DNA of 64,000 nt from Vicinamibacterales bacterium. Its GTDB lineage: Bacteria > Acidobacteriota > Vicinamibacteria > Vicinamibacterales > Fen-181. The position numbers were made by a program, and so were the translations under genes. Below are positions 1 to 64,000 of this stretch, piece after piece (positions within the stretch are counted from its first letter, which is position 1; every line of letters starts with the position of its first letter). Under the pieces are notes generated by a model, which was not told the DNA's origin, did not search any database, and saw only the letters and a list, made by a program, of their open reading frames with translations. The stretch is taken from assembly GCA_036504215.1 (NCBI GenBank), contig DASXVO010000016.1, forward strand, positions 312,001 to 376,000. The letters are read 5' to 3'.

Positions 1-1
1 G

Positions 2-1069
2 AACAACCTCGGCGGCGCGTTCGACCGGATCCGCCAGGACAACAGCCGGTATTACCTGCTGGGCTACTACCCCGCCAACGACAAGCGTGACGGGAAGTTC
101 CGGCGCATCGACGTCAAGGTGACCAAGCCCGGCCTGACGGTTCGGGCCCGCCGTGGGTACCTCGCCGCAAGGATCGCCAACAGGGCTCCGAAGACGACGA
201 GTCCGAGCGTCGAGACTGCGGCACCTACCGTGCCCGCGGCGGTCGAGGAGGCGATCAACGCGCCGCTGGCGGTGCCCGGCCTCCGGCTGACCGCGTTCGC
301 CGCGCCGTTTCGCCGGAGCGGTGGCGACTCGTCGGTGACCCTGGTCCTCCAGGTCGACGGCCGCGACCTGCGGTTCAAGGAAGCGAACGGGCGCTTCGAC
401 GGCGCACTCGCGCTCTCGGTGATTGCGGTCGCGCCCGACGGCAAGGTGAAGGCGAGCCTGGGCCGGACGATCGCAATGCCGCTCAAACCGGAGTCCTACA
501 AGCAGGTATCAGCGAACGGCATCCGGATCGTCGAGCAGCTCGATCTGCCGCACGGGCGGTATCAACTGCGCATCGGCGCGCAGGATGTCGACAGTCAGCT
601 CGTTGGGTCGGTCCACTACGAACTCGACGTCCCCGATTTCCACGCTGCGCCGATCGCCATGAGCGGCCTCGTGCTGACATCGAGCCTCGCGGGCATGGTG
701 CCGCTGGCGCCGGGCAGCCAACTGGAGCAGCTCCGCAAGCAATTACCGGGCCCCCCGACGGTGTCGCGTCGGTTCCGTGCCGGTGAGTTGCTGGCCGTGA
801 TGGCGGAGGTCTACGACCGGGATGCGTCGCTGCACACGATCGACATCGTCACGACCGTGACCGCGACGGACGGGCGGCAGATGTTCCGGCACGACGAGGC
901 GCGATCGAGCGCTGAGCGGGACGCCAACCAGGGCGCGTACGCTTACGCGGCGCGCATTCCGCTGGCGCAACTGCCGCCAGGGCTCTACGTGTTGAAGGTC
1001 GAGGCCCGCTCGCGCCTCGACGCCAAGCTCTCCGTGGCGAGGGAAATCCAGTTCGAGATCGTGCCCTAG
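2..1069 (+). CDS. C-terminal part of a secreted VWFA-related protein (5' end outside window)
   Basis: The reading frame is open from base 2 with no start codon in view, so this is the 3' part of a longer gene. The visible N-terminus carries a YYLLGYYP motif and then, about 15 residues on, an RARRGY motif. Both are typical of the end of the acidobacterial VWFA domain family (TIGR03436-like). About 300 further residues follow, with beta-rich segments. The last of these resembles the end of the GWxTD protein at 51135-52694. By family this would be an exported protein of unknown substrate. The VWA metal-binding part is not in the window. It ends at TAG 1067-1069 and faces the aminopeptidase gene. 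The family call is from recognition of the domain edge; the function is unknown. Confidence 0.8.
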   Translation, partial: NNLGGAFDRIRQDNSRYYLLGYYPANDKRDGKFRRIDVKVTKPGLTVRARRGYLAARIANRAPKTTSPSVETAAPTVPAAVEEAINAPLAVPGLRLTAFAAPFRRSGGDSSVTLVLQVDGRDLRFKEANGRFDGALALSVIAVAPDGKVKASLGRTIAMPLKPESYKQVSANGIRIVEQLDLPHGRYQLRIGAQDVDSQLVGSVHYELDVPDFHAAPIAMSGLVLTSSLAGMVPLAPGSQLEQLRKQLPGPPTVSRRFRAGELLAVMAEVYDRDASLHTIDIVTTVTATDGRQMFRHDEARSSAERDANQGAYAYAARIPLAQLPPGLYVLKVEARSRLDAKLSVAREIQFEIVP

Positions 1070-1146
1070 ATATCTTCCTGGGGCCAGAGCGTGACGAATG
1101 AAACAAGTTCTCGCGCCTCGCGTTCGCGCCTGGAAGACGTCGAGGA

Positions 1147-1163
1147 CGACGCCGGAGGCGTCG
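1147..1163. terminator. Candidate bidirectional hairpin between convergent genes
   Basis: The 219-base gap between the VWFA-like gene and the convergent aminopeptidase gene holds a 7-bp perfect stem (CGACGCC / GGCGTCG) with a GGA loop. There is no T-run, so a rho-independent terminator is only possible. A 12-bp perfect palindrome (GCGAAGCTTCGC, 1203-1214) also lies in the gap. No gene is evident there. Confidence 0.3.
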
Positions 1164-1288
1164 CCCAGAAACAGCGTGGGCGAGCGAGTTCGGCGGCTCG
1201 AGGCGAAGCTTCGCTGGGTTTCCGCCGCCCGCCTGGAGTGCCGACCGCCTGCCGACGCCGAGCAGAGGCGTCCTGACCCGGCACCCGC

Positions 1289-2632
1289 TCACCGCCTCGT
1301 CGCCAGCAGCGCCTCGATCTCAGCGATCTCCTTCGGCACGCCGCGCGTCAGCACCTCGCATCCGTCCCGAGTGATCAGGACCGTGTCCTCCACACGGATG
1401 CCGATTTGCTTGTCGGGAAAGTACAGGGCCGGCTCGATCGCGAAGACCATCCCTTCGCGGAGCCGATCGATCGCGCCCACGTCGTGCGTCGCGAGACCGA
1501 CGTGGTGCCCGAAGCCGCCCTCGAGGCCGCCGGCGTCAATCCCCTTCCGCTTCAAGGCGTCGGCCACCGCACGCTTCACGTCCGCCTCGGTCACGCCGGG
1601 GCGATAGGCGTCGATGCATGCCTTCTCCACTTCGAGGACCTGCTCGTACACCCTCCGCTGTTCCTGTGTGAACTTCCCCGACACCGGCCACGTCCGCGTG
1701 ATGTCCATCGTCAGGTGATCGAGCTGGGCCCCGAAGTCCATCAGCACGAGATCCCCCGCCTCGGCCTGGCGGCCGTTGTCGTCGTAGTGCCACACACACG
1801 TGTTCGGGCCCGAGCCGACAATCGGCGCGTACGCCGGCCCGCGCGCTCCACGCTTCAGCACGTAGCCCATCGCCGCCGCTTCGATCTCGTACTCGAACAC
1901 ACCGGGTCGAGACGCGAGCATCGCTTGACGCACCCCCTCGGCCGAGATCTGGCCGTTGCGGCGCATGACCGTGATCTCGGCTGGCGTCTTGATCACGCGC
2001 ATCGCGTCGACGAGCGGCGTGACGTCACGCAGCGTGGCCGCGGGATACCGCTCCCGCAGCTTGACGAGGCGATACTGGTCGATGGGCAGTTGGTCGTTGT
2101 AGTGAATGCGGGAACGGCGCGCGACCATCAGGGCCGACTCATACCGCGCACCGGCCACGGTATCGTGCGGCGAGAGGCGCACGTGCAGTTCGAGGCCGTT
2201 CGAGACAAGGTTGCGCGCCAGGAACTCGTCGAAGTACGTCAACGGATGAACAGCCGTGACACCGGCCACCTCGGCGGCGTGCGGGTCCTTCAACAGGTTC
2301 GCCCCCTCGATCATGATCTCGCGGGGATTCTGCTCGGGCAGGAACAGGAACGACTGGCCGCTCTTTGGCGCCATCACGAGGATCGCATTCGCGTCATCGC
2401 GCCCCGTCAGGTAGTAGAAGTCGTTGTCCTGCGCAAAGTGGCCCGCCCCCTCCTGCCGCTCGTTGCCGAATAGCACGACGAGACCGTGGCCGACCTCACG
2501 CATCAACGCTTGACGGCGTGCCACCACCTCCTCGATCGGCAGCCCGGTCCGCTGGCCCGCAGGCCTCATCCCGCCAAGCAGCACGACCGCCGCCGACACA
2601 CACACGAACACGCGAGCGCTCCCCAACGGCAT
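1289..2632 (-). CDS. Exported Xaa-Pro aminopeptidase (M24, aminopeptidase P type)
   Basis: A metallopeptidase expected to remove an N-terminal residue that precedes proline. Of 447 residues, the first part is a hydrophobic leader (about 5-25). The aminopeptidase P N-terminal domain follows (about 30-170), and the pita-bread M24 domain fills the rest. The five metal ligands are visible: Asp299 (MDFGA), Asp310 (MDITR), His376 or 377 (GHHVG), Glu400 (IEPAL) and Glu415 (RVEDT). The start at 2632 is chosen because GGAGG sits five bases before this ATG; an in-frame start eight codons upstream lacks such a site. The leader suggests a periplasmic enzyme that feeds peptides to the cell, in keeping with the permease and M20 peptidase nearby. 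The CAP gene lies 41 bases upstream on the same strand. Confidence 0.93.
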   Translation of the reverse strand: MPLGSARVFVCVSAAVVLLGGMRPAGQRTGLPIEEVVARRQALMREVGHGLVVLFGNERQEGAGHFAQDNDFYYLTGRDDANAILVMAPKSGQSFLFLPEQNPREIMIEGANLLKDPHAAEVAGVTAVHPLTYFDEFLARNLVSNGLELHVRLSPHDTVAGARYESALMVARRSRIHYNDQLPIDQYRLVKLRERYPAATLRDVTPLVDAMRVIKTPAEITVMRRNGQISAEGVRQAMLASRPGVFEYEIEAAAMGYVLKRGARGPAYAPIVGSGPNTCVWHYDDNGRQAEAGDLVLMDFGAQLDHLTMDITRTWPVSGKFTQEQRRVYEQVLEVEKACIDAYRPGVTEADVKRAVADALKRKGIDAGGLEGGFGHHVGLATHDVGAIDRLREGMVFAIEPALYFPDKQIGIRVEDTVLITRDGCEVLTRGVPKEIAEIEALLATRR

Positions 2633-2673
2633 TGGATCCTCCGCCCGGCCGCCCACGTGGCTTTGCAGTACGG

Positions 2674-3174
2674 TCAGGCCGCAAACAGTTCTGTGATCGT
2701 GACGTGACGCCCTTCGACCGCGGCGCCAACGCCCAGGAAGCGAAAGTCGGGCTGGAGAATATTACTCCGGTGGGACTCGGAAGACATCCAGCCGCCGACA
2801 ATCATCGAGGCGAGTTGCGACGGGTCGGCGGAACCTCCGGTGGACATGAAGATGTTCTCGGCCCAGGCGTCGTACCGGAGTCCCCGTTGGGCGAGACGTT
2901 GTGCCGGGCCCACACCCTCCGGTGTCCGGTGATCGAAGAAGTTCCGGGCGAGCATCTCGCGGCTGTGGCCACGCGCCACCTCCGACAGGGGCTCGGACGC
3001 CACCAGCGCGGCCAGGTTTCGTGCAGATCGTTGTTGATTTGTGAGGAGAAAGACGTGGAATTCGAGATTGGCCACGGCATCCTCGGCCGCCGTCAGGCCC
3101 TGACGCGTGTACAGCAGGATGTACGAACTGCCGAGCACAACCGACGACAGAAAGTGCCGACGGGTGACACGCAT
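2674..3174 (-). CDS. CAP-domain (SCP/PR1-like) secreted protein
   Basis: A 166-residue protein with an RRHFL-type Tat-like or Sec leader (about 1-30) and then a single CAP domain. The conserved pieces are visible in order: a GHS(R)EM segment with the first His, the AENI segment with its Glu, and the WMSSESHRSNIL segment with the second Glu/His pair. Bacterial CAP proteins are exported and have varied or unknown roles, so no activity is claimed. Length matches a minimal CAP domain plus leader. The gene is divergent from the permease gene and 41 bases upstream of the aminopeptidase gene, which it may share a transcript with. Confidence 0.88.
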   Translation of the reverse strand: MRVTRRHFLSSVVLGSSYILLYTRQGLTAAEDAVANLEFHVFLLTNQQRSARNLAALVASEPLSEVARGHSREMLARNFFDHRTPEGVGPAQRLAQRGLRYDAWAENIFMSTGGSADPSQLASMIVGGWMSSESHRSNILQPDFRFLGVGAAVEGRHVTITELFAA

Positions 3175-3280
3175 AGCCGGTCGTCAGCTCCTCAGACGCG
3201 CTTCCGGGCGAGGCCGACGCCGCAGGTCCAGACGGCCTGCGCGGTCGGCGGATCAGGAGTTCGTGCTAAGCTGCGGCGCC

Positions 3281-4609
3281 ATGGCCGAGTTGCGCCGAAC
3301 CCTCACCCTGTTCGACATGACGATGATCGCCATCGGGGGGACGATCGGGTCCGGGATCTTCCTCACCCCGGCGCTCATTGCCCATGCTCTGCAATCTCCC
3401 TTCCTGATCATCGCGGTCTGGTTGGTTGGCGGCCTCATGGCATTGTCCGGAGCATTGACCTTTGCCGAACTTGCGGCGCTGATGCCGCGCGCGGGCGGCC
3501 AGTACGTCTATCTCAAGGAGGCCTACGGCGACCTCGTCGGCTTTCTCTTCGGGTGGGCGTACTTCCTGGTGTGCAATGCCGGCGGTCTGGGCGCCCTCAG
3601 TGTGGCCTTCGCCACCTACTTCGGCTACTTCGTTCCCCTGGGCCCCGTTGGCACCAAGGCCATTGCGGTCGGGGGTCTGCTGCTGCTCACCTCCATCAAC
3701 GTCCTGGGGGTCAAGGCGGGGGCCCTGTTCGCCGACGTCTTCACGGTCCTGAAGATCGGCGGCATCGCGTCACTGATCCTCGTGGGGTTCACCCTGGGGT
3801 CGAGCCACACGACGACGTTTTCCTGGCCGGTCGCTGCGGTCCCGGGCGGCCTCGGCGGCGCGCTCGCCACCGCCATGGTCGGCGTGCTGTGGTCCACGGG
3901 CGGCTGGCAGCATGCGACGTACGCGTCTGCCGAAATCAAGAACCCGCGACGCACCCTGCCCCTCGCGATGGTCATCGGCACGGCCGCGGTGACGCTGCTC
4001 TACGTGGCCACCAACGTGGCCTACATGTTCATGCTCTCGCCGCAGGAAATTGCCGAGTCGCCGCGCGTGGCCGCCGACGCGGTCTCCCGCGTCATCGGCC
4101 CCATGGGCGGCGGCCTGATCTCCCTGGCCATCTTCATCTCGACGTTCGGCGTCGTCGGCATCTACACGCTCACCGCGCCGCGCATCTATTTTGCCATGGC
4201 CAACGACGGCCTGTTCTTCCGGCGCGTCGCCGAGGTGCACCCCCGATTCCGGACCCCGGCCTTCGCCATCGTCGCGCAGTCGCTCTGGGCTGTCGTCCTG
4301 ATTCTCTTCTGGGGCACGTTCGAGAACCTGATATCGTACGTGGTCTTCACCGACTGGATCTTCTTCGGTCTCACTGCGGCCGCCGTGATGGTCTTCAGAC
4401 GACGCCTGCCGGACGCGGAACGGCTGGCCCGCGTGCCGCTCTATCCGCTGACGCCGTTGTTCTTCGTCGCGATGTCGGCCTGGTTCGTTGCGATGACGCT
4501 CGTCCAGCGGCCCGCTCAGGCGTGGGCCGGCCTGGCCTTCCTCGCGCTCGGCGTTCCCGTCTACTACTACTGGAAGACAGCAAAGCGCGCAGATGGACGC
4601 CCCGCCTGA
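3281..4609 (+). CDS. APC-superfamily amino acid permease
   Basis: A 442-residue inner-membrane permease with about 12 hydrophobic helices. The N-terminal motif IGGTIGSGIF is the unwound first helix that holds the substrate amino group in the APC family. PRAGG-Q-Y follows in helix 3. The family covers amino acid/polyamine/cation antiporters and symporters; the substrate cannot be told. ATG 3281 is used, but GTG 3263 is in frame, six codons earlier, and has AGGAG three bases before it, so the true start may be either. A 775-residue open frame running through the same region on this strand is a high-GC shadow. Confidence 0.92.
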   Translation: MAELRRTLTLFDMTMIAIGGTIGSGIFLTPALIAHALQSPFLIIAVWLVGGLMALSGALTFAELAALMPRAGGQYVYLKEAYGDLVGFLFGWAYFLVCNAGGLGALSVAFATYFGYFVPLGPVGTKAIAVGGLLLLTSINVLGVKAGALFADVFTVLKIGGIASLILVGFTLGSSHTTTFSWPVAAVPGGLGGALATAMVGVLWSTGGWQHATYASAEIKNPRRTLPLAMVIGTAAVTLLYVATNVAYMFMLSPQEIAESPRVAADAVSRVIGPMGGGLISLAIFISTFGVVGIYTLTAPRIYFAMANDGLFFRRVAEVHPRFRTPAFAIVAQSLWAVVLILFWGTFENLISYVVFTDWIFFGLTAAAVMVFRRRLPDAERLARVPLYPLTPLFFVAMSAWFVAMTLVQRPAQAWAGLAFLALGVPVYYYWKTAKRADGRPA

Positions 4610-4717
4610 GCTCTGGCACGGCGTTCGCAACGCGGCGATCGAGGCCGATTAAAGTTTCCCCAAGCCCTGCCGATTACGACGTCGAGGCGTAGAAGGCCTC
4701 TACGAAGGAGTCGACAT

Positions 4718-5422
4718 ATGCGCATCGTCAACGTGGTGGACCCCACCCAGGGTCACGCGCAGGTTCACCATCGGGTGATCCCGCCGCCCACCTCATCGCC
4801 TCCGCCGCGGAAAGTCCAGGCCATCAACCAGCACGCCAGCCCGGACGACCCGAACCGCGTTGGCACCGCACCGCCCGACGATGGGATCAGCCTGGCCTTG
4901 TCGCCTGAGGCTCGCGAAGCCGCTCGGCAGGCCATGATCGAGGAACTGCGCGCCAGTCAGACGCGGCCGGAGACCGACGACGCCGAAACGAGCGCAGCGG
5001 CAGACGACAGAGAAGCGGCCGAGAAGACCGAGCAGCAGCGTGCGGTCCAGCAACTGGAGGAACAGGACCGCAAGGTGCGCTCCCACGAGCAGGCGCACGC
5101 CGCGGCGGCCGGCAGCCTCGCGAAGGGTACGGTCTCGTACACGTACCAGCTGGGACCCGACGGGCATCTCTATGCCGTGGGCGGTCAGCTCTCGATCGAC
5201 ACGAGTCCCGTTCCGGGTGATCCGCAGGCCACGCTGCGCAAGGCTGAACAGATCGAGCAGGCGTCGTTCGCGCCCGGCGATTCATCGGCCGCCGATCGCG
5301 CGGCAGCGGCGCTCGCGGTCAGTCTGGCGACTCACGCCCGGCAGGAGCTGGCGCGCCAGCAGGAAGAGCAGCAGGCAGAAGCGAAACGCGCCTCCGGCCC
5401 GCACGTGAGCGAGAACGGATGA
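4718..5422 (+). CDS. SprA-like putative metalloprotease with HExxH
   Basis: A 234-residue protein. The first 110 residues are low-complexity, Pro/Ala/Glu-rich and probably disordered. A conserved core of the SprA-related family (PF12118-like) follows: RDRKVRxHEQAH-type helix, here DRKVRSHEQAHA, then SYTYQLGPDG, then YAVGGQ and SIDTSPVPGDP. HEQAH fits an HExxH zinc site. No signal peptide is evident. An AAGGAG site seven bases before ATG 4718 fixes the start. The family is widespread but has no firmly known substrate. The gene stands alone between the permease and a convergent gene. Confidence 0.85.
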   Translation: MRIVNVVDPTQGHAQVHHRVIPPPTSSPPPRKVQAINQHASPDDPNRVGTAPPDDGISLALSPEAREAARQAMIEELRASQTRPETDDAETSAAADDREAAEKTEQQRAVQQLEEQDRKVRSHEQAHAAAAGSLAKGTVSYTYQLGPDGHLYAVGGQLSIDTSPVPGDPQATLRKAEQIEQASFAPGDSSAADRAAAALAVSLATHARQELARQQEEQQAEAKRASGPHVSENG

Positions 5423-5621
5423 TTCGGATGCCGTCGCGCTGAATACGCCACACGACAGCGCACCGCGCGCCGGCCAGGATTCGTGTGCGCCCGCCTGCCG
5501 GAATGTCACTCCGGTCCCGCCGATCTGCCACCGAAACGCCACGCCAGCGAACCGAATTCTGCACCTCGCCGAGCTGTCGCTCTGCCAGGGGTGCTGAGCA
5601 GGTTCCCCGCTCGCCCCGGCG

Positions 5622-6080
5622 TCAGTGACTTCGCGTGCCCGGGACGACGAGGCGCCCGAGCTGATCCGTGTCGAAGGCGAGAACCAGGGCCACCAGGTCG
5701 GCCACCGTCATGGCTCCGCGGGACGGCTCGAGACCGACCCTGTTCAGATCGTCGGCCGAACACCGGTCCAGGACGCCAATCATCGCCTCCCGCTGCGACG
5801 TGAACCGCTCCACACCCGCACCCACCGCCCGGTCGTCTGCTGAGGCCGGCGGAACGGCGGCGAGTGGGGAGAGCTGAGGGCGGTCAGCCGAGAGCATGAG
5901 GTGCAGGCTCTCACGGACCCACGCCTCCCGCACCGCCAAGGTCCATACGACATCGCGAGCGACGGCGTCGCCATCCGAGGCACCGACCTCGGCCAGCCAC
6001 GCCTCGACCCGCTGAACGAGGCGACGCGGCGTGTCTGCCACACCTTTGATCTGAATGACGCATTCGAGCAGGTCAGCCAC
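5622..6080 (-). CDS. DinB-like four-helix protein without the metal-binding histidines
   Basis: A 152-residue, largely helical protein. The C-terminal helix reads TVADLVALVLAFDTDQLGRL in place of the DinB pattern in which an H-x3-H pair sits in the last helix; Asp takes the place of the usual histidines. An earlier segment with REAWVRESLHL may match the first metal helix. By fold guess it belongs to the DinB/YfiT group of metal-dependent thiol-type transferases, but the metal site looks lost. The assignment rests on pattern similarity only and could be wrong. It lies just downstream of the M20 peptidase gene on the same strand, 69 bases after its stop. Confidence 0.55.
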   Translation of the reverse strand: MADLLECVIQIKGVADTPRRLVQRVEAWLAEVGASDGDAVARDVVWTLAVREAWVRESLHLMLSADRPQLSPLAAVPPASADDRAVGAGVERFTSQREAMIGVLDRCSADDLNRVGLEPSRGAMTVADLVALVLAFDTDQLGRLVVPGTRSH

Positions 6081-6149
6081 GCTGCTCTCCTTTGCCCGTC
6101 ACGCGCCGCCCGGTCGATGGCCGGCGTGGACGATGGCAGCCCGCGCCGC

Positions 6150-7730
6150 CTACATGGTCAGCACGGCTGCCAGCGTGGCGATGCCGGTGAACAGGTTGCC
6201 CATCCGCAGGTTCTCGTTCTCGCCGTGCTGGTTGTTGTCGAAGTTGACGATCGGCACGCTGATCGCCGGGAATCCCATCACGTCGATGAACGGGGCAATG
6301 GGCACCGTGCCGCCGCTCGTTCGGATCTGCACCGGCGGCTGGCCGAACGCGCGGGTGAGCGCCGCCACCAGGCGACGCGATTCCGGGGCCAGCGGCGACG
6401 TCCGGTAGGCATTCGTGCCCCCGGGTTCCACCTCCAGCTTGACGATTCGCCCGTGAGCCGCACGCGTCGCGTCGTCCGGGTCGCGGTCGATGACGAAGTA
6501 GCCCTGGCGGGCGATGTGGGCCTTCAGACGATCGAGCATCGGGCCGGAAGGCGTCTCCTTGACCAGCCGGATGTCGATTGCGGCCACCGCCCGATCCGGG
6601 ATGATCGTGCGGGCGTTCCCGCCCACGAACGCGCTCGAGAGGCCGCGGATGTTCAGCGATGGACGCTGCACGGCGTCCTGGAGCGACAGGCCCGGCATCT
6701 CGGTCTCGGCGATTCCAAACAGCCGCTTCAACGCGGGCGCATCGTCCGGCACGGCGTCGAGCATCGCCCTCTCTTCGGGCGCGAGCGGCTCGAGGCCATC
6801 GTAGAACCCCTGCACCAGCACGCGTCCCGCATCGTCCTTCATCGAGGCGAGCAGCCGGACCAGTTCGAACGCCGGATTGCGAACCCAGTTGCCGTAGTGC
6901 CCGCTGTGCAAGCCGAACTTCGGTCCGTACACGGTCAGTTCGAGCCCCAGGATGCCGCGTGCGCCGAAGTCGAGCGTCGGGCGGCCGCTTGGGTGCACGG
7001 GACCATCAAGGATGACCATCAGGTCCGCCTTGAACAGATCTCGGTGCCGCGAGATCGCCGGGATCATGTCCGGCGAACCCGCCTCCTCGTTGCCGTCGAG
7101 CACGACATGGACGTTGGCGGTCGGCGTACGTCCTCCCGCGGTCAGCGCGTCGAGCGCCGCGCACAGCGCCACGATCGGGGACTTGTCGTCTGACGCCGAG
7201 CGTGCGTACAGCCGCCAGTCGGGTTCGAAGCGATCGCGGCTCTGCAGTCCTGGCAACTCGCGGGCGCCGTCCTCGAGACGGCCGTCACGGAGGATCGGTG
7301 TGAAGGGACTCGGCTGCCGCCAGCCCCTGGGGTCCACCGGCTGGCCGTCGTAGTGCGCGTAGACGAGGACGGTGCGCGTGGCGCCGCGCACGGTCAGTTC
7401 GCCGTAGATGAGCGGGTTGCCGGCGGTCGCCAGCGCCTCGGTGCGAAGGCCGCGCCGGGCGAGCATGGCGCGGATGGCCTCGACATTGCGCGCCATGTTC
7501 GGGCGATCGGCCGCGACGTTGGGGATCGACAGCAGGTCCACCAACTCGCTGACAATCGCCCGCTGGTGGCCGGATACCCACTTGTCCACGTCGCCGCGCA
7601 GATCAGAAGTCTGACCGCCGAGCGCGGCAACCGCACCACCCACGAGCACCACTGCGAGCGACCGCACGTAACGCATGCGTCGAGCCCGGCTCGCGTTTCC
7701 AGTCGTTGCGGCCCCGCTGACGTACGCCAT
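6150..7730 (-). CDS. Exported M20 family metallopeptidase (dipeptidase-like)
   Basis: A 526-residue zinc exopeptidase with a leader (hydrophobic about 22-40). The M20 signature residues appear in order: HYDGQ (first zinc ligand His with the following Asp), SASDDK (bridging Asp), GNEEAGS (catalytic Glu and metal Glu), an Asp in ILDGP, and the C-terminal His in QHGEN. A lid/dimer domain lies in the middle, about 240-370. It resembles M20 dipeptidases that act on short peptides. GTG/ATG choice: the first ATG at 7730 has GGAGGAGGGG just upstream, so it is preferred to the internal ATG at 7676. Divergent from the aminotransferase gene across 120 bases. Confidence 0.92.
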   Translation of the reverse strand: MAYVSGAATTGNASRARRMRYVRSLAVVLVGGAVAALGGQTSDLRGDVDKWVSGHQRAIVSELVDLLSIPNVAADRPNMARNVEAIRAMLARRGLRTEALATAGNPLIYGELTVRGATRTVLVYAHYDGQPVDPRGWRQPSPFTPILRDGRLEDGARELPGLQSRDRFEPDWRLYARSASDDKSPIVALCAALDALTAGGRTPTANVHVVLDGNEEAGSPDMIPAISRHRDLFKADLMVILDGPVHPSGRPTLDFGARGILGLELTVYGPKFGLHSGHYGNWVRNPAFELVRLLASMKDDAGRVLVQGFYDGLEPLAPEERAMLDAVPDDAPALKRLFGIAETEMPGLSLQDAVQRPSLNIRGLSSAFVGGNARTIIPDRAVAAIDIRLVKETPSGPMLDRLKAHIARQGYFVIDRDPDDATRAAHGRIVKLEVEPGGTNAYRTSPLAPESRRLVAALTRAFGQPPVQIRTSGGTVPIAPFIDVMGFPAISVPIVNFDNNQHGENENLRMGNLFTGIATLAAVLTM

Positions 7731-7850
7731 CTCGTCCCCTCCTCCGCACCAGCAGTGTTGTCGATCCGGTCAAGGTGCCGCATTGTACTCCTCCTGTCGC
7801 CAAGGCCCCCACAACACGTGTAGGATTCGCACCCAGGAGGAAAGATCGAG

Positions 7851-9161
7851 ATGTCCACTCCGAGCTTCGGTCGTCGTAGGTTCGCCAGGCTGCTGGCACT
7901 CGGCGGGCCGGCCACCGTTCTGGCTGCACCGCTCCTCGGCAACGGCCGGTCGGGAGACGAGAGACTGCCGGGCGGCCAGGCGCCCGGTGCGCTGCCGCCG
8001 ACTCCAGCGTCCCCCGATGAGGCCTTCTGGCGCGGCGTGCGGCAGCAGTTCCTGGTCCCGCCGGACCTGGCCATCCTCAACGCGGCGAATCTCTGCCCTT
8101 CGTCGGCGCCCGCCATCGAGGCGTTGACGCGTGTGACACAGGATATCGATCGGGATCCCTCGATCGAGAACAGGCGGAAGGCCGGTGAGGGCCGCGAGGC
8201 GGCACGCCGCACGATCGCCGACACGCTTCGGGTCAGCCCCGAGGAGATTCTGATCACGCGCAATACGTCAGAGGGCAACAACATCGTCTCGAGCGGCCTC
8301 GACCTCAAAGCGGGCGACGAGGTCGTGATCCTGTCGGACAACCACCCGAGCGCCCACGCGGCGTTCCGCGAGAAGGCTCGCCGATCGGGCTTCACGGTCA
8401 CGGTGGTGCAGATCGTGAGCCCGCACCCCGGCGCGGACTACTACGTTGAAGCGTTTGCCAAGGCGATCACGCCGCGGACGAAGCTCGTCGCGATCACTCA
8501 TGTCACGGCATCTGCCGGCGACCTGATCCCGGCCAGGGAGATCTGCCGCGTGGCCCGCGAACGCGGAGCGCTCACGCTGGTTGATGCGGCGCAGTCGTTC
8601 GGCGTGCTCGACATCGACCTGTCCGACATGCAGCCCGACTTCTTCACGGGCAGCGCGCACAAGTGGCCGTGTGGGCCGCGCGAGGTCGGGGTGCTCTACG
8701 TGAACCGCCGGGTGCAGGCGCAGCTCTGGCCGAGCGTCATCAGCCTGTACGCCGGCGCGCTCGGCATCTCGAAGACTCACGGCGGGCTCGGCCAGCGCGA
8801 CGAGGCGGCGATGATCGGCTTTGCCGAGGCGCTGAGGTTCCAGACGCGGATCGGGCGGACGGTGATCGAGACCCGGTCGCGGCTCCTCGCGCAGCGGCTG
8901 ATGGCGCAACTGAACGAAGTGGCCGGCGTCACGCTGTGGACTTCGCGCGACCCTGCGAGGTCGGCGGCCATCGTCACGTTCAAGCCGGGGCACCTCGACC
9001 CGGCGAAGCTCGCCAGCACGCTCTACGAGAGGGAACGGATTGCATGCACGGCGCGCAGCGGCGCCGACCGGCCCGGCATCCGCCTCTCGCCGCATTTCTA
9101 CAACCTGGAAGCGGAGGTCGACCGCACCGTGGCGGCAGTGCGGAAGTACATCTCGGCATAG
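7851..9161 (+). CDS. Tat-exported class V aminotransferase-fold PLP enzyme
   Basis: A 436-residue PLP enzyme of the cysteine desulfurase / isopenicillin-N-epimerase branch. It begins with a twin-arginine leader (RRRFARLL, then a hydrophobic stretch), so it is probably folded before export to the periplasm. The PLP Asp is in VDAAQS (Asp245) and the Schiff-base Lys is Lys271 in SAHKW. NTSEGNN matches the phosphate-binding region. No catalytic loop Cys for desulfurase activity is evident, which favours an epimerase-type or amine-acting enzyme. AGGAGG stands about a dozen bases before ATG 7851. The substrate is unknown. Exported PLP enzymes of this kind are well represented in this phylum by my recollection, which is not checked here. 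Confidence 0.88.
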
Positions 9162-9255
9162 ATCGCACCGCACCGCGACCCGATCCGCAGACGGGCCCCG
9201 GTCCGCTGCAAGCGAAACGCCCCGCGAGCCTGCTGACCCGCGGGACGTTGGCTCG

Positions 9256-9524
9256 ATCGGACACACGGATCGTCGTCTGCTTGCTGACCTTGTAGGGCCG
9301 CATCCTCTCGTTGTCCTGGTGATCGAGGATGTGGCAGTGCCACACGCAGCCTGGTCCCACCGCACGAGGAGACTGGTCACCTGCCCGGGCATCGCATTCG
9401 CGGTGTCCTTCCAGCCCGACACAGAGGAGGCGGCTGCCGAGGCCGCGCCGAAAAGGTGCGGACCGACCGCCGGATTGCCGCCCACGACCCCGTGGAGGTG
9501 CAGCACGGTCGGCACCGGCCCCCG
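9256..9524 (-). pseudogene. Remnant of a multicopper oxidase C-terminal domain (frameshifted)
   Basis: Reading the minus strand, one frame gives VLHLHG near 9500 and then GWKDT...MPGQV...LLVRWDQ. A neighbouring frame picks up at once with [12 protein letters not shown], then [11 protein letters not shown], near 9342-9260. In intact multicopper oxidases these blocks lie in a single frame: HLHG and HCHxxxH hold the type 1 and type 3 copper ligands. The spacing of about 50 residues between them is right. The shift falls near 9345-9358. No intact upstream part is found, so this is a broken gene scrap, not a working enzyme. A sequencing error is an alternative, but the missing N-terminal two thirds speak for true decay. 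Confidence 0.75.
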
Positions 9525-9579
9525 GTGCGTCTCGCTGCGTGACCGAATACGTTGCCGAACCTGTGAACCGCAGTACCAA

Positions 9580-9593
9580 GAATCGAGCGATTC
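9580..9593. promoter_or_regulatory. 14-bp palindrome upstream of the cytochrome operon
   Basis: GAATCG-AG-CGATTC is a perfect dyad. It sits in the gap upstream of the reductase gene, next to a locally AT-richer stretch (around 9594-9606) that could hold a promoter. Binding by a dimeric regulator is an inference only. Confidence 0.35.
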
Positions 9594-9654
9594 AGGACTA
9601 AATATGTCCGATATGCCCGCGGTCGCATCGCCTGGGCGCCCTCGTGATGTAACT

Positions 9655-9669
9655 GTGTAATTGTTACAC
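9655..9669. promoter_or_regulatory. GTGTAA-TTG-TTACAC inverted repeat, candidate operator
   Basis: Six-base perfect arms with a three-base spacer, in an AT-rich patch about 155 bases before the chosen start of the reductase gene. An overlapping wider dyad (TGTAAC, nine bases, GTTACA; 9648-9668) uses the same bases. The shape fits a site for a dimeric repressor or activator. No regulator gene is adjacent, so the binding protein is unknown. Confidence 0.45.
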
Positions 9670-9822
9670 GCCGCACACACCGAATGTGCACCGCTCCGCC
9701 GCCTTGGGCATCGGTCGCGAATGCCCCCCAAACGCCTGCGAGTTCGTGATTCGGCCCGTTGTCCGCTCATCCGGCACCGAGCTTGCAAACCAGCCCGACG
9801 GGTCTTCTTGCACAAACAGTCG

Positions 9823-11172
9823 ATGATCGATTCCACGCCGTCGCCGTCGTCGGTGCTCGCATTCGTGACGACGATTCACGCGGGCCTCCTCGTCCTCAGG
9901 CTGCATCGGACGCCGGCTCCCGCGGTGTGGCTGATCGCGCTCCCGTCGCTCGCGCTGGCCGCCGCCCCGTGGACGCTGAGTACGCCGGCCGGTCTCGCGG
10001 CCGGACTCGCGACTCATCTCCTCTGGTTCGTTGCGTGCGAGAAACTGATCCCGGCCCGCGACGTCGCAGGGGCCCGAGCCGAGACGCCAGGAGCGGTCAG
10101 GCAATGCGTCCCCGCTCGCGGCGCTGGTCGCGCGGATCGTCCAGCGTCTCTGGTGACCGCAGTACCGGTGCTGGCCGTCCGCGACGAGACGGAGACGATT
10201 CGCACGTTCCGCGTCGGGCGTCCGCCGGGCTTAAGCTTCCAGGCCGGCCAGTTCCTCGCGGTGCAGGTGCAGACGGACGGCCGCACGCAGGTGCGCTGCT
10301 ATTCGATCAGTTCCTCGCCGGAGACGATCGGCTATCTCGAGATGTCCGTGCGGCGTCAGGGCCAGGTGTCCAACCTGCTCCACGCCACCGTCCGCCCCGG
10401 CGCCAGCCTGATCGTGCGCCCGCCGGGCGGCCAGTTCGTCTACCCGGAGGGTGAGGAACGTTCCCTGGTTCTCATCGGCGGCGGTGTGGGAATCACGCCG
10501 CTCATGAGCATGCTCCGGCACGCGACGGCCTCCGATCCGACCCGCGCTGTCACGCTGCTCTACTCCGTGCGAACGCACGCCGACATCGCGTTCCGCGACG
10601 AGTTGGCGCTCATCGCGCGCCTGCACCCCCAGATCAAGATCGTGATCTCGTTGACCGGCGAAACGACGGTTGATGTGTATCGGCGGGGGCGGATCGACGA
10701 AGCGCTGGTGCGGGAGACGGTGGCCGACCCCGCCGGCTCGATCTTCATGCTGTGCGGCCCGCTGGCCATGATCGATGACACGCGCGCGCTGCTCGAGCGC
10801 CTCGACGTGCCGGCCGCACAGATTCGAGCGGAAGCCTTCGAGGTAGCCGTCGCGCTGGGCGCGTCGGTCCCGGGCGGAGAAGCTGCGCGTGCCGGCATGC
10901 CGGCGCGCACTGGTGGCGGCCGGCTCAGACTCTCGAAGAGCGGGCGGACCGTCCCCGTGCTGGAGGGTCAGTCATTGCTCGAAGCGGCCGAGGACGCGGG
11001 CGTGGATATCCCGTCGCTGTGTCGGTCGGGCGTGTGCGGCACATGTCGGACGCGCGTGGTCTCGGGCCGGCCCGTATGCGCATCCGACGCGATGGATCCG
11101 GACGATCGGGCCAGGGGCTACGTGCTGCCCTGCGTGACGTGGCTGGACGGCGACTGCGAGGTCGAAGCGTAG
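9823..11172 (+). CDS. Membrane-anchored FAD/NAD(P)H oxidoreductase with C-terminal plant-type [2Fe-2S] domain
   Basis: A 449-residue flavin reductase, first gene of the cytochrome operon. Residues 10-75 are hydrophobic, probably two or three membrane helices, with His19, His28 and His65 in or beside them. A ferredoxin-NADP reductase unit follows: FAD motif RCYS (158-161), nucleotide motif GGGVG (219-223), and CGP (311-313). The C-terminal ferredoxin domain has Cys400, Cys405, Cys408 and Cys437 for one [2Fe-2S] cluster. The family moves electrons between NAD(P)H, flavin and the cluster. Here the anchor and the next genes suggest delivery to membrane heme. The start ATG 9823 has no clear ribosome site; upstream in-frame starts would cross the operator region. 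Two bases separate its stop from the next start. Confidence 0.9.
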   Translation: MIDSTPSPSSVLAFVTTIHAGLLVLRLHRTPAPAVWLIALPSLALAAAPWTLSTPAGLAAGLATHLLWFVACEKLIPARDVAGARAETPGAVRQCVPARGAGRADRPASLVTAVPVLAVRDETETIRTFRVGRPPGLSFQAGQFLAVQVQTDGRTQVRCYSISSSPETIGYLEMSVRRQGQVSNLLHATVRPGASLIVRPPGGQFVYPEGEERSLVLIGGGVGITPLMSMLRHATASDPTRAVTLLYSVRTHADIAFRDELALIARLHPQIKIVISLTGETTVDVYRRGRIDEALVRETVADPAGSIFMLCGPLAMIDDTRALLERLDVPAAQIRAEAFEVAVALGASVPGGEAARAGMPARTGGGRLRLSKSGRTVPVLEGQSLLEAAEDAGVDIPSLCRSGVCGTCRTRVVSGRPVCASDAMDPDDRARGYVLPCVTWLDGDCEVEA

Positions 11173-11174
11173 CG

Positions 11175-12095
11175 ATGGCGGACGTTGTGACGACACCCCG
11201 CGGACGCGCCGATGACTGGTGGCGCCCCTCCGCGATCTTCAACGTCCTCACCGCCAGTGGGCTCGCGGCCCTCGCCGTCGCCGTGTGGGTGCTCTTCGTC
11301 GCCGGCGGTTGGGACTACTACGCGACCCCGCTGCGCGTGAGGGCCTACGCGCCGGCCCATCGGATGCTCGACCCGTCGGGGCCGATCGGCCACGTCCTGG
11401 GCGTCGTCGGCCTGCTGATGATGCTCGTGCCGGTTGCCTACTCGGTGAGGAAGAAGTGGAAGCGGCTGTCGAATCTGGGGCAGATGAAGCACTGGCTCGA
11501 CGTGCACGTCTTCTGCGGAACCGTCGGCCCGGTGCTGGTGACGTTTCATGCGGCGATGAAGTTCAACGGGGTCATCTCGGTGGCGTACTGGTCGATGGTG
11601 GCGGTGGTGCTGTCGGGATTCGTCGGGCGCTATCTCTACGTCCGTCTGCCGCGAACGATTCGGGGCACGGAACTGAGCTACGACCAGATTCTGACCCGCG
11701 CAGTGGGTCTGAGGACGAACCTGGCGGCCACCGGCGTCGATCCGTCGCTGCTCGCGGAGATCGATGCCGCGGAACGCGCCGTGCAGCCGACCTACGACGC
11801 GGCCTCGTGGTGGGACTACCTCGTCAGCCCGGTGCGCGACTACGTCCGTCTGCGCGGGGTTCATCGCCGCCTGCGACGCGCCGGGCTCGACCGGCAGCGA
11901 GTGCATGAGGTCACGCGTCTTGCAGGCGACCGTGCGCTGCTCCTTCGTCGTCTGGCGTATCTCGACCGGACGCGTCGGCTCTTCGCACTGTGGCACGTGT
12001 TCCATCAGCCCCTGGTCTACGTGATGTTCGGGATCGCCCTCGTCCACATCGTGCTGGCGATCTACTTCGGCTACGCCTACCTCCTTCAGGGATGA
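11175..12095 (+). CDS. Cytochrome-b-like integral membrane protein of the cytochrome operon
   Basis: A 306-residue protein with five probable helices (about 19-45, 70-91, 108-128, 133-157 and 272-303) and a charged loop of about 110 residues between the fourth and fifth. Histidines sit in or near the helices: His73, His106, His111, His125, His274, His277 and His291. The spacing 111/125 and 277/291, 14 residues each, is the classic one for two b hemes stacked across a helix pair. No database family is recognised with certainty; ferric-reductase-like and b561-like proteins are the nearest in plan. Gene order suggests that it passes electrons from the flavin/[2Fe-2S] partner to the periplasmic cytochrome. 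It starts two bases after the reductase stop. Confidence 0.72.
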   Translation: MADVVTTPRGRADDWWRPSAIFNVLTASGLAALAVAVWVLFVAGGWDYYATPLRVRAYAPAHRMLDPSGPIGHVLGVVGLLMMLVPVAYSVRKKWKRLSNLGQMKHWLDVHVFCGTVGPVLVTFHAAMKFNGVISVAYWSMVAVVLSGFVGRYLYVRLPRTIRGTELSYDQILTRAVGLRTNLAATGVDPSLLAEIDAAERAVQPTYDAASWWDYLVSPVRDYVRLRGVHRRLRRAGLDRQRVHEVTRLAGDRALLLRRLAYLDRTRRLFALWHVFHQPLVYVMFGIALVHIVLAIYFGYAYLLQG

Positions 12096-12102
12096 CGCCG
12101 AG

Positions 12103-15100
12103 ATGACCAGCTCCACTCCGAGTCGTTGTCGGGCCGCGTGGCGTGTCGTGTGTGCCCTCGTCGTGGCCTTCCTGTGCACTCCGATGCCGGCACGTGCTCA
12201 GGCAAGCGCCCTCGTGTCTCCGGGCCCGCTGACAAGAGCGCATGCCCGCCTGGAGGGGCTTGCGAACTGCGAGAAGTGCCACGAGCCGGGGCGCAAGGTC
12301 ACCGCGAGCCGCTGCCTGACGTGCCACAAGATGGTCGCCGACCGGATCGCCGCACACCGAGGGGTGCACCGCGACGTGCGGAGCGATTGCGCCACGTGCC
12401 ACGCCGAGCACGCCGGTGTGGACGCGGAACTACGGCCCTTCGATACGCGGCGCTTCAACCACCTCGCCGAAACGGGTTTTGCCCTCAGCGGCAAGCACGA
12501 ACCCCTGGCGCGCGACTGCGCCAAGTGCCACAAGACCCGGTCGTTCCTGACCGCACAGCCAGCGTGCACGGCCTGCCACGCCGACACTCACCGCGGTTCG
12601 CTCGGCCCGAACTGCACGAGTTGCCACTCGACGGCCGTGGCGTTCGCCGGCGCCAGGCAGCAGTTCGACCACTCGCGCGCCAAGTTCCTGCTCGTCGGCG
12701 CGCATCGCACGGTGGAGTGCGCACGATGCCACGTGAACAAGGTGTTCGCCGGACTGAAGTTCGCCGCGTGTGTCGACTGCCATCGCCAGCCGCACAGGCA
12801 GATGTTCAGTGGCGACTGCACGTCCTGCCACAACAATGACACCTGGCGAACGCGGAAGGTCGATCACGCCCGGACGCCGTTCCCGTTGCGTGGCGCGCAC
12901 TCGAGCGTCGCCTGCGCGTCGTGTCACGTGAAGTCCGCCGTGCAGGTCCGCCTGAAAGCGGAGCGGTGCGTGGACTGCCATGCCGACGTGCATCGCGGCC
13001 AGTTCAAGCAGGACTGCATCAAGTGTCACCAGGAGACCAGCTTCCGAAAGGCGCCCTTCGACCACGGAACGCAGACGCGTTTTGCCCTCACCGGCAAGCA
13101 TGCCGCACTCGCGTGCGGCAAGTGTCACAAGGCTGCATCGACACTCGCCACCAGCAGCCGGACGGCCGGCCCCGGTGCATCAATCACGAAGGCGGTGCTG
13201 TTCACCGGCCTGTCGAGCGCGTGCGCGTCGTGCCACGAGGACATCCACCGCGGCGCGACGGGCCCGGCGTGCCAGACCTGTCACTCCACATCGGACTTCC
13301 ACGCCGTCACCTACACACACGCGCCCGCGCTCAACGCGTTCTTCGTCGGCCGGCACGGGGCGACAGCCTCCACGTGCGGCGCATGCCACGGGTCGCTGGG
13401 TCCTCGGGCCGGGATCTCCCCGACCGCTTCGCCCCTCGCGGTTACGGGCACGCACTCCCCATCGCCTGTCATGCCGATCGGCCGCTGGACGTTCAAGAGC
13501 CTCGGCACCGTGTGCGCGACATGCCACGCCGACGCTCACGAGGGGGAATTCGCCGGCTCGTGCGACCGCTGCCACGCGATCGACGAGACCCGGTTCAGTG
13601 CCAGTCGCTTCTCGCACGCCAGCACGGGGTTTCCGTTGAACGGCAAGCACAAGGCGGTGGATTGCGCTCGTTGCCACAAGCGCGGGGGCACACCGTCGTC
13701 GCCGCCCGGCGCGTCGTTGCCAGGCGGTCCGCCGACGAGGACCAACGGGCCGGCGGTCACCCTGGTCTCGCTGGTGTCACCTCAGACGCTTGCGCCGCCA
13801 CCGGGCGGCGCGCGCCCGCCGAAGTTCAAGGGCATGGGCAAGGAATGTGCGTCGTGTCACCAGGACGTGCACCTCGGACAGCTCGGAAACCGCTGCGGTT
13901 TGTGTCATACCGAGGACACGTTCGCCCTGCCGAAGTACGTCCACCCCGCCCCGATTCGCCCCTTGCTCGTCGGCAGCCACGGCACGCTCGCGTGCCGCGC
14001 GTGTCACAAGTCGGAGACCGGGACGTTCCCGGCTGGTCGCGGCGTGGCGGTCCGTTTCAAGGGCTTCGGCACGGCGTGCGCCTCCTGCCACCGGAACGAC
14101 GATGCGCACCGCGGGGCGCTCGGCGTTGCGTGCGAACAGTGCCACACGCCGCAGCGATGGGAGTCGGCGTCGCGCGCCTTCCACAAGGACGGGATCTTTC
14201 CCCTCGAGGGCCGTCACCTCACCGTGCCGTGCGCGAGCTGCCACCTCAACGGCGTCATCAAGGGAACGCCCACCCAGTGCTACGACTGTCATTGGAGCCG
14301 GCGCCACGACGACCCCTACCAGACCCGGCTGGGCACGCAGTGCGAGGATTGCCACCGGCCGGTCGCCTGGACGGCTGTCAACTGGAACCACAGCGCGCGC
14401 ACGGGGTTCGCGCTCAACGTGGCACACCAGGTCCTGCGGTGCGACTCGTGCCACAAGGAACAGCGTTTCGAGGCCACCCGGGGCATGAGCTGCGCCTCCT
14501 GCCACCAGGACGCCTACCGGCGAACGACGCAGCCCAATCACGCGGCGGCGGGCTTCCCGCTCGCCTGCGAGGCCTGTCACCAGGCGTCACAGGCGTCCTG
14601 GAGCCAGGCGGCCTTCGACCACAACAGCCGCTTCCCGCTGGTCGGCGTGCATGCGTCGCAGGCCTGCGCCTCGTGCCACAAGAACAGCCTCTTCGCTGGC
14701 ACGCCCCGCGACTGCTTCAGCTGCCATCGGGCCGACTACCAGAAGACGGCCAGCCCCAATCACGCCGCCGCTGGATTCTCGACCACGTGCGAGCAGTGCC
14801 ACCGCTCGACGGACCCGACCTGGACCAGCGGACAGGGCTTCAACCACAACTCGGTCTTCGCGCTCGTCGGCGTGCACGCAACCCAGGCCTGTGCGGCGTG
14901 CCACAAGAACAACGTCTACAAGGGGACGTCGCGCGACTGCGTCGGCTGCCACCTCACCAGCTACCAGAAGACGACCAGCCCGAACCACGTTTCCGCCGGG
15001 CTCCCGACCACGTGCGAGCAATGCCACCGCAACACCGATGCGAGCTGGTCGAGCAGCCAGGGCTTCAACCACAACGCGACGTTCCCGCTCGTCGGCGTGC

Positions 15101-16176
15101 ATGCAACGCAGGCCTGCACGGCGTGTCACAAGAACGGCGTCTACAAGGGCACGCCCCGCGACTGCGTCGGCTGCCATCTCGCCGACTACCAGAAGACGAC
15201 GAGTCCGAATCACGCGTCGGCCGGATTCAGCACGACGTGTGACTCGTGCCACAGGCCGACCGATCCGGCCTGGAAGAACGGCGGCTTCAACCACGCGAGT
15301 GTCTTCCCGCTGGTCGGCCTGCACGCGACGCAGGCCTGCACGGCGTGCCACAAGAACGGCGTCTACAAGGGCACGCCCCGCGACTGCGTCGGCTGCCATC
15401 TTGCCGCCTATCAGAAGACGACGAACCCGAACCACGCGGCGGCGGGCTTCCCGACCACGTGCGACCAGTGCCACCAGGCCTCCGCCTCGGCCTGGCAGGG
15501 TGCCGGGTTCAACCATGCAGCCTTCTTCCCGCTCGTCGGGCTGCACGCCACGCAGATCTGCGCTGCATGCCACAAGAACGGCGTCTACAAGGGCACACCG
15601 CGCGACTGCGTCGGCTGCCACCTCGCCAACTACCAGAAGACCACGAACCCGAACCACGCAGCCGCCGGGTTTGCCACCACGTGCGACTCGTGTCATCAGG
15701 CGTCGGCCTCAACGTGGTCGTCGAGCTTCGATCACAATCGGTACTGGCCGCTGCTCGGCCGTCATGCACAGCAAACGTGCTCCGCCTGTCACAAGAACAA
15801 CGTCTACGCCGGCACGTCGACGGCATGCGTGTCGTGCCACCTCACCAACTACCAGCAGACCACGAGCCCGAATCACACGGCCGCCGGTTTCCCGACGACC
15901 TGCGACACGTGTCACAAGGTGAGCGACAGCACGTGGCAGCAGGGCACGTTCAACCACAACCGGTTCCCGATTACCTCGGGACCTCACGCAGGGCAGCCGT
16001 GCTCTGTCTGTCACAACGTGGCGAACAACTTCGCGACTTTCACGTGCACCGGCTGCCACGACCGGGCGACGACCGACGGTCATCACCGGAGCGTGAACGG
16101 CTACCGATACGACTCGGCGGCGTGCTACGCCTGCCACCCCAACGGCCGCGCCGGCATCCCGATGCCGCGACCATGA
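12103..16176 (+). CDS. Giant multiheme cytochrome c with 51 CXXCH motifs in 17 three-heme modules
   Basis: A 1357-residue exported cytochrome. A signal peptide (about 1-32, ending PARAQA) is followed by heme sites to the end. I count 51 CXXCH motifs, about one per 26 residues. They fall into 17 modules of about 70-85 residues with three hemes each. The pattern is GxH then CxxCH, a second CxxCH with ADxH, and a third CxxCH with FxH. The extra His residues are enough to give most hemes two His ligands. From about residue 811 the modules become near-identical 73-75-residue repeats in which PNH replaces ADxH. No membrane anchor or lipobox is seen, so it is periplasmic or surface-exposed. Modular wires of this kind carry electrons over long distances. 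It begins eight bases after the cytochrome-b-like gene and precedes a beta-barrel gene. Automated annotation would probably say cytochrome c3 family. Confidence 0.95.
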   Translation: MTSSTPSRCRAAWRVVCALVVAFLCTPMPARAQASALVSPGPLTRAHARLEGLANCEKCHEPGRKVTASRCLTCHKMVADRIAAHRGVHRDVRSDCATCHAEHAGVDAELRPFDTRRFNHLAETGFALSGKHEPLARDCAKCHKTRSFLTAQPACTACHADTHRGSLGPNCTSCHSTAVAFAGARQQFDHSRAKFLLVGAHRTVECARCHVNKVFAGLKFAACVDCHRQPHRQMFSGDCTSCHNNDTWRTRKVDHARTPFPLRGAHSSVACASCHVKSAVQVRLKAERCVDCHADVHRGQFKQDCIKCHQETSFRKAPFDHGTQTRFALTGKHAALACGKCHKAASTLATSSRTAGPGASITKAVLFTGLSSACASCHEDIHRGATGPACQTCHSTSDFHAVTYTHAPALNAFFVGRHGATASTCGACHGSLGPRAGISPTASPLAVTGTHSPSPVMPIGRWTFKSLGTVCATCHADAHEGEFAGSCDRCHAIDETRFSASRFSHASTGFPLNGKHKAVDCARCHKRGGTPSSPPGASLPGGPPTRTNGPAVTLVSLVSPQTLAPPPGGARPPKFKGMGKECASCHQDVHLGQLGNRCGLCHTEDTFALPKYVHPAPIRPLLVGSHGTLACRACHKSETGTFPAGRGVAVRFKGFGTACASCHRNDDAHRGALGVACEQCHTPQRWESASRAFHKDGIFPLEGRHLTVPCASCHLNGVIKGTPTQCYDCHWSRRHDDPYQTRLGTQCEDCHRPVAWTAVNWNHSARTGFALNVAHQVLRCDSCHKEQRFEATRGMSCASCHQDAYRRTTQPNHAAAGFPLACEACHQASQASWSQAAFDHNSRFPLVGVHASQACASCHKNSLFAGTPRDCFSCHRADYQKTASPNHAAAGFSTTCEQCHRSTDPTWTSGQGFNHNSVFALVGVHATQACAACHKNNVYKGTSRDCVGCHLTSYQKTTSPNHVSAGLPTTCEQCHRNTDASWSSSQGFNHNATFPLVGVHATQACTACHKNGVYKGTPRDCVGCHLADYQKTTSPNHASAGFSTTCDSCHRPTDPAWKNGGFNHASVFPLVGLHATQACTACHKNGVYKGTPRDCVGCHLAAYQKTTNPNHAAAGFPTTCDQCHQASASAWQGAGFNHAAFFPLVGLHATQICAACHKNGVYKGTPRDCVGCHLANYQKTTNPNHAAAGFATTCDSCHQASASTWSSSFDHNRYWPLLGRHAQQTCSACHKNNVYAGTSTACVSCHLTNYQQTTSPNHTAAGFPTTCDTCHKVSDSTWQQGTFNHNRFPITSGPHAGQPCSVCHNVANNFATFTCTGCHDRATTDGHHRSVNGYRYDSAACYACHPNGRAGIPMPRP
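14533..15990 (+). repeat. In-frame tandem repeats of about 222 bp inside the cytochrome gene
   Basis: Units begin at the Pro codon of PNH at 14533, 14755, 14980, 15205, 15427, 15649 and 15868. The six full lengths are 222, 225, 225, 222, 222 and 219 bp, and a seventh, diverged unit ends near 15990. Each encodes three heme sites. Adjacent units share long identical DNA stretches, for example around 15111-15180 and 15333-15402, so the array grew by duplication and is young relative to the first ten modules. Copy number may vary between strains. Confidence 0.92.
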
Positions 16177-16228
16177 TGGCGACGCTCCTCAACCGTAGGT
16201 CCGTGTGCCCCCGGAGAAGGCTAACTGC

Positions 16229-17548
16229 ATGAAGCGCATTGAGGCTCTCATCGTCGCCTTGACGCTCGGCGCCGGGTCGCTGGCGTCGTCGCCGGCCCGC
16301 GCCCAGACGCGCCCCGCATGGGGACGCATCGCGCTCTTTGGCAACTCCTCCTCCACGACGCAGGCGGGCGGACAATCGAACACGTTCAACGAGTTGATCG
16401 CGAACGTGACGTTCGAGTCGGCGTCGGGCGACGAGGTGGGCTACGAGTACCGGGGCGACATGCGCCTTTCGGGCTATCCTGGTTCGACGGATCGCACCCG
16501 ACGCGCGTCGGTCTACGACCTCTACGCTTGTATCCGCCTCCGTGACGGGTCGGTGGGCGTGAGATTCGGCCAGATGTGGCTGAACGAACTGGGAGGCCTC
16601 GGCTCGGTCGGAGGTGCGATGGTCGAGGTCAGGCAGCGGTCGCAGCCGGGCCGTGGCCGTTGGCGCGCCTCGCTCTTCGGGGGGTTCGAACCGAACATCC
16701 TGGATGTCGGCTACGTCAGCCAGGTCAGGAAGTTCGGGGGACTCGTGGCGTACGACGGCCTGGGCGCACGTCGCCACGTGGTCGGCTTCGTCCACGTTCG
16801 AGACAGCGGCATGACCGAGCGCTCGGTGCTCGTCTTCACGAACTTCCTGCCGATCGACAAACGGGTCTTTGTCTACCAGGCTGCGGAATACGATGTGCGG
16901 GGGCCAGGCGTGACCGGCGCGGGCAGTCTCACCTACTTCTTCACGAACGGCCGCTATGCGCCGAACGACCGAATCGAGTTCCAGGGCCTGTTCCACCGCG
17001 GCCGTTCAATCGACTCCCGCTCCCTCGTCCGGGATCAGCTCGACGGACGGCCGATTGATCCGCGTGCGCTCGAGGGCCTGCGCTTCGAGTCGGTGAGCGG
17101 GCGAGTGACGGTCCGCCTGGCTCGCAACGTCCGGGTGTTCGGCGGCTACGGTCAGGACCGGAACAACCGGGACGATGCCGTGGCGGGGCGTCTCAACTAC
17201 GGCCTCTTCGCGTCGAACGTCGGCGGAATCGGCATCGACATCAACGCGTCCGACTCGCGCATCAATCGCGGCACGAGCGGATCCTACGATTCCTGGTACG
17301 TGTCGGTCGGCCGGACCTTCGGCGGACACGTCTACCTCTCGGCCGACTACGGGTCGTCGCTCTCGGTCTTTCGGTTCACGGGCTCGGACGGTTTCGTGAT
17401 CGAGACGCGGCCGCACTCGCGCCGCCTGGCGTTCTCGGGGCTCTTCAATCTGACACACCGGCTGTCGCTGCTGGCCACGGCGGAACGCGTGGACGACGGC
17501 ACTTCGGTCCAGACGCGCGTCATGTCCGGCATGACCTGCCGCTTCTGA
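16229..17548 (+). CDS. Small outer-membrane beta-barrel protein, partner of the giant cytochrome
   Basis: A 439-residue protein. It has a signal peptide (about 1-26, ending PARAQ) and then a run of alternating, aromatic-rich beta strands. It ends in TCRF; a terminal Phe is the usual signal for outer-membrane barrel assembly. It has no CXXCH motif and no plug domain. ATG 16229 follows GGAGAAGG by eight bases. In porin-cytochrome conduits such as MtrAB a barrel encloses a multiheme cytochrome; gene order suggests the same pairing here, though this barrel is shorter than MtrB as I know it. No family is recognised for certain. The stop at 17548 abuts the convergent pseudokinase stop at 17549. Confidence 0.75.
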   Translation: MKRIEALIVALTLGAGSLASSPARAQTRPAWGRIALFGNSSSTTQAGGQSNTFNELIANVTFESASGDEVGYEYRGDMRLSGYPGSTDRTRRASVYDLYACIRLRDGSVGVRFGQMWLNELGGLGSVGGAMVEVRQRSQPGRGRWRASLFGGFEPNILDVGYVSQVRKFGGLVAYDGLGARRHVVGFVHVRDSGMTERSVLVFTNFLPIDKRVFVYQAAEYDVRGPGVTGAGSLTYFFTNGRYAPNDRIEFQGLFHRGRSIDSRSLVRDQLDGRPIDPRALEGLRFESVSGRVTVRLARNVRVFGGYGQDRNNRDDAVAGRLNYGLFASNVGGIGIDINASDSRINRGTSGSYDSWYVSVGRTFGGHVYLSADYGSSLSVFRFTGSDGFVIETRPHSRRLAFSGLFNLTHRLSLLATAERVDDGTSVQTRVMSGMTCRF

Positions 17549-18202
17549 TCAGGAAGCGATCTCGTCTTGGATGATGGCGAGCGCGCGCTCATCGTCTGCA
17601 GCGGTTGGTGCCGGATGGCACAGGCTGAAACCGGTCACGATGGGACGACTGGATCCCTCTCCACTCCGCACGACGATCCGGTCCATGCGCAACCGTCCGT
17701 GCGCCACGCCGTGCTGGTGGGCGTATTCGAGTGCGCCGCGAACCGCGTCAATCAGGTGCTGCCGGTCTCCGGTCGACATCTGCTGGCGATCGCAATGGCG
17801 CTTGAGCGGCAGCCCTGCGACATACTCGCACACGATGCAGTAGTCGCCGTCAGGGGTGATTCGGCCCTCCAGCACCGGCGCGATGCCGGGGTGGCAGAGT
17901 CGCCGAAGCACGTTGACCCGCTCCGCAAAGACGTCCGGCGTCAGGTTCCCAACAGCCGCCGGGCCTGCAACCTCCAGCGTCACCAGACGTCGACTCCCAG
18001 GGGTCTCCGCCAGATACGTCGTGCGGCCGGCCTCCGAGGCCAGGACCGTCACGACCCGATAGACCGTCTCTGGCGCCTCGTCATCGGTCACGTCCAGCGC
18101 CAGCCTCATCAAGCACGCCGGGCAGGGCACACCTGTCCCGCCGGATCGCTGACGCGGCGTGCCGCACTCGGGACAAGCGGTGACGGCCGCAGGGTCAGGC
18201 AT
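17549..18202 (-). CDS. Zinc-ribbon protein with a truncated pseudokinase domain
   Basis: A 217-residue protein, last gene of the kinase/sigma operon. CPECG and CPAC (about 10-30) form a zinc ribbon. The remaining part follows the protein-kinase N-lobe and early C-lobe: the beta-3 Lys position reads VTLEVA (Glu, not Lys), the hinge is VCEYVAG, and the catalytic loop reads VAHGRL in place of HRDLK. The DFG segment is altered to TGF, and the chain stops there. It cannot be an active kinase by these residues and is probably a regulatory partner of the kinase or sigma factor. It starts four bases after the sigma stop, with no clear ribosome site, so it may depend on translational coupling. Confidence 0.75.
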   Translation of the reverse strand: MPDPAAVTACPECGTPRQRSGGTGVPCPACLMRLALDVTDDEAPETVYRVVTVLASEAGRTTYLAETPGSRRLVTLEVAGPAAVGNLTPDVFAERVNVLRRLCHPGIAPVLEGRITPDGDYCIVCEYVAGLPLKRHCDRQQMSTGDRQHLIDAVRGALEYAHQHGVAHGRLRMDRIVVRSGEGSSRPIVTGFSLCHPAPTAADDERALAIIQDEIAS

Positions 18203-18206
18203 GGAT

Positions 18207-18926
18207 CTACTCGCCCCCTCTCAGCGCCCGAAACAGCTCCCGGATCTCGCCGTCCACGGCGTCCGGCGTGGAAACCGTTTCGCCGATCTCCTCGCGCAGC
18301 AGGGCGCCGAACCGCCTTCGCGCTCGGTGCATCGCGACTTTGACCGCGCCTTCCGTCATCCCGAGCCGCTGTGCCAGTTCCGCGTAGGGCAGCGCCTCCT
18401 GGTCTCCCGTCAGGTGGCCTTCGAGTCGCCCGAACAGCGCACCCTTGCCGGCTGCGTGAAACTCATCCCGAAGGCGCGCGAGCGCCCGATCCAGCAGCGT
18501 GAGCGCCCAGCGCCGCTGATAGATCGATTCGGGAGTCTCGGCGTCCGCCGGCTCGAGACTGTAGCGACCCTCGGCGGTATCGATCTCGAGCGGCACCAGC
18601 GTCACGCGTCCGCCGCGTTTCACCGCCGAGATCCGGTCCCGCTCGTTGGCGAGGAAGTGCTTGAGCGAGGCCAGCAGGAAGGAACGAAAGCGGCCGCGGT
18701 TCGGGTCGGCGTCACGCAGGTAGTGCCTCTCGATCACGCGCGCGAAGAACTCCTGGGTGAGGTCCTGCGCCTCGTCCGCATCGAAGCCCCATCGCCGCAC
18801 GTAGGCGTAGAGTGGATACCAGTACGTCTCGCACAACTGCGCGAGCGCCTCGCTCGACGTCGCCGTCGCAGCCTGCCCCGCCGCCACCACCTGCGTCCAT
18901 CGGGTTGTCGCGAACCGCCCGCCCAT
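18207..18926 (-). CDS. ECF-type RNA polymerase sigma factor
   Basis: A 239-residue sigma-70 family factor. Region 2 reads YWYPLYAYVRRWG then DEAQDLTQEFFA, and GRFRSFLLASLKHF follows. Region 4 carries the helix-turn-helix (LAQRLGMTEGAVKVAMHRAR). This pattern is that of the large ECF factors seen in Acidobacteriota and Planctomycetes that pair with serine/threonine kinases. ATG 18926 lies two bases after the kinase stop, and GGGGTG just upstream can serve as a ribosome site. No anti-sigma factor gene is next to it; control by kinase phosphorylation or by the pseudokinase is an inference from the operon. Confidence 0.9.
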   Translation of the reverse strand: MGGRFATTRWTQVVAAGQAATATSSEALAQLCETYWYPLYAYVRRWGFDADEAQDLTQEFFARVIERHYLRDADPNRGRFRSFLLASLKHFLANERDRISAVKRGGRVTLVPLEIDTAEGRYSLEPADAETPESIYQRRWALTLLDRALARLRDEFHAAGKGALFGRLEGHLTGDQEALPYAELAQRLGMTEGAVKVAMHRARRRFGALLREEIGETVSTPDAVDGEIRELFRALRGGE

Positions 18927-18928
18927 CT

Positions 18929-21664
18929 TCACCCCCGCCTCGAGGCATCTTCGAGTTCGGACAGGAATTGCCAGGCGCTCCCCGTCCGCCGGTCGGCGTC
19001 GATCGCGAGCCAATGCTCGAAGAACGGCGCCCAGCGGACGTCGAGTCCGGACGCCGGCTGCATCGACACGCGGACATCAGCCGCCGGGTGTACTCCCGCC
19101 GAGAGACCGAGCGAGAGCGCTGCGAAGGGATGGCGCCCGGTGAGCATCTCGTACGTCGTCACCGCCAGCGCCCACAGATCCCACGACGGCTGCGGGTCCT
19201 CGCCTCGGAGCTGCTCCGGCGCCATGTACTGCAGCGTCCCGATCGGCCCGCCCACCGTCGTCAGGCCGGTCGCCGCGTCCCGGTTCGCGGGAAGCGCCTT
19301 GGCAATACCGAAGTCGAGCACCTTCGGGTGTTCCAGCCCCTCGAGTTGCGCCAGGAAGACGTTCTCGGGCTTGAGGTCGCGGTGCACCAGGTGATGACGG
19401 TGCGCGGCATCGACGGCCGAGCAGATCGCCCGCATGATCGTCAACGCTCGCTGGGGATCGATGCGGCCGTTGCGCTCCAGTTCCTCGCGCAGCGTCAGAC
19501 CTGCGAGCCGCTCCATGACCAGAAACGCCCGGGTGCCAGCCACCACGCCGAAATCGTAGATCGTCACGACGTGCGGGTGGGTGAAGCTGGCCGAGATACG
19601 CGCTTCGCGCTCGAACCGGGCCGCCGCGCCAGGGTCAGGAACGAGGTCGTCGCGAAGCAGTTTGACCGCCACCTCCCGGCCAAGCGACAAGTCGGATGCG
19701 CCGTACACAACACCCATCCCACCGCGACCGAGGCGTCGGTCGAGACGATAGCGTCCGGCCAGATCACGCGGCAGCCGTACGATCGTCAACTCGCCGCCGT
19801 CCTGGGCACACGCCTCGGCCCCGGCATCGAAACAGGCGCCGCAACGCGGGCACTCCCGAAACGTCGGCGCAGGCGGCGCGGCCCGCTGGCGTCCGGCCAG
19901 ATCCGCAAGACTCTCCGCCACTTCCGCCAGCCATTCCCGGTCATCGGCGCCGTACGGATCCTCCGATCGCCGCGGCCCGAGCACGAGAAATGCGTCCGTG
20001 TCCTCACCGCGTCCCACGATGGGCACGATGAGTTCCACGCCGGTTCCCTGCACGAGAGCCGTCTCCTCGGGCGGCAGATGCTCGGAGAGCCACTCCGTGC
20101 GGTCGATCGACACATCGAGCGGCGTCCCGAGGACCCGCGCCAGACCGAACACCTTCGCGCTTGCGGGAATCCCAAGCGGCCCGGTGCCGGCCGGTTTCTC
20201 GGCTACCTGTTCGAAGGCCTCCTGGACGTCCTGCCGTCTCAGCACGGCGACGAACCGGGGATGCAAGGCGAGTTCGATCTGCTCGACGACCCTGGCAGCG
20301 GCACGCTCGAAATCCGGCGCCTCGCGCACCTCGACCGCCACCCGCCGCAGCAGGCGCTGCGCATCGAACCGTTCCCTGAAGAACCGGCGATCGAGCGCAT
20401 CGAGCCATCGTTGACGGCAGAACTGCGCCAGCACGGCAACACCCGCGATCACGAGATAGAGCGACGCTCGCGCACCGACGAGATCGGAGACCGCGCGATC
20501 GCGGTGCAGGTAGACATCGACGGCCAGCACCACGGCGAGCCCCGGCACGATCGACAGCAGCAGGCGCCGGGCGAGCGCGTACCGGACGCCGGCCCTGACG
20601 ATGAGGCGAACATCGAAGAGCCGATGACGCAGAACCGCGTAGGCAAAGGAGAGCGGTACCGTCAGCAGCAGCAGCGCCGCGATCGCCAGCACGGGCGAGG
20701 CGAACAAGCCAGGTTCCGACGCCCGCCAGTACGACAGCACGATGGGTCCGCCGGCAAGGCATCCGACAACGGGACCGAGAAGCAGCACGCGGAGCCGGCG
20801 TTGCTCGGCCGCCTCTGCTCGCCGGTAGTTCGCCACGACGGCGAGGGCGACGGCTGCAAGGTAGGCAATTGACACCCCTACCAACCAGTCGAGCCCGTCG
20901 GGCGGCAGCGGTTCGACTCCGACACCGTACACAACATGCCATTGGTACCGGGCGTGCACGCCGACGGGCACGGCCATCGGCACCGCAATGAAGCACCAGT
21001 GCCACCAGGCTCGGATCCGCCGGATCGGGAAGGAGATGAAGAAGCCGAGCAGCACGGCCGGCAGCGCCAGCGTACTGAGATACGGCAGCCACATCGCCCA
21101 ACCGATTGCCGCCGGCAACTCTCTCCAGACGGCTGCGATCCGGTACGGCAGGACGACGCAGTAGACACCGAAGGTGAGGAGGAGCCACGCTCCGATGAGC
21201 GCGTCGGTGGCTTTCGGCCGCCGCAGGGCCACCACGAGGCCGAGCGCGAGGGCCAGTGCCTGAACCAGACGCACGCTCAGCAGGTAGATCGCCTCCCGCG
21301 TCAGCCAGTGTCGCCACGACGCCGGTACGATCTCCACGGCGATCGCCATGCGGCGGTCACGGCGGAGCACCTCGAGTTGAAGCGAGTGGTCGAAATGGAG
21401 ATTCGCAGACACGGCCATCCACGCGACACGCGAGGAGGTCGGATGCCGGTCGGCCGAGAGGATCTCGTCGCCGGACACGAGACCGGCGCGCTCGGCAGGC
21501 GAAGACGGGGCGACGTGCTCGACCACGAGGCCCAGTCGGCCCGACCGCAGCGACACGCCTTCGGACTCGGGCCGCCGCACATCGCAGTAGATGAGCAGCG
21601 CGAAGTAACCGAGGAACGCGGCGGCGCACACGAGCACCCACCAGGACACGCGGGATGGACGCAC
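18929..21664 (-). CDS. Membrane serine/threonine protein kinase with PDZ, multi-helix and GAF-like regions
   Basis: A 911-residue sensor kinase. In order: one N-terminal helix (about 8-26), a PDZ-like domain outside (about 35-112), seven or eight helices (about 122-415), a GAF-like domain (about 430-590), a zinc ribbon with CPRCG (605-609) and a further Cys pair, and a complete Hanks-type kinase domain (about 638-905). Active-site parts are all there: GRGGMG loop, Lys668 in AVKLL, HRDLKPEN with Asp763, DFG with Asp784, and MAPEQ. It probably senses an envelope signal and phosphorylates cytoplasmic targets; the sigma factor encoded two bases downstream is the first candidate. The start is GTG 21664, which lies almost at the predicted transcript start (see the -10 element at 21671-21676). 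Confidence 0.92.
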   Translation of the reverse strand: MRPSRVSWWVLVCAAAFLGYFALLIYCDVRRPESEGVSLRSGRLGLVVEHVAPSSPAERAGLVSGDEILSADRHPTSSRVAWMAVSANLHFDHSLQLEVLRRDRRMAIAVEIVPASWRHWLTREAIYLLSVRLVQALALALGLVVALRRPKATDALIGAWLLLTFGVYCVVLPYRIAAVWRELPAAIGWAMWLPYLSTLALPAVLLGFFISFPIRRIRAWWHWCFIAVPMAVPVGVHARYQWHVVYGVGVEPLPPDGLDWLVGVSIAYLAAVALAVVANYRRAEAAEQRRLRVLLLGPVVGCLAGGPIVLSYWRASEPGLFASPVLAIAALLLLTVPLSFAYAVLRHRLFDVRLIVRAGVRYALARRLLLSIVPGLAVVLAVDVYLHRDRAVSDLVGARASLYLVIAGVAVLAQFCRQRWLDALDRRFFRERFDAQRLLRRVAVEVREAPDFERAAARVVEQIELALHPRFVAVLRRQDVQEAFEQVAEKPAGTGPLGIPASAKVFGLARVLGTPLDVSIDRTEWLSEHLPPEETALVQGTGVELIVPIVGRGEDTDAFLVLGPRRSEDPYGADDREWLAEVAESLADLAGRQRAAPPAPTFRECPRCGACFDAGAEACAQDGGELTIVRLPRDLAGRYRLDRRLGRGGMGVVYGASDLSLGREVAVKLLRDDLVPDPGAAARFEREARISASFTHPHVVTIYDFGVVAGTRAFLVMERLAGLTLREELERNGRIDPQRALTIMRAICSAVDAAHRHHLVHRDLKPENVFLAQLEGLEHPKVLDFGIAKALPANRDAATGLTTVGGPIGTLQYMAPEQLRGEDPQPSWDLWALAVTTYEMLTGRHPFAALSLGLSAGVHPAADVRVSMQPASGLDVRWAPFFEHWLAIDADRRTGSAWQFLSELEDASRRG

Positions 21665-21670
21665 GGGCGC

Positions 21671-21676
21671 ATTATA
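21671..21676 (-). promoter_or_regulatory. Consensus -10 (TATAAT) for the kinase operon
   Basis: TATAAT on the minus strand ends seven bases before the GTG start of the kinase gene. That would place the transcript start at or next to the start codon, i.e. a leaderless message. There is no ribosome site before this GTG, which fits. No clear -35 is seen. Confidence 0.45.
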
Positions 21677-21711
21677 GCTGCTGGCGCGCCGGACCTCGCG
21701 CCATCTCAGGC

Positions 21712-21717
21712 TATAAT
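21712..21717 (+). promoter_or_regulatory. Consensus -10 (TATAAT) for the DedA gene
   Basis: TATAAT lies about 46 bases before GTG 21764, which leaves a leader of about 40 bases containing GGGAG. It faces away from the kinase -10 element, so this 100-bp gap is a divergent promoter. No convincing -35 was found at 16-18 bp. Confidence 0.5.
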
Positions 21718-21763
21718 CGGTCGCTCGTAATGATGCGGATGGACCCCGACGGGAGCGTGAGGC

Positions 21764-22393
21764 GTGGAGCTGATCCAGGAGTTCTTCAAGACGATCTACA
21801 ACGTCCCGCTACTGATCCGGCTCGTCGGACTCTACGGGATGATCTTCATCGTCTTTGCCGAGACCGGGCTGATGGTCGGGTTCTTCCTGCCAGGCGACTC
21901 GCTGCTCGTCACGGCAGGACTGTTCGCGGCTCGGGGTGACCTCGACATCTACACGCTCATCATCACCCTGATCGTGGCCGCCATTGTCGGCGACGCCACC
22001 GGATACTACCTCGGCCACAAGGCCGGCCAGGCCTTGTACAACCGGCCCAACTCGTTCTTCTTCCGCCGCGAGCACCTGCTCCGTACGCATGAGTTCTACG
22101 AGCGTCACGGCGGAAAGACGATCATCATCGCCCGCTTCATGCCGATCGCACGGACGTTCGCCCCGGTGGTCGCCGGCGCCGCCGGCATGACCTACCGTCG
22201 CTTCGCCGCGTTCAACATCGTCGGCGGGATCCTCTGGGTCCCGTCGATGTGCCTCACCGGGTTCTTCCTCGGCCGCGCCATCCCCGATCTCGAGAAGCGG
22301 ATTCACCTCCTCGTCGCGGCCGTCATCTTCCTGTCGCTACTGCCGGGAATCATCGCGTGGCTGCGGTCGAGAGTCGCGAGCGGGGCGAAGTAG
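21764..22393 (+). CDS. DedA family membrane protein
   Basis: A 209-residue inner-membrane protein with the DedA marks: ETGL...FFLPGDSLL near residues 30-50, and RFMPIARTFAPVVAGAAGM with the conserved Arg and Gly around 125-145, then helices to the end. DedA proteins are linked to proton-driven lipid flipping and membrane homeostasis; some transport undecaprenyl or glycerophospholipids. The exact lipid cannot be told. The start is GTG 21764, with GGGAG eight bases before it. Its last 44 bases overlap the convergent msrQ gene tail-to-tail. Confidence 0.9.
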   Translation: MELIQEFFKTIYNVPLLIRLVGLYGMIFIVFAETGLMVGFFLPGDSLLVTAGLFAARGDLDIYTLIITLIVAAIVGDATGYYLGHKAGQALYNRPNSFFFRREHLLRTHEFYERHGGKTIIIARFMPIARTFAPVVAGAAGMTYRRFAAFNIVGGILWVPSMCLTGFFLGRAIPDLEKRIHLLVAAVIFLSLLPGIIAWLRSRVASGAK

Positions 22394-22979
22394 GCCGAAC
22401 CGCGATCCAGACGCGCGCGGCCAGGAGTGCCGCGAGTGTGGCCGCGTAGAGGCGAGGCCGGCTGACGTCGGCCTTCACCAGCCACCAGTAGTGAACCACT
22501 CCGGCCGCCGCCGCGAGATACACCACCCGATGCAGCATGCGCCAGTTCCGGCCGCCCAGACGCCGGATCATCCCAGCGGTCGACGTGGCGGCCAGCGGCA
22601 CCAGTAGCACGAAGGCCGTGAAGCCCACGGTGATGAACGGCCGCTTGGGAATGTCGCGGAGGATCTCGCTCCAGGAAAAGAACTGATCGAACCAGACGTA
22701 CGTGAGCAGGTGCAGGCTCCCGTAGAAGAACGCAAACAGGCCGAGCATCCGGCGGAACCGGATCACCGCATTCCATCCCGACAGCGCGCGCAGCGGCGTG
22801 ACGGCGAGCGTCAGCAGAAGGAAGCGGAGCGTCCAGTCGCCGGTGCCGTGCGTCACAGCCTCGAGCGGATTCGCGCCAAGCGTCCCTCGGACGGCGCCGG
22901 CCGCAAGCGCGAGGACGGGCAGCAGCGCGAGGGCGAAGACGACGGGCTTCGCCAGGAATCGGATCAGACGGAGGTGCAT
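22350..22979 (-). CDS. msrQ: MsrQ, heme membrane subunit of the periplasmic methionine sulfoxide reductase
   Basis: A 209-residue membrane protein with about six helices of the ferric-reductase-like domain. His residues in GSLHLLTY, MLHRVVY and VVHYWW fit the heme ligands of the MsrQ family. It takes electrons from the quinone pool or a flavin source and passes them to MsrP, which repairs oxidised Met in periplasmic proteins. It starts 20 bases after the msrP stop, the usual order for the pair. The 3' end overlaps dedA by 44 bases on the other strand. Confidence 0.92.
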   Translation of the reverse strand: MHLRLIRFLAKPVVFALALLPVLALAAGAVRGTLGANPLEAVTHGTGDWTLRFLLLTLAVTPLRALSGWNAVIRFRRMLGLFAFFYGSLHLLTYVWFDQFFSWSEILRDIPKRPFITVGFTAFVLLVPLAATSTAGMIRRLGGRNWRMLHRVVYLAAAAGVVHYWWLVKADVSRPRLYAATLAALLAARVWIAVRPTSPRSRLSTAATR

Positions 22980-22999
22980 CAGGACGTGTCCAACCGCTT

Positions 23000-23953
23000 C
23001 TAGAAGTTCTTCCTGAGATCCATGCCCGCGTACAGGCTGGATACCTGGTCTGCGTAGCCGTTGAACATCAGCGTTTTCCGCTTGAAGAACTCACCAAGCC
23101 GACGTTCGCTCGCCTGGCTCCATCGGGGGTGGTCGACCTCCGGGTTCACATTGGAGTAGAACCCGTACTCGCGGGAGCTGTACTGCTGCCAGGCCGTCTT
23201 GGGCTGCTGGTCGACGAACCGGATCCGGACGATCGACTTAATCCCTTTGAAGCCGTACTTCCACGGCACCACCAGGCGCAGGGGCGCGCCGTTCTGGTTT
23301 GGAAGCGCCACGCCGTACACGCCAACAGCGAGAATCGTCAGGGGGTGCATCGCTTCATCGAGTCGAAGCCCTTCGACATACGGCCAGTTGAGCACCCGAT
23401 CACGCTGGCCAGGCATCTGCCGAGGGTCGTGCAGCGTCGTGAACTCGACAAAACTGGCGCGCGAAGTCGGCTCATGGCGCTTGAGGATGTCCCCGAGCGG
23501 GACCCCCACCCAGGGAATCACCATCGACCAACCCTCAACGCAGCGCATGCGGTACACCCGCTCCTCGAGGGCATGCGGCTTGAGCAGATCTTCGACGTGG
23601 TAGTCACCAGGCCGGTTGCACTCGCCGTCCACCGTAACGGTCCATGGGTTGGTCTTCAACTGACCGGCTGTCCTCGACGGGGATGCCTTGTCCGTCCCGA
23701 ACTCGTAGAAGTTGTTGTAGCCGGTCACAGCGTCGTAGGGCGTCAGCGCTTCGGTGGTTCCGAAGGAGCCCTTTCGAACCCCGCTGAGCCTCGGCGGCCG
23801 TGACCCGTCGGACTGCGCGTCGAGTTCGAGCCCTCCGGCGGCAAGGCCAATCGTCGCCAGTCCCACGCGCTGCAGGAACTCGCGCCGGCGAACGTAGAGC
23901 GCGCGGTCGGTGATCTCGGATTCGGGAATCTCGGCGACCGTTCGGATGAGCAT
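23000..23953 (-). CDS. msrP: MsrP, periplasmic methionine sulfoxide reductase, molybdenum subunit
   Basis: A 317-residue molybdopterin enzyme of the sulfite oxidase fold. A twin-arginine leader ([10 protein letters not shown] near residue 22) sends it folded to the periplasm. The Mo-ligating Cys138 is in RMRCVEGW. The N-terminal EIPESEITD segment and the C-terminal GLDLRKNF-like end (here GMDLRKNF) match MsrP. ATG 23953 is chosen because GGGGAG lies about five bases upstream; a start 16 codons earlier has no such site. With MsrQ it reduces methionine sulfoxide in periplasmic proteins after oxidative damage, useful next to a periplasm full of heme. Confidence 0.94.
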
Positions 23954-24122
23954 GGTTTCTCCCCTACCAGGGAAACCCGGAGCCACCGCCGAATATTCCA
24001 TCAGCCCGCCCCCACTCGTCCCTCGCGCGCGCCGGTTCGCGGTCGGGGTGGATCGTCTGCCGGCAGGGCCACCGACGTGTTACGATCCGGCTTTCGCGTT
24101 CGAGCTCACCGGAAGAGCCCGT

Positions 24123-24836
24123 ATGATCGAGTCACGCGACCATGGCTCGCGGCTGCTGTCACTTGCCGTCCACGAGCTCCGCACGCCGTTGGCCGTCACC
24201 TCCGGCTACCTTCGTCTGCTGCTCCGGCACTTCGGCGACAACCTGACCGACCAGCAGCGCAAGCTCGTGCAGGAGAGCGACAAGTCCTGCGGCCTAATGG
24301 CCGGGCTGCTCGACGAGTTGAGTGAGCTCGCCCATTTCGACGAGGTGCAGGCCCGATCGCACCCGACCCCGATTGCCATCGGCGCCCTTCTGAACGAGGT
24401 GGCCGCTGGAATCGCGGAGGGGCGCGACCGCGGCGTCCGTCTCGCTGTGTGCGCATTGGTCCCGGATGTCGCGGTGGTGGCCGACCCTGCACGACTCGGC
24501 ACGGCGCTCGGCACCCTGCTCACAGCCGTGCTGCGCGAGCGGGCGACCACCGGCACCGTTGTTGCGGCCTGCCATGTGACACAACGGGAAGACACGAGCC
24601 GGGACGTCGTGATTGTCATCGGCGACGAGGCCACAGCCGATAGTCTGCCCGCAACCCACAACGAGCCCAGTCCTTCGTTCGATGACCTGCGCGGCGGCCT
24701 CGGATTCCGGCTGGTGCTCGCCGCGCGGGTGATTGCCGCACTCGGCGGCCACATGGCCTCGCCCATCGCCACCCCGGGCCGGCTTGGCATCGTCGTGTCG
24801 CTGCCGGCCGCACCGGACTCGCCGACCGCAGCGTGA
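24123..24836 (+). CDS. Short histidine-kinase-like protein without a sensor domain
   Basis: A 237-residue soluble protein. A HisKA-type dimerisation helix opens it: LAVHELRTPLAV with phospho-acceptor His17. The ATPase-like half follows but is worn: the N-box Asn is missing (TLLTAVLRER where LxNLLxNA is usual), while a Gly-rich segment (GGLGFRLVLA) of the later ATP lid is kept. It has no sensor or membrane part, and no response regulator is adjacent. ATG 24123 has GGAAGAG five bases before it. It may be a phosphotransfer or scaffold protein and not an active kinase. The reading of the missing Asn is by eye and needs an alignment. Confidence 0.72.
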   Translation: MIESRDHGSRLLSLAVHELRTPLAVTSGYLRLLLRHFGDNLTDQQRKLVQESDKSCGLMAGLLDELSELAHFDEVQARSHPTPIAIGALLNEVAAGIAEGRDRGVRLAVCALVPDVAVVADPARLGTALGTLLTAVLRERATTGTVVAACHVTQREDTSRDVVIVIGDEATADSLPATHNEPSPSFDDLRGGLGFRLVLAARVIAALGGHMASPIATPGRLGIVVSLPAAPDSPTAA

Positions 24837-24864
24837 GGGCTCGCGCTGCGCTACACTGCGCTCT

Positions 24865-25587
24865 ATGAACACTGCACGCCTGCCTGCGCCTCGTTTCACG
24901 CCGCGCACATTGTCGTTTCTGCGGTCGCTGAAGCGTCACAACGACCGTGCCTGGTTTGCCGAGCATCGTGACGCGTATGAGCGGGACGTCCGGGGACCCA
25001 TGACGGCCCTGGTCGAGCAGCTCGCGATCGACCTGCCACGCTATTCGCCGGAACTCGCCGCCTCGCCGCGGTCCTCGCTCTACCGGATCTACAGGGACAC
25101 CCGGTTCTCCGGGGACAAGTCCCCGTTCAAGACCCAGGTGGGCGCCATCTTCCCGCACCGGGACCTGCCGCGCCATCGTGGCGCAGGCCTCTACCTGGAG
25201 ATTGGTCCGGCCCACACGATGATTGCGGGCGGCATCTACGCGCCAGAGACGTCGGACCTGCATGCGCTGCGTCAGCACATCGCCGACAACCATCGCCGAT
25301 TCCGGGCGCTCGTCGACTCCCCGGGATTTCTGCGCGCGGTCGGACCGGTGAACGGCGATGCGCTGAAGCGCGTTCCGCGCGGCTTCCCGGCCGATCATGC
25401 GGCCGCAGAGTACTTGAAGCTCCGACAGTTCCTGTTCGGCCGAACCTATCCCGCCGCATTCGCGCTCGGACCTCGGTTCTATCAACAGGTGCTGGCGTTA
25501 TTCGAGCGGATGGCTCCGGTGATTCGCTTCCTGAACGAACCGCTCGTCGCTCAACTGGCGCTCCGTGATCCGCTGATCACGCGCTGA
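24865..25587 (+). CDS. DUF2461 family protein
   Basis: A 240-residue cytoplasmic protein that matches the DUF2461 / TIGR02453 family along its length: FLRxLKxHNDRAWFAEHRDAYE near the start, RIYRDTRFSGDKSPFK at about 70-88, and PRGF near residue 170. The family has no established reaction. The start ATG 24865 has no clear Shine-Dalgarno site, but TACACT at 24851-24856 could act as a close -10 box. It is the first gene of a run of four whose spacings are one base and two four-base overlaps, so it is probably transcribed with DUF1175 and alpha-2-macroglobulin. Confidence 0.9.
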   Translation: MNTARLPAPRFTPRTLSFLRSLKRHNDRAWFAEHRDAYERDVRGPMTALVEQLAIDLPRYSPELAASPRSSLYRIYRDTRFSGDKSPFKTQVGAIFPHRDLPRHRGAGLYLEIGPAHTMIAGGIYAPETSDLHALRQHIADNHRRFRALVDSPGFLRAVGPVNGDALKRVPRGFPADHAAAEYLKLRQFLFGRTYPAAFALGPRFYQQVLALFERMAPVIRFLNEPLVAQLALRDPLITR

Positions 25588-25588
25588 G

Positions 25589-26245
25589 ATGCGACCGCTG
25601 CTGATCCTGGCTGCCGGCCTGTCGTGCTGGTTCACGTGTGCGTCGGCACAGATCCGCCTCGTGGACGAGTCCGACCGCACGGCCTTTCGTGCGTGGTTCC
25701 TCCTCCTCGCCGATGCGCAGTTCTACCGGCCGACGCCGGACGTCACCGACTGCTCGGGCCTCGTCCGTCACGCGGTCCGGGAGGCGCTTCGCCCGCACAC
25801 CGCGGAATGGCTTCGTCGATACGCCCTTCCGTCAATGCCCATCTATCCGGATGTCAGACGGCCGCCGCGGCCACGCGATGGCGCCTGGCCGTTGTTTCGC
25901 GTGTCCGACGACCGGTTCGCCGAGTTCGCCGACGCGCGCACGATCGTCCGATATAATGCCGACGCGCGGGGCCGCTCGCTCGCCGATACCCGGCCTGGAG
26001 ATCTGCTCTATTTTCACCAGGCCTCCGGATCGACGCCGGACCATCTGATGGTCGTGGTGGGACGATCGGCGTTCGATCGCTCGGCAACAGACTGGATCGT
26101 GTACCACACGGGACCCGACGGGGCGTCGGCCGGTGAAGTCCGGAAAGTCCGTCTGGCCGACCTGGTTCGCCACCCTTCGCCCCGCTGGCGGCCGGTGCCG
26201 GAGAATCCGATCTTCGTTGGCGTCTTCCGACTGGCGCTCCTATGA
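25589..26245 (+). CDS. DUF1175 (YfaT-like) exported NlpC/P60-type protein
   Basis: A 218-residue exported protein with a signal peptide (about 1-21). TDCSGLVRHAVREAL is the Cys-bearing helix of papain-like NlpC/P60 folds, and DHLMVVVG supplies the matching His, so a thiol amidase or transglutaminase-like site is likely. DUF1175 proteins such as E. coli YfaT are encoded beside alpha-2-macroglobulin YfaS, as here. The gene starts one base after the DUF2461 stop, and its stop overlaps the next ATG (ATGA). Its target, perhaps peptidoglycan or the macroglobulin itself, is unknown. Confidence 0.85.
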   Translation: MRPLLILAAGLSCWFTCASAQIRLVDESDRTAFRAWFLLLADAQFYRPTPDVTDCSGLVRHAVREALRPHTAEWLRRYALPSMPIYPDVRRPPRPRDGAWPLFRVSDDRFAEFADARTIVRYNADARGRSLADTRPGDLLYFHQASGSTPDHLMVVVGRSAFDRSATDWIVYHTGPDGASAGEVRKVRLADLVRHPSPRWRPVPENPIFVGVFRLALL

Positions 26246-29200
26246 CCATTCCGCCCGTGCTCCGACGCGGATCGTTCCCGGTTGTCCTGATCGCGCTCCT
26301 GGTCTCGTCTGGTCCGGCGACCGCGCAGACCGAAGCGGCCGATACCCGCCCGGCGTTCTCGCTCTCGAGCGGCCACATCGCCACGACCAGGGAGAGGCCC
26401 GAAGTGGCGCTTCTCTTCCGACGCGTGCGGTCGCTCGACTTTCGCGTCTACCGGGTGCAGGACCCCCTCAAGTTCTTCGCAGGCCTGCGCGACCCGCACG
26501 TGCTCGGCAGTGAGGCGCCAATTGTCGCGCAGGAACAGACGGTGCTCGAGCGAATCGCGCGATGGAAGGCCGATCAGCGGGATGCCGTCCTGACATTCCT
26601 TCGCCGACAACTCAGCCACGACTACCGCCAGAAGAGACGCGAGACGGCTGCGCGGGCGCAGATTGCGCTTCGTCAGCCGATCGACGTCCGTCAGTTCTCC
26701 CAGGTTCCGGTCCTGAACTCGTCGCAACTGGTGACGTCGTGGCGGGAGTTGCTGCCCCTTGTTCGCGAAACCGAGGCCCGCAGCATCCCGCTCGACATCA
26801 AGGGTGAGGGCGTCTACGTCGTCGAGGCCGTGAGCGCGCCCTTCAAGGCCTACACCGTCGTGATCGTCTCCGATCTGGGCCTGGTCACGAAATCGTCGCC
26901 CGGGCAGTTGGTGATGTTCGCGGCAAATCGTTTCACCGGCGAACCGGCCTCCGGCTGCGAGGCCCAGGTCCTCGCCAGCCGCCAGGTGGTCGCAACCGGC
27001 ACCACTGGTGCGGACGGAACCTACGAGGCCGCTGTGCCCGACGCGAAGCCGGAAGACGTCGTGGCCATCGCGCGCTGCGGGCAGCAGGTCGCAGCCACCG
27101 ACCCGGGCGGCTGGTTCTTCCAGGAGCACACGCGCGACCTCGCGGGCTGGGTCTACACCGACAAGCCAATCTACCGGCCGGGCCACACGGTCAACATCAA
27201 GGGCGTCCTGCGCTGGCGCCGGGGGGACGCGCTCGTTCCGTTTGATCGCCCACAGGTCGAGGTCACGGTCGCCGATCCGAACGACAAGGTGCTGCTGCGC
27301 CAGACGGCGTTTGTGGACGAATTCGGCGCGGTGCTGGCGTCGTTTCCGGTCCCGCGCGGGGCCGCGCTCGGCTACTACGCCATTCACATCAACAGCCAGG
27401 ACGACGAAGCCATTGGCAGTTTCGAGGTCCAGGAGTACCGAAAACCGGACTTCGAAGTGATCGTCAGACCCGCCGCCCGGTTCGCGCTCCAGGGCGCGAA
27501 GGCGGTCGCCACGGTGACGGCCAGGTACTACTTCGGACAGCCGGTGGCCAACGGCATCGTGAAATACAGCATTCATCGACAGCCCTATTACTCTCCGCTC
27601 CGCTGGTCGGATGAAGGCGACGACGAGCCGGGCCGCGATCAGTGGTGGTTTGGGGGTGAGGAGGACCGTCAGGGCACCGCGCGGCTCAACGAGCAAGGCA
27701 CGGCAGACATCTCGGTGCCGCTCGATGTCAATGACAAGGGGCACGACTATTCAGTGCGGATCGACGCGCGGGTGACCGATGCCAGCAGCCGAGAGGTGTC
27801 TGGCAACACCATCGTCCACGCAACCTATGGGCGGTTCATGCTCGTCGCGCGGGCCGACAACTACGTCTATCGTCCCGGCGCTCAGGCCACGCTGACCGTG
27901 AAGGCCCTGGACTACGTGGGCGCCGAGCAGCCGACGACCAAGGTCACCGTGGCACTGGAGCGACTCAGGTACGACCAGGGCCGATGGGAGCGGCCGACGC
28001 CGACGGGCGTCGCGGAAGGATCTGTGACGACCGATGCCGGCGGCGTGGCCACGTGGACGGTCGCGCTACCGAAGGAGCCGGGCGACTATCAGCTCAAGGC
28101 CGAGGCGCAATCGGAGGGACGCGTCATCTCGGATGCCGCATGGGCCTATGTCAGCGGCCGGGCGACAGATCGGGATCTGGGAGACGGCGATCGGGAACTC
28201 GAGCTGGTGACCGACAAGAAGAGCTACCTGCCGGGTGATGTCGCGCACCTGAGCATCAGGGGCGAGGCGAAGAGCGCGGCGGTGCTCCTGACCAAGGAGG
28301 GGCGCAGCGTGTCGTGGCGCCAGGTGCTTCGGCCATTTCCCGTGGGCTCGATCGACGTCCCGATTACGGATGCGGACATCGGGGACATCTATGTCAACCT
28401 CGCCTTCCTGAAGGACGACCGCCTGTTCCGCGCAGAGAAGCGCCTGAAAGTCCCGGCGTCCGCACGGCAGTTGACCGTGACACTTGCCGCGGACCAGGCC
28501 GTGGCCAAGCCCCGACAGACTGCCGGCTTCACCGTGAAGGTCGTCGACTCGTCCGGGCAACCCGTCCGAGCTCAAATCAGCCTGGGCGTCATCGACGAAG
28601 CGGTCTACGGCGTCAAGCCCGACTCGACGACCGACCCGCTGCGTTTCTTCTACCGGCGTGAGTACAGCCGCGTTGGAACCCAGTTCTCTCGAGAGTATTC
28701 CTTCACGGGCTTTTCCGGCACGCAACAGCTCATGCTCGCGCAGCGGCGGCGCCCGATGACGCTCGCCGACTTCAAGGGCGACCGCCCCGCGCAGCCGCAG
28801 GTCAGGAAGGAGTTCCCGGATGCCATCTTCTGGATTGGCAACCTCGTCACCGGCGCCGACGGGACGGCCCGCGTGCAGCTCGCGTACCCGGACTCGCTGA
28901 CCACATGGCGCCTGACCGCACGTGTCGTCACGCGCGATACGCTCGTCGGTACCACCGTGGCGAGGACCACGGTGACCAAGGATCTGATAGTGCGGGTCGT
29001 CACACCGCGGTATCTGACCGAAGGTGACGAGGTGGCCATCCCGACGATCGTCCACAACTACCTGCCGGCCGCGAAATCGGTCACCGTGTCGATGAAGGCG
29101 GTCGGGGTCGCCAATGCCCCTGGACAGTCGGAGGTGCTGCAGCCGCAGACCGTGGACATCGTCCAGGGCGGTGAGTACAGGCAGGACTGGCGTTTCGTCT

Positions 29201-30972
29201 CGAACCGCGTCGGCACTGCGGTGTTCACCGGCACGGCCACCACCGACGCCGACAGTGACGCGGTGGAACTGTCGATTCCCGTCCTGCCGTTCGGCCTGAA
29301 GCGCCAACTCGGCGCCGCCGGCTCGATGGCTGGTGACGCCGAACGAAGCACGCAGCTGTCGATCCCCGCCACGGCGAACCCTGGCGCGCGCTCGATTCGC
29401 GTGTCCCTGGCACCTTCGCTTGCGGGCCCGCTGCTGGGTGCACTCGACTTCCTCACGTCGTACCCGTATGGCTGCACCGAGCAGACGCTGTCGAGCTTCC
29501 TCCCGAACCTGCTGGTGACGCGAGCGCTGGAGCAGTTGAAGATCGCGCCGACAGAGCGGCTCCAGTCGCTCGACCGCCAGGTCTCGGAAGGACTGAAGCG
29601 TCTCTACGACTACCAGCACGAGGACGGCGGATGGGGCTGGTGGAAGACAGACGAGAACCATCCGTTCATGACGGCGTACGCGCTCTACGGGCTCATCGAG
29701 GCGCGTCGCGCCGGCTTCAAGGTGGACGAATGGCGGCTTCGGAACGGCACGCAGGCCTTGCAGCGCCTCTTCGCCGAGTACCCGAAGGCCGTTCCCGATC
29801 TCAAGTCGTACATGGCCTACGTGTTGACGCTGGCCTCGACCGCCGGGCAGCGCGAACCGCAGGAACGCGAGCGGGGCGCCGGGGCTCGACAGTCTCTGGA
29901 GGCGGCGTGGACGGCGCGCGATCGAATGTCCGCCTACGGTCAGGCACTGCTCCTCCTGTCGCTCGACGCGACGAAGGACCCACGCGCCAGCCAGGTGGCC
30001 GACACGCTCTACGCGAGCGCCGAGAAGAAGGGTGACCTGGTCTGGTGGACGGTCGACCGCGATCCGTTGCTCGACGACTACGGCGACACGAGCGTCGAGG
30101 CGACCGCGTTCGTCGTGAAGGCGCTCGTTGCGCGCGACGCGCGCAGCCCGTTGCTGGAACCAGCCGTCCGTTGGCTCCTCCTCAACCGCAACTACGGCGC
30201 GTGGTGGTCGAGTACCAAGCAGACGGCGATGGTGTTGTACGGCTTGCTCGACTTCATGAAGGCCCGTAGCGAGGGGGCAGCCAACACGACCGTGGAGGTC
30301 GTCGTCAACGGCACCTCGCTGGGCAGTCGCACGTTCACCGCGGCATCGCTCACGGCGCCTGATCCCGTCGTCCTCACGGGGCCGGCGAACGCCGGCACCA
30401 ACACCGTCGTCCTCCGCAAGAAGGGCGGCGGGACGATCTACTGGTCGGCCAGCGCCGAGTACTTCGACACCGCCGGGCCGTTCGAGCGTACGGGATCACG
30501 AAAGCTCGCGATCGTGCGCAAGTACTTCTCCCTTGCGCCGGTGAAGACGGCCAGGGGGATCGTCTACCGGGAGACGCCGTTCACGGGCCAGGCGCAACCC
30601 GGCGATCTCCTGCTCGTGCGGGTGAACGCCGCCGGGTCGGCCGACTGGCGCTACCTGATGATCGAGGACCCGTTGCCCGCCGGTGTCGAAGCGATCCAGC
30701 AGCGCAGCCTCTACGCGCTCGAGCGGCCGCTCCAGTTCTGGGATGGCAGTCGACGCGAGTATCGCGATGACCGCGTCGTCTTCTTCCAGGAGTCGTTCTC
30801 GGCCGGACACTACGAGTACGTCTACCTCCTCAAGGTCACGACGCCCGGAACGTTCAGGGCGATGCCGGCGCAGATCTCAGCGATGTACGTGCCGGGAGCA
30901 ACCGCCTCGAGTGAACCTCAGACGCTGATTGTGACGCCCGAAGCGTCGCGGCCGGCGGGGCCAAGCGAATGA
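26242..30972 (+). CDS. Bacterial alpha-2-macroglobulin with intact thioester (YfaS-like)
   Basis: A 1576-residue exported protease trap. It has a cleavable leader (about 1-29) but no lipobox Cys, unlike many bacterial homologues. Repeated macroglobulin beta domains fill the N-terminal half; the MG-type PIYRPG motif lies near 310. The thioester motif is GCTEQ, with Cys1078, followed by the alpha-helical thioester-carrying domain (GGWGWW, then HPFMTAYAL) and a C-terminal receptor-like beta domain. Cleavage of the bait region by a foreign protease should expose the thioester and bind the attacker. It overlaps the DUF1175 gene and the next membrane gene by four bases each. The usual PbpC partner is absent. 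Confidence 0.95.
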   Translation: MTIPPVLRRGSFPVVLIALLVSSGPATAQTEAADTRPAFSLSSGHIATTRERPEVALLFRRVRSLDFRVYRVQDPLKFFAGLRDPHVLGSEAPIVAQEQTVLERIARWKADQRDAVLTFLRRQLSHDYRQKRRETAARAQIALRQPIDVRQFSQVPVLNSSQLVTSWRELLPLVRETEARSIPLDIKGEGVYVVEAVSAPFKAYTVVIVSDLGLVTKSSPGQLVMFAANRFTGEPASGCEAQVLASRQVVATGTTGADGTYEAAVPDAKPEDVVAIARCGQQVAATDPGGWFFQEHTRDLAGWVYTDKPIYRPGHTVNIKGVLRWRRGDALVPFDRPQVEVTVADPNDKVLLRQTAFVDEFGAVLASFPVPRGAALGYYAIHINSQDDEAIGSFEVQEYRKPDFEVIVRPAARFALQGAKAVATVTARYYFGQPVANGIVKYSIHRQPYYSPLRWSDEGDDEPGRDQWWFGGEEDRQGTARLNEQGTADISVPLDVNDKGHDYSVRIDARVTDASSREVSGNTIVHATYGRFMLVARADNYVYRPGAQATLTVKALDYVGAEQPTTKVTVALERLRYDQGRWERPTPTGVAEGSVTTDAGGVATWTVALPKEPGDYQLKAEAQSEGRVISDAAWAYVSGRATDRDLGDGDRELELVTDKKSYLPGDVAHLSIRGEAKSAAVLLTKEGRSVSWRQVLRPFPVGSIDVPITDADIGDIYVNLAFLKDDRLFRAEKRLKVPASARQLTVTLAADQAVAKPRQTAGFTVKVVDSSGQPVRAQISLGVIDEAVYGVKPDSTTDPLRFFYRREYSRVGTQFSREYSFTGFSGTQQLMLAQRRRPMTLADFKGDRPAQPQVRKEFPDAIFWIGNLVTGADGTARVQLAYPDSLTTWRLTARVVTRDTLVGTTVARTTVTKDLIVRVVTPRYLTEGDEVAIPTIVHNYLPAAKSVTVSMKAVGVANAPGQSEVLQPQTVDIVQGGEYRQDWRFVSNRVGTAVFTGTATTDADSDAVELSIPVLPFGLKRQLGAAGSMAGDAERSTQLSIPATANPGARSIRVSLAPSLAGPLLGALDFLTSYPYGCTEQTLSSFLPNLLVTRALEQLKIAPTERLQSLDRQVSEGLKRLYDYQHEDGGWGWWKTDENHPFMTAYALYGLIEARRAGFKVDEWRLRNGTQALQRLFAEYPKAVPDLKSYMAYVLTLASTAGQREPQERERGAGARQSLEAAWTARDRMSAYGQALLLLSLDATKDPRASQVADTLYASAEKKGDLVWWTVDRDPLLDDYGDTSVEATAFVVKALVARDARSPLLEPAVRWLLLNRNYGAWWSSTKQTAMVLYGLLDFMKARSEGAANTTVEVVVNGTSLGSRTFTAASLTAPDPVVLTGPANAGTNTVVLRKKGGGTIYWSASAEYFDTAGPFERTGSRKLAIVRKYFSLAPVKTARGIVYRETPFTGQAQPGDLLLVRVNAAGSADWRYLMIEDPLPAGVEAIQQRSLYALERPLQFWDGSRREYRDDRVVFFQESFSAGHYEYVYLLKVTTPGTFRAMPAQISAMYVPGATASSEPQTLIVTPEASRPAGPSE

Positions 30973-31703
30973 TGTCACGCCTGATTGCCGTTGTCGGGTG
31001 GCTGGCCGTAGGGCATGCCGCGCTGTTCGGCGTGTTCTGGACACTGTTGCAGGTGCCGGAATCGAACGTGCTGATGCTCGCCGCCTCGGCGCTGCTCACT
31101 GTTGCACTGGTGGTGCTCGCAGCATGGATCGAAGGCGTTGGGCTCAATGCCTGGCGGGCCGAGGGCGGGCTCCTGCACTCTGCGCGCGACGGCTGGCGGA
31201 CCATCCCGGCGGTGCTCGTCGGGCTCTTGCTGTTCTGCGTCATCTGGTGGCTGTGTGGCTGGATGGGCGCGTGGTGGACGGCTCACCGTGGTGAGACGGA
31301 TGCCTGGTTGATGCTGCACTTCGGCTGGACGCGCACGACGGCCGTGCACCGGGGAATCGACTGGTTCCTCATCTTCATCCGCTATGCGCTCGGGACGTCT
31401 CTGGCGCTCGGGCTCGGATGGCAGATCATCGTCAACGGCTTCCACTCGATAGTCAGCACTGGCTGGCTGCGCGCGGCGTTCTCTCCCCGGCAGTTGGCGC
31501 TCATCGTCTTCTCGATGACGGTCTTCGTCTGGTTGCCTTGGCAGGCCGCGTACTGGCGGCCGGCGTGGCTGGCCCCGGATTGGCAGGAACCTGGCTTCGC
31601 GGCCGTGAAGCTCGGGATGATCTATCTCGTCGCCAACCTCGGCTGGGCGCTCGTCCTCGGGGCAGTTGCCACCCGTGGCCGCTTCACGAGGACGACCGCG
31701 TGA
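30969..31703 (+). CDS. Membrane protein of unknown function linked to alpha-2-macroglobulin
   Basis: A 244-residue, Trp-rich protein with about six hydrophobic helices (about 5-28, 33-55, 78-100, 130-155, 172-192 and 212-236). No enzyme motif is seen, and no family is recognised. Its ATG overlaps the macroglobulin stop (ATGA), so the two are made together. It could hold or secrete the macroglobulin, which here lacks a lipid anchor; that is a guess from context. Confidence 0.75.
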   Translation: MMSRLIAVVGWLAVGHAALFGVFWTLLQVPESNVLMLAASALLTVALVVLAAWIEGVGLNAWRAEGGLLHSARDGWRTIPAVLVGLLLFCVIWWLCGWMGAWWTAHRGETDAWLMLHFGWTRTTAVHRGIDWFLIFIRYALGTSLALGLGWQIIVNGFHSIVSTGWLRAAFSPRQLALIVFSMTVFVWLPWQAAYWRPAWLAPDWQEPGFAAVKLGMIYLVANLGWALVLGAVATRGRFTRTTA

Positions 31704-31828
31704 CCGTCGGCGCGATTGATCCGGACACCGGAACGGCACCGCGCCGCTGCGGTGGTGCGATGTCGGCCGTCACCCTCGACCGGCTGCGAGCCGTCGCGAG
31801 GGGGGCTTCGATCCGCGTCAGCGAATGA
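31700..31828 (+). CDS. Possible 42-residue translationally coupled ORF
   Basis: A GTG overlaps the preceding stop (GTGA) and opens a frame of 42 residues with GC-rich third positions, as in true genes here. It overlaps the end of the convergent hydrolase gene by 11 bases. It may be a small protein, the stub of a longer lost gene, or chance. No family is seen. Confidence 0.25.
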   Translation: MTVGAIDPDTGTAPRRCGGAMSAVTLDRLRAVARGASIRVSE

Positions 31829-33620
31829 CGGGGAGGAGGAGGGCGGAGGGCCGGGCGGCGTCGTGATACACGTGCTGGCGCGCCGTCACCGCTCGCGTCG
31901 CCCCGAGGATCGGCTCGCCCGTGTTCAGGTTCCTGTCGAATCGAGGGAAGTTGCTGCTCGAGACGTAGAGCCTGATCCGGTGGCCTGCCTTGAACACATT
32001 GCTCGTCGCCCAGAGGTCGATGGCATACCGGTTCGTCGCGCACGGGACGATCGTCTCGGCCTTCGTCGTCGAGCGCCGGTAGCGGGCGCGGACAATGCCG
32101 TCGGCGACCAGCCGCGCCAGGCCCGATGGCTCGACGTCCACCAGCATCGCGGTGAAGTCGGTGTCGACCGCCGAACTCGCCGCGAACAACTCCACCGAGA
32201 CGTTGCCCGTCACCTCCAGATCGCGATCGAGCGCAGGCGTCGAGTAGACGAGCACGTCCGCGCGCGCCTCGTTCGGACGCTGGTCGGCCGGGCCCGGACG
32301 GGTGAACGCGCCGCAGCACAAGCGCCCGCCGATCGTGGGCACCGGGTTCGCCGGATCGTACGTGAAGGTGTCCGGCCTCTCGTCGGATGGCGCTGCGGTG
32401 GCGAGCCGCCCGTCGCCCGCGACGCCAGTTGCGCCGCGTTCCGCGTGGAGGTAGTAACGGATCGACTGCGCCCGCGCCGGCGGAAACTCCTGCTCGGCCC
32501 GCCACACGTTGTCGCCCATCACGAAGATGCGGACCGGCGGCCCGGTCGCGTAGCGGTTCGCCACGCCCTTGATCGCGAAGTCGAACCAGTCCATCAGGTC
32601 CGCGGTCTCGTCGCTCACGGCGGCCTGGCCGAACGCCACATCGCCCACGGAGCCGTCGGGCCGAACGCCCGGATGGGCCCGCGGCCCGATCTCGAGACGC
32701 TGGGCGCCGCGTGCACCGGCTGTCGCGGCCTTCGCCCGGAGGCCGTTGAAGTTCTCGATCGCTCCTGCCAGGAAGAGGTCGTACCACCCGGTGGTGTGCA
32801 GCGCCGGCACGGTCACCTCGCCATAGTGATCCGACACCTTCCACCGACGCCAGTACTCATCCCGGCGATCGTGTTCGAGCCAGTCGCGGTAATACGGCGC
32901 CAGCTGTCGCGCATCGGGCAGATCCAGGACCGGATACGCGTCGATCGGCAGCCGCTGGACCCAGGGCGCGGGCTTCAGTCGATCGAGCGCCTGTCGGTCG
33001 AGCGTGTCGACCGCCAGCAGCGACGCCCAGGTGCTCGCAAACCAGTAGGCGAACGCACCACCCTGGTACGTCCAGCCCTCGTAGTACTCGGACCCCGTGA
33101 CCCCCGGGGCGATGGCCGCAAGATGAGGCGGCTTCGCCACCGCGGCCAACATCTGTGTCGCTCCCACGTAGGACGAACCGTACATGCCGACCCGGCCGTC
33201 CGAGTGCGGCAGCGCCGCCGCCCATTCGACCGTGTCGTACCCGTCGTCGCCCTCGTTGCGGAACGGGTAGAACTCCCCCTCCGACCCAAACCGGCCGCGC
33301 GTGTCCTGCACGACCACGACGTACCCGCGGGCGGTCAGTTTGCGCGCCTCCGCCGCATCATTCCTGCGGTCGTACGGCGTGCGGGTGACCAGCGTCGGCA
33401 GCCGGTCGGCGTCGTGCGGACGGTACACCGTGGCGGCCAGGCGCACGCCGTCCCGCATCCTCACCATCACGGTGTCATCGATGACGATCGCCCGCTGCGG
33501 ATCCTGGCCAGCCGCGGCAAGAACAACGGCGGCCAGCCCGGCGCAGGCGATGCCAGCGAGCGCGGTCGCGCGAAGGGGGTTCGGCCGTAACGGCGTCGTT
33601 GCGTGCGTCGTGTCGGTCAT
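31818..33620 (-). CDS. CocE/NonD family hydrolase (X-Pro dipeptidyl-peptidase-like)
   Basis: A 600-residue alpha/beta hydrolase with a membrane leader (about 15-38). The nucleophile is Ser150 in GSSYVG. An Asp follows in the lid-proximal region, and the catalytic His is probably that of IGPRAHPG. The C-terminal third is the jelly-roll domain typical of CocE and X-prolyl dipeptidyl aminopeptidases. Members hydrolyse acyl esters or amides, among them cephalosporin esters, glutaryl groups and Xaa-Pro peptides. It is the last gene of a nine-gene operon with a glycan theme, so removal of acyl groups from sugars is possible but unproven. Confidence 0.9.
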   Translation of the reverse strand: MTDTTHATTPLRPNPLRATALAGIACAGLAAVVLAAAGQDPQRAIVIDDTVMVRMRDGVRLAATVYRPHDADRLPTLVTRTPYDRRNDAAEARKLTARGYVVVVQDTRGRFGSEGEFYPFRNEGDDGYDTVEWAAALPHSDGRVGMYGSSYVGATQMLAAVAKPPHLAAIAPGVTGSEYYEGWTYQGGAFAYWFASTWASLLAVDTLDRQALDRLKPAPWVQRLPIDAYPVLDLPDARQLAPYYRDWLEHDRRDEYWRRWKVSDHYGEVTVPALHTTGWYDLFLAGAIENFNGLRAKAATAGARGAQRLEIGPRAHPGVRPDGSVGDVAFGQAAVSDETADLMDWFDFAIKGVANRYATGPPVRIFVMGDNVWRAEQEFPPARAQSIRYYLHAERGATGVAGDGRLATAAPSDERPDTFTYDPANPVPTIGGRLCCGAFTRPGPADQRPNEARADVLVYSTPALDRDLEVTGNVSVELFAASSAVDTDFTAMLVDVEPSGLARLVADGIVRARYRRSTTKAETIVPCATNRYAIDLWATSNVFKAGHRIRLYVSSSNFPRFDRNLNTGEPILGATRAVTARQHVYHDAARPSALLLPVIR

Positions 33621-33626
33621 GATCAG

Positions 33627-34634
33627 CTATCCCGGCCAGCAGGCTTCGTAGCGATCGATGATGGCGTCGATCGTCGCGTTCATCGCCTCGTTCACGATTC
33701 GCCGGGCAGGATCCGCGTCGAACCAGGCAACCGAGCGCCGAATGCCCAGCGCGAAGGGCACGGTGGCCCGGAACTCTGGAACGAGCCGCTTGATCTTCGA
33801 GTTGTCGAAGACCGCGCTGCACGCCTTGTCGCCCAGCAGGCCGGCTCCGATGTCGGGAGCGCTGGCGTTGATGAAGTCGGACGGGATGTACACCAGGCGT
33901 GGTGTGACGCCCGCCGCTGCGCCGATCGCGCCGTAGATCTGGTCCCAGGTGAGCACTTCGTCCGACGTGATGTGGAACGGCTGCCCAATCGCCTGGATGT
34001 TCCCGAACAGGCCGACGAAGCCCTTCGCGAAGTCGGTGTTGTGCGTCATCGTCCACAGCGACTGGCCGTCGCCGTGCACGATGATCGGCCGCCCCTTCCG
34101 CATGCGGTCGACCACCGTGTAGCCCACACCGCCCACGGCGCAGGGAATCCACGTGTCGCCGTAGGTGAAGGACGGACGGACGATCGTCACGGGAAACGCC
34201 TCGTCGCGGTATGCCGCGCCGAGCCGTTCCTCGCACGCGATCTTCTGGCGCGAGTACGCCCAGTACGGGTTTCGGAGCGGCGTCGACTCGGTGATCAGGT
34301 AGTGGACCGGCGGCTTCTGGTAGGCCGACGCGGAACTGATGAACACGTACTGCGCCGTCCGGTCGCGGAACAGAGAGAGGTCACGCTCCACGTCGGCCGG
34401 CGTGAAAGCGACCCAGTCCACCACCACGTCGAACGCGGTGTCGCCAAGAGCCCGCTCCATCGACGCCCGGTCGTTCACGTCCGCCTGGACGACGGTCGTG
34501 CCGGCCGGCGGCTGGAGCGTGCTCCGACCGCGTGTCAGAAGCGTCAGGTCCATGCCGCGTTCGATGGCCAGGCGCGAGCAGGCGGACGAGATGTTGCCCG
34601 TTCCGCCAACGAAGAGCACCTTCATCGCTCCCAC
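33627..34634 (-). CDS. NAD-dependent epimerase/dehydratase (extended SDR)
   Basis: A 335-residue extended short-chain dehydrogenase. GGTGNIS near the start is the dinucleotide site, SSASAY holds the catalytic Ser, and YSRQK gives the Tyr/Lys pair. The family acts on nucleotide sugars or similar carbonyl compounds. Two starts are open: GTG 34634, three bases after an AGGGAGGA site, and ATG 34625, whose only close site is GGGAG. It sits six bases before the CocE gene and 21 bases after the Tat-exported protein gene within the operon. Confidence 0.9.
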   Translation of the reverse strand: MGAMKVLFVGGTGNISSACSRLAIERGMDLTLLTRGRSTLQPPAGTTVVQADVNDRASMERALGDTAFDVVVDWVAFTPADVERDLSLFRDRTAQYVFISSASAYQKPPVHYLITESTPLRNPYWAYSRQKIACEERLGAAYRDEAFPVTIVRPSFTYGDTWIPCAVGGVGYTVVDRMRKGRPIIVHGDGQSLWTMTHNTDFAKGFVGLFGNIQAIGQPFHITSDEVLTWDQIYGAIGAAAGVTPRLVYIPSDFINASAPDIGAGLLGDKACSAVFDNSKIKRLVPEFRATVPFALGIRRSVAWFDADPARRIVNEAMNATIDAIIDRYEACWPG

Positions 34635-34655
34635 GGGTCCTCCCTCTCGGTCGTA

Positions 34656-36218
34656 TCAGATTCCCTTCCGCCATGCGGGGTCGCCCCGCCCCAGGAGACG
34701 GATCGTCAGCGAGCCGTCGGCGTTCAGCGGCTGCGAACAGGCCCACCGCACGGGCCGCCGCACTTCGCCCGTGTCGAGTTCGGCGCGCAACCGGAGCAAC
34801 GATCCCTCGACGCCCTCCGGCAACCGCAGCGATAGGTGGCGCAACCTGCCCGCGTGCGGATGCCCGGCATCGAGGCCGCCGCCGACCCGGACCTTTCCGT
34901 CCTCGCTTTCCGCGAACACGCAGAGATTCCCCGGCACGCCCGCCACGCCGTCGTTGGCGACCGCGACGATCAACTCCTGGCGGCCCTGCCTCTTCCGCTG
35001 CCAGATCCATGAGGGCCGAACCCGGTAGCCCAGGCGCCGGTCGAGCGCGGCAAACGCCTCTGGATGCCTGTCCCGGTAGCGCACCACGTTGTCGGCTTCG
35101 GTCCAGAGCGACCAGTAGTTGCCCCCGAGATCGAGGACGTGCAGCATGGTCGTGTCAATCGGGTTGACGGCGCCGCGCGTGTTGACGAATGCAGGCGTGT
35201 CGGTCCTGTAATGGCGGTGGTATCCGTCCTCCATCACAGCCGCCAGCCACGGCGGCCGGTTGGACAGTTCGTCGATCTGAATCGGCTCGTCGAGGATCAC
35301 GCTATCCGAGCGGAGCCAGCATCCGCTGCGGACCGCGAGATCGAGAACGGCGTCGTTGCCGACGCCGCTGATGTCGGGTTGCGTGTTGACGACGAGCGGC
35401 GCGCGGCGCCACGTGTTCAGCTGAACCTGGGTCATCTCGACGAACGTGCGCTGAGCAACTCGTTTGTCGGGAAACGGGGCGATCCAGTCACTGGTGTGGC
35501 CCTCGCCCCAGAAGCCGTACATCATCAGGTCGACGAACTCGATCAGCGGGCTGTCGTCGATCTCGGCGGCGAGCAATCCCTGCAGTTCGCGGAATGCCCT
35601 CTGGAAAGCAGGGTGATCGTACCGCGGCTCGACGCGGATTCCTGCGTCCGGCACCCTCCGCTTCAACTGGACCAGCGGAACCTTCTCCTTCAGGAAGTCC
35701 GGAATGGCGAGTCTCGCCGGCTGGATCTCGGGATTCGACATCTGCACGCGGACGCCAACCCGCAGGCCGTGACGCCTCGCTGCGTCGAAGGTGAGCGGCC
35801 AGACGCGAGGGAGGTCGAGTCGGCCGGGTCGTGACTGCACGTCGCGCCAGTCGCACCGGATGTAGAGGACGTCGACGAACGGCAGCGCCGCCAGCTTCTC
35901 GATCTCGCGATCGAGCGGGGCCGCCCCTGACCGAACCGCCAGCGCGGGCCCGTTCTCTTCCCACGTGTAGCCAACCAGGCCCATGCCGAAGTTCCGGACG
36001 CGATCGAGCGATGGCGTGGTCGTCTCGATCGTGAACCAGCCCTCGTCCTGGTCGATGCGAAACGGGCCCTGGTCCAGGCGATCGTGAACCTGCGGCGGCC
36101 GAGCGGCGGCGGCCGGTTCGCTGCGGCCGACCTGTTCGCCGCCGGCGGCCCGCGCTCCGAGCCCTGCCATGACCGCCATCGCCGCCCCCGCTTTCACGAA
36201 CTCCCGTCTTCGCACCAT
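34656..36218 (-). CDS. Tat-exported glycoside-hydrolase-like TIM-barrel protein
   Basis: A 520-residue protein with a twin-arginine leader (RRREFVKAG). The body reads like a glycosidase barrel: strand-like segments with MMYGFWGEGH near 240, ILDEP near 320, and an all-beta C-terminal part from about 420. Acid residues at strand ends could be the catalytic pair, but I cannot assign a GH family. DUF4832-type proteins are one option. In the operon it lies between the epimerase and DUF5107 genes. The best reading is an exported carbohydrate-active or carbohydrate-binding protein. Confidence 0.6.
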   Translation of the reverse strand: MVRRREFVKAGAAMAVMAGLGARAAGGEQVGRSEPAAAARPPQVHDRLDQGPFRIDQDEGWFTIETTTPSLDRVRNFGMGLVGYTWEENGPALAVRSGAAPLDREIEKLAALPFVDVLYIRCDWRDVQSRPGRLDLPRVWPLTFDAARRHGLRVGVRVQMSNPEIQPARLAIPDFLKEKVPLVQLKRRVPDAGIRVEPRYDHPAFQRAFRELQGLLAAEIDDSPLIEFVDLMMYGFWGEGHTSDWIAPFPDKRVAQRTFVEMTQVQLNTWRRAPLVVNTQPDISGVGNDAVLDLAVRSGCWLRSDSVILDEPIQIDELSNRPPWLAAVMEDGYHRHYRTDTPAFVNTRGAVNPIDTTMLHVLDLGGNYWSLWTEADNVVRYRDRHPEAFAALDRRLGYRVRPSWIWQRKRQGRQELIVAVANDGVAGVPGNLCVFAESEDGKVRVGGGLDAGHPHAGRLRHLSLRLPEGVEGSLLRLRAELDTGEVRRPVRWACSQPLNADGSLTIRLLGRGDPAWRKGI

Positions 36219-36247
36219 GTGGGCTCCCGCAGCCGGATCCAGTTGGT

Positions 36248-39200
36248 TCAGCGTGTGACCGACGCGGCCGCCAGCGCCTCGCGGCTCAGGTAGTGCGACA
36301 TGAGCTGGTCCGGCAACAACAGCGCCTCGCGGAATCGCTCCATCGCCTCATTCTCGCGGCCGAGCGCTCGAAGTATCAGACCGCGGCCGCACGCGTTGGG
36401 TCCCGGAAAGTTCGTGCCGATGACCAACCGACGTTCCCACGCGGCGAGCGCCGTCTCGAACCCGCGGCGCGTGGCCGGGTCCATCGTCGTCACACCCTGC
36501 TTCCGCTTCGCCTGCCAGCCGAACGCGAGGTGCGGGTAGGGATAGACGTCCTGCGCCGCCGCGGCGCGGTTCAAGCGGTCGCCCGCCGCCACCCGATCGC
36601 CACAGGCCGAGAACACATCACTGGCGAGCACGAGCGCACGCGCAGACTCCACGAACGGCGCGAGGCCGCTCTCGGTGAACCGAAGACCGGCCACAGGCTG
36701 TTCGAGCCGCTGCACGATGGCAACTGCCTCTTCGCACCGGTGCTGTCGTGCCAGCGCCAGCGCCCGCTGTTCGGCGACCTCGACATGGACCTGCCTGACG
36801 TTGGTACCGAACTCCTCGCGCGGGAAGAAGCGACCGGCCAGCATCTTCGCGCTCTCGTCGGCGCGCCCCGCTTCGACGAGGCCGAGGGCCCGCTTGAAGA
36901 CGAGCGGCGAGGGCAGATTGGCAGGATCAGGATAGCGATCGAGAGCGCGCAGCCTTTCCTCCGCGGGCCGCTGCAGCAGGCTGAGCGCCTGGTCGAGCGC
37001 GAGGTAGATGTCCGGGTTCAGCGGGTCCGAGCGCAGGCCCTCGGACAGCACCTCCGCGGCCTGCCGCGGTTGGCCGAGCGCGTAGAGCACCGTCATGCCC
37101 ATGTTGCGGTGCAGTGTCGGAATCTTCGGATCGAGGCGGCGCGCGACGTCCCATTCGGCCGCGGCGCGGTCGGCCATGCCGCCTGACAGGAACAGTGCCC
37201 CGAGAAGGAAATGCGCGGTGGCGTCCTCGCCGTTGGCTTCGATCGCCTTCCTGAGGACGGGCAGCGACCACGCGCGCTGCGGGAACACATACCGCGTGGA
37301 CAGACGCGACCCGATGTCGAAGTCCTTGCGGCCCGACGCGCCACGCCGCTCGCGACAATAGCCTCGGTAGTAGGCGACCTCCGGATGGCGCTGTGGAGCG
37401 ACCGCTCCCGGTTCTGAGAAGACCCCGCGGCCAACGGGATACTCGCGCGAGAGGACATCCACCGCGTCGTCCCACGCGCCGAGCTCCATGTAGTCGGTCG
37501 CCACGTCGAGCACGCGCTGCGGGTCGCCGGCCAGATGCGCGAGCAGGCCCTCGTCGCGCCGGCCCAGCCGGACGCCCTCGCTTCGGAGCACGGCGTCGAT
37601 CGGATCGAGAGCCTGCCAGTGCTCGAGCCTCGCCCGCGCCTCCTGCGCGCGCCCGGCGCGCCGCAGCAGGATCACCTCCGCGGCGCCGACACGCGCGGCA
37701 TCGGGATCCGACCTGATGGCATTCGCGATCCAGTCCAGAGCCTCGGCCGGCCGGTTGTCACGCGCAAGCAGCCGGCCCAGCTGGAACGCTGCGGCCGTAC
37801 GCCACGATCGCGCGTGCGCGGCTCCCTCGAGCAACTCGCGGGCGTGAGCCGTCTCGCCTTGCGCCGCCAGGGCGCAGCCGAGGTAGTACTGAACCTCCGC
37901 GTCGTTGGTCACGCGCGCGAGCGCCAGCTCCAGGCGTGGAACCGCCTCGTCGTAGCGTTTGAGATGGATGGCAAGTCGACCGGCGGCTGTCGCCAGCGCC
38001 ACACTCGCCGGAAACCGCGCCAGTCCGTCCTGGTACGAAACGTACGCCCGCAGCAGCTTGCCCTCGAGTTCCTGGCCGCGACCGATTTCCAGCATGTCCT
38101 CTTCGCGGCGAACCGCGGGCGGCGGCGGCACGTAGGTCGCCTGCGGACCCGTCTTCACCTCGCCGGCGGGCACCACGTCGTAGCGGCCCTCCGTGTGTTC
38201 GATCATCGCCCGCCCGCCAGCATCACTGAGCCGGATCGTGTGGGGCGCGCTGCCCCCAGCGGGCCACGCCCGCGTGTAGGTGTCGGCCGGCGTCAGCGTC
38301 ACGTTCTCATCGGCGATCACGTGGTCGCCCTGCAGGATCTGCAACCGGCCGCCGCGGACCGGTCGCGTCACGTTGATCCCAACGGCCAGTCGGTTGCCGG
38401 ACCTGTCGTGCGTCCGGGCAACGTTCACGACCGCCTCGGGCGTCGCGCGAGAAATCCCTCCGATCTTGTGGACCGGCATCCAATACTCGGTGAACCCGAT
38501 CGACTCCTGTGGCTCGAGGAACTGGTACGTCTCCTGGTTGCGGTAGAGTCCCGCCTGGATCTCGGCGACCGCACCGTGGTTGTCGGAGAGCGCCTTCCGC
38601 CACTCGAGGCCATCGGCGTCGCATCCCCACGACCACACCTTCTTCGCCGGAAGATTGGAGGGCGATGAGTAATGCACCACACCGGCGCCGGTGCGGGGGT
38701 GGTAGATTCCCATGAACGCCTCGCGGCTGCCGTGGCTGAACAGCGAGACGGGCCCAGAGCGGTGATTTCCCGGGCGGCTCAGGTCGACGCCGGCGGCATT
38801 GACTGGCCACGTGTCCACGTCGGCAAACCCGTGGCTCGCGGTGTGCGTCTGCGGGTAGACGAGTTGCGAGTCGTCCCACACTTCGACCGCGGCGTTGGTC
38901 CACCAGTAGAAGCGGTGCCGGACGTCGGTCCGGTTGTAGAGCGTGGTCCGCTGCTCGATCACCGCGCGTCCGGGACGCAGGATCAACTCGACCCGCCACT
39001 GCATGCCGTAGACGCGATCCACATCTCCCACGACGATCGACGCGCTGCCATCGGGATTCGAGCGCGTCGCGAAGTCCACCGGCGACACGCTCACCCAGCT
39101 GTGGGACACCGGGAAGTTGAACTCGACCCCGTAGCTGGCCCACGCGCCACGGTATGCCACCTGCGCGAACTTGAGAGATGGGTTCGCGTAGAACATCTCT

Positions 39201-39535
39201 TTTCCGGTGGTCTTGTCCACCGCGCTCAGGAGGTGCCCGCCCAGATCGGGAATCACTGCCACCGCAAGGTACTCGTTCTCGAGGTGCAGCGTCCGCCACG
39301 TCCGCGGCGCGCGCTTCTCGGTGAGCCGCGTGCGCATCGTGTACGGATAGTTGAACCGCGTGCTCGAGAAGAGGTCGAACGGGGGATTCGGATCGGGCGA
39401 GCCCTCTTCGTAAGTCTGAATCGTCCGCGTGGCTTCCCACACGCGTACCGTTGAGCCTGCCCGCGGTGCGCACGACAGCGCGATCAGGCCCGCACACACG
39501 CAGAGACCGCCGAACACTGGGCCGCGCCAGGTCAT
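36248..39535 (-). CDS. DUF5107 domain protein with long TPR array
   Basis: A 1095-residue exported protein. The leader ends in IALSC, a fair lipobox, so it may be a lipoprotein. Residues of about 50-330 form the DUF5107 beta-sandwich (ENEYLAVAVIPDLGGHL, YWWTNAAV), which looks like aldose epimerase/galactose mutarotase-type sugar-binding folds. From about 440 to the end there are 12 or more TPR helices. Such proteins are frequent in glycan-use loci, but their activity is not known. ATG 39535 overlaps the upstream stop (ATGA). A longer in-frame reading to 40096 runs inside the upstream gene and is rejected. Confidence 0.88.
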   Translation of the reverse strand: MTWRGPVFGGLCVCAGLIALSCAPRAGSTVRVWEATRTIQTYEEGSPDPNPPFDLFSSTRFNYPYTMRTRLTEKRAPRTWRTLHLENEYLAVAVIPDLGGHLLSAVDKTTGKEMFYANPSLKFAQVAYRGAWASYGVEFNFPVSHSWVSVSPVDFATRSNPDGSASIVVGDVDRVYGMQWRVELILRPGRAVIEQRTTLYNRTDVRHRFYWWTNAAVEVWDDSQLVYPQTHTASHGFADVDTWPVNAAGVDLSRPGNHRSGPVSLFSHGSREAFMGIYHPRTGAGVVHYSSPSNLPAKKVWSWGCDADGLEWRKALSDNHGAVAEIQAGLYRNQETYQFLEPQESIGFTEYWMPVHKIGGISRATPEAVVNVARTHDRSGNRLAVGINVTRPVRGGRLQILQGDHVIADENVTLTPADTYTRAWPAGGSAPHTIRLSDAGGRAMIEHTEGRYDVVPAGEVKTGPQATYVPPPPAVRREEDMLEIGRGQELEGKLLRAYVSYQDGLARFPASVALATAAGRLAIHLKRYDEAVPRLELALARVTNDAEVQYYLGCALAAQGETAHARELLEGAAHARSWRTAAAFQLGRLLARDNRPAEALDWIANAIRSDPDAARVGAAEVILLRRAGRAQEARARLEHWQALDPIDAVLRSEGVRLGRRDEGLLAHLAGDPQRVLDVATDYMELGAWDDAVDVLSREYPVGRGVFSEPGAVAPQRHPEVAYYRGYCRERRGASGRKDFDIGSRLSTRYVFPQRAWSLPVLRKAIEANGEDATAHFLLGALFLSGGMADRAAAEWDVARRLDPKIPTLHRNMGMTVLYALGQPRQAAEVLSEGLRSDPLNPDIYLALDQALSLLQRPAEERLRALDRYPDPANLPSPLVFKRALGLVEAGRADESAKMLAGRFFPREEFGTNVRQVHVEVAEQRALALARQHRCEEAVAIVQRLEQPVAGLRFTESGLAPFVESARALVLASDVFSACGDRVAAGDRLNRAAAAQDVYPYPHLAFGWQAKRKQGVTTMDPATRRGFETALAAWERRLVIGTNFPGPNACGRGLILRALGRENEAMERFREALLLPDQLMSHYLSREALAAASVTR

Positions 39536-42165
39536 CGTGCCTCCTGCCTGCTCGACGCCGCCAGCGTGGCGCCGCGGGCGCCGGCGGCCTTGAAGCCCTG
39601 TCCCATGGTCCTGAGCGCGTCGAAGTCTTCGCCGGTCCGGTTCATGAGGACCAGGAGCACCTGGTCCGGCTTCCAGGCGAGAGCATCCCGGTAGAAGCGC
39701 GACAGCGTCCGCGCGGTTCCAGGCGCTACCGCGCCCGCAACCCGGACGTTCACCACGTCCTCGGTCGACGAGGGGTCGCCGGCGGCGGGCCCGTGCCACA
39801 CGCCGCCGCCGAATGTGGTGACGTAGATCCGCGACGGATCGGCCGGGTCGGTGGCGACGCGCTGCCCCCACTTGAAGTTGAAACCGCGAATGCGATGCCA
39901 CGTTTCCCCGCGGTCCGTGGATCGGTGGACGCCCTGGTCGAATCCGCACGCATACATCAGGTCCGGCGTGCGCAGGTCGATGGTCACATCGTAGACGTGC
40001 TGCGCGTCCGTCACCGCGCGCTTCCACGTCTGTCCCGCATCGATGCTCACGAAGATGCCGCCGCCGGTGTCGCCACCTGGTGCCGCCAGCGCCCACGCCG
40101 ACAGGTACAGGCGATTCGAATCGCGCGGGTCCACCGTGAGGCCGTTCGGTCCGTTGGTACCCCTGGGCAGCGGGAGCGGCGTCCAGTGCGCCGCGCCGTC
40201 AGTGGATTTGTAGATCGCCCCGTCGTCCCCGTCGCCGATTCGTCCGCGTTCGCTGCGGCGCGCGACGACCAGGTAAAGCGTCCCGGCCGGATCCATGGTC
40301 AGCCGCCAGGCAAAGGGCTGTCGGCGCGGGTCGGGCGCGAGACCGCTGTTCCGGAGCGCCCAGGTCCGGCCGTTGTCGATCGACTTGTAGACGCCACGGC
40401 CGAAGGCGGCGGCGTACAATGTACGATTCCCCTTCGGACTGCGCGGGTCGAGGAGGACGTGCGTGATGGCCGACTCCGCCATGCCGGTGTTGGATGGCGT
40501 CCAGTGCCGGCCTCCGTCGGTCGACACCGCCACGCCCCCCCGGAAACTCTCCGGGTCGGTGCGCCGGAACATCTTCGGCCGCGGCAGATCGTGCGTGCCG
40601 CTGAACGCGCCCCACATCAGGTCCCTGACCTCGGGGTCGAACGCCACCCAGTAGGCGGTGTTCCGCCACGAGCGCGAGACGCCGGTGCTCGATCCGATCC
40701 ACGAGGCGCCGCGATCCTCGCTCCTGAACAGTCCGATGTCCGTGCTCGGCACGAACACGCGATCGGGGTCGAACGGATCCCACACGAGACCGTAATGGTT
40801 GGTGACGTCGAGACCACGGCTCACCCAGGCGCCGTTGCCGGCCGCGGTTGAATTCACCTGCGCCCACGTCCGGCCACCGTCGAGCGTGCGATAGGTGCGG
40901 AACAGGTCCGTCACGTAGCAGATACGCGGGTCGGACGGCGCGACCGCAAGGTCGTACGGCGCGTCGAGCCAGACGGAGTGCCCGTCCTCCATCGTGCGCG
41001 TCTCGATCCACGACGTGCTGGAGTTCGCCGCGGGCCGGTCGGATTCGCGGTGGACGATGTTCCACGTACGGCCGCCGTCGCCGGTATAGGCAACACCATT
41101 GAACGGTTTCGTCTCGCCAACTGGCGACCGAAGGCCGCGCACGCCGACGTAGGCGGACATGCCGTGATTGCCAGACGCGGCGATCGGTCCGAAGTGGGCG
41201 CGGGAGCCCTCCGCCGGTCCCCAGGCTTCTCCTTGCGCCGGCCCTCCCATCAGGAACGCCTCCAGGCCGCCGTTCGACGCGCGCCACGATCGCCCGCCGT
41301 CGATGGAGGTGTAGATCCCTCCGGGCGATCCGCCCCCCGGCCGCTGCAGTGGCGCCGTCGCGTAGGCGACCGTTCTGCGACTGGCAGCGTCGCGGCCGAC
41401 ACCAGCCGAGTCGAACCGCAGGCCAGGCGGGCTGGCGAGGTGCTGCCAGCTCCCGCCGCGACCCTCGTGAACGCCGCTCTCGCCGAGTGCCCGGACGACG
41501 GCGGCCTCGCCGGTCCCTTCCACCCAGATCGAGAAGATCCGCTCGGGCGGGAAGTCAGTCAGGCGCTTCCAGGTGCGACCGCTGTCTGGCGAGACCAGCA
41601 CGGCCGTGGTCTCTGGCAGCGAACTCCCCGGCGGCCCTGGCCTTCGGGCCTGCATCGCGATGTAGACGTGCGACGGATCGGTCTCATCAACCGCGACCGC
41701 GTGGATCGTGACGTCCTGTCCGCTCGGGTACGACGGGTCCTCGGTGGTGTAGATCGTCTCCGCGTGATCGCCCCAGCCGTTCTTGACCGTTCCGCGCGAG
41801 GGGTCCGGAAAGACCAACCGCCACGTCCGCCCGGCATCGTCGCTGCGAAACAGGGCGGAGGCGGCTGCGTAGATGACGGCGGCGTCCGCCGGATCGAAGG
41901 CGAACGCCGACGGCACCGTGCCCAGGTTGAACATGCGCCAGGACTCGCCGCTGTCGCGCGTGATGTAGGCGCCCGTCATGTCGCAGCCTTCGACGACCAC
42001 CGCGGCGTCGTGCGGGCTGATGACAGGGTGAACCATCGTCCCACCACCGCCCGGACCGAGGATGCGCCAGGCGTCGAGCCGCCCGGTCGGCCGATCGGCC
42101 GCGAGCAGGCCCGCCATGCCGCATGCCAACCCGAGCAGGACTACCCGCGTCGTCTGCGCTCTCAT
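39532..42165 (-). CDS. Exported beta-propeller with 12 Asp-box repeats (sialidase/GH74-like)
   Basis: An 877-residue protein with a signal peptide. I count 12 Asp boxes of the form S-x-D-x-G-x-x-W (for example SPDSGRTW, SIDGGRSW, STDRGETW). They are spread over residues of about 65-790 and point to two seven-bladed or one large propeller, as in GH74 xyloglucanases and exo-sialidase-like proteins. The full catalytic set of either family cannot be confirmed by eye, so the substrate is open. It overlaps both neighbours by four bases (ATGA), so it is tightly coupled to the DUF5107 and Gfo/Idh genes. Confidence 0.85.
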   Translation of the reverse strand: MRAQTTRVVLLGLACGMAGLLAADRPTGRLDAWRILGPGGGGTMVHPVISPHDAAVVVEGCDMTGAYITRDSGESWRMFNLGTVPSAFAFDPADAAVIYAAASALFRSDDAGRTWRLVFPDPSRGTVKNGWGDHAETIYTTEDPSYPSGQDVTIHAVAVDETDPSHVYIAMQARRPGPPGSSLPETTAVLVSPDSGRTWKRLTDFPPERIFSIWVEGTGEAAVVRALGESGVHEGRGGSWQHLASPPGLRFDSAGVGRDAASRRTVAYATAPLQRPGGGSPGGIYTSIDGGRSWRASNGGLEAFLMGGPAQGEAWGPAEGSRAHFGPIAASGNHGMSAYVGVRGLRSPVGETKPFNGVAYTGDGGRTWNIVHRESDRPAANSSTSWIETRTMEDGHSVWLDAPYDLAVAPSDPRICYVTDLFRTYRTLDGGRTWAQVNSTAAGNGAWVSRGLDVTNHYGLVWDPFDPDRVFVPSTDIGLFRSEDRGASWIGSSTGVSRSWRNTAYWVAFDPEVRDLMWGAFSGTHDLPRPKMFRRTDPESFRGGVAVSTDGGRHWTPSNTGMAESAITHVLLDPRSPKGNRTLYAAAFGRGVYKSIDNGRTWALRNSGLAPDPRRQPFAWRLTMDPAGTLYLVVARRSERGRIGDGDDGAIYKSTDGAAHWTPLPLPRGTNGPNGLTVDPRDSNRLYLSAWALAAPGGDTGGGIFVSIDAGQTWKRAVTDAQHVYDVTIDLRTPDLMYACGFDQGVHRSTDRGETWHRIRGFNFKWGQRVATDPADPSRIYVTTFGGGVWHGPAAGDPSSTEDVVNVRVAGAVAPGTARTLSRFYRDALAWKPDQVLLVLMNRTGEDFDALRTMGQGFKAAGARGATLAASSRQEAR

Positions 42166-43160
42166 GACTGGTAATCGCTCCTTCGTGCCCGCATCGCCTC
42201 GGCGATCTCGACCGACTGCCGCGTGGCCGCCAGTGCTGGTGCCGGTGGCTGAGCGGCACCGAGCGCGCCAAAGAACGCCTGGTATTGGTCGTAGAACCCG
42301 CCCAACTCGAACGGCGCGGCGCCGGCGCCTTCACGAGGGCCACGAAGCTCCTCGACCACCGCTCCGCGTTCCAGGTGCGTGAGCCGACCGGGCGTGTCGT
42401 AGCCGTTCCACATCGGGACCTCGAGGAACAACGTGTGGTCGCGGGCGTGCACGTCGGCGCGCTCGACCACGACGCCGGCCACCGGGCAGAACGCGAGGTG
42501 AGCGGTCGCCCCGCAGGTCATCACGCCGTCCATGAAGATGTTCGCCACGCCGGAACCGAGTTCGGGCCACTCGCGGTAGCGAAACCGAACCGAGGCGAAG
42601 TCGCTGGCCATGATGAACCGGACCGCGTCGATCGCGTGGATGGCGGTGGTGGAGAAATCGCGATCGCGGCGGTCCACGCGAACCATCTCGTAGCGGATGT
42701 GCTGCAGCGGCCCCGCGATGGCCGCCAGGCGGGCGCGAAGCGCGACCACCAGCGGCACGTGGCGGCGATTGAACGCCACCTGGTGCGGCACGTCCCGACC
42801 GTCGCGGCCGCCGGCCCGCGCCGCTGCGGCCAGGCGGTCCACATCGGCGACCGTCTCGCCCGGTGGCTTCTCCAGAAGCAGCGGGAACCCACGCTCCAGG
42901 ATCCGGCTTCCGATCGGGCACGTGAGCGAAACCGGCACGACGAGGGCCACGGCGTCAGGCCGCTCGGCGTCCAGCATCTCGAACCAGTCGCCGTAGCTGC
43001 GCCCGAAGCCAAACCGCTCGCGGAACCGTTCCGCCCGCGCGCGGTCCGAGTCGCAGCACCCGGACAGCTCGAACGCAGGATGCGACGCCGCGTACGCCGC
43101 GAGCGCAGGTCCGTGTGAGCTGACGGCGTGATCCCCGCACCCGACCATGCAGAACTTCAT
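42162..43160 (-). CDS. Gfo/Idh/MocA family oxidoreductase
   Basis: A 332-residue NAD(P)-dependent oxidoreductase. The N-terminal dinucleotide site is VGCGDHA in place of the commoner GxGxxG. The family motif EKP is in LLEKPPGE near 95. These enzymes oxidise or epimerise sugars, inositols or sugar acids in the cytoplasm. ATG 43160 is used; a TTG eight codons upstream overlaps the preceding gene. It is probably the step that acts on sugars brought in by the operon's transporter. Confidence 0.88.
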   Translation of the reverse strand: MKFCMVGCGDHAVSSHGPALAAYAASHPAFELSGCCDSDRARAERFRERFGFGRSYGDWFEMLDAERPDAVALVVPVSLTCPIGSRILERGFPLLLEKPPGETVADVDRLAAAARAGGRDGRDVPHQVAFNRRHVPLVVALRARLAAIAGPLQHIRYEMVRVDRRDRDFSTTAIHAIDAVRFIMASDFASVRFRYREWPELGSGVANIFMDGVMTCGATAHLAFCPVAGVVVERADVHARDHTLFLEVPMWNGYDTPGRLTHLERGAVVEELRGPREGAGAAPFELGGFYDQYQAFFGALGAAQPPAPALAATRQSVEIAEAMRARRSDYQS

Positions 43161-43170
43161 GACACGACGC

Positions 43171-44220
43171 TCACTTCCCTTCAACCGAACGCGCGCCGGT
43201 GTCCACCACTTCGAAGTCGGCCCCCTTGACCCGGCTCAGCGTCTCGAGCCCTTTCAACCGCCGGTCGGGCGCAATCGACATGTACCAATCGCTGCCGTTG
43301 TCCGCCACGAACATGCCGTATTTCTTCAGGCCCAGGAGGATCGCCTGGACGTGCGGGGGAAACCCGGTGATGTCGAAGTCCTTGCGCAGCCGGAACCGCT
43401 CGCCCATTCGCGGCAGCGACGGGTCGAGGCTCGGGCTGGCCCAGTGCGTCGCCGGCAGGACGTACGCCCGCCGAGACTTCCTCACCGTGAAGCGCATGGC
43501 GTGCTCGACCATGCCGCGCTCGCACTCGTCGTATCGGACGACGGCCGGGAAGATGGGCAAGCCGGCGGCGTCGGCCGACGTCCAGCGTTCCGGACGGAGC
43601 GCGCCGGTCCTCAGATCGAACGTGGCGTTGTTGGACGCCTCCCAGCCGGCATCGGTCTTTCGTGCCTGCCAGAACTCGAAGAGCTTGCCGTTCGTAGGAT
43701 CGACGACAATCACGTGGCGATCGCCGGTCCCTTCCCGCTGGAGCTGCTCGAGTGTCTGCCCCGGCTTCGGCAGGGCGTGCTCGTCCTCGTTTCGCGTGAG
43801 CGGCCAGTTCTCGATGGGCGCGTTGTCGGGAACCGGGTAGGGCCCGGGATCGGACTCGGCCGGGTAGTCGATGAGCTTCACCTTCACCTGCTTCTGGCCG
43901 GGCGGCACGATGATGAAGCCCATGTCGAGGTTGTAGGTGAGCGGCTTGTCGGCGCCGATCGACCCGACGATCTTGGCCGAGTCGCGATGCACGGGCACCG
44001 ACGAGATGTCCTGGTTCCACGCGTTGTCGGGCGGGAACACCTGCAGGGCGGCCAGGATCCGATCGGCCTCGGGGGTGTCGAACATCACGGGCGCCTGGAT
44101 CGGCGGCATCGGCGGCCGCTGGCGCGAGCCAGGCTGACCGGCCACAACGGCGGTGACAGCGGCGACGCAGGCCAGAACGACGAGGCTCCGTGTGAAAGTC
44201 GGGGCGGTCACGAGGTGCAT
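43171..44220 (-). CDS. Secreted protein of unknown family in the glycan operon
   Basis: A 349-residue exported protein with a leader (about 10-28) and a Pro-rich linker. The body holds VFPPDNAWNQDIS, then NEDEHAL, then DPTNGKLFEFW, and later ATHWASPSLDPSLPRMGERFRL. These look like a conserved fold, since they recur in my memory of secreted proteins of soil bacteria, but I cannot name a family. ATG 44220 has AGGAG five to six bases before it; the ATG two codons upstream lies too close to that site. Its place directly after the lyase gene suggests a role in binding or cutting the glycan. Confidence 0.7.
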   Translation of the reverse strand: MHLVTAPTFTRSLVVLACVAAVTAVVAGQPGSRQRPPMPPIQAPVMFDTPEADRILAALQVFPPDNAWNQDISSVPVHRDSAKIVGSIGADKPLTYNLDMGFIIVPPGQKQVKVKLIDYPAESDPGPYPVPDNAPIENWPLTRNEDEHALPKPGQTLEQLQREGTGDRHVIVVDPTNGKLFEFWQARKTDAGWEASNNATFDLRTGALRPERWTSADAAGLPIFPAVVRYDECERGMVEHAMRFTVRKSRRAYVLPATHWASPSLDPSLPRMGERFRLRKDFDITGFPPHVQAILLGLKKYGMFVADNGSDWYMSIAPDRRLKGLETLSRVKGADFEVVDTGARSVEGK

Positions 44221-44250
44221 GGACATCTCCTGCTGCGTGCTGTGGGTCCT

Positions 44251-46632
44251 TCAGTCAATCCGGCGCATCCGCACTCGCACATTGCGCCGTTCCCCAAGTG
44301 CCAATCGGACCAGCCCCGCATCACTGGCCCGAGCCGACATCTGCGCGATGGGCGATCCCGGGGCGAAGTTCGACGTGAGCTGGAACGAGTAGGCATGGCC
44401 TGGCTCGAGCCCCGCAACGATCACGAAGGGCGATGCCAGGTCGGGCAGCGTCACCTCGCCCTCGACCGGGGGTGTCGCGCTCGTGACGAACAGGGCCGCC
44501 GCCTGGCCGGCCACGACGGCGCCAACGAGGTTGTGGCCGTAGACCGGTTCCACGCGACGCTGGGTTGCGTCACGGTCGGCGATGTCCAGGACGTGGAGGA
44601 ACCGGTCGTCGCGCGCGGCCACCGCGGGCGACACCTCGATCCGCCACGAACCCGGCACGACGGCTCGCCGGTTCGACGGAGACAGCCGGTTGAAATCGGC
44701 GCCCCAGAACGTGCGCCACATCTGCTGGAGCGTGGGGTCCGCCGGCAGCGGTCCGCCTTCAGGCGGGTCGAGCGGCCAGTTGACGCCCGATCCCCAAGGG
44801 CCGCCGCGGTCGTCGCCTGGAGTCCAGAACTCCCAACCGGGTCCGCCGCGGACGATGAGTTCGCGATCCCGTGGCAGCACGGGATAGACACGCAGGCGGC
44901 CCGAGCCGTCCTCGAAGGTCGCAGACGTGGCATTCGTCCACGCCGTGCCGCCCTGCCCGGCGGCCCGGGAGGCACCGCCGGATGCGGCCTCGACCTTCGG
45001 CTCGCTCACGCCGTGCAGAAGCCACGCCTTTCGGTAGGCGGCATCAGTCGCGCGCACGTCATCGGACACGACGAGCACGTCGGCGCCGTCGAGCCACAGG
45101 AGGTCGCGCACGAAGCGGCTGACTTTCGACGGCTGATACGAGGCCGTCCCGTTGCCGCGCGCGTAGACGAATTCACCGTCCCGGGCCTCGAAGGCCTCGA
45201 TGCGACCACGGTCCCAGAGGTCGCGGGTTCGCTCCCAATCCTCGAGGCTGCGCACCGAGTTCCAGAATCGCGACGAGTCCATCCGCTGGCCACCGTCGTT
45301 GGCGGCTGGCCACAGGTTCTCTCCCCAGAAGAACCGCTCGCCCGGCTGGTAGACGAGCATCGTGTTGTGGGCGACCGTCCGCCGATACTGGTTCAGGTAG
45401 TGCGGACTCTCCGTGTCGGTGTAGTCGGCACCCGTGTCGAGCGCCAGGTAGCCCTTGTGGTAGATCGTGAACTGATTGGTGTCGAGGTGGTCGTGCTTGG
45501 CGAAGTACGGGCCGCACGTGAACTCGATCCAGGTCGCGCCGGGATTCCAGCCGCTGCGCATCAGGAGGTGCCCGACTCCCGGAAAGAGGCGCTGCCGCGG
45601 GAGTTCTTCCGGCCTGGCAAGACCTGGATCGCGCGCCACCACCGAGCGGTCGCTCCAGAGGAACTCGAGCACCGGGAACCGCCACTTTGCCGGTAGCCAC
45701 CCGCTCTTCTGCAGGAACCACGCGGCGTAGGGGTCCTTGAACCGATGGACCGCGTAGCCCAGCACGATGTCGTCCACCGCGTCGAGGTGCGGATACTCAT
45801 TGTCGTCGTCGCGCGCGGTCGAGCCGTCCGGGAGGACCTTGTAGAGGTACGTCGGTCCCATGTTCGCGAAGACACCGAAGCGCCGGGCGGGGTCCTCGCC
45901 GTTGGTGGTCCGCCGCAGTTCGGCCAGCATCGCGAGCGGCGCGAACGTGATCCGCATGTAGTCCATCGACTCGTGGTAGCTGCCGCGCGGCGCGACCAGT
46001 TCGGAGGTCTCGAGCATGTTGTCGAGCGCGCGCCGCATGCGGTCGACGAGCGGCGCCGCCCTGGCGGCCGTCAATGGATGCCCCTCGACGGCGGTGACGG
46101 CAAATGTCGCGAGCGCAAGCTCGCGAATCGAGTGGTTGTGATAGGAGGCCTGCGCGGGATCGGCGAGACCCTGCTGTACCGCGATGCGCTCGGCTCCTGC
46201 CAGCAATTCTGCCGCCACCTGGTCCTTCAGCGCGGCATCGAAGAGCGGGCAGTCGTACAGCCAGTCGAATGCGAGCGCGCGGCCGACGTAGTCGAGATAG
46301 GGGCGTGAATTGGTTGCCTGCGGCAGCCGGACCCGGCGCATCTCGTCGAGGGCCCGGCGGGCATAGGTGGCGTCGCCGCTCACCAGGTACGAAAGGGCCC
46401 ACCCCGCGAGGTCATCGGCGGGGCGCTCGCCCGCCGCGTACTTGGCCTTGAGCGCCGTCAGGCTGCTGAACGGGTCCGCGCTCGCGATCAGCATGCGCGG
46501 GTGCGCCGGGGCGGCGGCTGGAGCCGACGCCGCGCGGGCCGCCTGCGCCGCCAGGGGCCCCGCGGGGCCGAAGGTCCAGGCCGCCAGGCATACACCGATT
46601 GCCACCACCATCACGGGAAGGACGCGTCCCAT
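44251..46632 (-). CDS. Heparinase II/III-like polysaccharide lyase
   Basis: A 793-residue exported protein with a signal peptide (about 1-32). The alpha/alpha-toroid half carries YHNHSIRE and the SYHESMDY segment, with Asn, His and Tyr residues in the places used by heparinase II/III and alginate lyases. The beta-sandwich half opens with KHDHLDTNQF and carries AHNT. These enzymes cut uronic-acid polysaccharides by beta-elimination. The exact substrate (alginate, heparan-like, ulvan or other) cannot be told. ATG 46632 has GGGGTG six bases upstream and is preferred to GTG 46641. It follows the MFS gene by 16 bases. Confidence 0.87.
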   Translation of the reverse strand: MGRVLPVMVVAIGVCLAAWTFGPAGPLAAQAARAASAPAAAPAHPRMLIASADPFSSLTALKAKYAAGERPADDLAGWALSYLVSGDATYARRALDEMRRVRLPQATNSRPYLDYVGRALAFDWLYDCPLFDAALKDQVAAELLAGAERIAVQQGLADPAQASYHNHSIRELALATFAVTAVEGHPLTAARAAPLVDRMRRALDNMLETSELVAPRGSYHESMDYMRITFAPLAMLAELRRTTNGEDPARRFGVFANMGPTYLYKVLPDGSTARDDDNEYPHLDAVDDIVLGYAVHRFKDPYAAWFLQKSGWLPAKWRFPVLEFLWSDRSVVARDPGLARPEELPRQRLFPGVGHLLMRSGWNPGATWIEFTCGPYFAKHDHLDTNQFTIYHKGYLALDTGADYTDTESPHYLNQYRRTVAHNTMLVYQPGERFFWGENLWPAANDGGQRMDSSRFWNSVRSLEDWERTRDLWDRGRIEAFEARDGEFVYARGNGTASYQPSKVSRFVRDLLWLDGADVLVVSDDVRATDAAYRKAWLLHGVSEPKVEAASGGASRAAGQGGTAWTNATSATFEDGSGRLRVYPVLPRDRELIVRGGPGWEFWTPGDDRGGPWGSGVNWPLDPPEGGPLPADPTLQQMWRTFWGADFNRLSPSNRRAVVPGSWRIEVSPAVAARDDRFLHVLDIADRDATQRRVEPVYGHNLVGAVVAGQAAALFVTSATPPVEGEVTLPDLASPFVIVAGLEPGHAYSFQLTSNFAPGSPIAQMSARASDAGLVRLALGERRNVRVRMRRID

Positions 46633-46648
46633 CGCCTGCACCCCTTTC

Positions 46649-47947
46649 TCACACGACCTTCACGACACCCAGGCCCGATGCGGGGGTGTTGCGGACGAGC
46701 GCTCCGACGACCAGGGCCGCGATGAGCGGCACGACGCTCGCGACCACCAGAATCGGCGTGAACGAGAACCGATCGGCGACGATGCCGATCGCGTAGGTGG
46801 AGCAGATGGTGCCGAGCCCTGCGGCCGTGCCCGCCATGCCGGCAACCGACGCCACCGCCCGATTCTCGAAGAGGTCCGCGGGCAGCGACAGGGCCATCGT
46901 CGACATCGCCGCATAGGAGAACGTGGCCACGGCGAAGCACAAGACCAGCGGCGCCAACGCCGACATGTAGCCGGCCGGGAAGAGCGCCAGTACGCCCACG
47001 GCCGAGCCGACGAAGACCGCACGCCGCGCGCGGCCCACCGGCCACCCCCGCCGGATGAGCGCGCTCGATAGACCGCCGCCAAAGAAGTTGCCGAGGTCGG
47101 CACCGAGGAACGGCAGCCAGAACCCGGCGACCGAGTCCTCCAACCGGAAGCCCCGGGTGACCAGGTAGATGGCGAACCAGTCCGTGATCATGTACCAGAC
47201 GGGGTCGGTGAGGCCGCGGGCGAGAATCGCGCCCCACGTCTGGCGGAACGTGAGCAGTCGCCATCCACCAACCGTTCCACTGGTCACGCCGGTCTCCGGG
47301 GCACTGAGATGATCCTCGTCCCGGTCGTCGAGGATCACGCGCCGCTCCTCTGCCGAGAGACCCGGGTGGTCCTCGGGTTCGTGATAGAAGCGCCGCCACG
47401 CGAATACCCACAGGAAGCCCAGCGCTCCGACGCCGAAGAACGCCGGCCGCCACCCGCCCAGCGTGCGATACAGCCACGGCACGAGCACGACGGCAATCGC
47501 CGCGCCGAACGACGAACCGCTGTCGAACAGCGCGACGGCCCAGCCCCGCTCTCGCCTGGGAAACCACTGCCCGACTGCCTTGGTGGCCGCGGGCCAGTTC
47601 GCCGCTTCGCCAGCTCCAAGCAGAAACCGGAACCCGCAGAAACTCCGGAGGCCGGTCGCCAGCGGCGTGAGCATCGCCACCAGGGAATAGCCGGTGACCG
47701 CCACCGTCAGGCCTCTCCGGACGCCGACCCTGTCGACCAGACGGCCCGACACCGTCTGGCCGACGGCGTACGCGAGGCGGAACGAGATGACGACCAGGGC
47801 GAAATCGCTGTTGGACCAGTGAAAATCGGTCTTGAGGTAGGGGGCCAGGACACTGAGCGTCTGGCGGTCGAGATAGTTGATGACCGTCGACGCGAAGAGG
47901 AGACCGCCAATCCACCAGCGGACGCGTGATTTCATGAAGGACGCCAT
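46649..47947 (-). CDS. MFS transporter of the hexuronate (ExuT/ACS) group
   Basis: A 432-residue transporter with 12 helices. The N-terminal INYLDRQTLSVLAP and the helix 4-5 segment GAGEAANWPAATKAVGQWFP are typical of the anion:cation symporters that include ExuT hexuronate carriers. It is the first gene of the nine-gene minus-strand operon and would import the unsaturated uronates released by the lyase that follows. ATG 47947 is chosen; ATG 47935 is also possible, and neither has a good ribosome site. Confidence 0.9.
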   Translation of the reverse strand: MASFMKSRVRWWIGGLLFASTVINYLDRQTLSVLAPYLKTDFHWSNSDFALVVISFRLAYAVGQTVSGRLVDRVGVRRGLTVAVTGYSLVAMLTPLATGLRSFCGFRFLLGAGEAANWPAATKAVGQWFPRRERGWAVALFDSGSSFGAAIAVVLVPWLYRTLGGWRPAFFGVGALGFLWVFAWRRFYHEPEDHPGLSAEERRVILDDRDEDHLSAPETGVTSGTVGGWRLLTFRQTWGAILARGLTDPVWYMITDWFAIYLVTRGFRLEDSVAGFWLPFLGADLGNFFGGGLSSALIRRGWPVGRARRAVFVGSAVGVLALFPAGYMSALAPLVLCFAVATFSYAAMSTMALSLPADLFENRAVASVAGMAGTAAGLGTICSTYAIGIVADRFSFTPILVVASVVPLIAALVVGALVRNTPASGLGVVKVV

Positions 47948-47996
47948 GGAGGACAACGAAAGTAAAGAGAGTGTAAACGAAACAGCGAATTCTTGC

Positions 47997-48002
47997 TATA
48001 CT
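47997..48002 (+). promoter_or_regulatory. Candidate -10 (TATACT) in the divergent AT-rich gap
   Basis: The 68 bases between the MFS gene and the plus-strand genes are AT-rich, unusual here. TATACT at this place would start a plus-strand transcript near 48009, only seven bases before ATG 48016. A promoter for the minus operon must lie in the same gap, but I cannot fix its boxes. Confidence 0.4.
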
Positions 48003-48015
48003 TTGTTTTTACTGG

Positions 48016-48228
48016 ATGAGTTCGCAGCCAGACAGGATGGCCGGCGCCACCGAGGAGCCCGGATGTGACATCGCGCGAGCGGGTGCTCAGCCGCGCGACC
48101 GCGCCCGCTTCGCGGCCATGCGCGAGGCCGCCCGTCAGGTCGTCGAGGCGGAGCAGCGGGCGCTGGCGATGCGACAGGCGCTTGCGGAGGTTGGTGGTTA
48201 CGGGGAAGCGGGTGATGGCGATGCCTGA
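48016..48228 (+). CDS. Small hypothetical helical protein (70 residues)
   Basis: The frame has GC-rich third positions like the true genes here. It encodes a helix of about 30 residues rich in Ala, Glu, Arg and Gln (MREAARQVVEAEQRALAM). There is no ribosome site, but a candidate -10 element lies just upstream, so it could be a leaderless message. It overlaps the SGNH hydrolase start by 14 bases. No family is recognised; it may be a false frame. Confidence 0.4.
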   Translation: MSSQPDRMAGATEEPGCDIARAGAQPRDRARFAAMREAARQVVEAEQRALAMRQALAEVGGYGEAGDGDA

Positions 48229-48910
48229 CCGGCGACACTGGCCGCGAGGGGGGCGGCGGATCGTGGTGCTCGGAGACAGTATCACCGAGCTTGGCGCCGA
48301 ACCCGGCGGCTACGTGCGGCTGCTCGAGCGGTGGCTGGGTGAACTCGATCCCGCTCATCCGGCGGAGGTGGTCAACGCGGGGGTGTCCGGGCAGCGGTCG
48401 CCGGACATGCTCGCACGATTCGCCGTCGACGTGGTCGAGCGCCGGCCTGACCTGGTGCTGATCAGCGTCGGCACCAACGACGTGTGGCACGCGTTCCGGG
48501 ACTGGAGCACGAACATGGATCATCCCGCGGGCGACTTGCCGGCTGGTGTTTCGCTGGACGCGTTTGTCGCCTGCCTGGACGCGATGGCGTCGCAGGCGGA
48601 GGCGGGTGGCATCGAGGTGGTGCTCGTGTCGCCGGCGGTCATTCACGAGGACCTCGACAGCCCGGAGAATATCCGCCTGGCCAGCTACGTCCGAGCCCAG
48701 CATGAACTCGCCGCGGCGCGGGGCTGCCGGTTCGTCGATCTCCACACGCCGTTCGGGCTCGTGATTGGCGCCTGGCGGCGCCACGCCGGACCGGCGATGA
48801 ACCTCCTGACGACAGACGGCGTTCACCTGAACGCCGCAGGCAACCACCTGATGGCCGAGACGATTCAGCGCGCGCTCGAGGCGGGCGGTCGGGCGGACTG
48901 GCCCCAGTGA
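48215..48910 (+). CDS. SGNH/GDSL-type hydrolase
   Basis: A 231-residue esterase-fold protein without a signal peptide. The blocks are visible: GDSI with Ser22, then NAGVSGQRS (Gly block), GTND (Asn block) and DGVHLNAAG (Asp/His pair). Members remove acyl groups from sugars or act as lipases or esterases. GGGGAAG about six bases before ATG 48215 can serve as a ribosome site; GTG 48212 is an alternative. It heads the plus-strand set with the aminotransferase and creatininase-fold genes and is divergent from the lyase operon, which points to deacylation of the same glycan. Confidence 0.9.
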   Translation: MAMPDRRHWPRGGRRIVVLGDSITELGAEPGGYVRLLERWLGELDPAHPAEVVNAGVSGQRSPDMLARFAVDVVERRPDLVLISVGTNDVWHAFRDWSTNMDHPAGDLPAGVSLDAFVACLDAMASQAEAGGIEVVLVSPAVIHEDLDSPENIRLASYVRAQHELAAARGCRFVDLHTPFGLVIGAWRRHAGPAMNLLTTDGVHLNAAGNHLMAETIQRALEAGGRADWPQ

Positions 48911-48943
48911 ACGTGTCTTCGAACGCTGAATGAGGAGAAAGAC

Positions 48944-50143
48944 ATGGCTGGACCCGGCTTCTACTGGATGGGCGACGAGGAGAAACGGGAGGTGCTCGAT
49001 GTTCTCGAATCGGGCTACCTGTTCCGGTACGGCCAGCTCGGCGACCCGATGTTCAAGGCCAAGACCTACACGCTCGAGCAGGAGTTCGCGCGGCAGTGTG
49101 ACGTGGCTCATTGCGTCGCGTGCGCCTCGGGCACATCCGCGCTGTTGATGGCGTTGCAGGCGATCGGCCTCTCTCCCGGCGACGAGGTCATCGTGCCGGC
49201 GTACACCTTCGTCGCCACCTACAGCGCGATCGTCTTCGCGGGAGGCATCCCGGTGCTCGCGGAGATCGACGACAGCCTGACTCTCGACCCCGCCGACCTC
49301 GAGCGGCGCATCACGCCGAAGACTCGCGCCCTGATGCCCGTGCACATGCTCGGCAACCCGTGCGACATGGACGCCATCATGGACGTGGCCCGGCGGCACG
49401 GCCTTCCCGTGATCGAGGACGCGTGCCAGGCGAATGGCGCGACGTACCACGGACGACGTGTCGGGAGCCTCGGCGCGCTTGGGGCGTTTTCGCTGAACAT
49501 CTTCAAGACCATCAGCTCTGGTGACGGCGGCCTCCTCGTAACCGACGACCGCGAGCTGTACGAGCGCGCGTTCGCGTTCCATGACCAGGGACACACGCCG
49601 AACCGCGGCGGCGTCGAGGTCGGCCGCCGCAACACCCTGGGGCTCAACTTCCGGATGAATGAGCTCACGGCGGCGGTCGCCCTCGCGCAGGTGCGGAAGT
49701 CGGATCGCCTGGTGGCGACGCTTCGGGAGAAGAAGCGTCGATTTCGCGAGGCTGTCGGCGAGGTGACGGGCATGCGGTATCGGACGCTGCCCGACCCCGA
49801 AGGCGAGTGTGCCACGCTGCTGACCGTACTCTTCGATTCCGCCGAACGCGCGGCCAACGTCGCCGCCCGGCTGAACACCACCACCGTCACCGAGAGCGGG
49901 TGGCACGTCTACAGCAACATGGAGCACGTCCTCGCATTCCTGCGGGAACACGACCGCCCCCACGCCAGAGGCGCGTATCCCCGGACCGACGACCTCCTGG
50001 CCCGCGCCATCAACCTGAGCGTCGGCGTCGTGGACCGCGGCCTCGGGGCCGCGTTTGGCATCGACATTACGTCGACCGATGAGGAGATTCACCGGAAGGC
50101 GGCGACGTTCCGCGACGCGGTGGCACCGGTGCAGGCAGGCTGA
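48944..50143 (+). CDS. DegT/DnrJ/EryC1/StrS family PLP aminotransferase
   Basis: A 399-residue PLP enzyme. Lys188 (NIFKTISSGDGG) forms the internal aldimine, Asp159 in EDACQA contacts the pyridine nitrogen, and GTSALLMAL holds the phosphate. The family transaminates keto-sugars on nucleotide carriers, and some members act as dehydratases on sugars or cyclitols. AGGAG six bases before ATG 48944 fixes the start. Three bases separate it from the creatininase-fold gene. With no nucleotide-sugar synthesis genes beside it, a catabolic or free amino-sugar role is as likely as a surface polysaccharide one. Confidence 0.92.
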   Translation: MAGPGFYWMGDEEKREVLDVLESGYLFRYGQLGDPMFKAKTYTLEQEFARQCDVAHCVACASGTSALLMALQAIGLSPGDEVIVPAYTFVATYSAIVFAGGIPVLAEIDDSLTLDPADLERRITPKTRALMPVHMLGNPCDMDAIMDVARRHGLPVIEDACQANGATYHGRRVGSLGALGAFSLNIFKTISSGDGGLLVTDDRELYERAFAFHDQGHTPNRGGVEVGRRNTLGLNFRMNELTAAVALAQVRKSDRLVATLREKKRRFREAVGEVTGMRYRTLPDPEGECATLLTVLFDSAERAANVAARLNTTTVTESGWHVYSNMEHVLAFLREHDRPHARGAYPRTDDLLARAINLSVGVVDRGLGAAFGIDITSTDEEIHRKAATFRDAVAPVQAG

Positions 50144-50146
50144 ACC

Positions 50147-51007
50147 ATGACAAACAACGAACCACCGAGCTCATCTGCCCGGCGACCAATCGACGAGGGC
50201 GACTGGAACATGGCGTATCTGTTTCCAGCCGAGGTGGCGGCGGCCCGTCGCCGCAGCGGACTCGTAATCCTTCCGGTGGCTCCGATCGAATGGCACGGCC
50301 CTCACCTCGCCATGGGCTGCGACAACCTCCTGGCACACGCCTTCGCGCGCCGGCTGGCTCTTGCCCTCGAGTGCCCCTACTATCCCCCACTCTTCGTTGG
50401 CACCGAGCGCGAGCGATCTCCCGAGATGCTCGAGGCGATCGGGCTCGACCGCGACGCATTCGTCGAGGGGATGGATTTTCCGCAACACGAGGTGGCCAGC
50501 GCCTACTTCCGCGAGGAGGTGTTCGCCACGGTCGTGCGCGAGACGCTGAATGTGCTACTCGGCCGGATGCAATTTCGGCGCGTGCTGATCGTCAACGGTC
50601 ACGGGGCCGACAATCAAAGGGCCGTGCTGGATCGGCTGTGCCGGGAGTTCAACGCCTCGGTCCCTTCCGGGTGCCGGGTGGTGTGGGTGTACCCTGGCTT
50701 CCCTCGTTCGATGATTGCGGGTGCGATCGGCCACGCCGCGTCGGAAGAGGCATCCATGCTGGCCGCGACATTTCCGGCCTGCGTCGATCTCTCCCGGTTG
50801 CCGGCGTCAGGACCGCTGCGGAACATCGACCATGGTGTCATCGACGGCGAGACGTTCGATGGGCAGCCGACGCCGGACCGCACCCTTCGTGCCGACCGCG
50901 ACCCACGGGCGCACACCGACGCGTCGTGGGGCCGGGAGCGGATCGAGTGGGCCGTGGTGGAGACGCTCGAGGAACTCGCGCGCAAATGGCCGGCCGAATC
51001 GGCCTAG
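50147..51007 (+). CDS. Creatininase-fold metal amidohydrolase
   Basis: A 286-residue enzyme of the creatininase family. The metal site is clear: Glu48 and His50 in PIEWHGPH, Asp59 in GCDNLL, His in NGHGADNQ, and Glu in ASEEAS. Family members open cyclic amides or hydrolyse amides and formamides (creatininase, ArfB-like and MftE-like proteins). In this context it could act on an amide-bearing sugar or its nitrogen, after the DegT aminotransferase encoded three bases upstream. The substrate is unknown. No export signal is seen. Confidence 0.9.
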   Translation: MTNNEPPSSSARRPIDEGDWNMAYLFPAEVAAARRRSGLVILPVAPIEWHGPHLAMGCDNLLAHAFARRLALALECPYYPPLFVGTERERSPEMLEAIGLDRDAFVEGMDFPQHEVASAYFREEVFATVVRETLNVLLGRMQFRRVLIVNGHGADNQRAVLDRLCREFNASVPSGCRVVWVYPGFPRSMIAGAIGHAASEEASMLAATFPACVDLSRLPASGPLRNIDHGVIDGETFDGQPTPDRTLRADRDPRAHTDASWGRERIEWAVVETLEELARKWPAESA

Positions 51008-51051
51008 CAGCGCGTTTATGGACTGCCAGCCACGCTGACCGCGACAATCGG

Positions 51052-51077
51052 CCCCGGCGCCCCGTCACGAGCCGGGG
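51052..51077. terminator. Candidate hairpin between convergent genes
   Basis: CCCCGGC and GCCGGGG form a 7-bp perfect stem with a 12-base loop between the stops of the creatininase-fold gene and the GWxTD gene. There is no T-run; it may act on either strand. Confidence 0.35.
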
Positions 51078-51134
51078 ACGCGCGCATCAGCACGGAGCGA
51101 ATCGTCGGCCGCCGCAGGACGCGGCTCGGTCTTC

Positions 51135-52694
51135 CTATTTCCCAGCCGGTGGTGTCACGATGAAGGCGGCCTCGCGCACCACGCGCGTCTTCGTCACGTC
51201 GTCATTGACCTCGACCCGCGCCAGGTACTGGCCGGCAGCAAAGTCCGCCAGTGGGATGGGGCCGACCGACGCGGCGGCGCCTGGCGTGTCGAACACCTGT
51301 TCCGATCCCCTCGCCACCGGCCTGCCGTCCTTGAGGACCGTAAATGCGGCGCGCAGCGTCGCTTTCTTCGTCTCGGATGAGACCCCCGCGTTCTGGACCA
51401 ACAGGAGCAGGCGAAGCGAGTCCGCCGGCGCGAGCACGTTGCCTGGCCGCGCATAGAAGTGCTCGCGGCCCACGATGAAGGCCGCGTACGGATCGATTCG
51501 TTCCGCGGCTCCCAGGTTGTCCGACTCGGTCAGCACCATGAGTGGACCGATCGCGAGCGGCCCCTTCGCGTAGTCGGGCACGTCGAACGGCACGTGGGCG
51601 ACGGCGGCCCGTCCGCTCGCCGGCTCGAGAACCGCGACGGCGACGTCGTACGTGCCGGGCGGCAGCGCCAGTCCGACGGTGGTCAGGAACGAACCGTCAG
51701 GCTTGGCGACGGCTTGCACGCGGCGGCCCGGAACGGTGACCGGGTCCCCGGAGGCCGGCACCGCGCATGCGGTCACATCGAGGTCCACCGGCCGACCTGG
51801 CGTGAACTGCGCCGGCAGGATGGCCCCCGGTTCGCCGCGCAGGATGCCGGCACTGTAGCCCCCCACCGGCGTCGGCACCTGCAGCTTCATCTCGAAGCTC
51901 AGGGAAAAGTCGGCCCGCGACCCGTCGAGGAGAGTGGTCGCGCCCGACGAGGTGGGCGCGACCGAGGACAGCGGCCGTAGCAGGCCAGCCGCCGTGAACC
52001 TGTAACCGATTTCCGGGTGGATGACGCGCGTGGCGGCCACCCGCGAGAGTTCCTGGATCGTGCGCGGGTTTTCGTCGAACTCGCATCCGTCGTCGAACGA
52101 GATACGCAGGTCGCCGCCCGGCAGCTTGAAGGCCCGATCGGGCCGGCTCTTGTAGATCCACGTCTCCGCGCGGCGGGCGCCGTCCTTGGCGGCGGACTGC
52201 AGCGCCTGGTCCCGCGCGCTCGGATCACTGTTCCTGGTCGCTGGCGACACGCGCGTGGACCGCGTTTCGAACGTGCTGCGCAGTCCGAGCCCCGTCACCT
52301 CGTCTGCATCACCGGCCAGCAGGAACACCTGGCCGCAGCCCGTCTCCGAGCCCTTCCTGCCCGATTCGCCGAACCGCTGATCCGCGATGGCCCGTGCCCG
52401 CGTCACACCAGCCTTGACGGGGCTGTCCTTCTGCGCCGGGTCCGGGCTGCGCCGCGCCCAGAAGATCCGTTCGAACTCCTCGAGGTCCGCGGACCCTTTG
52501 AGCGCCTTGAGGGCCGTCAACTCCTCGGGCACCAGGAGGAGCCTGTATGTCGCGAGCCAGGCCTGGCGAGGCTTGTCGAGTCTCTGCGCGGTCGCCGTCC
52601 CCGCGAGCGTCGCCAGCGTGAGCAGCGCCACGCCGATCGATCCGACGACGCTGCTGAGACGTGGCCCGACAGGAGAGGCCGTGTGGACGTGCAT
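51135..52694 (-). CDS. GWxTD domain exported protein
   Basis: A 519-residue protein with a signal peptide (about 15-37). Residues of about 40-230 match the GWxTD domain group: a FERIFWARRSP segment near 75, then a RFG motif near 108 and an ETWIYK segment near 180. The rest is beta-rich, ends in YLARVEVNDD and REAAFIV, and resembles the end of the VWFA-like protein at the left edge. The function of the family is not known. It lies 101 bases after the TonB receptor gene, past a hairpin, with GGGGG before ATG 52694. Confidence 0.85.
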   Translation of the reverse strand: MHVHTASPVGPRLSSVVGSIGVALLTLATLAGTATAQRLDKPRQAWLATYRLLLVPEELTALKALKGSADLEEFERIFWARRSPDPAQKDSPVKAGVTRARAIADQRFGESGRKGSETGCGQVFLLAGDADEVTGLGLRSTFETRSTRVSPATRNSDPSARDQALQSAAKDGARRAETWIYKSRPDRAFKLPGGDLRISFDDGCEFDENPRTIQELSRVAATRVIHPEIGYRFTAAGLLRPLSSVAPTSSGATTLLDGSRADFSLSFEMKLQVPTPVGGYSAGILRGEPGAILPAQFTPGRPVDLDVTACAVPASGDPVTVPGRRVQAVAKPDGSFLTTVGLALPPGTYDVAVAVLEPASGRAAVAHVPFDVPDYAKGPLAIGPLMVLTESDNLGAAERIDPYAAFIVGREHFYARPGNVLAPADSLRLLLLVQNAGVSSETKKATLRAAFTVLKDGRPVARGSEQVFDTPGAAASVGPIPLADFAAGQYLARVEVNDDVTKTRVVREAAFIVTPPAGK

Positions 52695-52757
52695 GTCAGC
52701 CCCCGGGGCGAGGTGGAGTGGAACGCGGTGCCGAGAAGAAGGGATGACAGGAGGGCC

Positions 52758-52776
52758 CCCGGCCGACGCGGCCGGG
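52758..52776 (-). terminator. Hairpin after the TonB receptor gene
   Basis: CCCGGCC / GGCCGGG is a 7-bp perfect stem with a five-base loop, 20 bases after the receptor stop. On the minus strand a pyrimidine-rich stretch follows but no clean T-run. It may end or weaken transcription before the GWxTD gene. Confidence 0.45.
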
Positions 52777-52795
52777 AGCCCACGGTCGTGAAGCG

Positions 52796-55700
52796 TCAGA
52801 ACCGCGCCCGGAGCCCGAGTCGTATGACCCGTCCAAACGCGAACCCCTCGACGTTGTTCTGGGCTCCAGCTCCGAGCACGCCCATCGTCCCATTGTCGGG
52901 CGTGTCGTTAATCAGGTAGTCGGTCAGGTTCAGGAAGTCGCTCCCCGGATCCGGGAAGAACTGCGCGGTGTTGAACACGTTGTCTATCGTCGCCGTGAAC
53001 TGCACCTTCACGTTCTTCCGCGAGATGATGTCCTTGTAGAACGCGAGGTTGATGACCCAGTTACCAGGCCCCTCCAGGCTGTTTCGCGGCGTGGTACCCG
53101 GGAACTGGCCCTCGCCGGGCAGCGCGTATGCGGCCGGGTTGAAGAAGAGGCCGTTGGGCACGTTGGCCTTCGGGTCGCCCACGAGGTTCGGCTTGTAGGT
53201 GTCGCCGGTCCACACGCCGGTCGTGTCGGGGTTGAAGCCGATGTTGTACGGGGTGTACGACGAGTAGCCAAGCGAGAAGAACGGCGTGAGGTTCGCACCA
53301 CTTCGGGCCTGGAAGATCGTGGAGACCGTCCAGCCGCCAAAGAGCTTGTCGGCCCAGATGGGCATGTCGGAGCCCACCGCGCGATCCTTGCCGACGGGCA
53401 CGTCCACGGTCGCGTTGATGAGCAGGCGGTGCTTGGCGACGAACGGGTCGGGCCCCCGGTCGGCCTCCAGGTTATAGGGGTCGTACTGGATGACACCCAG
53501 GCTCGAGTTCCCGGAGTCGGGGGCGTTGCTGGACGAGTGCGCGAACGTGTAGGACGCGTCGATCGCGAAGCCGCGTTTGAACCGGCGCGAGACCTCGAAC
53601 TGCAACGCGTGGAACTGCCCCGACCCGGTGTTTTCGATCATGTTCATCCACGCCCCAAAGGCCGGGAAGGGTCGCAGGCGGTTGTCGGCCGAGTCGTAGC
53701 TGTTCACGGGCGTCGTGCTGGCGCGCACGCTGTTGTATTCCCGGTTGACGAGGAGCTTCCTCATCGTCGACCCGAGGTAGCTGACGCGCGCGCCGAGCGC
53801 CCAGGGCAGCTCGCGCTCGACGGTCAGGTTGTACTGGTAGATATCCGGCGACTGGACGTCGGGCCAGACGCCCTGAGTGCCAATATCCTCGTTGCCCCCG
53901 TAGAGGACCGAACCCTGCGAGTAGACGTGCTGGAACGGCCCGGGGCTCCGCTGGATGGAGTAGCGGAACTCGTTGGTCGCCAGTTGGTCACGAATGCCCT
54001 GGATGGCCGCCGTCGGGTGGAAGAGCCCGAAGCCGCCCCGGATCACGGTCTTGCCCTGCGGGTCGAGGCGGTAGGCGAAGCCCACCCGGGGACTGAAGTT
54101 GTTCTTGTCGGCGTTCACGAGCGTGTCGCCCAGGCCGACCTCGCTCGCGAGCTTCACATGGCTGTACCAGATGCCGTGCGGATCGCTGTATCCGGGCGGC
54201 AGTTTGGCCCAGACCTCCTTGTTCGGCACGACAATGTAGCCGTTCCCGGTCGCCTGGAAGTTCGCCAGCAGCAGGCTGTTCTCGTTCCAGGTTCCCGACA
54301 ACTCGTACCGCAGGCCCAGGAAGAGCGTCAGGTTCTGGCTGACGCGCCAGTCGTCCTGGAAGAAGGCTGCGAAGTCGGTCGAGTGGCCGTTGAGGTCGCC
54401 GCGTGTGGAAACCTGCTCGTCAACGCGGTACGGCCGGCCGAGGAGGAAGTCGCCGAAGGCGTTGCCGGTCTTGGTCCCGTTGAAGCGGTAGTTGCCGTGG
54501 CTCGAGAGACCGCGGCCGAACCCGTCGACGGCCATGTTCCTCGAGTAGAGCGCGCCCATCCGCATCGAGTGCGCGCCCTTGAGCCACGACAGGTTGTCGG
54601 CGATCGAGAACGAGTTCTGATTCTGCGTGCGGTCCGCGTTGCGACCGCCGTCAGAGATGGAGCTCGGCCTGTACGTGGAACTCTGGAACGTGAACGTCGG
54701 GAAGCCCGCGACGTCGCCGCCGATGGTCGGGGCCGCCTCGATGCCGAACTGCGACGCGGTCGGCGCCACGAGGTAGTTGCTCTTCTGGGCGTAGTGGTCG
54801 TAGTTGTAACCGACCCTGACCTCGTTGACGATGTTGTTGCTGAGGATCGATGTCCAGCCGCCGATGAGCGCGTAGGTCGTCAAGTTGCTGGTCTGGATGG
54901 GCAGGTTCGTGAGGGCGTTGCCTGCCTCGAACCGGAACGACCGCGGATCGCGGAGCTGATAGCTCGCGCGCGCGAAGATCGTGTGCTTGTCGCCGGCCTC
55001 GTGGTCCACCCGGAAGTCGAACCGCTCGCGCTTCCGCGACTCGGGCACGTATTGCTGGAAGATCCCGTAGCCGCCAGACATCGTGCCCGGCTGGTTCGGC
55101 ATCGGCCAGAAGAAGTTCATGATCTTCTGGGCGCTGGGGTCGAGCCGGTTGGGCGGGATTGCGTTTCCGGAGAACGGCTGGCCCGTGAGCGGGTCCTTGA
55201 CCTTGATGTTGGTCCCGGTGAAGTCGCCGTTCCTCATCGCCGCCGTCGGCACGGCCGTTCTGGCTCCCCCCTGGATGGTCTTGTCGCGCAGGCCCTCGTA
55301 GTTCGCGAAGAAGAACGTGCGCTTGGCGACCGGCCCTCCGACGCTCATCCCGTAACGGTGCTGGCTGGTCTCCGAGTTCGGATCGTTGCGCGTGACGCCG
55401 GTGAGCGTCTGGCCGTAGGTCAGCGAGTTGAGCGCGTTCGAGTTGAAGTCGTAGAAGGCGCCTCCGTGGTATTGCTGCCCGCCACGCTTGGTCGTTACGA
55501 CGACGCCGGCGAGGCCGCCGTACTCGGCGCTGTAGGAGTTCGAGAGAACCTGCATCTCCTGAATGGCGTCGAGTCCGGGCGCGGAGTTCCCGACCGTCCC
55601 GAAGATGGCGTTGGTCGAGGCCTGGCCGTCCTGGATGTAGGACACGCCGTAGGTCCGGCCGCCAAGGAACTGCATGTTGTCGCTGGTTCCGATGACGTTG

Positions 55701-56227
55701 GGGTTCAGGTACAGAAAGTCCTGGACGTCACGCGAGTTGCGCGGTAGATCGCGGATTTGCTGAGCGTCCATGTTCCGCGTCACCGCCGGGCTGTCCAGCG
55801 TGATGTTGACCGGCGCCTCGGCCGTGACGACCACCGTCTCACCGACCGGACCGACCTCGAGCTGGACCGTCACCAGTGTCGCGGCGCCCGTGCTGACCGT
55901 GACGCCGGCCCGCTCGAACTTCTTGAAATTGGTGACGATCACCTCGACTCGATACGTGCCGGGCTGCAGGTTCGGCACCGCGAAGTTCCCGCGCCCGTCG
56001 GTTTCGAGCGCGTGGGGCGCCCCGGTGGCCTCGTCGGTGATCAGGACGGCCGCCTTCGGGATCACGCCGCCGCCCGGGTCGGTCACGGTCCCGCGGATTG
56101 TCCCCAGGACCGACTGCGCGGCAGCCGCACCCACAGCGACAATCACGAGGACAAGGGCCAACAGACCGACGCGCGCCGAGACACGCGGTCGCCACGGCGT
56201 GGCGCCAGCGAAACACTGAACTTCCAT
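52796..56227 (-). CDS. TonB-dependent receptor with N-terminal carboxypeptidase-regulatory-like domain
   Basis: A 1143-residue outer-membrane protein. A signal peptide (about 18-37) is followed by a CarboxypepD_reg-like beta-sandwich (about 40-125), the plug (about 130-260, with QIRDLPRNSRD and EMQVLSNSYSAEYGG) and a large barrel that ends in LRARF with terminal Phe. This build is the hallmark of the expanded acidobacterial receptors thought to take up glycans or peptides. ATG 56227 follows GGAGGAA by three bases, so this start is preferred to one 63 codons upstream. The promoter candidate at 56433-56461 gives a leader of about 200 bases. No TonB/ExbBD gene lies near. Confidence 0.92.
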   Translation of the reverse strand: MEVQCFAGATPWRPRVSARVGLLALVLVIVAVGAAAAQSVLGTIRGTVTDPGGGVIPKAAVLITDEATGAPHALETDGRGNFAVPNLQPGTYRVEVIVTNFKKFERAGVTVSTGAATLVTVQLEVGPVGETVVVTAEAPVNITLDSPAVTRNMDAQQIRDLPRNSRDVQDFLYLNPNVIGTSDNMQFLGGRTYGVSYIQDGQASTNAIFGTVGNSAPGLDAIQEMQVLSNSYSAEYGGLAGVVVTTKRGGQQYHGGAFYDFNSNALNSLTYGQTLTGVTRNDPNSETSQHRYGMSVGGPVAKRTFFFANYEGLRDKTIQGGARTAVPTAAMRNGDFTGTNIKVKDPLTGQPFSGNAIPPNRLDPSAQKIMNFFWPMPNQPGTMSGGYGIFQQYVPESRKRERFDFRVDHEAGDKHTIFARASYQLRDPRSFRFEAGNALTNLPIQTSNLTTYALIGGWTSILSNNIVNEVRVGYNYDHYAQKSNYLVAPTASQFGIEAAPTIGGDVAGFPTFTFQSSTYRPSSISDGGRNADRTQNQNSFSIADNLSWLKGAHSMRMGALYSRNMAVDGFGRGLSSHGNYRFNGTKTGNAFGDFLLGRPYRVDEQVSTRGDLNGHSTDFAAFFQDDWRVSQNLTLFLGLRYELSGTWNENSLLLANFQATGNGYIVVPNKEVWAKLPPGYSDPHGIWYSHVKLASEVGLGDTLVNADKNNFSPRVGFAYRLDPQGKTVIRGGFGLFHPTAAIQGIRDQLATNEFRYSIQRSPGPFQHVYSQGSVLYGGNEDIGTQGVWPDVQSPDIYQYNLTVERELPWALGARVSYLGSTMRKLLVNREYNSVRASTTPVNSYDSADNRLRPFPAFGAWMNMIENTGSGQFHALQFEVSRRFKRGFAIDASYTFAHSSSNAPDSGNSSLGVIQYDPYNLEADRGPDPFVAKHRLLINATVDVPVGKDRAVGSDMPIWADKLFGGWTVSTIFQARSGANLTPFFSLGYSSYTPYNIGFNPDTTGVWTGDTYKPNLVGDPKANVPNGLFFNPAAYALPGEGQFPGTTPRNSLEGPGNWVINLAFYKDIISRKNVKVQFTATIDNVFNTAQFFPDPGSDFLNLTDYLINDTPDNGTMGVLGAGAQNNVEGFAFGRVIRLGLRARF

Positions 56228-56432
56228 GGCTTCCTCCTCGCCCGTCAGGCACAACGCCCCGAGCGACGCAGCAACACACCGGTTGAAGGACAAGGGCCGT
56301 CTGACCACACAGGTTGAGCGTTCGTGCTGAGCAGCTTCGAAGCGCCGGACCAACACCCACCACGGGGTATCGAGCCGTTGCGTATACGAAGCGACTAAGA
56401 CATCAAACACAAGCAAACGACAGTAACGTCAT

Positions 56433-56461
56433 TTTCTATTCCTTTTCAACTCGAAAGTCAA
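56433..56461 (-). promoter_or_regulatory. Candidate promoter for the TonB receptor gene
   Basis: On the minus strand TTGACT (56461-56456) is followed after exactly 17 bp by TAGAAA (56438-56433). The transcript would start near 56426 and carry about 200 bases of leader before ATG 56227. The 365-base gap (56228-56592) holds this and the sulfatase promoter and no gene. Confidence 0.5.
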
Positions 56462-56530
56462 CAGGTATTTCGACGAGACCACATCACGGCGTCGCGAATC
56501 GCTGTTTATGGCCATTTGTCGTCAGAATCA

Positions 56531-56560
56531 TTGACTCTGGCCGTGAGGCACCAGTAGGAT
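56531..56560 (+). promoter_or_regulatory. Candidate promoter for the sulfatase-fold/TPR gene
   Basis: TTGACT (56531-56536), an 18-bp spacer and TAGGAT (56555-56560) precede ATG 56593 by about 32 bases. It lies divergent to the receptor promoter, about 70 bp away. Confidence 0.4.
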
Positions 56561-56592
56561 TTCTTTTGCTTGCCCTCTCGGATGGTGTGCCA

Positions 56593-58872
56593 ATGGCAAC
56601 CCGTCGTCGCTCGCGTCCGCCCGCGCAGCCGGTCCCTGCCCCGCGCCTCGCTCGTTCGCGGCAGCGTTGGCCGCTCGTGGCGGGTGCGGCAGTTGCGCTG
56701 ATCCTCGTGGCTCTGACCGCGTGGTGGCTGCGGCCTGCCACCTCGACCGCCCCCCGAGCCGGCGCGCAGATCAATCTGCTGCTCGTGACGATCGACACCC
56801 TGCGGGCCGACCACGTCGGCTGTTATGGCGACGCCGACGCGCAGACGCCGGTCCTCGACGGTCTGGCTGCCCGGGGCGTCCGCTTCGAGACCGCCGTGGC
56901 CCACGCGCCGATCACTGGTCCCTCGCACGCGTCGATCCTCACCGGCCTGACCCCGCTCAAGCACGGGGTCCGGAACAACGGCGGCTTTGTCCTGCCCAAG
57001 GACGTCCCGACACTCGCAGAAGCGCTCACGCGGGCCGGCTACCAGACCGCCGCCTTCGTCTCCGGGTTCCCGCTCGACAGGCGCTTCGGCTACGGCCGGG
57101 GCTTCGGAGTGTACGACGACCGATTCCCCCACGGAAGCGATCCGAGGCGGGCGCCGTACGTGGAGCGGCCCGCCGATCAGACGACGGATGTGGCGCTGCA
57201 GTGGCTCGATCGTCGGCCGTCGTCCGCATCCCCGTGGTTCATGTGGATCCACTATTACGATCCGCACTCGCCGTACGAACCGCCGGCCGAGTACGGGAAG
57301 CGGTTCGCCACGCACCCCTACGACGGCGAGATCGCCTTCGTGGACGCCCAACTGGGCGTCCTCCTGCGCCGCCTCGAGACGGTCGGCCTCGCGAACCGGA
57401 CGCTGGTCATCGTGACGTCCGACCACGGCGAGAGCCTCGGTGAGCACGGTGAGGCGACGCACGGCATCTTCCTCTACGATGCGACCTTGAAGGTCCCGTG
57501 GATCATGGTCGGCCCCGGCGTGCCTGCCGGGCGTGTCAGCCAGGTCGTCGGCCGGCTGATCGACGTGGCGCCCACGCTGCTCGATTACGCGGGCCAGGCG
57601 ATCCCGATCGGCATCGAGGGGCGGTCGGTGCGCCCCGCCGTGGAGGGCCGAGCGATGGCCGACGAGCCGGCGTACGCCGAGTCGCTCTTCGCCAACCTGC
57701 ACCTTCATTGGTCACCGCTCCACGCCTGGCGGACGGCGCGCTGGAAGCTCATCGATGCCCCGCGCCCCGAACTGTTCGACCTCGAGCGCGACGGCGTGGA
57801 ACTGCACGACCTATCGGATTCCGAGGGGGCGCGCGTCGCGGACATGCGTCGGCCCCTACGTGCAGCGCTCCGAACCAAGACGCCGGATGCCACCAGTTCG
57901 GTCGGAGCCGACGCCGCGGAACGGCTGCGGGCGCTTGGATACATCGGCGGCGGCGCACCCTCCTCGGTCGAGGAGGGCGCGACGCTGCGCGATCCGAAGG
58001 ACGCCCTGCCGCTGTTGAAGAAGCTCGAGCGCGGGATGGAACTCGCCCGCATCGACCCGGCGACCGCGGCTCAGGAACTGTCGGCGGTCCTGCAGGACGC
58101 CCCGGACGCCGCGCTGCCCCGCCGGTACCGGGCCGTCGCGCTCGCGGCCGCGGGACACCACCAGGAGGCGATCGCCGACATGCGCATCCTCGAGAAGGCG
58201 GGCGCGCTCACGACCGAAGACCTCATCGTCCTCGGTGACAGCCTCCGCCTCGCGGGCCGAACCGCCGAGGCCCTGGAGGCGCTCGACAAGGCATCGGCGC
58301 TCCAGCCCCAGTCGCCGCTGCCGTGGCTGACGCGCGCAAACACGCTGCTCGCGTCGGGACGCCACGACGAGGCCGCCCAGGCGTACGACAGGGCGCTCGC
58401 CATCGTCCCCGAGCACAGCGAGGCGCTGCGCGGGCTGGGAGATCTCGCCCTGATCCGAGGCGACCTCACGGCTGCGTCCGGGTTCTATGGGCGCGTGCTG
58501 GCCGCCGCCCCCAAAGACGCCGGCGCCCTGATGAAGCTGGGGGTCGTACGGATGCGAGCCGGGCAGCGCGACAGCGCCGTAGCCCTCTTCACGAAGGCGA
58601 TCGACGCCGATCCGGTCAACGGCGAGGCCCTCCTCTACATGGCCGGTGCCATGGCGGCGACCGGCCGCAACGCCGACGCGGTCCCGTACTTCGAGCGGGC
58701 GCTGGCGACGGGAATGCGAACGCCCATGGTTCTGACCGGCCTCGGCATGACGCGCCTCGAACTCGGGGACGAAGCGGGAGCGCTCGTGGCGCTTCGGGAA
58801 TCGCTCGCCAGGGACCCGAAGCAGCAGCAAGTCGCCGATCTCGTCGCCCGCCTGGATCGGCGCAGGCGCTGA
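56593..58872 (+). CDS. Membrane-anchored sulfatase-fold hydrolase with C-terminal TPR repeats
   Basis: A 759-residue protein: one N-terminal helix (about 27-46), an alkaline-phosphatase/sulfatase fold (about 58-400), and TPR repeats (about 470-750). Metal ligands are seen in TIDTLRADHVG (Asp68) and SDHGESLGEHG. The nucleophile site reads ITGPSHASILTG. The position of the formylglycine Cys/Ser of C/S-x-P-x-R holds Thr108, and His stands for Arg. That favours a phosphate- or phosphonate-type transferase/hydrolase with Thr nucleophile, not a true sulfatase. The fusion to TPRs suggests a protein-bound complex. ATG 56593 has only a weak ribosome site (GGATGGTG) but fits the promoter. Confidence 0.87.
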   Translation: MATRRRSRPPAQPVPAPRLARSRQRWPLVAGAAVALILVALTAWWLRPATSTAPRAGAQINLLLVTIDTLRADHVGCYGDADAQTPVLDGLAARGVRFETAVAHAPITGPSHASILTGLTPLKHGVRNNGGFVLPKDVPTLAEALTRAGYQTAAFVSGFPLDRRFGYGRGFGVYDDRFPHGSDPRRAPYVERPADQTTDVALQWLDRRPSSASPWFMWIHYYDPHSPYEPPAEYGKRFATHPYDGEIAFVDAQLGVLLRRLETVGLANRTLVIVTSDHGESLGEHGEATHGIFLYDATLKVPWIMVGPGVPAGRVSQVVGRLIDVAPTLLDYAGQAIPIGIEGRSVRPAVEGRAMADEPAYAESLFANLHLHWSPLHAWRTARWKLIDAPRPELFDLERDGVELHDLSDSEGARVADMRRPLRAALRTKTPDATSSVGADAAERLRALGYIGGGAPSSVEEGATLRDPKDALPLLKKLERGMELARIDPATAAQELSAVLQDAPDAALPRRYRAVALAAAGHHQEAIADMRILEKAGALTTEDLIVLGDSLRLAGRTAEALEALDKASALQPQSPLPWLTRANTLLASGRHDEAAQAYDRALAIVPEHSEALRGLGDLALIRGDLTAASGFYGRVLAAAPKDAGALMKLGVVRMRAGQRDSAVALFTKAIDADPVNGEALLYMAGAMAATGRNADAVPYFERALATGMRTPMVLTGLGMTRLELGDEAGALVALRESLARDPKQQQVADLVARLDRRRR

Positions 58873-58904
58873 GAGGCCGAACACGCCGCCAACACCCTCG
58901 GCGT

Positions 58905-60740
58905 CTATCGTTCGCTGCCCGGCGCGCGGTCAACGCGCCGCCGAGGCTGGCGACGCTGGAACTCGGCGATCGCGCGGCCGATCTTCAGCCGCATCGCCTC
59001 GTAGTCGTCACCGACCTCCGAGTAGCCCACCGTGGCGCCGGCGTCCGAAAACACCTTGGGCACCAGCGTTCGCAGCGCCTCATCCACCAGCGCGTCGAGC
59101 CCGGCCCGGCGGGCGAGCGTCAGGTAGAGGTGGTCCTGGAGTCCGCGCCGGTAGTTTGCGAGATTCACCGTTGAGATCGGACCTGGAATGCCCCGGTCTT
59201 CCTCCGGGTGAAGCCGGTCCTCGCCAGGATAGATGAGGACACCGTCGCCGTAGGCGTAGCCCGTGTCGTCCTTGTGCGGCTGCCCGCGGTTGTCGAACGT
59301 GATCGGGTTGGCCCAGACGTTCTGGTTGCGCTCGCCGGGCTTCTGCGCGTTGTGGCGCCAGTGCACGCTGTGCCACGAGAAGAACGTCGCGATGCTCTCC
59401 TTGAACGACGCCCACATGACCGAGCGCGGGTCGGCGGCTGGCGCCTCCATGGCCACCACCCCGAGGTAAGGGCGGCTGCCGTTGTACGTCCAGTATTCAT
59501 GGCCGTGGGCGCGCTCCGCTCTCGCGCGGGCGATGTCGTAGAGTTGCGGAGCCGCGCACCAGATGTCGACCGCGCCGTCGAGTTCCGGAACGTACTCCTT
59601 GGTCGCAAAAGTCTTCAGCCGGCGGCCCGGTCCAGGGTTCGAGTGCACATTCTCCGCAATCGCCCGGATCCCCGGGTACTGCGCCGACGACGGCTCGTCC
59701 GGCATGTAGACGAAGGTGATCGCGGACGGCACCACGCGGTCGAGAAACGAGATCCACGCGTCGGCCCGGCGCCACGCCGACAACCGATCGTCGAACGCCG
59801 TGCCTGGACCGTAGAACGTGGCCGGCACGATCCGGTTGCCCACGCCCTCGCCCGGGCCTTCGTACCCGTTCGCACGCGTGAACGCCTGGCCGGTGAAGCG
59901 GCCGATAGCCGCCTGCACCCTGGCTTCGTCGTATGCGTGCACGAGCTCGATGCGGTTCCGGTGCGCGAACCGGTGATACGCGGCGTCGAGGTTGCGGCCC
60001 TGATACAACTCGGGTTGCTCGGGCTCGTAGTAGACCATTGCGTTGAGGCTGTTCTCGTCGGGCAGCGTGAAGTCGAGTAACTCGAGTGCCACTGGCAGCG
60101 AGGTGCTCTTGCCATCGGCGGTGATCTCAACCGTGCCTTCATAGACGCCCGCGGGTCGTTCGCGACCGGTGTAGATCTCGATCCACAACGCCTGGTTGCG
60201 CGACGCCGCCACACGGACCGGGAAGCCTCCGCGGTCCTTCCGTGCATTCTCCGGCACCAACTGCACGGGCTTCCACCCGACGAGGTCGCGTGGCATCGCG
60301 GGCGAGCCGGCCTTGTAGATCCAGTCGGCCGTGGCCGGCCCGGGCACGTGCATGTAGTGCACGGCGAAGATCTGAATCGGCCTGCCCACCGAGACGGTCG
60401 GGTCCGGTCCAGGCGGGGCGTAGACGATCCGCTCGCTCCCGTTCCGCAACCGCAGGTCGGGGAGTCGGAGCGACAGCGCGCCAATCCCCTCTTTGTCGGA
60501 CTCGACGATCACCTGGAAGGCCACGACCTCGTTGTGCGCGCCAAAGAGCCGCGCGTGCTGGCCTGTCCATGCCGAGTTCGCGGCAGCCAGCGGGCTGGCC
60601 TGGTTGTCCTGTCCGATCTTCTCGGTGTCGTGCACCGCCCAGATCCGCCGCACGCCGGCGTCGGACACGCTTGTCGCGGCCAGCACCATCAGCGCCGCCG
60701 CCGCCACCCGCCTCAGCCTCCCTGCGTCTTGCGGTCCCAT
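58905..60740 (-). CDS. DUF4091 (GH123-like) exported protein
   Basis: A 611-residue exported protein with a signal peptide (about 12-28). A beta-sandwich lies at about 30-220, then a TIM-barrel-like half with YMPDEPSS near 355 and the DUF4091 segment (SWHSVHWRH then GDGVLIYPG near 500). DUF4091 proteins relate to GH123 hexosaminidases. The Asp-Glu of MPDEP fits the catalytic pair of that group, but the substrate is not known. GGAGAA precedes ATG 60740 by five bases. It is downstream of the SSS symporter gene by 50 bases. Confidence 0.88.
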   Translation of the reverse strand: MGPQDAGRLRRVAAAALMVLAATSVSDAGVRRIWAVHDTEKIGQDNQASPLAAANSAWTGQHARLFGAHNEVVAFQVIVESDKEGIGALSLRLPDLRLRNGSERIVYAPPGPDPTVSVGRPIQIFAVHYMHVPGPATADWIYKAGSPAMPRDLVGWKPVQLVPENARKDRGGFPVRVAASRNQALWIEIYTGRERPAGVYEGTVEITADGKSTSLPVALELLDFTLPDENSLNAMVYYEPEQPELYQGRNLDAAYHRFAHRNRIELVHAYDEARVQAAIGRFTGQAFTRANGYEGPGEGVGNRIVPATFYGPGTAFDDRLSAWRRADAWISFLDRVVPSAITFVYMPDEPSSAQYPGIRAIAENVHSNPGPGRRLKTFATKEYVPELDGAVDIWCAAPQLYDIARARAERAHGHEYWTYNGSRPYLGVVAMEAPAADPRSVMWASFKESIATFFSWHSVHWRHNAQKPGERNQNVWANPITFDNRGQPHKDDTGYAYGDGVLIYPGEDRLHPEEDRGIPGPISTVNLANYRRGLQDHLYLTLARRAGLDALVDEALRTLVPKVFSDAGATVGYSEVGDDYEAMRLKIGRAIAEFQRRQPRRRVDRAPGSER

Positions 60741-60790
60741 CGTCGTTCTCCTCGTTGGTCCGCGCTCGGCGCGCGGCCGCCTGCGTTCCG

Positions 60791-62506
60791 TCAGACTGCG
60801 TCGTCCACTCCACCGGCGGCAGGGTGAAGCTGGCTTGCTCCCTTGACGAGCGCCAGCAACCCGGCCACGACGAGAGTGATCGCGCCGTAGAGCACGACCG
60901 TGGAGCGCTCGCCCGTGGGCGCAAAGAACAGCAGCAGCAGGCTGATCACGCCCACGCCGGCCGTCGCCCGCGACAGGAACCGGAACACCTCGGTCGTCCG
61001 ATCGACGCTGTCGCGCAGTTCGCGGTCGCGGTCGATTGGCGTCGCCAGCCGGGCGGCAAGCGCCCGCCGCCCGGGGGCGCCCTCGACGTCACGGACCTCG
61101 AACAGGATCGAGCCCAGGAAGACCGCCACCGAGGCCGGGAGCACGCCGAGCACGTTCGCCACAAGGCCCCATCCGAAGCCGAACGTCCCGACGCAGCCGA
61201 TCACGAGGCCCACGGCGAACGATGCGAGACCTGACCACCGCGGCGTCCGCGTGATGAGAAGGCCGAGCAGCGCCGGCGGGCCGTAGGCCAGCGACATGAT
61301 CGTGTTCACCGTCAGCATCACGCTGAACACGCTCTGGCCGCTGCTCGCCATCACGAACGCGAGGCCGATGATGCTGGCGCCGACGCCGAAGGTCGCGGCC
61401 CACCCGACCTTCAGCAGGTGGCGCTCGCCGTCGCGGCGCGGAAAGAACCACAAGTAGATGTCGCGGACGATGATCGCGGCGTGAAGGTGGAACGTGCCAG
61501 ACAGGCTCGACATCGTCGAGCTGAACATCGCCGCCAGCATGACGCCGATGAGGCCGTTCGGCAGGAGAGTGAGCGTGGCGAGCGCGTACGACGCCTCGTG
61601 CGCGTTCGCGCGGCCGGGCAGGACGACGGCCAGGTCGGGATACAGGATCCGCATCGCCATTGGCGGAACGAACCACAGGAACGACCCGACGAGGAAGAAC
61701 CCGCAGCAGAGCAGCGACACCTTCTTCGCCGACCGTTCGTCATCGACCGCAAAGTACCGCTGCGCCATGACCGACGTGTTGTAGCCGAAGCTGACCATGA
61801 TCGCCCAGGCCGCGACGTAGCCCCACCCGAAGTCGCCGGGCAGCGTCAGTGATCGCATCGACACCGGCAGGCTCCTGATGAACGCTCCGGCACCGCCCAC
61901 GCGCGCGAGCGAGACGACGAAGAGGACCAGGGTGAACGGCATCAGGACGACCGCCTGCAGGAAGTCGGTGATCACGACGGCCCACAGGCCGCCAACGACG
62001 CAGTAGGCGAGGATGATCGCTCCGCACGCGATGATGGTCCACCCGATCGGCACGTTGCAGATGGAGCTGACGAAGACGCCGAGGCCGAAGAGCCCGGCGG
62101 CAGCGGTGAAGAGATGGAAGACGACCGCGGTCCACGAAAAGACCTGGCGGGTCTGCTCGTCGAACCGCTCCGTCAGGTACTCCATCGTCGTGGAGATGCG
62201 GAGCCGCCGCCAGCGTGCGGCGAACAGCCAGTAGCCGAGCATGAAGCTGAGGCCGTTCCCGATGTACATCAGGACGATCACGAGGCCCTGGCGATAGGCG
62301 ACACCGGCCGCACCGGTGAAGGTCCAGGCGCTGAAGCCGCTCATGAAGGAACTGAGGCCGGCCACGAACCAGGGAATACGGCTGCCGCCGCGGAAGTAGT
62401 CCGACGCCCCCTTGTTGAAGCGCATGAAGTAGGCGCCGATACCGACCATGGCGAGCATGTAGAGGGCGATGACGGCGTAGTCGACGGCGGTGACAGACTT
62501 GAGCAT
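60791..62506 (-). CDS. Sodium:solute symporter (SSS family)
   Basis: A 571-residue transporter with about 13 helices. The N-terminal YFRGGSRIPWFVAGLS and the GFSAWTFTG segments match the SSS family of sodium-driven sugar, sialate, nucleoside and organic acid carriers. Given DUF4091, a sugar isomerase-fold protein and a 2-hydroxyacid dehydrogenase around it, a sugar or sugar acid is the likely cargo. The tail (about 480-571) holds two more helices and a charged cytoplasmic stretch. Confidence 0.92.
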   Translation of the reverse strand: MLKSVTAVDYAVIALYMLAMVGIGAYFMRFNKGASDYFRGGSRIPWFVAGLSSFMSGFSAWTFTGAAGVAYRQGLVIVLMYIGNGLSFMLGYWLFAARWRRLRISTTMEYLTERFDEQTRQVFSWTAVVFHLFTAAAGLFGLGVFVSSICNVPIGWTIIACGAIILAYCVVGGLWAVVITDFLQAVVLMPFTLVLFVVSLARVGGAGAFIRSLPVSMRSLTLPGDFGWGYVAAWAIMVSFGYNTSVMAQRYFAVDDERSAKKVSLLCCGFFLVGSFLWFVPPMAMRILYPDLAVVLPGRANAHEASYALATLTLLPNGLIGVMLAAMFSSTMSSLSGTFHLHAAIIVRDIYLWFFPRRDGERHLLKVGWAATFGVGASIIGLAFVMASSGQSVFSVMLTVNTIMSLAYGPPALLGLLITRTPRWSGLASFAVGLVIGCVGTFGFGWGLVANVLGVLPASVAVFLGSILFEVRDVEGAPGRRALAARLATPIDRDRELRDSVDRTTEVFRFLSRATAGVGVISLLLLFFAPTGERSTVVLYGAITLVVAGLLALVKGASQLHPAAGGVDDAV

Positions 62507-62584
62507 GGTTGTCCCCGGACACGTGTGGCGGGTCGGCGGGCCGACGTCGACGCGTTCGATCGGCGGCCCTGAGGAGCCGGCGCT

Positions 62585-63430
62585 TCACTCCCGCCCGGTC
62601 GCCTGCCGGAACCAGCGCGCGAAGTGGGGTAACGCGATCTCGGGCGCCTCCAGTTGCGGGTGCCAGCGCTTCTCCCACTCGAACGACACGTGCCCCGCGA
62701 AGCCTGCCGCGTCGAGCACGGCGACGGTCTGGCGAAGCGGGAACGTGCCGGTCCCGGTCAGGACAGGTTTCCAGGCCGACGCCCGGATGGCCGTATCCGA
62801 CGGGTCGCCCGGCCTGATGTCCTTGAGGTGCACGTGGCGCACGAGCCCGCCGAGGATTGCAAGACCCTCTGCGGGCGGCTCGCCCGATTCCGCGTAGGCG
62901 TTTGCCGGGTCCCAGATCACGCCGGTGCCGCCGCCTCCGGCGCGCCCGACGATGGCCGCCGTCGCGCGCGCGGGCGCAAAGTCTCCGTGGGTTTCCAGCC
63001 ACGTCTCGAGCCCGTTGGCGGCGGCCTCGCCGCCGAGCGCGGACAGCGCGTCGGCAATCCAGCCCTCGGTGTCGTCACGGGTCGCACCGGGTTGCACGCG
63101 GTCGCCGAAGATCCGGATGCCGGGCGCGCCGAGTGATGCCGCGAGCGCGATCATGCGCCGGCCCTCTTCCAGCGTCCGACGCCGCTCGGCGGCATCCGGG
63201 GAGTGGAAGAAGCAACTGGTGTCCACGCACGACACGGCAAGGCCCGCGTCACGGAAAGCCGCGACCGTGCCGACCAGGCCCGCGCCCGTGAATTCGGGCC
63301 GCTTCCACAGCGCCGCGTCGCCCTCGATGAACCGCAACTCCACGCCATCGTACAGCTCGCGTCGCGCGAGATCGATGACCTGGCGAAGCGTCCAGACCGG
63401 GCAGCCGAGGGTGGAGAATGAGAGTCTCAT
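62585..63430 (-). CDS. Sugar phosphate isomerase/epimerase (xylose-isomerase-like TIM barrel)
   Basis: A 281-residue TIM-barrel protein without a leader. The metal-binding residues of the AP2Ec/xylose-isomerase-like group lie in ETHGD (Glu), WDPAN (Asp), HVHLKD (His) and SFEWEK (Glu). Such enzymes turn ketoses, inosose or hydroxypyruvate into each other. It starts 10 bases after the dehydrogenase stop, so the pair is an operon; together they would isomerise and reduce or oxidise a sugar acid taken up by the symporter. Confidence 0.9.
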   Translation of the reverse strand: MRLSFSTLGCPVWTLRQVIDLARRELYDGVELRFIEGDAALWKRPEFTGAGLVGTVAAFRDAGLAVSCVDTSCFFHSPDAAERRRTLEEGRRMIALAASLGAPGIRIFGDRVQPGATRDDTEGWIADALSALGGEAAANGLETWLETHGDFAPARATAAIVGRAGGGGTGVIWDPANAYAESGEPPAEGLAILGGLVRHVHLKDIRPGDPSDTAIRASAWKPVLTGTGTFPLRQTVAVLDAAGFAGHVSFEWEKRWHPQLEAPEIALPHFARWFRQATGRE

Positions 63431-63440
63431 CGACCCGACC

Positions 63441-64000
63441 CTACGTCATGGTGGCCAGCATGGCCGGGGTCACGCGGTTCAGTGGCCGCCTGCCGTCGAA
63501 GTGGCGTTCGAGCTCGTCGATGACGATGGCCGCCATCTGCCGGCGGACCGCGTCGGCGCCAGCGCCGATGTGCGGCGTCAGGATTGCTCCCGGCGCTCGG
63601 CGGAGCGGGTGGTTGCCGGGCAGCGGTTCGACCGGGTCGGTCACATCGAGCGCGCAGCGCAGCCGGCCGGCGCGCACCTGCGCGGTCAGCGCGTCGAGAT
63701 CGACGATCCCGCCGCGGGCCACGTTGATGACGGACGCGCCGGGACGGAGGCGTGCGAGGCGGCGCCGATCGAGCAGGTTCCGCGTCTCGTCGTTGAGCGC
63801 CGCCGCGACGACCAGCAGTCGCGACGCTCCGAGGGCGCGCCCGAGCGTCGCGAACTCCACCCGCGCTCCGAGCGGGACGTCGCGGCGGGCGTACGGGTCG
63901 AAGACGACGAACCGGACGCCGAAAGGCACCAGCAACTCGACGAGCGCCCGACCGATGCGGCCGAAGCCGATGAGGCCCACCGTCGCGTCGAGGAGACTCT
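63441..64000 (-). CDS. D-isomer-specific 2-hydroxyacid dehydrogenase, C-terminal part (5' end outside window)
   Basis: The frame is open to the window edge, so only the last 186 or so residues are seen. GFGRIG is the NAD site, VARGGIVD holds the catalytic Arg, and TPHIGAG has the catalytic His. It lacks its N-terminal substrate domain here because of the window limit, not by decay. GTG 63980 could be mistaken for a start, but it is inside the NAD domain and the frame continues through SLLDAT upstream. Confidence 0.9.
   Translation of the reverse strand, partial: SLLDATVGLIGFGRIGRALVELLVPFGVRFVVFDPYARRDVPLGARVEFATLGRALGASRLLVVAAALNDETRNLLDRRRLARLRPGASVINVARGGIVDLDALTAQVRAGRLRCALDVTDPVEPLPGNHPLRRAPGAILTPHIGAGADAVRRQMAAIVIDELERHFDGRRPLNRVTPAMLATMT

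Follow-up and report, generated by a model that had tools for sequence, protein, structure and literature searches.

Where would electrons enter the four-gene operon at positions 9823 to 17548 of the window (the whole 64,000-nucleotide stretch of Vicinamibacterales DNA analyzed here), and in which direction would they cross the cell envelope? The operon, genes A to D, lies entirely on the plus strand, with intergenic gaps of 2 bp (A/B), 7 bp (B/C), and 52 bp (C/D). The original prediction named a membrane-anchored reductase, a cytochrome b-like protein, a giant cytochrome c, and an outer-membrane barrel, in that order, and these parts were borne out, at the positions and with the spacing it gave, by the coordinates and by domain, motif, and fold evidence for each gene. 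The features are as follows.

9823..11172, plus strand: gene A, a membrane-anchored FAD/NAD(P)/[2Fe-2S] reductase of the FNR type, 449 aa (Pfam domains, invariant cofactor motifs, co-occurrence with B)
9853..10041, plus strand: predicted membrane anchor of A, residues ~11 to 73, three hydrophobic segments (family-averaged hydropathy and conservation)
10195..10785, plus strand: FAD- and NAD(P)-binding domains of A, residues 125 to 321 (Pfam; conserved RCYS and GGGVGITP motifs)
10933..11139, plus strand: plant-type [2Fe-2S] domain of A, residues 371 to 439, with C400, C405, C408, and C437 (Pfam, alignment)
11175..12095, plus strand: gene B, a 306-aa cytochrome b that belongs to the PCC3 family of inner-membrane proteins (invariant columns, AlphaFold)
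12103..16176, plus strand: gene C, a 51-heme c-type cytochrome with a single signal peptide, 1357 aa (51 CxxCH motifs)
12103..14157, plus strand: C1 half of C, residues 1 to 685, 24 CxxCH, equivalent to the PCC3 periplasmic cytochrome (43 to 49% identity to the 24-heme proteins that nine relatives with split genes encode separately)
14158..16176, plus strand: C2 half of C, residues 686 to 1357, 27 CxxCH, 75-aa three-heme repeats, putative equivalent of the PCC3 extracellular cytochrome (54 to 59% identity to separate 13- to 27-heme proteins)
16229..17548, plus strand: gene D, a 439-aa outer-membrane beta-barrel with 22 predicted strands, a C-terminal Phe, and no plug (AlphaFold, VIA-align, homologs adjoining C in the class)

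The same genes are neighbors in the same order in further genera and families within the host's class, where the order A-B(-C1-C2 or C)-D is conserved and the gap from A to B is 0 to 30 bp at most loci. In a set of 192 further genomes from the class, both B and D are present in 12, D alone in 4, B alone in 2, and neither in 174 (Fisher P = 4e-14, a value that is optimistic because the genomes are related). The recurring neighbor order and this co-occurrence place the operon far beyond chance. The scattering of homologs that the original prediction had allowed for is mostly not what we found: as far as contig ends allow, the set is kept together in 12 of the 16 other D-bearing genomes. Two genomes (G268 and G279) carry C-D without A-B, G269 has a D fragment only, and G276 was placed outside this judgment. 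A scan for promoters and terminators returned nothing above shuffled sequences. Ccm-type assembly genes are present in the genome.

PCC3 clusters have been recorded since 2017 in many Proteobacteria. To our knowledge, they are widespread and listed as likely iron oxidases, with no tested function and no known membrane entry point. The view of this operon as an undescribed system did not hold, since B, both cytochrome modules, and the barrel make up the four-part set of PCC3 (PMC5566968). The PCC3 inner-membrane protein is characterized by a length of ~300 aa, two WX3HX13H motifs, and SGXXG; B has W107/H111-X13-H125, W273/H277-X13-H291, and S147-G148-x-x-G151, all in columns that are invariant or >90% conserved. 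C1, with 24 CxxCH, corresponds to the periplasmic multiheme cytochrome (MHC) of about 21 hemes, although it is not a separate protein here, and is homologous to the 18- to 24-heme proteins encoded next to B in Bradyrhizobium and Gammaproteobacteria. The sequence of C2 shows homology to the large MHCs found at PCC3-like loci. The four PCC3 products are encoded in one cluster, which differs in the fusion of its two MHCs and in the additional gene A.

The giant cytochrome is present as predicted, but it is better described as a 24-heme protein fused to a 27-heme protein, which are encoded by two genes in relatives, than as one periplasmic cytochrome. The C1/C2 junction lies at ...CEQCHTPQRWESASRAFHKDG..., and all cysteines outside the signal-peptide region sit in CxxCH motifs. 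An assembly artifact was ruled out by fused junctions in six other genomes. Seven genomes encode C1 and C2 as one protein and nine as two, which suggests that they act as one unit. The separate C2 relatives (13 to 27 hemes) have their own signal peptides; C2 here has no lipobox, and we assume that it is exposed at the surface.

The predicted structure of D consists of a signal-peptide helix and 22 strands (mean pLDDT, 83.7). Its best structural matches are outer-membrane barrels, with VIA-align Z scores of about 16 to 19 to TonB receptor and porin barrels; MtrB is absent from the top matches listed, which excludes nothing. No Pfam or NCBIfam match to D was found. By virtue of its predicted barrel, D takes the place of the PCC3 outer-membrane porin.

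Gene A is the probable electron-entry enzyme. Its FAD_binding_6, NAD_binding_1, and Fer2 domains each score above the Pfam cutoff, and the FAD and NAD motifs and the four cluster cysteines are invariant in a 19-row alignment. The anchor region has no Pfam match; its conserved residues are His19 (16/16), His65 (15/16), and Trp68 (16/16). In other genomes, B is accompanied instead by A', an enzyme unrelated to A that combines 2x[4Fe-4S] with a pyridine-nucleotide oxidoreductase of the TrxR type. Across the 37 Acidobacteriota genomes with B, 17 encode A, 20 encode A', and none encodes both. At E <= 1e-60, the tested genomes that have A are precisely the 17 with a close B, and the remaining 40 all lack it; at E <= 1e-78, A' was found in exactly the other 18 B genomes, plus G005 and G227. 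Neither enzyme was detected at these thresholds in the 22 genomes without B. The association extends to Gammaproteobacteria, where A' occurs in 40 of 41 genomes with B and 0 of 39 without it (P = 8e-22) and is divergent to B, within 2.5 kb, at 35 of 46 loci. The distribution of each enzyme follows the B tree with a single change. Loci with neither A nor A' (L037, L044, L059, L109, and G227) were rejected as exceptions: A' lies elsewhere in the genome for all except G567. This co-occurrence rules out A as a chance neighbor. Because two unrelated flavin/Fe-S pyridine-nucleotide enzymes fill one slot, the entry chemistry appears to be of the NAD(P)H type, and the proposal that a nicotinamide/flavin unit, not a quinol oxidase like CymA, forms the entry gains support from the presence of A or A' with B in 37/37 Acidobacteriota and 40/41 gammaproteobacterial genomes.

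B would be the membrane partner of this enzyme. H111-X13-H125 and H277-X13-H291 are invariant in 30 homologous sequences, and in the AlphaFold model (pLDDT, 85.6) the histidines lie in helices 104-125 and 240-297. By analogy with NOX2, B is predicted to bind two b hemes, one ligated by H111/H277 on the cytoplasmic side and one by H125/H291 on the periplasmic side. The spacing of X13 and X13 agrees with the histidine pairs on TM3 and TM5 of NADPH oxidases and ferric reductases (FRD); in NOX2 it is X13 and X12 (PMC3591440). Short bacterial FRD proteins with all four histidines group with forms that have a dehydrogenase domain (PMC3591440), and the presence of all four in B supports A and B as a dehydrogenase-coupled unit. 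B scores 14.7 bits against PF01794 (Ferric_reduct; cutoff, 28), which is not a significant match, and this family matches weakly in 12 of 30 B-family members (best E, 4e-4). Foldseek and VIA-align with the B model returned helical-bundle matches only, with SpNOX and cytochrome b6 within noise; the SpNOX comparison (8qt6; Z, 6.9; rmsd, 3.9; 125 aligned; 18% identity) falls below helical-bundle noise. Searching the PDB with a profile of the B alignment gave coiled-coil noise only, and B has no sequence relative in the PDB.

An alternative hypothesis, which we consider doubtful, is that the quinone pool is the electron partner of B and that A is an accessory, such as a quinone or flavin reductase or a heme assembly or redox-repair factor. 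B shows resemblance both to ferric reductases and to quinone-reactive cytochromes b, and it could also take electrons from quinol. In G268, from the same genus, a b561-type cytochrome b gene (PF01292) adjoins C-D in divergent orientation. Cytochromes b of this type are typical of quinone-linked chains, and a quinol entry may serve the same C-D wire in that genome. Quinone linkage is also the published model, that of He et al. 2017, who described PCC3 and named no partner like A or A' (PMC5566968). Against it stand the strict coupling of A or A' to B, in both presence and absence, the position of A as first gene, 2 bp from B, and the four histidines shared with dehydrogenase-coupled forms.

We favor A-B-C-D as a trans-envelope conduit of the PCC3 kind that has its own NAD(P)H dehydrogenase and runs outward, a reading derived from sequence to which we give a probability of roughly 0.6. 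Cytoplasmic NADH or NADPH would reduce the FAD of A, which would pass electrons one at a time to the [2Fe-2S] cluster of A and from there to the cytoplasmic-side and then the periplasmic-side b heme of B. The 24-heme C1 half, long enough to span the periplasm, would accept them and hand them on, via barrel D, to the 27 hemes of C2, which would lie at the outer membrane or beyond it; the extracellular acceptor could be metal oxide, humic matter, another cell, or perhaps O2. A and B would thus resemble a two-piece NADPH oxidase or ferric reductase whose acceptor has been replaced by the C-D wire. In two relatives (G245 and G257), A-B-C1 adjoins a Uet-like surface set (11-heme, NHL, PPIase, and 4-heme genes) that replaces C2-D, which is the same entry with a different exit.

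The original prediction left the direction open. Fe(II) is a far weaker reductant than NADH, and inward electron flow opposes the membrane potential; on these energetic grounds, we infer that outward flow is favored. An inward conduit, in which Fe(II) or some other donor outside the cell would feed electrons via D, C, and B to A for the reduction of NAD(P)+, is improbable for the same thermodynamic reasons. An NAD(P)-linked end would suit an autotroph's need, and PCC3 is common among iron oxidizers and widely predicted to oxidize iron (PMC10734462, PMC13386937), but levels of both PCC3 clusters of Sideroxydans ES-1 are lower with Fe(II) than with thiosulfate (PMC8788666). Since electrons would leave the negative side, the outward conduit would consume rather than make membrane potential, and an electron vent or redox-balancing role is thus likelier than energy-conserving respiration.

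Two further readings concern the acceptor, and we hold both to be very improbable. The split NOX-like character of A and B could mean that O2, at the cell surface or in the periplasmic space, receives the electrons and is turned into superoxide or H2O2, while C serves as a capacitor or electron store; a heme-copper oxidase encoded in the genome indicates that the host is exposed to O2. Such a system would not need 51 hemes and a dedicated barrel, however, and any low-potential wire would react with O2 as a side reaction. Alternatively, A-B-C might reduce, in respiration or detoxification, a soluble periplasmic substrate imported by D, as barrel-less operons of A-like, B-like, and 7-heme genes (L067, L068, and L073) might suggest; here the operon lacks a catalytic subunit, C2 is a repetitive all-heme wire, and the C1-C2-barrel association is a PCC3 hallmark.

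Taken more broadly, PCC3-type conduits could form a quinone-independent class in which a split NOX-like unit takes electrons directly from cytoplasmic NAD(P)H and the entry slot can be filled by FNR-type A or by the unrelated TrxR-type A'. They would be outward vents rather than iron oxidases, and the host lineage would have one continuous 51-heme chain through the barrel. We regard this generalization as an even bet. The strict association with NAD(P)H-type flavin/Fe-S enzymes in two phyla would supply the missing partner of PCC3 and predicts outward flow, and the fused C makes the periplasmic and outer cytochromes one continuous 1:1 wire and a ready structural target. Entry enzyme A, its replacement A', and the C fusion look new; in the main texts of the papers searched, we found no earlier report linking A' to PCC3.

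The operon shares features with several known systems. NADPH oxidases, ferric reductases, and MsrQ (YedZ) likewise pair a heme-b membrane protein, with four canonical histidines on two helices, with an FAD/NAD(P)H reductase, whereas A and B are two proteins with an extra [2Fe-2S] domain, a subthreshold Ferric_reduct match, and c hemes as the putative acceptor. The Uet/OmcE-type nanowires are linked to A-B-C1 through the two relatives described above, and their Uet-like set is absent from the window operon. Mtr, Pio, and Omb systems also combine a barrel with a multiheme cytochrome across the outer membrane, but their entry is quinol and their cytochromes have 8 to 12 hemes, whereas this operon has A and B, no CymA-type quinol-oxidizing gene, and 51 hemes in C; the analysis established no family of cytochromes or barrels common to the two. 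The closest likeness is to PCC3 (ES-1 Slit_0867-0870 and Slit_1446-1449), in the inner-membrane family (two WX3HX13H, SGxxG), the ~21- to 24-heme periplasmic module, the larger extracellular-type module, the large barrel, and the single cluster. D (439 aa) lacks the N-terminal domains of the proteobacterial PCC3 barrels, to which it has no established sequence link. In the operon described here, the periplasmic and extracellular cytochromes are fused, and the set is headed by an FNR-type NAD(P)H reductase, whereas other PCC3 loci have the TrxR-type A' nearby.

The four genes of the operon are A (an FAD/NAD(P)/[2Fe-2S] reductase), B (a cytochrome b), C (a 51-heme cytochrome c), and D (an outer-membrane barrel). 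All four lie on the + strand, and the gaps between them are 2, 7, and 52 bp, as originally predicted. A stretch of 660 bp without an intact gene separates A from the nearest upstream gene, and the genes 3' of D (a kinase-like fragment, an ECF-type sigma factor, and a PDZ-kinase) lie on the opposite strand, so A to D form a self-contained unit. The genome is 5.9 Mb in 90 contigs, and its closest named relative, judged by B, is an Acidobacteria MAG (locus L035; 49% identity); the phylum label given with the tree is Acidobacteriota. Features in and beside A are as follows.

7851-9161, + strand: aminotransferase class V gene, upstream of A
9290-9520, - strand: just 5' of A, pieces like a multicopper oxidase C terminus in two reading frames, without a Pfam match; they look like a frameshifted relic of such an enzyme
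9853-10041, + strand: membrane anchor of A, three hydrophobic segments in its first ~75 residues

Only G72, K93, H111, H125, S147, G148, H277, and H291 are invariant across 30 homologues of B; they amount to two HX13H motifs plus SGxxG. This is the signature of the inner-membrane protein of PCC3, a predicted porin-cytochrome conduit (He et al. 2017, PMC5566968). In the AlphaFold model of B (pLDDT 85.6), these motifs fall within helices 104-125, 132-157, and 240-297. Most short proteins of the NOX/ferric reductase superfamily lack one or two of the four histidines, and those that keep all four have been placed near dehydrogenase-bearing forms (PMC3591440).

Gene A matches Pfam families FAD_binding_6, NAD_binding_1, and Fer2, all above cutoff. 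Its R158xYS flavin motif, the GGxGITP and CGP elements of NAD binding, and cysteines C400, C405, C408, and C437 do not vary among 19 homologues. No family was found for the anchor, which in close homologues conserves His19 (16/16), His65 (15/16), and Trp68 (16/16); one possibility is that these residues hold an extra heme.

Gene C encodes 1,357 residues with 51 CxxCH motifs, which account for every cysteine of the mature protein. In nine relatives it corresponds to two genes, C1 (24 hemes) and C2 (up to 27 hemes), each with a signal peptide. Residues 1-685 (24 motifs) match C1 and residues 686-1357 (27 motifs) match C2, and the split genes of three genomes (G191, G304, and G306) show exactly this 24 + 27 division. 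At the fused junction, the end of C1 directly joins the start of mature C2 (...CEQCHTPQRWESASRAFHKDG... versus ...AQFETPNRAFH...). Fused forms recur in seven genomes (G000, that of the window, and G268, G279, G275, G029, G176, and G005), which rules out an assembly error; the fusion implies that the modules act next to each other in a 1:1 ratio. The window genome also encodes a second C1-type cytochrome (contig locus L105, G000:C20, 11631-16910; 23 CxxCH), adjoining NHL-repeat and 11-heme genes close to a contig end and perhaps part of a Uet-like system.

In the model of D (pLDDT 83.7), a signal-peptide helix accompanies 22 strands, and the last residue is Phe. Its best VIA-align rows are TonB-dependent receptor barrels (22 strands, Z ~16-19), which it resembles in the barrel but not in the plug, which D lacks. 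No Pfam family covers D; of 192 other genomes in the class, 16 encode a homologue.

The neighbors mostly stay together: 12 of these 16 genomes keep A and B beside C1/C2 (or C) and D, as far as contig ends allow judgment. Co-occurrence of B and D in the class is strong (Fisher P = 4e-14), a value made optimistic by the shared ancestry of the genomes. G279 has C-D alone, without A-B; G269 has a D fragment; and the D locus of G276 is too short for judging neighbors. A same-genus genome (G268, 83% complete) carries D and a fused C, lacks A and B, and has a cytochrome b561-type gene (L087, 2492-3529, - strand) divergent to C-D, a possible swap of entry module. In G245 and G257 (loci L107 and L108), A-B-C1 lies beside a Uet-like set in place of C2-D: an 11-heme cytochrome, an NHL protein, a 626-aa protein without a family, a PPIase, and a 4-heme cytochrome. 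The 11-heme cytochrome, NHL protein, PPIase, and 4-heme cytochrome make up the Uet parts list summarized in PMC10734462.

Beyond the window's relatives, the partner of B is not A but A', an unrelated protein that combines a membrane segment at its N terminus with two [4Fe-4S] motifs and a Pyr_redox_3 (pyridine-nucleotide oxidoreductase) domain. The first 42 strong-B loci had A at 18, A' at 20, neither at 4, and both at none. With cutoffs chosen after the values were seen, genome-wide searches found A (E ≤ 1e-60) in exactly 17 of the 57 genomes tested, each with a close B, and A' (E ≤ 1e-78) in precisely the 18 remaining B-bearing genomes plus G005 and G227; neither occurred at these cutoffs in 22 genomes without B. 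The next-best A' matches, generic or fused relatives, were at 1e-44 or weaker, leaving a clear gap.

As an independent set we used the 369 genomes of Gammaproteobacteria (the class of L040), 41 with strong B. A' was present in 40 of the 41, versus 0 of 39 genomes without B (P = 8e-22). It lay within 2.5 kb of B at 36 of 46 B loci (median, 369 bp), divergently in 35, and these loci carried the PCC3 set: B, a 21- to 24-heme and a 15- to 69-heme multiheme cytochrome, and a barrel.

A'-type Acidobacteriota loci also encode a conserved exported protein of ~270 aa between barrel and B (L047, 9031-9849, and equivalents in L048, L050, and L056), with no Pfam family and absent from the window operon. 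At L061, L062, and L063, B-like genes and 10-heme cytochromes accompany a Pyr_redox protein, possibly a third entry type, that by eye also has cNMP-binding-like and 4Fe-4S motifs.

Mapped on the maximum-likelihood phylogeny of B, A and A' need one change each. With moderate support on the A side (62/93) and an arbitrary root, the tree gives no order of age between them. A third, distant group (L067, L068, and L073) comprises operons of three genes, encoding an A-like reductase whose N terminus is longer, a cytochrome b resembling B, and a 7-heme cytochrome, with no barrel.

Electrons would start in the cytoplasm, passing from NAD(P)H through FAD to the [2Fe-2S] center of A, then across two b hemes of B to the 24 c hemes of C1, the 27 of C2, and the outside; A, B, and C give a predicted continuous redox chain. 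Flow outward from NAD(P)H runs downhill and is aided by the membrane potential, whereas inward flow from Fe(II) to NAD(P)+ would be uphill in energy and opposed by that potential. From these general bioenergetics we infer the outward direction. Sideroxydans ES-1 shows lower levels of its PCC3 genes with Fe(II) than with thiosulfate (PMC8788666), which fits outward flow; the rise of one PCC3 inner-membrane gene of strain CL21 at the iron-oxidizing stage (PMC12442390) does not. Because it has a heme-copper oxidase and genes for assembling cytochrome c, the host is probably aerobic or facultative; the wire may be an electron outlet when oxygen is short.

The original observation is confirmed, and its interpretation holds in part. 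The predicted nicotinamide/flavin entry is supported, in that A or A' accompanies B, but the undescribed system is not: by its predicted parts, A-B-C-D belongs with the PCC3-type conduits rather than in a class of its own. He et al. (PMC5566968) named four proteins for PCC3 and drew a quinone link; an oxidoreductase for PCC3 is not mentioned in the running text of that paper or of the later ones consulted (PMC10734462, PMC12442390, PMC8788666, and PMC13386937). Among PCC3-type conduits, that of the window is a variant, set apart by a predicted entry linked directly to NAD(P)H and by the fusion of its wire into one 51-heme protein. The broader finding, and the one most worth following, is that a flavin/Fe-S pyridine-nucleotide enzyme is, judging by gene content, an obligate PCC3 partner in two nonhomologous versions, A and A'.
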